Source: Lachnospiraceae bacterium UBA4380
GTDB taxonomy: Bacteria > Bacillota > Clostridia > Lachnospirales > Lachnospiraceae
Assembly (NCBI GenBank): GCA_002390025.1
Contig: DGRU01000217.1
Location: 1-21,365, forward strand
DNA length: 21,365 bases
Reading direction: 5' to 3'
Within the stretch, counting starts at the first letter, position 1. Each line of letters opens with the position of its first letter. The notes under the pieces were generated by a model. That model was not told where the DNA came from, searched no databases, and saw only the letters and a program-made list of their open reading frames with translations. The translations under genes and the position numbers were made by a program. Below are positions 1 to 21,365 of this stretch, in pieces.

Positions 1-174
1 CTTTTTCAAAACAGGGGTGATCTTTTTCTCTTTAGACGACTATGTCGCTTTGCCTTCTACTTTCTTTCTCTGGGGCAGTGGTGATTTTCTACTCTCCGAG
101 CGGCTATGTCGCTTCGCTTTTTCAAAACAGGAGTGATCTTTTTCTCTTTGGACGACTATGTCGCTTTGCCTTCT
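1..174. repeat. 58-bp direct repeat, two copies 116 bp apart
   Basis: Positions 1-58 and 117-174 are the same 58-bp sequence with only two mismatches (positions 16 and 34 of the unit). The stretch between them holds a diverged relative sharing the core TATGTCGCTT, which occurs at 41, 105 and 157. The core is flanked by partly self-complementary bases (GCGGCTATGTCGC at 101-113). The first copy may extend beyond the left edge. A minus-strand reading frame (384 to 40) crosses the repeats and reads as a very basic, repetitive peptide with no recognisable domain; I treat it as a by-product. This looks like a small interspersed repeat, but its wider distribution cannot be seen here. Confidence 0.75.
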
Positions 175-255
175 CCGTGCCAGTGGTGATCTTTCGTCAA
201 AAAGACCGCCTGCTCGCTTATGAAGTTCCGAGGCACAAGTGAAGTGGACTTCGTG

Positions 256-301
256 CAGGATTTTTTCTCGCAGGATTTTTTCTCTCAAAATTTCTCTTTT
301 T
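256..301. repeat. 15-nt tandem repeat, about three units
   Basis: Units CAGGATTTTTTCTCG (256-270) and CAGGATTTTTTCTCT (271-285) are nearly identical, and a diverged third unit follows (286-301). The array is pyrimidine-rich and lies just upstream of the PH-domain remnant, between it and the 58-bp repeats. No function is apparent. Confidence 0.7.
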
Positions 302-326
302 CGCTTTTCGCGCAAAATGTCTGTAA

Positions 327-805
327 GGTCATCAAAAAGGGGAAGAGAAAGTATTTGTTGCGGCTTCCGCAAATATCCGTTCACACCACGGCAATTACCC
401 GGGTATCGTTGTCTTTACTGATCAGAGGCTGTTCGCGGCAAGCGGAATGCCGGGCATCCGCAGAACGATTTCGCTTCCTTTAAAGGAGCTTCGTGAATGC
501 AGGGATCTAGGAATCTGAAGTCGCCGCTCTCCTATACTGTCTCCCTTGCAACGAAACTGGACAGATTCAGCGCAGTGCTGTCTCCTCAGGCAGGCAAGAA
601 CTTCGCACCCTATTTTTCAGCGCTCAAAAGAGCTCTTTCAGGGGAATTGTCCCAGACATCTCCGCAGTTCTCGGGGCAGCTTTCAGGTGATTGTTTTCAG
701 GAACCCTTAGAAAGCCAGTCAAGCCCCCTCAAGCCTCTCGTTCTATCCATCTCACTCCCATTTTTTCAAGCAAATCGTCAAAAAATTTTTGGAAGTCGGT
801 TGTAA
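327..805 (+). pseudogene. Frameshifted remnant of a bacterial PH-like domain protein
   Basis: Two overlapping plus frames join into one plausible domain. The first (327-518, no start codon, directly after a TAA at 324) contains VVFTDQRLFAASG and RRTISLPLKELREC, the usual strand pattern of bacterial PH-like domains (hydrophobic strand, TDxRLxF, then a PLxxL strand). It stops at TGA 516. The frame beginning at 497 continues with SYTVSLATKLDRFSAVLSP and NFAPYFSALKRAL, which fits the last strands and C-terminal helix of the same fold. A one-base indel around 500-518 explains the switch. The 5' part is missing and is replaced upstream by repeats, so this is a decayed gene. After about residue 50 of the second frame the sequence is Ser/Gln/Pro-rich and unassigned. 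The PH assignment is from motif reading only. Confidence 0.55.
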
Positions 806-808
806 ATT

Positions 809-888
809 GGATATTATTCGGATATAAGCAAGAGGTGAAATAGATATTTAATGGATATTTCTGATTGAAAGCCAATGCTTTTGGATAT
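809..888. repeat. Phased GGATAT boxes upstream of the XRE-Uma2 gene
   Basis: GGATAT or AGATAT hexamers start at 809, 820, 842, 853 and 883. Four of them lie on an 11-bp grid (the 831 slot is empty), so they face the same side of the helix. The last overlaps the -10 region of the promoter at 865-893. Direct repeats at 11-bp spacing are typical of binding sites for PhoB/OmpR-type regulators, so this may be an operator array; the binding protein is unknown. Confidence 0.4.
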
Positions 889-893
889 ATAAT
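865..893 (+). promoter_or_regulatory. Sigma-A type promoter for the XRE-Uma2 gene
   Basis: TTGAAA (865-870), a 17-nt spacer and TATAAT (888-893) form a near-consensus vegetative promoter. Transcription would begin near 900, giving a leader of about 150 nt before the ATG at 1049. I saw no clear riboswitch or terminator in the leader. Confidence 0.6.
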
Positions 894-1048
894 GGAGTAC
901 ATGAAAGCCTTTGTCTTGCAGAAGGCCTTGTCCCATTAGCGGAAACCGCATGAGAGATCTGTCGTACGGCAGGTATTTTCTGAAATGATTCCGGTAATTT
1001 CCAAATAATTCCTGATAAAAGGACAGATCAGAATAAAGGCAGGCAGTT

Positions 1049-2077
1049 ATGGACAATCAGAAATCATCAAATCAATCGCCGCTGATTGAAGCAATGCGCG
1101 AGAAGAAAAGAGAGTTTGGATTCAGCTACGGCGAAATAGCGAAACGTGCCGGCCTTCCGCTGGGAACTGTGCAGAAGGTCCTGGGGGGATTTACAAAAAA
1201 TCCCCGCCGCGAGACTCTGGCTGCACTGGCGGGGTTCCTGCTGCCGGAACAGACTCTGTTCATCGAGCAGGTACGCAATCCGGGTACTGTTTCCGGTTCT
1301 GTGAAAGATACAGTTTCCGGTCCTGTGAAGGGTACAGCTGCCGGTTCTGTGAAGGGCACAGGCTCCGATTCTGTGAAGAATACAGTTTCCGATTCTGTGA
1401 AATCATCACCTGAAAACCAACAGCAGGGTCACTATACAGCCTCTGTGGAGGTTCCTGCGTATCTGCGGGACGTTGCACCGGCCTATATGACCAGCCTTCC
1501 GAAAGGAAAGAAACAGGGTGAGTATACTATTGAGGACCGGAATGCGCTGCCGGAGGATCATCCCTCTGAACTGATCGACGGGGTGATCTATCATATGGCC
1601 TCTCCCGCCCTGCGCCATCAGTCGATATCAGGTTCAATTTATCGTCAGCTCTGGGACTATGTAGATGCACACGGGGGAAACTGTGTACCTTTCATTGCCC
1701 CGACGGATGTACGTCTGGACAGAGATGAGCGTACAATGGTCGTTCCGGATGTCTTTGTCATCTGCCAGCCGGACGATGACCGGATGGATAACGGCAAATA
1801 TATCAACGGAGCTCCGGATCTGATCATCGAGGTTCTGTCACCCTCCACCCGCAGGAAGGATATGTTTACCAAGCTGTATAAATATGAGGAGGCCGGCGTG
1901 CGGGAATATTGGATTGTGGATCCGAAAAAAGAAAAAGTAATTGTATATACCCTTGGCGAAGAGTCCGACGTCTCGCTCTATGGATTTGACAGCGAGATCC
2001 CGGTAGGGATTTATGAAGGGGAATGCAGGATTGATTTTCAGCGGATCGTGCGGGATTTGAAGCTGCTGCATTTATAA
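1049..2077 (+). CDS. XRE-type HTH fused to a Uma2-family (DUF820) nuclease domain
   Basis: A 342-residue protein in three parts. Residues about 20-65 form an XRE-like helix-turn-helix (YGEIAKRAGLPLGTVQKVLGG). Residues 83-119 are a linker made of 8-residue repeats. Residues about 150-320 match the Uma2/DUF820 family, a PD-(D/E)XK nuclease-like fold: SELIDGVIYHMASP, then VVPDVFVIC, then PDLIIEVLSPSTRRKD and KYEEAGVREYWIVDP, so the acidic motif residues are present. The family is annotated as putative restriction endonuclease but its biology is poorly known. The HTH suggests that it binds its own or another promoter, or that DNA binding directs the nuclease-like domain. The start codon follows a weak ribosome site (AGGCAG); an intrinsic terminator follows the stop. 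No partner methylase or antitoxin lies nearby. Confidence 0.85.
   Translation: MDNQKSSNQSPLIEAMREKKREFGFSYGEIAKRAGLPLGTVQKVLGGFTKNPRRETLAALAGFLLPEQTLFIEQVRNPGTVSGSVKDTVSGPVKGTAAGSVKGTGSDSVKNTVSDSVKSSPENQQQGHYTASVEVPAYLRDVAPAYMTSLPKGKKQGEYTIEDRNALPEDHPSELIDGVIYHMASPALRHQSISGSIYRQLWDYVDAHGGNCVPFIAPTDVRLDRDERTMVVPDVFVICQPDDDRMDNGKYINGAPDLIIEVLSPSTRRKDMFTKLYKYEEAGVREYWIVDPKKEKVIVYTLGEESDVSLYGFDSEIPVGIYEGECRIDFQRIVRDLKLLHL
1295..1406 (+). repeat. 24-nt in-frame tandem repeat encoding the linker
   Basis: Units of exactly 24 nt start at 1295, 1319, 1343 and 1367, with a partial fifth at 1391. Each encodes an 8-residue unit of the type (G/D)-(S/P)-V-K-x-T-x-(S/A). The copies differ at several positions, so they are not a recent expansion, but the length keeps the frame. 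The linker separates the HTH from the Uma2 domain. Confidence 0.9.
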
Positions 2078-2086
2078 AGAGTTTTG

Positions 2087-2127
2087 TCACAGGGAAATCT
2101 GTTCGCAGATTTCCCTGTGATTTTTTC
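2087..2127 (+). terminator. Intrinsic terminator after the XRE-Uma2 gene
   Basis: A perfect 14-bp stem (TCACAGGGAAATCT at 2087-2100, AGATTTCCCTGTGA at 2107-2120) with a GTTCGC loop is followed by TTTTTTC. It lies 9 nt after the stop codon. Confidence 0.92.
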
Positions 2128-2161
2128 TTTGCAACAAATCTGCAGGGAAAACCCGGTAAAA

Positions 2162-2202
2162 GTTGTCATTGAAGTTGTCATTGGAACCGTCCCCCTGACA
2201 AC
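2162..2202. repeat. REP-like palindrome with GGGGACGGTTCC core
   Basis: GTTGTCATT occurs at 2162 and 2174, and the complement TGACAAC at 2196-2202, around the core GGAACCGTCCCCC (2183-2195). Read on the minus strand this is GTTGTCA-GGGGGACGGTTCC-AATGACAAC. It directly follows the stop codon of the minus-strand regulator. Similar GGGGACGGTTC motifs flanked by inverted repeats are known as dispersed elements in various bacteria; the assignment here is by resemblance only. It might also fold as that gene's 3' hairpin. Confidence 0.5.
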
Positions 2203-2203
2203 C

Positions 2204-2968
2204 TTATCTCTTTTTGTAGAGGATCAGTTCCGGGTTTGCTCCGTCCTTCTCGTAAGTGCAGACGAGGATGAAGTCCATGTTTGCAAGGACGCCGAAGCAG
2301 AGGCCTTCCACGATTTCGGACTGCAGCTGGTTGCCCAGGTAGGTGGTCCGGTCATCGAGGAATTTGGCCTTGATTCCATTGGGAAGCCGGTACTCGAGGT
2401 TTACATATTGTCCGACCAGGGCATTCAGTGCTTCAACTTTGGGCATTCCCTCAATGCCGAGCGCATTGATTTCTTCAATGAGCTGCTTTTTGAAGGATTC
2501 GAATTGACCGCCGTCACTGAGGTCTTCGTATCTCTTCCAGTAATCCAGTGTCGGCAGCATCTGTTTCATATAGGAGCGGGCCTGGTCTTCGGTAAAGCCC
2601 TGCTTCACCATGTTGGGAACACATACCCGGATCAGGTCATCCATGTCGCTGTATGTGTAAGTCCCGTCGGCGTAGCACCACTGGCAGTAGTCTTCGTTGA
2701 GAGAGCCGTCTTTATTCCGGCCGATGAATGCATCTTCCAGGGGCATCCCGCAGCACTGGCAGATCAGTTTCCTTGGTGATCCGAGGAGTGTGTTGATCGA
2801 TACGTTGAATTCTCTGGAAAGCATGCGCAGGGTATCTGTATTGGGCTGTGTCTCTCCGTTTTCCCAGCGGCTCACAGCCTGTCTTGTGACCATCAGTCTT
2901 TCTGCCATCTGGTCCTGTGTCAGGTGGTGGTTTTCGCGAAGCTGTTTCAAGATCGTTCTGGTTTCCAT
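2204..2968 (-). CDS. XRE-family regulator with zinc-ribbon domain
   Basis: A 254-residue cytoplasmic protein. Residues 5-62 are a classical XRE/Cro helix-turn-helix (LTQDQMAERLMVTRQAVSRW, then ENGETQPNTDTL). Residues 70-98 form a putative zinc ribbon: a CQCC pair at C70/C73 with GMPLEDAFIG, and CQWC at C95/C98 in the NEDYCQWCYADG context typical of the Zn_ribbon_2 family. Residues about 165-254 are a C-terminal domain that I do not recognise with certainty; its end (VLANMDFILVCTYEKDG) is strand-rich and may be a ligand-binding or dimerisation part. The ATG follows a good AAAGGGGGA site. It likely regulates itself or a neighbour in response to a metal or ligand, which is inference. Confidence 0.85.
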   Translation of the reverse strand: METRTILKQLRENHHLTQDQMAERLMVTRQAVSRWENGETQPNTDTLRMLSREFNVSINTLLGSPRKLICQCCGMPLEDAFIGRNKDGSLNEDYCQWCYADGTYTYSDMDDLIRVCVPNMVKQGFTEDQARSYMKQMLPTLDYWKRYEDLSDGGQFESFKKQLIEEINALGIEGMPKVEALNALVGQYVNLEYRLPNGIKAKFLDDRTTYLGNQLQSEIVEGLCFGVLANMDFILVCTYEKDGANPELILYKKR

Positions 2969-3273
2969 AAAAACTGTCCCCCTTTCTTTTAACTATATTA
3001 TGCTTCACGAATCATTCTGCGGCAAGCAACCTGCTGTTGCTCTATTGCCTTATGCCCTGATTGGGGGATACTGCAGTAACCGGCTTTGCCGCAGGGCGTT
3101 TTGCCACCTACAAATTCAGACAGATTCATATTATAATACAGATACATTGTATCAAATAAATGTTTACATTCTAACAAATATACGCTCTAACAGATAAATA
3201 GTTACATTCCAGCGAATATACGGCAATATTGACAGTCGGAAAAATATTTTCCAATCAAAGAGAGGGACTTGTG
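2969..3273. other. Divergent intergenic region between regulator and symporter
   Basis: This 305-bp gap separates divergently transcribed genes and must hold both promoters. The left part (2990-3100) has ordinary composition. From 3120 to 3250 the DNA is strongly AT-rich, with a TATAAT at 3132-3137 and the repeated TTACATTC element described separately. I could not assign a single convincing -35/-10 pair to either gene. Confidence 0.5.
3162..3222 (+). repeat. 38-bp-spaced direct repeat in the symporter promoter region
   Basis: GTTTACATTCTAACAAATATACG (3162-3184) recurs as AGTTACATTCCAGCGAATATACG (3200-3222), matching at about 17 of 23 positions with a 38-bp period. Each copy contains a -35-like TTTACA or GTTACA. 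The pair ends 51 bp before the symporter ATG, so it could be a regulator site, duplicated promoter elements or simply a tandem duplication. Confidence 0.5.
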
Positions 3274-4671
3274 ATGACAACAAGACGATTAACCAAAAAA
3301 GAAATGCGGATCTTTGCAATCGGCCAGCTTGGGTGGTCCACTCTGGGAGGCATTATTAATACCTGGCTGGTCACTTTTTATCTGCCGACCGCCGAATCTG
3401 TGAAGGCAGGCGCTGTCTTCTACATACCGACCGGGCTTGTTGTCTTCGGGCTTCTCACGGTTCTGGGACTGATCACTTTCATATGCCGGATTTTTGACGC
3501 GGTCACAGATCCTCTGATTGCCACTCTTTCCGACCGCAGTGACAATCCGGCAGGAAGAAGGATCCCCTTCATGAAAAGAGCGGCTGTACCCTTCGCGATC
3601 GTGACTGTGCTGGTTTTCTGCGCGCCGGTCAACCGGATCAGCGGGGTCAACATCGCATGGATCCTGGTCTCTCTCATCATCTTCTATCTTTTTATGACGA
3701 TGTACTGTACGCCTTATAATGCGCTGATCTCGGAATTCGGAAAGACACAGTTTGACAGAATGTACATATCGACGGCGATCTCGTTTACCTTTTTTATCGG
3801 CACGCTTCTGGCCTACATGCCTTTTGTTCTGGCCGGTCCTCTTCAGGCGCATATCGGTTATGCCTGGAGTTACAGGATCTGGTTCATTGTGCTTGCCGTG
3901 ATCGCCCTGATCTGCATGCTGACGCCGGTCTTTTGTCTGCGGGAAAGGGATTTTGTGGACTCCAAAGCCAGCGAGTCGGACGTCCTGAAGAGCCTGGGTG
4001 CGACATTCAGAAACAGAGAATTTCTGAAATTTGCCGCCTCAGATATTTCCTACTGGATCGGTCTGACCCTTTTCCAGACAGGCCTTCCCTTTTTCGTAAA
4101 AGTCTCAATGAAACTGGATGAATCCTATACGTTGATCTTCCTTGCCGGAATGACCATTCTGTCCGTCTTTTTCTACCCTGTTGTATCAATCCTTGTCAAA
4201 AGATTCGGAAAGAAAAAGCTGGTTGTATCCGGTTTTCTGGGGCTTGCGCTGGCTTATGTCATCACCGCCCTGATCGGGATACTGCCTCTGCCGGGAGTGG
4301 TATTCGGCATTCTGATCGTGATCATTGCCGCCTTCCCCATGGCCCTTTTAGGCATCATTCCCCAGTCTATCGTCGCGGATGTGGCTGAGGAGGACGGTAT
4401 CAGGACCGGGGAAAAGCGGGAGGGAATGTTCTTTGCCGCCAGGACTTTTTCCATGAAGGCGGGTCAGTCCCTGGCTATGCTGGCTTTCACTTCTCTGGCG
4501 GTGCTCGGGACAACCCAGGATATCACCAGCAATGACCTGACGGCTTCCCCCATCGGCCTCCGGATCGTCTCGATCGTGGCAGTGGCTTTCTGCCTTCTGG
4601 GGGCTGTCATTCTGGGAACATACGATGAAAAAAAAGTTATGGAAGTGATTGAGTCCGGGAAGAAATCCTGA
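3274..4671 (+). CDS. GPH-family (MelB-type) sugar:cation symporter
   Basis: A 465-residue polytopic inner-membrane transporter with about 12 hydrophobic segments. The first cytoplasmic loop carries the glycoside-pentoside-hexuronide family motif around residues 72-98 (RIFDAVTDPLIATLSDRSDN, then GRRIPFM); D75 and D79 match the cation-site aspartates of the MelB family. A second family region, ADVAEEDGIRTGEKREGMFF, lies near residue 370. Members import sugars or glycosides with Na+ or H+; the substrate cannot be read from sequence. I chose ATG 3274, preceded by GAGAGGGA, over a TTG at 3229 with no ribosome site. No glycosidase gene is adjacent, so its substrate link is open; the GH1/GH94 pair lies 14 kb away. 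Confidence 0.9.
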   Translation: MTTRRLTKKEMRIFAIGQLGWSTLGGIINTWLVTFYLPTAESVKAGAVFYIPTGLVVFGLLTVLGLITFICRIFDAVTDPLIATLSDRSDNPAGRRIPFMKRAAVPFAIVTVLVFCAPVNRISGVNIAWILVSLIIFYLFMTMYCTPYNALISEFGKTQFDRMYISTAISFTFFIGTLLAYMPFVLAGPLQAHIGYAWSYRIWFIVLAVIALICMLTPVFCLRERDFVDSKASESDVLKSLGATFRNREFLKFAASDISYWIGLTLFQTGLPFFVKVSMKLDESYTLIFLAGMTILSVFFYPVVSILVKRFGKKKLVVSGFLGLALAYVITALIGILPLPGVVFGILIVIIAAFPMALLGIIPQSIVADVAEEDGIRTGEKREGMFFAARTFSMKAGQSLAMLAFTSLAVLGTTQDITSNDLTASPIGLRIVSIVAVAFCLLGAVILGTYDEKKVMEVIESGKKS

Positions 4672-4690
4672 ACAGGCAATCTGCTATACA

Positions 4691-4753
4691 ATTTCTCCTG
4701 CGATTAAATAAATTACTCCTGTGACTAAATATATTTCTCCTGTGATTGAATAA
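4691..4753 (+). repeat. 21-nt tandem repeat, three units, after the symporter gene
   Basis: Units at 4691-4711, 4712-4732 and 4733-4753 share the consensus ATTTCTCCTGYGAYTAAATAA. Each unit has a TAA or TGA at the same place. The array starts 19 nt after the symporter stop codon and ends before the terminator at 4802. Confidence 0.85.
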
Positions 4754-4801
4754 CATTGAACAGATATCAATTATTTTTTTTACAAGTCAGAATACAAAAA
4801 A

Positions 4802-4860
4802 GAGCCCTGTGAAGACGAAACATATCCGGCAGATTTCGTTTTCACAGGGCTCCTGTTTTA
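4802..4860. terminator. Bidirectional intrinsic terminator
   Basis: GAGCCCTGTGAAGACGAAA (4802-4820) pairs with TTTCGTTTTCACAGGGCTC (4834-4852) with one G-T mismatch. An A-run precedes the stem and TGTTTTAT follows it, so it can stop the symporter transcript and the convergent minus-strand unit. Confidence 0.88.
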
Positions 4861-4889
4861 TATTTCGTATATGCTGATGGTTTTTCCGA

Positions 4890-5252
4890 TCATCTGTGCG
4901 GAGTCACATTGCGCATGGGCGCACCGCTCAGCCATGCGTGCAGGTTGTCGGCCGCAATGCGGATGATGCGGCTGACAGTCTCCGGCAGGTAGAAGCCGCC
5001 GGCCACATGAGGGGTCAGGATCAGGTTGTCCATGTCCCAGAGGGGGCTGTCCGCGGGCAGGGGTTCCGGCTCCGTGACGTCGAGCGCGGCGCAGGCCAGA
5101 TGTCCCTCCTGCAGTGCCTTTTCAAGGGCGGCGGGATCGATGGCTGTTCCCCTTCCGGCGTTCAGGAGGTAGGCACCTTTCTCGATGAGCCAGGTCTTCT
5201 GTTCCTGCGTGACAGGAACTGTTACAAGTACCTTCTTTTTGCTGTGATCCAT
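4890..5252 (-). pseudogene. Internally deleted D-2-hydroxyacid dehydrogenase
   Basis: The frame is intact (120 residues) but about one third of the usual 310-330. Residues 1-24 (KKVLVTVPVTQEQKTWL) look like the normal start of a D-isomer 2-hydroxyacid dehydrogenase. Residue 25 onward jumps to the late NAD-binding region: KGAYLLNAGRGTAID, then ALDVTEPEPLP with the catalytic Glu, then LTPHVAGG with the catalytic His (H82), up to a normal C-terminus. Missing are the first substrate-binding half, the GxGxxG nucleotide loop and the catalytic Arg, so it cannot be a working dehydrogenase. The start is set by GGAGG ten bases before ATG 5252; an ATG at 5261 sits too close to that site. It lies 41 bp downstream of the flavodoxin-fold gene in the same direction. 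Confidence 0.8.
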
Positions 5253-5293
5253 GTTTTCCATACCTCCGAAAAATGAATCTATGGCATGATGAG

Positions 5294-5929
5294 TCACTTG
5301 AAGAGGTCTGCGCCCATCTCAAAGGCTTTCTGACATTCCTGCGGAAATACAGTTTCGTGCCGTTTCTGTTTTGCCTCGGGATCAAAGAGGGTCCACTTCC
5401 AGTCTGTCTTGCTGTAGTCTTTGAGCTGGAGGGTATCTCCGGCAATCAGGATCTCGGTCGGACCGACGAAGTCGCTCAGGGTCTGCTGGTAGTTTTTCAT
5501 CTTATCCAGATACATGGTGTCGGGTGCATTGCTGGTCATGATGAGCATAACCGGAATCGGGCGCTCGTTGCAGCAGGGTTTTTCCACCGTGTAGGTGAGA
5601 TTCTGGAAGATCAGCCTCTCGTAGAGTGCTCTGAAGGAGGCTGTCAGATCGCTCAGGTAATTGGGGGATCCGATGATCAGGCCGTCAGCCTCGCGGATGG
5701 CATCGAGGACAGGGGTCAGGCCGTCCCGGCAGATGCAATGGCCTTTGAATTTTTCTTTCTTACATCCGAAACAGGAGATGCATCCCGTGTATCTCTCCAG
5801 GCGGAAGAGATCGAATTTCTCCACCTGTGCGCCGGCAGACTCTGCTCCTCTGGCAGCTTCCGTGATCAGTGTGTCTGTATTCCAGCCCTTTCTGGGGCCG
5901 GCATTGACGGCAATGATTTTTTTACTCAT
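5294..5929 (-). CDS. Flavodoxin-fold NAD(P)H-dependent oxidoreductase, possible iron-sulfur flavoprotein
   Basis: A 211-residue cytoplasmic protein of the NADPH-dependent FMN reductase/flavodoxin-like family. It begins with strand KKIIAVNAG and the FMN phosphate loop GPRKGWNTDTL. Cysteines at 50, 53, 56, 65 and 67 (GCISCFGCKK, then GHCIC) resemble the compact cluster motif of iron-sulfur flavoproteins, although the last spacing is longer than in the archaeal type. DGLIIGSPNYLSDLTASFRA is the usual flavin-contact segment. Such proteins pass electrons between NAD(P)H or ferredoxin and small acceptors; the partner is unknown. AGGAG precedes the ATG. It sits between the HD-domain gene (151 bp upstream) and the dehydrogenase remnant (41 bp downstream), probably one transcription unit. 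Confidence 0.87.
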   Translation of the reverse strand: MSKKIIAVNAGPRKGWNTDTLITEAARGAESAGAQVEKFDLFRLERYTGCISCFGCKKEKFKGHCICRDGLTPVLDAIREADGLIIGSPNYLSDLTASFRALYERLIFQNLTYTVEKPCCNERPIPVMLIMTSNAPDTMYLDKMKNYQQTLSDFVGPTEILIAGDTLQLKDYSKTDWKWTLFDPEAKQKRHETVFPQECQKAFEMGADLFK

Positions 5930-6080
5930 CGGATTCTCCTTTTCCGCAATTGTTTTACACGATTTTTCCTGTTCAGCAATGGGAAGCTGTTCGAATGCAA
6001 TGCCGGATTCGCTTATAAAGCTTATAAACAGGTTTTAAAGCCCCTGCCTTCCGCACGCGGCCTCGATGCCGAATGCCGGA

Positions 6081-6530
6081 TCACCTTCTGAACAGGGTCT
6101 CCTGGAGGGATACGTATTTGTCCGCAAGACACACCATCCAGGCCTCCTTTGACCTGGGGATCCTGCCGGGGTTGAGCGGCCACATATGGGAGTGGATCAC
6201 CTGCCCGGTCTTCTCGTCAATATCAAAGTATTTTCTGGCATTCTGACAGGCTCTGTCCGCATGCCTGAATCCATGCCAGTGGTGCGATCCGTCCCCCTCC
6301 TCATGCCAGTCATAGAGGTAAAAATCGTGGAGCATGGCTCCCACCAGCAGTGTTTTCATATCGGCATGCAGAGGCAGTTTTCTGTTCAGATTGTAGCACA
6401 GCTTCGCCACCTTTTCACAGTGCTCATAGGTGGAAACATCGCCGTGCTGGATATATTTTTTCATTTCCTGTACATGCTCGTCTGATTGTATATCAGAGAG
6501 GATTTTATTGAGTTCGTCGTATTTGTCCAT
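6081..6530 (-). CDS. HD-domain phosphohydrolase
   Basis: A 149-residue soluble protein. The metal-binding HD signature is present in order: H37 ([14 protein letters not shown]), H68-D69 ([12 protein letters not shown]), histidines in [12 protein letters not shown] and a final Asp in VCLADKYVS. It is a small stand-alone HD protein, a class that hydrolyses nucleotides or phosphate esters; the substrate is not evident. It is the first gene of a probable minus-strand unit with the flavodoxin-fold gene. A TTGACA-containing promoter lies about 180 bp upstream. There is no strong ribosome site before the ATG (only AAAGAAAGACTGA), so translation may be modest. Confidence 0.85.
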
Positions 6531-6709
6531 TCAGTCTTTCTTTCTCCGGATCATCGTTTATGCCGGATTAAAGTTATTGCCGGATTGTTGTGAATGATCG
6601 AAAGCAGCGGAAACAGTTTGAAACAGTTTGATCGTTCCAGGTTATTTTTTCTTACAGGTTTCCGTTCAGACTGTCCCGATACGGTCTGTACGATTACTTG
6701 TATAATTCA

Positions 6710-6739
6710 TTTTTAGTACTTATCCGGCCGCATTGTCAA
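6710..6739 (-). promoter_or_regulatory. Promoter of the HD/flavodoxin unit
   Basis: On the minus strand a perfect TTGACA (6739-6734) is followed after 18 nt by TAAAAA (6715-6710). The -10 is weak; a TTATAC further on is too far away. The transcript would start near 6703, about 170 nt before the HD start codon. Confidence 0.4.
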
Positions 6740-6764
6740 GGATATAAGGTACACATCAGTCAAA

Positions 6765-6807
6765 GGGCCGCAGGGAATCACATCAGGATTCCCCACGGCC
6801 CTTTTTT
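6765..6807. terminator. Intrinsic terminator hairpin
   Basis: GGGCCG-CA-GGGAATC (6765-6779) pairs with GATTCCC-CA-CGGCCC (6787-6801), followed by TTTTTT on the plus strand. On the minus strand, where the lipoprotein transcript arrives from 6915, the tail is only CTTTGACTG, so its stopping power in that direction is less certain. Confidence 0.75.
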
Positions 6808-6914
6808 CATACTTCCGCAGCATGCCGGAGCACTGTGTGCGCAGGCATCGTCAACGAGAAATCCGTGAAGTCGATTTCTGATTTATCTTGCGGAAAACGG
6901 TGTCAGCAGCATGC

Positions 6915-7706
6915 TTACTCTTCCGCTGAAAAATCGAATACCTCTGTGATCTCGGCATTGCCCTCCAGATCCTGGTACACATGTGCAATGACAAACGAGG
7001 ATTCGGCATTGGGAACAACCGGGGTCACCTGGCACAGGATGGAATAGTTGGTTCCGGAAACGAGCTGTGTGGCAAGAAGGGCAATGGGCTTATAGTCCGC
7101 TCCGACCAGCTTTTCCAGTGCTTTGTCCAGAGCTGCCTTCGCCTCATCGGTCATGTCAGGGGATTCGGGATTCTCCCATGCTCCCATCAGTTCTCCGGGG
7201 AGAGCTTCCCCTTCAGCCTGAGACTCAAGGATATCTGTGATCGAAGCATTTCCGTCCAGATCCTCATACAGGGTGACGATTGCGTAGTGCGGGACTGCAT
7301 CGGGTACAACCGGTGTGATCCTGCAGAGGAGCTGGTAGTTGGTTCCCGCCACGACCTGGCTGCCGATCAGGGCAACCGGCTCATATTCCGCTCCGAGCAG
7401 TTTTTCCGCCGCCTTTTCAAGAAGGGCTTTTACTTCCGCGGGGACTTCAGGAGACTCCGCCGGGGTCCAGCCGCCGACGATCGCTGCTTCCTGCGCAGTG
7501 AACGCTTCTTCCGCGGCCTCTCCGCTATTCTCTTCTGCTGCCTCTTCTGTCACTGTTTCTGCTGTTTCTTCTGTTACTGTGGCTTCTGTTGCTTCTGCCG
7601 CAGCAGCTTCTTTTTGCTCTGTCTGTGTATCGGTCTGTTTCTGTCCGCAGGCTGCCAGTGAAAAGATTAAGAGTCCTGCGAGCACAAATGCATTAATCTT
7701 TTTCAT
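6915..7706 (-). CDS. Lipoprotein with two cystatin/stefin-like domains
   Basis: A 263-residue protein. Residues 1-20 form a lipoprotein signal (lipobox LAAC, C20), so it is anchored on the outer face of the membrane. Residues 21-70 are an Ala/Glu/Thr linker. Two repeats of about 97 residues follow. Each has an N-terminal Gly-Trp element (GGW at 78-80, GAW at 175-177), a helix (VKALLEKAAEKLLG; AKAALDKALEKLVG), the loop QVVAGTNY (117-124) or QLVSGTNY (214-221), a PVVP turn and a strand VTLYEDLDGN or AHVYQDLEGN. This order matches type-1 cystatins (stefins), in which the N-terminal glycine and QxVxG loop enter the active site of papain-like proteases. Inhibition of secreted or host cysteine proteases is inferred. 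AGGAG precedes the ATG; no partner gene is adjacent. Confidence 0.85.
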   Translation of the reverse strand: MKKINAFVLAGLLIFSLAACGQKQTDTQTEQKEAAAAEATEATVTEETAETVTEEAAEENSGEAAEEAFTAQEAAIVGGWTPAESPEVPAEVKALLEKAAEKLLGAEYEPVALIGSQVVAGTNYQLLCRITPVVPDAVPHYAIVTLYEDLDGNASITDILESQAEGEALPGELMGAWENPESPDMTDEAKAALDKALEKLVGADYKPIALLATQLVSGTNYSILCQVTPVVPNAESSFVIAHVYQDLEGNAEITEVFDFSAEE

Positions 7707-7726
7707 GGTAATCTCCTTTTATTTCA

Positions 7727-7755
7727 TTATAAAAACTATTTTCATCAAAAAATCA
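7727..7755 (-). promoter_or_regulatory. Possible promoter of the cystatin-like lipoprotein gene
   Basis: A perfect TATAAT lies on the minus strand at 7732-7727, 21 bp before the start codon. The -35 position (7755-7750) reads TGATTT, a poor match, and falls within a 15-bp tandem repeat. Confidence 0.3.
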
Positions 7756-7776
7756 TACTCAAAAAAATCATACTCA
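7747..7776. repeat. Perfect 15-bp tandem duplication in the lipoprotein promoter region
   Basis: AAAAAATCATACTCA occurs at 7747-7761 and again at 7762-7776 without a mismatch. It covers the expected -35 region of the minus-strand lipoprotein gene, so copy number could change its expression. Confidence 0.85.
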
Positions 7777-7943
7777 GTGTCCGCGTGTCCAAAGGTTACA
7801 GCCTGAATCGCAGCCTCCGGGCATCACTGTGTCCGATGAAGATCGTGAAGCCTCGCTCCCGGGCCCTGTGTCCCGTGCATGAACATCAATTCTCTCGAAC
7901 TGTGAATATATACGAAGGCAGTCGATGCAATCCATTAGAATAA

Positions 7944-8186
7944 CTGTATTTCGGTTCATTCATTCCGGTTTCTCGTGTTTTTTCAAAAGACATCCGCATT
8001 GACATTTCCATTTCCTGGAACTATATTCGAAAAAACAGGGGAGGATGCAAGGTCTACGTCGCAATCGGTTCACAGAAAGCTCTTTTCCGGCCTGCTTCAG
8101 CTTCAAAGACAGTATTTTCCGCAGGGATCCGGGCAGACGATCTGCAGATCGATTTTAAGCAGATCAGTGAGGAAATCGCTGAATAA
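7944..8186 (+). other. Open frame without start codon, possible gene remnant
   Basis: The frame from 7944 to the TAA at 8184-8186 is open for 80 codons with no ATG, GTG or TTG. Its second half (CKVYVAIGSQKALFRPA, then AGIRADDLQIDFKQISEEIAE) has a protein-like composition and ends like a normal helical C-terminus. I do not recognise a family. It may be the 3' end of a truncated gene, or chance in GC-rich DNA. Other frames here (for example 7975-8241) look less protein-like. The 7777-7943 stretch shows nothing I can support. Confidence 0.25.
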
Positions 8187-8271
8187 AACAATAATCAGGA
8201 CAATAAATAAATGGGACAAGATAAAAAGGGACAATTCATAAAAGGAATACGACAATAAAAGGGATAAAACA
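8184..8271 (+). repeat. Degenerate 15-17-nt tandem repeats in the MoxR leader
   Basis: Five or six imperfect units of the type GGGACAA-n-ATAAAA run up to the MoxR start codon, including ACAATAAATAAATGGGACAA, GATAAAAAGGGACAATTC, ATAAAAGGAATACGACAA and TAAAAGGGATAAAACA. Each unit carries a TAA and a purine stretch such as AAAAGGG that can act as a weak ribosome site. The last one (8258-8263) serves the MoxR gene. Confidence 0.6.
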
Positions 8272-9090
8272 ATGATCAAAACATCGGGACTGGAAACAAG
8301 TCAATCCTATATCGCATCGGAAGATCTGATGAAAACCGTGAACATCGCCATGACGCTGGAAAAGCCTCTGCTCGTCAAGGGCGAGCCGGGCACCGGCAAG
8401 ACCATGCTGGCACAGGCGATCGCGGATGCTCTGGGCAGAAAACTCCTGATCTGGAACATCAAATCGACGACAAAAGCCCAGGACGGTCTCTACACCTACG
8501 ATGTGGTGCAGCGGCTCTACGACAGCCAGTTCGGAGCAAATGTCGATGATGTCAGTAAGTATATAAAATACGGAAAGATCGGCGAAGCATTTCTGTCTGA
8601 GGAGCAGGTGGTTCTGCTGATCGATGAGATCGATAAGGCGGATCTCGAGTTTCCCAATGACCTGTTATGGGAAATGGATCAGATGGAGTTCTATGTGCAG
8701 GAGACAAAGGAGACGATCCGGGCAAAGCATCGTCCAATCGTGATCATCACGTCCAATGCGGAGAAGGAGCTTCCGGACGCATTTTTGCGCCGGTGTATTT
8801 TCCACTATATCGAATTTCCTGCTCTGGGGCAGATGAAGGAGATCATCCGCGCCCATTTCGGCGACATCGATCAGGAGATCCTCCAGCAGGCAGTGCTCAC
8901 TTTCTACAACATACGGCGGGTGCAGAACCTCTCCAAAAAGCCCAGCACTTCCGAGCTGATCGACTGGCTGCGGGCACTGCTGGCCGCAGGTGTGGATCCG
9001 GCCGCCGTTTCGTCAGAACTGCCCTATCTGGGCGTCCTCATCAAAAAAGACAAGGATTATGCCCAGGTACAGAATTCCATGCGCCATTGA
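8272..9090 (+). CDS. MoxR-family AAA+ ATPase
   Basis: A 272-residue cytoplasmic AAA+ protein. Walker A is GEPGTGKT (37-44), Walker B is VLLIDEID (114-121, D118/E119), and sensor 1 is the Asn of IITSNAE (N162), followed by an arginine pair (AFLRRC) in the arginine-finger position. Residues about 200-272 form the small helical lid. MoxR ATPases act as chaperones that insert metals or remodel enzyme complexes, nearly always with a VWA-domain partner. Such a partner follows 61 bp downstream in the same direction, so the two form a MoxR-VWA module. No metalloenzyme operon is adjacent, so the client is unknown. The purine-rich AAAAGGGA before the ATG is the ribosome site. Confidence 0.92.
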   Translation: MIKTSGLETSQSYIASEDLMKTVNIAMTLEKPLLVKGEPGTGKTMLAQAIADALGRKLLIWNIKSTTKAQDGLYTYDVVQRLYDSQFGANVDDVSKYIKYGKIGEAFLSEEQVVLLIDEIDKADLEFPNDLLWEMDQMEFYVQETKETIRAKHRPIVIITSNAEKELPDAFLRRCIFHYIEFPALGQMKEIIRAHFGDIDQEILQQAVLTFYNIRRVQNLSKKPSTSELIDWLRALLAAGVDPAAVSSELPYLGVLIKKDKDYAQVQNSMRH

Positions 9091-9151
9091 CTGCAGCGCC
9101 GGTCCCGTCCGGAGCAGCTGAATTTGTGAACACGAGGTCATTGCCGCAGCT

Positions 9152-10261
9152 ATGTTTATTGATTTTTTTTACTATCTCAGAGAGCGGGGCGTAAAGGTCT
9201 CGATCGGGGAGTGGATGGTCCTTCTGGAGGGCATGAGAAAAGGTCTGCACGAGTCCACGCTGGAGGGCTTTTACCGGCTGTGCCGGGCGGTCATTTTAAA
9301 AGATGAGTCGGAATATGACCTCTTTGACCTGGCCTTTGCGGATTATTTCAGGGATATGCCGGGAGCGGAGACTCTCCCGAAAGAATGGACTGCATTGTTG
9401 GAGAAAACGGAACCCGAACTGGCACAGGCCCTATCCCGCCGGGATCAGTTCGAGGCTTTCGAGGGAATGCCCGGCACTCCCGGAAAAGGCAGAAACGCTC
9501 CCGGTCCGGGATCGGGTTCCGGAGGGGGCCGCACTGCCATCATCGCGCCGGGCAGCCGCAGGTTCAGGGATTTCCGAAAGGACAACACCCTGGACACGCG
9601 CCAGTTCCAGATGGCCTTCCGCGTCCTCAGAAATCTCTCCACCCAGCTGGAGACCAGTGAGCAGGAGTTTGATATCGACGCCACCATTGACGAGACCTGC
9701 CGGAAAAACGGTCTTCTGCATATCAAATACCGCAAGCCCCGCAGGAACACCATCCGTGTTCTGCTGCTGATCGACAGCGGCGGTTCCATGAGTATCTTTG
9801 CAAGGCTCTGCTCCGAGCTTTTTCAGGCGGCCTCTGCCTCGCGCCATCTCAAGGAGCTGCGCACCTACTATTTCCACAATATCGTCTACTCCCTTCTCTA
9901 CAAGGATCCTACCCTTGCCCTGAAGGACGGGAACTACATCTCCGTAGATCATCTGATGCAGGAGTGCGACGAGAAATACCGGGTGATCTTCGTGGGGGAC
10001 GCCGAGATGCATCCCTACGAGCTGGACGGTACGGAGTACAACTTCTACGACCACAGGGACGGGCTCCCGGGTTCACAGACCCTGCGCATGATGAAAGCAC
10101 ATTTCCCGCACATGATCTGGCTGAATCCCCTGCCCATGCCCGACGAATACGCACCGGAAGACGATACCCACCGCGCGATCGCCAATATCGTGGACATGTA
10201 CGACCTGACTCTGGACGGCCTGGAAAGAGGCTTCCGCTTCCTCCTGTCCGGAAAGAAATGA
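9152..10261 (+). CDS. CoxE-type VWA-domain protein, partner of MoxR
   Basis: A 369-residue soluble protein. Residues 1-90 form a helical N-terminal part typical of the CoxE/VWA family (FIDFFYYLRERGVKVSIGEW, then ESTLEGFYRLCRAVILKDE). A Gly/Pro-rich linker spans about 110-135. The VWA domain starts near residue 200 with VLLLIDSGGSMS (D208-S212), the metal-ion-dependent adhesion site; the first serine of the usual DxSxS is glycine here, which is common in this family. Later elements are RTYYFHN and VIFVGDAEM. It is thought to work with the adjacent ATPase as adaptor to client proteins, as in RavA-ViaA or CoxD-CoxE; the pairing here is by gene order. The start lacks a strong ribosome site (GAGG lies 15 bases upstream). 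Confidence 0.88.
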   Translation: MFIDFFYYLRERGVKVSIGEWMVLLEGMRKGLHESTLEGFYRLCRAVILKDESEYDLFDLAFADYFRDMPGAETLPKEWTALLEKTEPELAQALSRRDQFEAFEGMPGTPGKGRNAPGPGSGSGGGRTAIIAPGSRRFRDFRKDNTLDTRQFQMAFRVLRNLSTQLETSEQEFDIDATIDETCRKNGLLHIKYRKPRRNTIRVLLLIDSGGSMSIFARLCSELFQAASASRHLKELRTYYFHNIVYSLLYKDPTLALKDGNYISVDHLMQECDEKYRVIFVGDAEMHPYELDGTEYNFYDHRDGLPGSQTLRMMKAHFPHMIWLNPLPMPDEYAPEDDTHRAIANIVDMYDLTLDGLERGFRFLLSGKK

Positions 10262-10300
10262 TCTTATAAAGAAATAATCTTTTAAAGAAATGACCTTTTT
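10252..10300 (+). repeat. 16-nt tandem repeat spanning the VWA stop codon
   Basis: Units AAAGAAATGATCTTAT (10252-10267), AAAGAAATAATCTTTT (10268-10283) and AAAGAAATGACCTTTTT (10284-10300). The gene's TGA (10259) lies in the first; the others have TAA (10275) and TGA (10291) at the same place. With a 16-nt period the three stops occupy the three reading frames. The repeat fills the whole gap to the convergent MaoC-like gene, whose stop overlaps the last unit. No hairpin terminator is visible here. Confidence 0.9.
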
Positions 10301-11672
10301 AGGAGGGCTGGCAAGTCCGCCGCGAGGGAAGTTCCACTACAGCCTCAGCGGTGGTATGTACAGTGCCGTCCTGGCGGACCGCCTCCATATGAAGGTTTAC
10401 AAAACAGCGGCCGTCCTGTTCAAATCTGCCGGTCACACGGCCCCGCTGCAGGGAGAGGTCTCCGTAGTAGAGAGGCTTGAGGCACCGGCAGTCCAGGGTT
10501 CTGAGCCGGCCGTCATCTCCCATCCAGTCGCTGATCGATTTTGCCAGAAGGGCCTGGCTGTGGATCCCGGAGACAAGGGCGCGGGGATGCCCCTGTGCCC
10601 TGGCGATGAGGTCACTGCTGTGGCGGTCTATAGGATGACGGTGTGCCCCTGTCTCGGGGTCGGTGACCCCCTGCCCCTTGCGGAAACGAATGGAGGCCCA
10701 CTTGGTCGCAAAGGCATTGGCAGCGCCGATAGCCGCCATGAGGGCCTGGCCGTCGGACTCGTCATAGGGTCCGATGATCTGCTCCGGCACTACCTCTCCG
10801 ATTTCCACATCCTCCCAATATCGCGGCCTGCTGCCGCGGCGGAAGGCGCCGGAGAGCTGGGCGTCGAGATTTGCATAGACCCGGTCCAGCTCCTCCTCCC
10901 TATAGCGGGGACGGCTGTTCTGTACGGGCTGCACGGGTTGCTGAGAAAGTACCTGCGATAAACCGCGCAGGTCTGCCGGTGAAGACTCCCGGCAAGATCC
11001 CTGTGGATTTTCCGGTGAAGGCTCCCGGCAGGATTCCTGTGAATCTTCTGCTAAAGTCCTCCGCGAAATACAGTCTGGCGCCATCTGTGCGGCAGGATCC
11101 TCATTCAGCGGAGCCGCACACCTAATCATACAGCGGGCGGTGAGGCTGGAGACATGCTCTCCTCTGTGGTTGGTCAGGTCGATCCTGTGTTCCCGAAGCA
11201 GGAGTCTGGCAGCACCGGTCTGACCTCCGCTCTTCCTTGTGATCTCCCGCACACCGAGAAAAGTTGTCTGTGCCGAGAAGGAATCTCCGGGCAGGATCGG
11301 GAGAAATCTCTCCCACCTGCTGCCGGCATCAAAAGCGCTGATTCCCCTGAGGCGGGGCATTCTGCCGCCTATAAAGGTCGAGCAGATGCAGCATTCGAGG
11401 AGCGGAGGCGCCGGAAAGAGGCCTTGGCAAGCGGTCCCGGCCTGCCCTGCCCGGTATCGGGGATCGGAATAAAGCGGATTTGAATCCCCCAGGGCCCGGG
11501 CAAAACGGCCTATGGTATCGACTGTCACGGTCTCATTGTAGATTCCTCCGCCGGAGCGGTCTGAATCATCCTGGCAATAGATTCTGTGTACAGGGACAGT
11601 TTTTCCGCGGTTTTTGTTTTCTTCTGCTATAAAGGCGTCAATCCGCGCATTCCAATCTTCAAGACTGATCAT
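10299..11672 (-). CDS. Double-hotdog MaoC-like acyl dehydratase
   Basis: A 457-residue protein with two hotdog domains. The first (about 40-190) is a MaoC-like/FAS1-type dehydratase N-terminal domain with FARALGDSNPLYSDPRY; the hydratase-2 His is Tyr, as is usual in this subfamily. A Ser/Pro/Gln-rich linker (about 200-255) contains imperfect repeats (SQESCREPSPENPQGSCRES). The second domain (about 275-455) has GPYDESDGQALMAAIGAANA and ALVSGIHSQALLAKSISDWM, then a normal hotdog end, but I do not see the canonical D-x4-H catalytic pair. Such proteins hydrate enoyl-CoA or enoyl-ACP thioesters. No beta-oxidation or fatty-acid synthase genes flank it, so the substrate is unknown and activity is uncertain. 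An AGGAG site precedes the start. It converges with the VWA gene and diverges from DegV-PlsY. Confidence 0.82.
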   Translation of the reverse strand: MISLEDWNARIDAFIAEENKNRGKTVPVHRIYCQDDSDRSGGGIYNETVTVDTIGRFARALGDSNPLYSDPRYRAGQAGTACQGLFPAPPLLECCICSTFIGGRMPRLRGISAFDAGSRWERFLPILPGDSFSAQTTFLGVREITRKSGGQTGAARLLLREHRIDLTNHRGEHVSSLTARCMIRCAAPLNEDPAAQMAPDCISRRTLAEDSQESCREPSPENPQGSCRESSPADLRGLSQVLSQQPVQPVQNSRPRYREEELDRVYANLDAQLSGAFRRGSRPRYWEDVEIGEVVPEQIIGPYDESDGQALMAAIGAANAFATKWASIRFRKGQGVTDPETGAHRHPIDRHSSDLIARAQGHPRALVSGIHSQALLAKSISDWMGDDGRLRTLDCRCLKPLYYGDLSLQRGRVTGRFEQDGRCFVNLHMEAVRQDGTVHTTAEAVVELPSRRTCQPS

Positions 11673-11833
11673 AGAGGGCTGCTCCTATCCTTTTTGGGGA
11701 AACAGGGGTTGTTTATTATCTGCACTTTCATCTACACTATATCAGTTTTCGCTTAAGGTCAAACGTAAACGGATCACAAAACCCGGCCATACCGTGGATG
11801 CCGGGTTCCGACAGGGATGCGCCCTGTTCATCC

Positions 11834-11862
11834 TTGCATGATTTTGAAGGCAATCATATAAT
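11834..11862 (+). promoter_or_regulatory. Promoter of the DegV-PlsY operon
   Basis: TTGCAT (11834-11839), a 17-nt spacer and a perfect TATAAT (11857-11862). The start would be near 11869, giving a leader of about 70 nt before ATG 11940. Just upstream, an inverted repeat AACCCGGC/GCCGGGTT (11780-11787, 11800-11807) sits between the divergent genes. Confidence 0.55.
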
Positions 11863-11866
11863 AGGA

Positions 11867-11943
11867 TTGATGAACATTTTTTCACGAACTACCAAATTGT
11901 CTCATCAACATATTTTTTCGTAAAGAAGAGGACAGGTTGATGA
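11867..11943 (+). promoter_or_regulatory. Leader with alternative pairings around the DegV start codon
   Basis: The heptamer TTGATGA occurs at 11867-11873 and again at 11937-11943, where it includes the ATG of DegV. Its exact complement TCATCAA lies between them at 11902-11908, followed by CATATTTTTTCG. The complement can pair with either copy, so the start codon could be open or covered. This is a structural possibility, not a known riboswitch class. If transcription starts at 11869 the first copy would be partly outside the RNA. Confidence 0.3.
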
Positions 11944-12770
11944 AAATCATAACAAATACAGCATCCACCCTTACTAAAGAATCGGGTTTGAAGTCAGGCA
12001 TTGCAATCATTCCTGTGTCTGTCTCGCTGGGAGGCAAATCTCTGCGCGACTATATCGACATCAGTCCGGATGAATATGTGGAACTGCTCAAGGGCGATGA
12101 AATGCCGGTCTCCTCACAGCCTGCGATCGGGGATATGCTGGAAGAACTGGGAAAAGCAGACGATGGCGCGATCATGCTGACTGTGGCGGACGGCCTCTCC
12201 GGTGAATACAGTACCGCAATGGGTGTCCGTAACAGTCTGCCGAACAAGGAAAACATCTATGTGATCAACTCCCGTTCTCTGGCGGGACCTCTGCGCTACA
12301 TGGCACTCAAAGCTGCCAAATTGCGGGATCAGGGAGCATCCATCCAGGAAATCGTTTCGCAGATCAGAGCACGCGCGCAGTCAACCGTCTCCTATGTGAT
12401 TCCCGCTGATTTCAACTATCTGCGAAAGAGCGGACGGATCACAAACCTGACATCCAAGATCGGCAGTGCCCTGCACCTGCTTCCGGTTCTGACTCAGTCC
12501 GAGGACCACAGGAGGATCTCCTTTATGACCGTTCGCAGAACGTGGAAGGCAGCAGTGGGGACAATCATCTCCAGCATGAAGGAGGCCGGAATCGACGAGC
12601 GGTTCCTGATCACCGTCGCGTATGCGGACAAAAGAGATCTCGCCGTAAAAGTACGCCGGCAGATCCATGAGAGTTTCCCTCAGGTGGAAAGCGAGCTGCT
12701 GCAGCTTCCCCCTTCGCTGATCACGCACGGCGGCCCCGGCTGCATTGTGGTACAAACAGTACAGAAGTAA
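11940..12770 (+). CDS. DegV/FakB-family fatty-acid-binding protein
   Basis: A 276-residue soluble protein of the DegV family. Family marks are the N-terminal KIITNTASTLTKE (usually DSxSDL), VSSQPAIGDM (the S-Q-P motif that contacts the fatty-acid head group) near residue 58, VINSRSLAGPLRYMAL, and FNYLRKSGRI near residue 161. DegV proteins called FakB bind a fatty acid and present it to the kinase FakA, which makes acyl-phosphate. The gene directly downstream encodes PlsY, the enzyme that uses acyl-phosphate, so a FakB role is well supported by context. FakA is not in the window. The ATG at 11940 is preferred over the overlapping TTG at 11937; the site AGAAGAGGACAGG precedes it. Confidence 0.92.
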   Translation: MKIITNTASTLTKESGLKSGIAIIPVSVSLGGKSLRDYIDISPDEYVELLKGDEMPVSSQPAIGDMLEELGKADDGAIMLTVADGLSGEYSTAMGVRNSLPNKENIYVINSRSLAGPLRYMALKAAKLRDQGASIQEIVSQIRARAQSTVSYVIPADFNYLRKSGRITNLTSKIGSALHLLPVLTQSEDHRRISFMTVRRTWKAAVGTIISSMKEAGIDERFLITVAYADKRDLAVKVRRQIHESFPQVESELLQLPPSLITHGGPGCIVVQTVQK

Positions 12771-12783
12771 CAGGAGGTTTTCA

Positions 12784-13398
12784 ATGAAGCTTGCACTGGT
12801 TATGGTTCTGGGATATCTGATCGGGTCGATTCCGTTTGCTCTCGTGATCGGCAAGGTCTTCTATAATACTGATGTACGGCAGTACGGAAGCGGCAATCTC
12901 GGCGGCGGCAACACCGGCCGTGTACTGGGCAAAAAGGCCGGCCTGTCGACCATGGCTCTGGACCTGCTCAAAGTAACGCTTGTCGTTCTGATCGCAAAGC
13001 TGGTCGTTGGAACAGATACCGCAATGGCTCTGGGCGCTCTTGCAGCAGGAATCGGGCACTGTTTCCCCCTCTACGCGCATTTTAAAGGCGGAAAGGCAGT
13101 GGCTGCCATGTACGGCTATCTGTTCGGTCTCTTTGTTGTTGCGGGGCGCAGTCCTCTGTACTTTTTCCTGCCCCTGGTCATCTTCCTCATCGTGATCGTC
13201 CTGAGCAGGATCATTTCTCTCTCCAGTATCATCTCCGCCATCGCGGTCACCATCTATATCTGCCTGCAGCCGGAAGCACCGGCGATCAAAATCGTCCAGG
13301 TCATCTTTGCCGTCGTGATCGTCGTGAGACACCGCGCAAATATTGTGCGCATGATGAACCACAATGAAAATACGATCTCCTGGCTGCCAAAAAGGTAA
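12784..13398 (+). CDS. plsY: Acyl-phosphate:glycerol-3-phosphate acyltransferase PlsY
   Basis: A 204-residue integral membrane enzyme that transfers the acyl group of acyl-phosphate to glycerol-3-phosphate, the first step of phosphatidic acid synthesis. The three cytoplasmic motifs are present: GSGNLGGGNTGR (motif 1; GSGNPGATN in most homologues), GHCFPLYAHFKGGKAVA (motif 2) and RHRANIVRMMNHNEN (motif 3). About five to seven hydrophobic segments are seen. ATG 12784 follows a strong AGGAGG at 12772-12777; the frame is open back to 12745, but that overlaps DegV without a ribosome site. It is 13 bp downstream of DegV and certainly co-transcribed. The motif-1 change from PGATN to LGGGN is unusual and may mark a subfamily. 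Confidence 0.92.
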   Translation: MKLALVMVLGYLIGSIPFALVIGKVFYNTDVRQYGSGNLGGGNTGRVLGKKAGLSTMALDLLKVTLVVLIAKLVVGTDTAMALGALAAGIGHCFPLYAHFKGGKAVAAMYGYLFGLFVVAGRSPLYFFLPLVIFLIVIVLSRIISLSSIISAIAVTIYICLQPEAPAIKIVQVIFAVVIVVRHRANIVRMMNHNENTISWLPKR

Positions 13399-13463
13399 GT
13401 ACTGTACGGCTGCTTACGGAAGCTGCAGCCTCCCCGCTCGGGATAATCGTTATTATGATTTAA

Positions 13464-13537
13464 AAAAAAGCCCGTCATATCAATCCAAATGTACAATGAT
13501 TTGAAATAAAAAAGATCCGTCATATCAACCCAAAAGT
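13464..13537. repeat. Partial tandem copy of a terminator arm
   Basis: The sequence at 13464-13492 (AAAAAAGCCCGTCATATCAA and on) recurs at 13508-13537 (AAAAAAGATCCGTCATATCA and on) with a 44-nt period and few mismatches. The second copy is the left arm of the working terminator; the first lacks its complementary arm and looks like a decayed duplicate. The 13399-13463 stretch shows nothing else I can support. Confidence 0.65.
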
Positions 13538-13556
13538 GATATGGCGGATCTTTTTT
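13514..13556. terminator. Bidirectional terminator between plsY and the DUF554 gene
   Basis: GATCCGTCATATCA (13514-13527) pairs with TGATATGGCGGATC (13537-13550) with one G-T wobble. An A-run precedes and TTTTTT follows, so it serves the two convergent transcripts. Confidence 0.9.
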
Positions 13557-13610
13557 CATCCGGCGCGCAGGACCCGCAGGCGGATCCCTGATGCGGCCGG
13601 ACCGCAATAT

Positions 13611-13745
13611 ATAAGCTCTCAGTCTTTTCTATAGCATTCATTCTATAGCGGAGGCAGACAGGCTGCCAGCAGGGCCGGCAGCACATAGTTCTCAGTCTTT
13701 CTTCTATAGCGGAGACAGGTAGGCGGCCAGTATGGCCAGCAGCAC
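13611..13745. repeat. Tandem duplication of the 3' end of the DUF554 gene
   Basis: The last 42 bp of the DUF554 coding sequence plus about 19 bp downstream (13685-13745) are duplicated immediately downstream (13611-13684). Translated on the minus strand, the real end VLLAILAAYLSPL-stop recurs as VLPALLAACLPPL-stop. The duplicate has diverged and contains a further internal repeat of TTCTATAG. It lies in another reading frame from the gene (61-nt shift). Confidence 0.85.
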
Positions 13746-14444
13746 GGCAGGCAGCATGTTGGCCACGCGCACCTTTTTGCCCCAGACCAGGTTGATCCCT
13801 ACACAGAAGATGAGGATGGAGCCGATCAGGGAGAGGTTCTCAATGGCCGTTTCTGTCATGAGAGGCGCGATCAGTCTGGACAGAAGGGTGATGCTTCCCT
13901 CGAAGACGAAGATCGGGATCGCGGAGAAGGCACAGCCCTTGCCCATGGAGGAAGTCATGACCATGATGATGATGAAGTCGAGCACGGATTTGACAGCCAG
14001 TGTCGAGTAGTCTCCCATCACGCCGTCCTGGATGGCGCCGACGATGGCCATGGCTCCGATACAGACTGTGAGGGAGCTCGTGACAAAGGCGTCCACAAAC
14101 CTGGCGTCCCTGGCGTTGCCGGTCCTGATCTTGAGCCACACGCCGAATCTCTCAAAACCGTCCTCGATCCGCAGGAGTTCTCCGATGACCGTGCCGATGG
14201 CAAGACAGAGGACGATAAACATGGATCGTCCGCCGGCAAGAGAAGCTGCCTTCCCGTCCTGAGATAATGTGACCTGCAGCATGCCCTCCATGGCACCCGC
14301 TATTGCGATAAAGAGGACGCTGATCCCGCAGACTCTGCAGATAGCATCCTGCTGCTCTTCTTTAAATAATCGTCCTGTAAAGTGTCCGGCGATCCCGCCT
14401 GCGATCACCGCTGCTGTATTGATCAGAGTTCCTGTTCCCGGCAT
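13704..14444 (-). CDS. DUF554 (YqgA-like) membrane protein
   Basis: A 246-residue integral membrane protein of the DUF554 family, slightly longer than the usual 225-240. The N-terminus MPGTGTLINTAAVIAGGIAG and the segment GMLQVTLSQDG are family hallmarks. Later pieces such as VDAFVTSSLTVCIGAMAIVG and VLDFIIIMVMTSSMGKG also fit; about six to seven hydrophobic segments are seen. The family is annotated as a possible transporter, without a proven substrate. Its 3' end is tandemly duplicated just after the stop codon. It converges on plsY across a shared terminator, so it is a separate unit. A weak site (GGATGGA) precedes the start. Confidence 0.9.
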   Translation of the reverse strand: MPGTGTLINTAAVIAGGIAGHFTGRLFKEEQQDAICRVCGISVLFIAIAGAMEGMLQVTLSQDGKAASLAGGRSMFIVLCLAIGTVIGELLRIEDGFERFGVWLKIRTGNARDARFVDAFVTSSLTVCIGAMAIVGAIQDGVMGDYSTLAVKSVLDFIIIMVMTSSMGKGCAFSAIPIFVFEGSITLLSRLIAPLMTETAIENLSLIGSILIFCVGINLVWGKKVRVANMLPAVLLAILAAYLSPL

Positions 14445-14870
14445 TTGTCTTCCATCCTGTCTGTAAAAATAAGTTTCTAATCCCAGATACAGGGTATAAG
14501 TATAGCATTTTCATCAAAAGAATCCAGTATTTCTTTTTTATATCCTGTAAATGCATGGTGACGAACATCTTTTTCCTGTGCCCCGGGACGTCCGCTCTGG
14601 CCGGAGTCTTTCATCTGTATCCGGCCATGTCCTTTTTTGAGCGGCTTTTAACTGTGAAAAAACTGTGTTTTCTCAAACTTAAGCTTTTTTCTAAGTTTCA
14701 ACTAGGGTTCAGGTGATAAAACAATATCATGAACAGACAAAAAACCTGTTCCCCGAAAGAAAAAAGATGCAAAAAGATAGAAAAATAGAAAAAGGATAAA
14801 GAAAGAAAACATCCTGCCGGGGACGCAGGACGCTGCAGGCTCCAGAGAGAGATCAGAAAGGAATAGGATT
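14445..14870. other. Divergent intergenic region with inverted repeat
   Basis: This 426-bp gap separates the DUF554 gene and the Cthe_2159-type gene. AAACTTA (14675-14681) and TAAGTTT (14692-14698) form an inverted repeat around AGCTTTTTTC, and AACTGTG is repeated just upstream (14650-14668). Either could be an operator. The stretch 14736-14812 is nearly all purine (AAAGAAAAAAGATGCAAAAA and similar), giving a long A-rich leader for the downstream gene. Hydrophobic minus-strand frames here are a by-product of that A-richness. Confidence 0.45.
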
Positions 14871-16178
14871 ATGAGAAAGACAAGATTTATGACTGCTGCC
14901 ATCTGTGCGGTAATGCTCAGTGCTATGACCGCATTCCATGCATATTGCGATACATCTGCCTCCTCCGCAGCAGGGCTGACATCAGGAACGGAGACCTATG
15001 TTTCCGAAACGGCAGAGGAAGCGGAGAACTCATCAGAAACAGACACCGTCTATAATGTCTCGGGCACTGACACGGCTTCCGCCAGCGGGAGCAGCGCCCT
15101 GGACACTTCCGACCTTTTCTCAAGCCGCGACCTTGAGCAGACAGCCGATCTGACAGGGGCGGAAAACATCACCGTGAGTGACGGAGAGACCTACACGATC
15201 AGCAAAGAGGGCGTGTATGTAGTCACGGGAAGCGCCTCCAATGCACAGATCGTCGTCTCCGCAGGCGATGAGGACAAGGTCCAGCTGGTCCTGGACAGTG
15301 TCTCGATCACCAACGAGAGCACCCCCTGCATCTACGTTCAGAATGCCGACAAGGTCTTTGTCACGACGACAGACTCCGAAAATACACTGACAGTCTCCGG
15401 CACCTTCACTGCCGACGGCGACACAAATACGGACGCCGTGATCTTCTCCAGAGATGACCTGGTCGTAAACGGAACAGGCACACTTAATATCGTCTCCAGC
15501 GAAAACGGCATCAGCGGCAAGGATGATCTCAAGGTCACAGGCGGCACGATCAATATCACCTGTACAGCAGACGCACTCGAGGCCAACGAGTCCATCCTGG
15601 TGGCGGACGGCACCCTTACTATCAATTCTGAAAAAGACGGCCTGCACGCAGAGAACGACGAGGACAATACTGTCGGTTACATCTATATAGCAGGCGGTAC
15701 GGTCACCATCGAGGCAGGCGACGACGCGATCCACGCAACAACCATTGCCCAGGTGGACGGGGGCACGATCGACCTGACTGCCGCAGAGGGCATCGAGGGC
15801 ACTTACATCCAGATCAACGGCGGCACACTCTCTATTGCAGCGGCCGACGACGGCATCAACGCCGGTCAGAAGTCCAATTTCGCAACTCCCACTGTCGAAG
15901 TCAACGGCGGTGAGCTCACCATCGTGATGGGTTCCGGCGACACCGACGGCGTGGACTCCAACGGCAACCTCTATCTGAACGGGGGCACACTGAATATCAC
16001 TGCCCAGAGTCCCTTTGATTACGACGGAACCGCTCAGAACAACGGTGCAACCCTCATCGTCAACGGCTCCGAGACCGACTCCATCACCAACCAGATGATG
16101 GGAGGCGGCGGCATGGGCAGAGACATGGGCGGCATGCACGGCGGCATGGGCGGCCGCGGCGGACATGGTGGTTTCTGA
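14871..16178 (+). CDS. Secreted Cthe_2159-type carbohydrate-binding beta-helix protein
   Basis: A 435-residue exported protein. Residues 1-26 are a signal peptide (basic start, AAICAVMLSAMTAFHAYC). A Ser/Thr/Glu-rich spacer follows to about residue 85. Residues 90-400 are repeats of short beta-strand turns with many GGT(L/I)(T/N)I and DG(L/I)(H/N)A(E/G/T) elements, the pattern of the Cthe_2159 family (annotated as carbohydrate-binding domain), a calcium-rich beta-helix that binds plant polysaccharides such as polygalacturonate. The last 25 residues are very rich in Gly, Met and His (GGGGMGRDMGGMHGG) and could bind metal; this tail is common in the family. No sortase motif or lipobox is seen, so it is probably released or weakly wall-bound. 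The AGGAATAGGATT site precedes the start. Confidence 0.9.
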   Translation: MRKTRFMTAAICAVMLSAMTAFHAYCDTSASSAAGLTSGTETYVSETAEEAENSSETDTVYNVSGTDTASASGSSALDTSDLFSSRDLEQTADLTGAENITVSDGETYTISKEGVYVVTGSASNAQIVVSAGDEDKVQLVLDSVSITNESTPCIYVQNADKVFVTTTDSENTLTVSGTFTADGDTNTDAVIFSRDDLVVNGTGTLNIVSSENGISGKDDLKVTGGTINITCTADALEANESILVADGTLTINSEKDGLHAENDEDNTVGYIYIAGGTVTIEAGDDAIHATTIAQVDGGTIDLTAAEGIEGTYIQINGGTLSIAAADDGINAGQKSNFATPTVEVNGGELTIVMGSGDTDGVDSNGNLYLNGGTLNITAQSPFDYDGTAQNNGATLIVNGSETDSITNQMMGGGGMGRDMGGMHGGMGGRGGHGGF

Positions 16179-16340
16179 TGCAGGGCTCTCTCTCCTCATA
16201 TGCACAAGAGGGGTCATCTCACAGCAGATACCGGCAGATCCTAAGTGAGATAACTCCGGAAAACATGAACCTTCCCCCATGCGATACAGCGGCTCCTATG
16301 AATGCGGTACTCGCCGCTTCGCTTTATAGATAAATGCAAG

Positions 16341-16408
16341 AAAAAAAAAGCACCTTCCGGATGATCTGTGATCATAAGCTGTCATCAGATCCGGAAAGTG
16401 CTTTTCTT
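16341..16408. terminator. Bidirectional terminator between convergent surface-protein genes
   Basis: AAAGCACCTTCCGGATGAT (16347-16365) pairs with ATCAGATCCGGAAAGTGCTTT with two mismatches; A-runs precede and CTTTTCTTTC follows. It lies between the Cthe_2159-type gene and the minus-strand lipoprotein gene. The rest of the 16179-16541 gap shows no further gene. Confidence 0.85.
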
Positions 16409-16489
16409 TCGCTTCTTTCTCTGGCCTTTTCTCTTGCAGGTTTCTTTTACTATTTCTTCTGCTTTTTGCCGATCGCTTCGGAAAGTAAC

Positions 16490-16554
16490 GGAATTACCCG
16501 GCGATGAAACTACCCGGCGATGTAATTACTCAGCAATGAGCTTATTCAGCCGAT
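16490..16554 (-). repeat. 16-nt tandem repeat spanning the lipoprotein stop codon
   Basis: Read on the minus strand, four units of 16-17 nt run from 16554 to 16490: ATCGGCTGAATAAGCTC, ATTGCTGAGTAATTAC, ATCGCCGGGTAGTTTC and ATCGCCGGGTAATTCC. The first holds the gene's own TAA (16544-16542). The next three carry TAA, TAG and TAA, each 16 nt on, so stops occur in all three frames and then again in the first. Confidence 0.9.
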
Positions 16555-18353
16555 GCAGAGTTTACCTGAGCGGTTTCGCTGACAGTATCAAAGGAGACAC
16601 CCTCTGCAGGGTTTGTCACGCTGCCGTACTGGTCGTTGAATTCTTGCTCTGTCAGTGTCTCGCCGTCCGGGCTGACGTGGTCCATATTGCCGTTTTCGAG
16701 CCCGTCATAGCCATACCGCGCGATGATCTCCAGACCGCTTCCTCCGTCGGCGATCCGGCAGATGATGTCCTCGCCGGAGACGGCGCTGCCGCTGCTGTGG
16801 AAAATAAAGGAGCCGTCCGGCAGCAGGTAGAGGTCTCTTCTGTAGGCCAGGGTCATATCCCCTGTAAAGAGGGGGACGGCAATCGTCCCGTCAAAGGAAT
16901 ACATGGCGCGGACATAGGTGGCTCCGCCTTCTCTCATTGCGATCACAAGCTCAGGGATTCCGTCCCCATTGTAATCGCGAAGTCCATAGAGAAGCTTTGC
17001 ATCCTCAAGGGACCTGAAATAATCATGGATCACATCATAGTTGAGACGCGGATCAATGTCCGCTGCTGCAGCTGTCATGCCCGCTCCGGATCCTTCCCCG
17101 GTATTGTTTCCTCCGGCCTCGTAGAGTCCCTGTTCATATGCTTCATTAAAGGCATCCGCATCACCGGACAGCGCTTCAGCGTAAGCAAGAATGATGTCAG
17201 TGTAGGCCGCGTCCATTTCGGAGAGCTGCATGTTGTCAGCGGCGACTTCACTGTCTGCAGCCGTTGCAGCCGCAGAGGCTGTATCTGCTTCGGCCGCTGT
17301 ATCATCCGCGGATGCATCGTCAGACATGGGTTTATCGTCAGACGCGGGATCTTCATCGGATGGCCTTACTATATCCTTTTCAGGTGAGGGATCGTCAGTC
17401 TGATCAGCTTTTTCGATCTCTTTTTCATCAGATGAAGCGGTCTCATCATCAACAACAGGGAGGTCTCCTATGGTTCCGGCTTTGACATTTTTGCCTCTGC
17501 CGCCGTCCTCTGTCGGCCTGTCACCGGAGCCGCCGGCTGTGACACCTGCAGTCTCCATTGCAGACTGCGTATTCTCCGGCACCGTGCTGCTTCCGCTGTC
17601 CTTGTCCGGAAGGTCTCTCTCGGGCTCATTGTTGGCGGTGACTTCATCTGAGACCTGTTTCTCTTTTTCCTGCGTGCCTGCATTCCCTGCACTTCCTGCA
17701 CTTCCTGACGTCTTTCCGGCAGAGGCCGGTTCAGAAGCCGGTGAAGCGGGTTTGGAACTTTTTGAGGTGGATCCGGCAGAAGCTGTTTTCGCAGCTTCCT
17801 CCATGGCAGTGTCCTGCAGGCCCCGGACCGTATACCACAGGGAGCTTCCTCCGGAGACGGCGTAATTGTCCTTGTCCCAGCAGAAAAGGTCCTCGCCCTC
17901 GAAATAGAAGGAGACATAGGTGTCGTTTCTGAGGCGGAAGGTAATGTGGTGATAGCTGTCAGTGACGCTCTGCGCGCTCTTTTCGCCGACGGTGATCTTC
18001 GCGAGCTGGTCGTAGATCTCCTTGATCTTAGCCTGGTCGGTCACTGTGACATCGGGCCGGGCGCCGCCCACATCATAGAGCACATTGCACTCGATGGGAG
18101 TGTCTCCCTTTTCCATATCCGACTTCAGTCTGGCATATGCCTTGTCATTTTTGAAATTGACAATGGAGTTCTCCGCAACCGCCGCTGCGGAGGAAGGCGT
18201 GTTGTTTCCCGCAGCAGTCTCTTCCTGCGCGGCTTTATTGTCCTGCGCTGCTTCTTTTCCCTTGCCGAAACCGCAGGCGGTGAGCATGCAGACTACAACT
18301 GCAGCAGTCGCCAGAAGCCTTACTCCTTTTTTCCTTTTTTCATTCAATATCAT
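16542..18353 (-). CDS. Large lipoprotein with Ser/Asp-rich linker and EF-hand-like C-terminal domain
   Basis: A 603-residue surface protein. I chose ATG 18353 because AAAGAGAGGAAAAG precedes it and a lipoprotein signal follows at once (LTAC, C27); the frame is open further upstream but has no signal or ribosome site there. Residues about 75-190 form a folded domain (NDKAYARLKSDMEKGDTPIE, then YHHITFRLRNDTYVSFYFEG) that I cannot assign to a named family. Residues about 200-400 are a long disordered stretch rich in Ser, Asp, Glu and Ala. Residues about 440-600 contain YGLRDYNGDGIPELVIAM, a calcium-loop motif (DxNxDG) of the EF-hand/FG-GAP-like kind often found in Clostridia surface proteins. 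Function is unknown; binding at the surface is inferred. It converges on the Cthe_2159-type gene. Confidence 0.8.
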   Translation of the reverse strand: MILNEKRKKGVRLLATAAVVVCMLTACGFGKGKEAAQDNKAAQEETAAGNNTPSSAAAVAENSIVNFKNDKAYARLKSDMEKGDTPIECNVLYDVGGARPDVTVTDQAKIKEIYDQLAKITVGEKSAQSVTDSYHHITFRLRNDTYVSFYFEGEDLFCWDKDNYAVSGGSSLWYTVRGLQDTAMEEAAKTASAGSTSKSSKPASPASEPASAGKTSGSAGSAGNAGTQEKEKQVSDEVTANNEPERDLPDKDSGSSTVPENTQSAMETAGVTAGGSGDRPTEDGGRGKNVKAGTIGDLPVVDDETASSDEKEIEKADQTDDPSPEKDIVRPSDEDPASDDKPMSDDASADDTAAEADTASAAATAADSEVAADNMQLSEMDAAYTDIILAYAEALSGDADAFNEAYEQGLYEAGGNNTGEGSGAGMTAAAADIDPRLNYDVIHDYFRSLEDAKLLYGLRDYNGDGIPELVIAMREGGATYVRAMYSFDGTIAVPLFTGDMTLAYRRDLYLLPDGSFIFHSSGSAVSGEDIICRIADGGSGLEIIARYGYDGLENGNMDHVSPDGETLTEQEFNDQYGSVTNPAEGVSFDTVSETAQVNSASAE

Positions 18354-18909
18354 AGCTTTTCCTCTCTTTCCGGCCATGCCGCCCGTCAGAGCGGCACCTT
18401 CACCGGTTTCGCGAAGACGAAAACAGTGAAGGATCCTGTATCTGGGGCCGCCAGGCGGCACAAATGCGGAAGTGTACTATAACTTATAATTATAGAGTAG
18501 GAATCATTTCTTCACCAGTTACATTTGGGTGAATATTTGTCTCCTGAAGTGACTCGCCCACGAGTCCTGCGCGCGTACCCCCGGTCTGAAGTCACAGGTA
18601 TTGCAAAATGAAGACTAAAATGAACCGCGCCCTTTGCAGGCGCGGTCCATCTTATCCCTTTTTCATATAATTGTAAAGCAGTAATTGCAGCCGGAACATA
18701 CCGGGTTACAAAACACGTCAGCCCCGAATATCCCTACGGTGTTGTGAAAAAGCCGTGTAGCAGATTCTGACATATTACAGAAGGTCTGCTGCTGCCATGG
18801 CGCTGCGGATCTTGTCGAGGACAGGACCCTCGGCAGTGTGAAGAACTTCTTTTTTTGTATATGTTTATATTTATTCTTATAAGATACATTTTGCGGATCC
18901 GCCCGCGTT
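18354..18909. other. Intergenic region between lipoprotein and GH1 genes
   Basis: Both flanking genes are on the minus strand, so this 556-bp gap holds the lipoprotein promoter and the end of the GH operon. A TATAAT lies on the minus strand near 18490-18485, about 130 bp before the lipoprotein start, without a good -35. A GC-rich hairpin sits at 18624-18646. On the minus strand around 18860-18780 a short stopless run reads KKEVLHTAEGPVLDKI and then MAAADLL-stop, resembling the tail of a lost gene, but it has no start and is only 26 codons long. Confidence 0.4.
18624..18646 (-). terminator. Possible terminator of the GH94-GH1 operon
   Basis: ACCGCGCC (18624-18631) pairs perfectly with GGCGCGGT (18639-18646). 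On the minus strand it is followed by TCATTTTAGTCTTCATTTTG, a weak T-rich tail. It lies about 260 nt past the GH1 stop codon. Confidence 0.5.
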
Positions 18910-20358
18910 TTAAATGATTTCTCCCCTGGTACGTATCACCTCGGAGTACCATGCGGCGCTGTCTTTGGGGATGCGCTCCATGGTCCGGTAGTCGACATAG
19001 ATCAGTCCGAAGCGGTCGTCATAGCCGCTGTGCCATTCGTAGTTGTCCGTGAAGGACCAGTGGAAATAGCCCCGCACCGGCAGGCCGTCCAGGCAGGCCT
19101 TTTTCAATGCGCGCAGATAGCGGTGCAGGAAATCGATCCGGTCGGGATCGTGCACGCCTCCGTCCAGGAAGATCCTGTCGTTGCAGCTCTGCCCGTTCTC
19201 TGTGATATAGACCGGCACATGGTAGCGCTCAAAGATCAGTCGAGGCCCCCAGTAGAGAACTTCGGGAGTCACGGGCCACTTGAGGGCAGTGCGGGGATAG
19301 CCCGGATATTTTTCCTCCATGACATATTCCCCCGTCTCATCCTGCACCAGCCCGTGGCCGTTGTAGATATTGAGTCCGGCGAAATCGATGGGCTCGGAAA
19401 TGATCTCCAGATCCTCCTGCGGAGTACTGCCGGCGAAGGCCGCCCAGGGATTCAGGGGATCGTCCGGATAATGTCCCAGAAAAACAGGATCGAAAAACCA
19501 CTGGTGGTTAAAAAAGTAACCCGGATTTATATCGGGCGGCAGGGAGCGGAAGGAAGCTGTCCGCAGGGCCTCCGGCGTCTCCATAGCTCTGTCTCTGTCC
19601 GGATCATCGCCCGGCATTTCGTGCAGATAGGCCAGGGCGCCTGTGGAGGAAGCTCCGATCTGCGCGTCAGGCGCTTCCCTGCGGATGGCGCGGACAGCCA
19701 GCCCGTGGGCCAGCAGCAGGTTATGCCAGCAGCGGAACAGGCTCTGCGGATCCAGCTGCAGGCCGGGTGCGTGCAGGCCGTTCCCCATGCCCATACCGAT
19801 GGCGCACTGGGGTTCATTGATCGTGATATAGTTTGTCACACGTCCTTTGAAATGCGCGGCGACAAAATCGGCATAGTCGGCAAAGCGGTCCGCGGTCTCA
19901 CGGTTCATCCACCCGCCCTTATGATAGAGGGCCAGGGGCAGGTCCCAGTGATAAAGGGTGATCCAGGGTGTTATGCCGCGGGAAAGGCAGCCGTCCACAA
20001 TGCGGTCGTAGTAGGCGATGCCGGCGGGATTGAGCCCGCCGAGAGAAGAGGCAAAACCGCTGCCGCCGCTGCCATTTGCTCCATCTGCTCCGTTTACCGT
20101 GCCGTCAGGAAAAATGCGCGGCCAGCTGAGACTGAAGCGGTAGTTGCTGATGCCCAGGCTCTGCATCAGATCCAGGTCCTCCTCCGCCCGGTGATAGGCA
20201 TCGCAGGCTGTGTCGCCAGTATGTCCGTTAAAAGTCTTTCCGGGCACATGTGAAAAATGATCCCAGATCGACGGCCCCTTGCCGTCCTCGAAGGCTCCGC
20301 CTTCGATCTGGTAGGCGGCGCTTGCCGCCCCCCATACAAAATGATCAGAAAACTGCAT
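18910..20358 (-). CDS. GH1 beta-glucosidase (6-phospho- or free beta-glucoside)
   Basis: A 482-residue cytoplasmic glycoside hydrolase of family 1. The N-terminal family signature FVWGAASAAYQIEGG is present. The acid/base Glu is E182 in TINEPQ, and the nucleophile is E387 in YITENGQS. The glucose-contact end EWHSGYDDRFGLIYVDY is the form usual for true beta-glucosidases rather than 6-phospho-beta-glucosidases. Residues 87-108 are an extra loop rich in Gly, Ser, Ala and Asn (GTVNGADGANGSGGSG) not found in most members. The start lies 2 bp past the stop of the GH94 gene, whose last codons supply the ribosome site GGGAGAA, so translation is probably coupled. Together they would process imported cellobiose or longer beta-glucans in the cell. 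Confidence 0.94.
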   Translation of the reverse strand: MQFSDHFVWGAASAAYQIEGGAFEDGKGPSIWDHFSHVPGKTFNGHTGDTACDAYHRAEEDLDLMQSLGISNYRFSLSWPRIFPDGTVNGADGANGSGGSGFASSLGGLNPAGIAYYDRIVDGCLSRGITPWITLYHWDLPLALYHKGGWMNRETADRFADYADFVAAHFKGRVTNYITINEPQCAIGMGMGNGLHAPGLQLDPQSLFRCWHNLLLAHGLAVRAIRREAPDAQIGASSTGALAYLHEMPGDDPDRDRAMETPEALRTASFRSLPPDINPGYFFNHQWFFDPVFLGHYPDDPLNPWAAFAGSTPQEDLEIISEPIDFAGLNIYNGHGLVQDETGEYVMEEKYPGYPRTALKWPVTPEVLYWGPRLIFERYHVPVYITENGQSCNDRIFLDGGVHDPDRIDFLHRYLRALKKACLDGLPVRGYFHWSFTDNYEWHSGYDDRFGLIYVDYRTMERIPKDSAAWYSEVIRTRGEII

Positions 20359-20360
20359 GA

Positions 20361-21365
20361 TTATTCTCCCATGACAACCTTCACTTCATACTCCGCGCAG
20401 CCGTCCCGCACAGGGATCAGTGTGCCGCTGACCTTGGCTCCGTTAACAGTCATCGAAAGCACCCCGTGCTGGACGCCGGCGCTATTGTCGATCTCGATGT
20501 GATAGACGGCACCGCGGTAGGTCCGCTCGCAGCGATAGCTCTTCAGCGTATCCGGGATGCAGGGATCGATCTGCAGGCCGTCCAGTGTCGGGCGGATTCC
20601 CAGGATGTACTGGCTCATGCAGGCAAAGGTCCAGGCTGCCGTTCCGGTCAGCCAGCTGTTTTTTCCCTCTCCGAAGGTTGCGGCATCCCGTCCCGCGATC
20701 ATCTGGCAGTATACATAGGGCTCTACCCGCCGTGTATCCACCATATCCTCCAGGTAGAAAGGACAGGTCTTGCGGAACACCTCAAAGGCGCGGTTTCCGT
20801 GGCCCAGGACGGTCTCGGCACAGGCGATCCAGGGATTGTTGTGGCAGAAAATACCGGCGTTTTCCTTGTATCCGGGCGGATAGGATGTGATCTCGCCAAG
20901 TTCCGGATGGTAGACCGTATAGGCCGGCTGATGCAGTACGATGCCGAACTCTGTATCCAGGTGCTTTCCGACGCTCTCAAGCGCTGCGGCAGCCTGCCCT
21001 GTCTCGACACCGACACCTGCCATGACGCACATGCCCTGGGGTTCAATGTAGATTTTTCCTTCCTCGCAGAGATGACTTCCAACCGGTCTGGAGAAGGCGT
21101 CATAGGCCCGGACAAACCACTCTCCGTCCCAGCCGGCATCCAGGATGATCTTTTTCATATCCTCGACTTCGCGGCGGACCTCATCCGCCTCTTGCGAAAG
21201 TCCCTTGTGGTCGCACAGGTCCGCATATTCCAGTCCGTATTTGACAAACATGCCCGCGATGAAAACACTCTCCGCAACCGGGCCCTCGCTGGGTCCCGTT
21301 GTCTGAAAGCTCTCGCCGGGAGTTGTGGAGAAGCAGTTCAGATTCAGGCAGTCGTTCCAGTCGGC
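20361..21365 (-). CDS. GH94 cellobiose-type phosphorylase, C-terminal part (cut by window edge)
   Basis: The last 334 residues of a GH94 phosphorylase; the gene runs past the right edge. The visible part opens with ADWNDCLNL, where the Asp of DWNDC is the family catalytic acid. It continues with [31 protein letters not shown] and [20 protein letters not shown], segments typical of cellobiose and chitobiose phosphorylases, and ends in the C-terminal beta domain ([11 protein letters not shown]). These enzymes split a disaccharide with phosphate to a sugar 1-phosphate, saving ATP. Sequence features favour cellobiose, but other beta-linked disaccharides are not excluded. An internal ATG at 21251 is not the start, because the family sequence continues upstream in frame. 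It forms an operon with GH1. Confidence 0.93.

Follow-up and report, generated by a model that had tools for sequence, protein, structure and literature searches.

The window (the whole stretch of 21,365 nucleotides analyzed here) carries on its minus strand a gene for a 263-residue protein that is well supported as a real tandem stefin-like predicted lipoprotein. With a probability estimated at roughly two in three, this protein is a secreted and lipid-anchored tandem inhibitor aimed at foreign papain-family (C1A) cysteine proteases at the cell surface. A sequence-only reading of this DNA had proposed a lipoprotein carrying a pair of stefin-like domains, and sequence profiles, residue conservation, and predicted fold agree with this.

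Gene and domain architecture

A homology search with the 263-residue protein returned 1008 proteins at E<=1e-3. Alignment A1 was built from the query and 84 of the best 120 of these 1008 matches (85 rows), with longer forms and some near-identical forms left out. The features of the gene are as follows, with row counts referring to A1.

6915..7706, minus strand: predicted gene for a stefin-like lipoprotein, 263 aa, two domains (ORF translation, ATG start)
7647..7706, minus strand: predicted type-II signal peptide with lipobox LAAC (Cys20), from the sequence; loose lipobox pattern in 80/85 rows
7482..7646, minus strand: acidic low-complexity linker, predicted disordered, residues 21-75 (pLDDT ~50 for residues 1-70)
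7215..7481, minus strand: domain 1, stefin-like, residues 76-164
7344..7358, minus strand: domain 1 first hairpin QVVAG, residues 117-121 (beta2-beta3 turn; Q-x-V/I-x-G in 84/85 rows)
7251..7259, minus strand: domain 1 second hairpin L-D-G, residues 150-152 (L-x-G in 77/85 rows)
6927..7190, minus strand: domain 2, stefin-like, residues 173-260
7053..7067, minus strand: domain 2 first hairpin QLVSG, residues 214-218 (Q-x-V/I-x-G in 85/85 rows)
6960..6968, minus strand: domain 2 second hairpin L-E-G, residues 247-249 (L-x-G in 78/85 rows)

The element order and the 97-residue repeats described in the sequence-only reading were borne out in both domains: GGW78-80, QVVAGTNY117-124, and PVVP132-135 in domain 1 correspond to GAW175-177, QLVSGTNY214-221, and PVVP229-232 in domain 2, and the Q117-Q214 spacing of the two QxVxG motifs is 97 residues. 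Because each domain contains a single Cys (C128 and C225), a within-domain disulfide is absent, as in the type-1 cystatins. These two residues occupy the same place in each domain and are kept in 82/85 (C128, 7323-7325) and 85/85 (C225, 7032-7034) rows; a partner was not evident. The genome from which the window derives (2.9 Mb, 75% complete) contains a single copy of the double-cystatin gene, and four weaker matches in it are confined to query residues 1-96 (signal, linker, and start of domain 1).

Relationship to the cystatins

The protein alone scored 18.6 bits against PF00031, below the gathering score of 22.2 bits, which is a detection threshold and not a biological trait. A relative with four repeats (P0022) exceeded this cut-off with a whole-protein score of 39.5 bits, a PF00031 match at E<=0.01 was found in 21/85 rows of A1, and a precomputed Pfam Cystatin match was present in 1 of the 120 best homologs (of 1008), the few names given being 'hypothetical protein'. 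All 23 NCBIfam matches of the query were under the cut-off and confined to residues 1-101. Profile searches, a kind of check suggested in the sequence-only reading, put cystatins first with both profiles used. When the A1 profile was compared with PDB sequences, the first 19 places were all cystatins or stefins (E 9e-4 to 0.21). The single-domain profile A2 was made from 50 of 147 segments that were found by motif and hence selected for it, and with this profile the first 17 matches were cystatins (best E 1.9e-5), followed by a chorismate mutase at 0.075.

AlphaFold2 models of the two domains predict a cystatin fold, in which a helix is wrapped by a curved antiparallel sheet in the order strand-helix-four strands. 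The 'long helix' of that earlier description was not recovered, as the modeled helices are short, with only 11 residues. Cystatins formed the top rows in the fold comparison with VIA-align; Foldseek alone gave weaker support.

The stefin label fits the predicted cystatin fold and wedge, and the type-1 assignment is less sure: secreted tick cystatins were the best A2 matches, ranked above stefin A, and the type-1 stefins in the top VIA-align rows for domain 1 were tied with a plant multicystatin. Type-1 cystatins, or stefins, are placed in MEROPS family I25, and the fold and wedge order of stefin B and CsStefin-1 are common to the query domains. Type-1 stefins are single-domain and cytosolic with no signal peptide, whereas the query adds a lipobox signal peptide and a second domain, and its helix is short. 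The query also has a PVVP-containing stretch before beta4, unlike Dictyostelium cystatin A2.

Conservation of the papain-contact positions

The positions that we take to be stefin papain contacts comprise, in both domains, two N-terminal residues, the Q, V, and G of the first hairpin, and the L and G of the second. The median entropy of these positions in A1 was 0.09 bits as compared to 1.34 bits at the 161 remaining domain positions (p 1e-7), a comparison that is a description and not a blind test because it was run after the invariant columns had already been noticed. For the 61 of these 161 positions occupied in the query by G, L, Q, V, or A, the median was 1.28 bits. The conserved N-terminal Gly was found in 84/85 (G78) and 85/85 (G175) rows, and both domains retained the Gly together with QxVxG in 83/85 rows.

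Some distant two-domain carriers (L093, L095, L096, and L100) have lost or changed QxVxG in domain 2 and kept some form of it in domain 1, for which division of labor or decay are possible readings. In another relative, L102, QVAAG is present twice.

Distribution and history of the family

Occurrence was surveyed in a family sample of 150 genomes, one per genus, and in a class sample of 391 genomes, of which 16 and 9, respectively, gave a match. Three of the 16 family matches (G010, G024, and G038) were dropped and tallied as non-carriers because they end at profile position 94 or earlier. Among the 13 carriers kept, two are single-domain (G015 and G046); in two others (G134 and G142) a stop interrupts the match and a lipobox is not evident.

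Confirmed relatives in named genomes numbered 444, and the best 80, ranked by likeness to the query, were used as loci; all 80 records are titled Bacillota or groups within. Goat, buffalo, sheep, red deer, or rumen appear in 27 of these titles, 45 more (36 RUG bins, 6 RUI bins, and the isolates P7, AC2029, and KH2T6) are presumably from the rumen, and 8 are without an assignable habitat. The best named loci are thus largely from the ruminant gut, an origin that may reflect similarity and sampling since the loci were ranked by likeness to the query.

A domain tree was constructed from 108 domains of the 54 sources in which the motif pattern gave exactly two. Domains 1 and 2 were separated with support of 87/91 in this tree, which has few columns and unsettled bootstrap values; the exceptions were two rows across the split, both domain 1 of a Ruminococcus albus-type pair. 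This topology suggests that the duplication is older than the spread across records named Lachnospiraceae, Oscillospiraceae, and Eubacteriaceae. Two genomes of the same family carry single-domain proteins of ~90 residues that lack an evident signal (L091 and L092), and these might be similar to the parent form.

Stefin-like sequences were also noted on IMG/VR contigs. One of these (3300028833_000267), which has dCMP deaminase and groEL matches in PHROGs, contains a gene (L103:7983-8597) for a 204-aa protein that has two stefin-like repeats and lacks an evident signal peptide; this protein may be a tandem stefin carried by a phage. Another carries a 91-aa single-domain stefin-like ORF (L104:3025-3300), and it may be that mobile elements carry some of the bacterial stefins. 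Pfam searches at E<=1 gave zero matches for the 87-91-residue forms L091, L104, and L106 and for the L103 protein.

Proposed function and candidate targets

The type-II signal peptide would export the protein, Cys20 would be lipidated, and the flexible acidic linker of ~55 residues would, judging from sequence and model, keep the two domains off the membrane. Each domain appears to present the three-part cystatin wedge, consisting of the N-terminal Gly segment, the QxVxG first hairpin, and the L-x-G second hairpin, which by analogy with the cystatin family would plug the active-site cleft of C1A proteases reversibly. Inhibition of papain-like proteases by the two domains is likely on this basis, and the two domains could hold two enzymes, as in kininogens (PMC10380794). 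Candidate targets in the ruminant gut would be ciliate cathepsins, cysteine peptidases of other bacteria, plant papain-like proteases, and host cathepsins.

The cell's own C1 peptidases had also been suggested as targets, and the protein could control the secreted C1A enzymes of its own organism, just as staphostatins control staphopains. C1A genes (PF00112) are common enough for this, being present in 71/150 family genomes and in 10 of the 20 named carrier genomes searched among the 80 loci, including that of Lachnospiraceae AC2029 with one match. However, they occur in 5/13 carriers and 66/137 other genomes of the family sample (Fisher p 0.57), which is no association, and PF00112 was absent from the other 8 of the 13 carriers, from G537 (the genome to which the Ruminococcus albus KH2T6 locus belongs), and, with zero matches, from the 75% complete genome of the window. 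In all 5 family carriers with C1A, the C1A genes are separated from the cystatin gene by at least 32 kb or lie on a different contig, so that adjacency to a C1A target, of the kind that marks staphostatin-like inhibitors and their proteases, was not seen. Because C1A genes are often absent, unassociated, and non-adjacent in carriers, a cognate enzyme of the cell itself is not a general explanation; such a role was judged quite unlikely, and foreign C1A enzymes are the more likely targets.

It is also unlikely that a cystatin-fold binding module has been reused for a non-inhibitory role such as adhesion, ligand sensing, or ECF-type sigma factor signaling. Non-inhibitory cystatin folds exist (monellin and CRES), some relatives have a DUF4367-like domain (sub-threshold in Pfam), and a sigma-factor-like gene, named by eye, is near the cystatin gene in 9/80 loci; nevertheless, no sigma gene is nearby in the other 71 (fusions were left out of this count), and the near-invariant papain-contact positions are hard to explain without inhibition. 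The same positions bear on whether the inhibitor acts on another class of protease (legumain C13, bacterial C10 or C11, or an aspartic protease) instead of C1A. The squash aspartic inhibitor SQAPI and legumain-bound cystatin E/M were among the matches, but SQAPI was below the Pfam cut-off in the proteins whose scores were examined, and the conserved wedge is the C1A site, from which the legumain site of cystatins is separate, making this last reading highly improbable.

Inhibition of foreign C1A enzymes can be set against what is reported of rumen proteases. C1A/cathepsin transcripts, some with signal peptides, are abundant in the rumen ciliate Entodinium caudatum, which itself also possesses a cystatin-B-like protein (PMC6925433). 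Among the bacterial peptidases of the rumen, the cysteine type is the major one, and iodoacetamide, although the least effective of three inhibitors, chiefly lowered large entodiniomorphs (PMC6908469). On the basis of these data, ciliates and competing bacteria are both plausible sources of the target, and plant and host enzymes are likewise plausible.

A bold but testable extension, which we consider possible although doubtful, is that ruminant-gut Clostridia display lipid-anchored bivalent cystatins as a shield against grazing and proteolysis, neutralizing cathepsins from ciliate predators as well as other cysteine proteases present in rumen fluid. If so, cystatin-based defense would be an old common trait of these ruminant-gut Clostridia and would offer a handle on the turnover of microbial protein in ruminants, and protection of bacteria from ciliate cathepsins would bear on rumen predation and nitrogen recycling. 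It has been suggested that nitrogen use could be improved by targeting rumen cysteine peptidases (PMC6908469). The anchored tandem form of this family of 1008 matches is expressible and assayable.

Comparison with known inhibitors

Kininogens and plant multicystatins are, unlike the query, eukaryotic and not known to be membrane-anchored. Stefins were reported by Kordis and Turk in 2009 from eight bacterial phyla, Clostridia included, together with a triple-domain cystatin of Polaribacter (PMC2784779). The distribution of these bacterial stefins and cystatins is patchy, as in the query family, and they were proposed to act on eukaryotic proteases; among bacterial inhibitors, the available part of that account notes verified inhibition only for a chagasin (PMC2784779). 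The word 'lipoprotein' does not occur in its main text, and a two-domain anchored stefin was not found in the same part of the account (PMC2784779). Omp19 of Brucella (I38) is lipid-anchored like the query and is reported to shield the bacterium from foreign proteases, although its inhibitor family is unrelated to the cystatins (PMC6607954). Bacterial cystatins are therefore known, and the double lipid-anchored form was not found described in the literature searched; the search, with most subscription papers outside its scope, found no rumen, lipid-anchored, or assayed bacterial stefin, nor an assay of one after 2009.

Gene neighborhood and remainder of the window

ORFs of the 80 loci and the window were clustered, maps were drawn for 49 loci, and genes were named by eye. 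The largest neighbor cluster besides the cystatin itself was the sigma-like gene, which occurs in 10 loci and is close to the cystatin gene in 9 (L035, L047, L057, L062, L067, L074, L075, L084, and L085). Several of these nine loci have a further gene clustering with the cystatin proteins, and they are perhaps a regulated family variant with DUF4367-like domains. An antisense ORF cluster over the cystatin gene in 14 loci was rejected as an artefact of ORF picking, and a serine-inhibitor (I9-like) domain suspected in the relative P0081 was not supported by Pfam. No serpin was found in the genome of the window.

Between 6500 and 8300, promoter-like sites (3 vs 2.0 in shuffles) and terminator-like sites (3 vs 1.8) were not in excess; a stem-loop near 6760-6810 was noticed by eye and is not among the sites called. 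Elsewhere in the window, a GH1 enzyme adjoining a GH94 enzyme and an MFS_2 family sugar transporter (18910-21365 and 3229-4671) fit growth on plant sugars, and 14871-16178 strongly matched the carbohydrate-binding family Cthe_2159.
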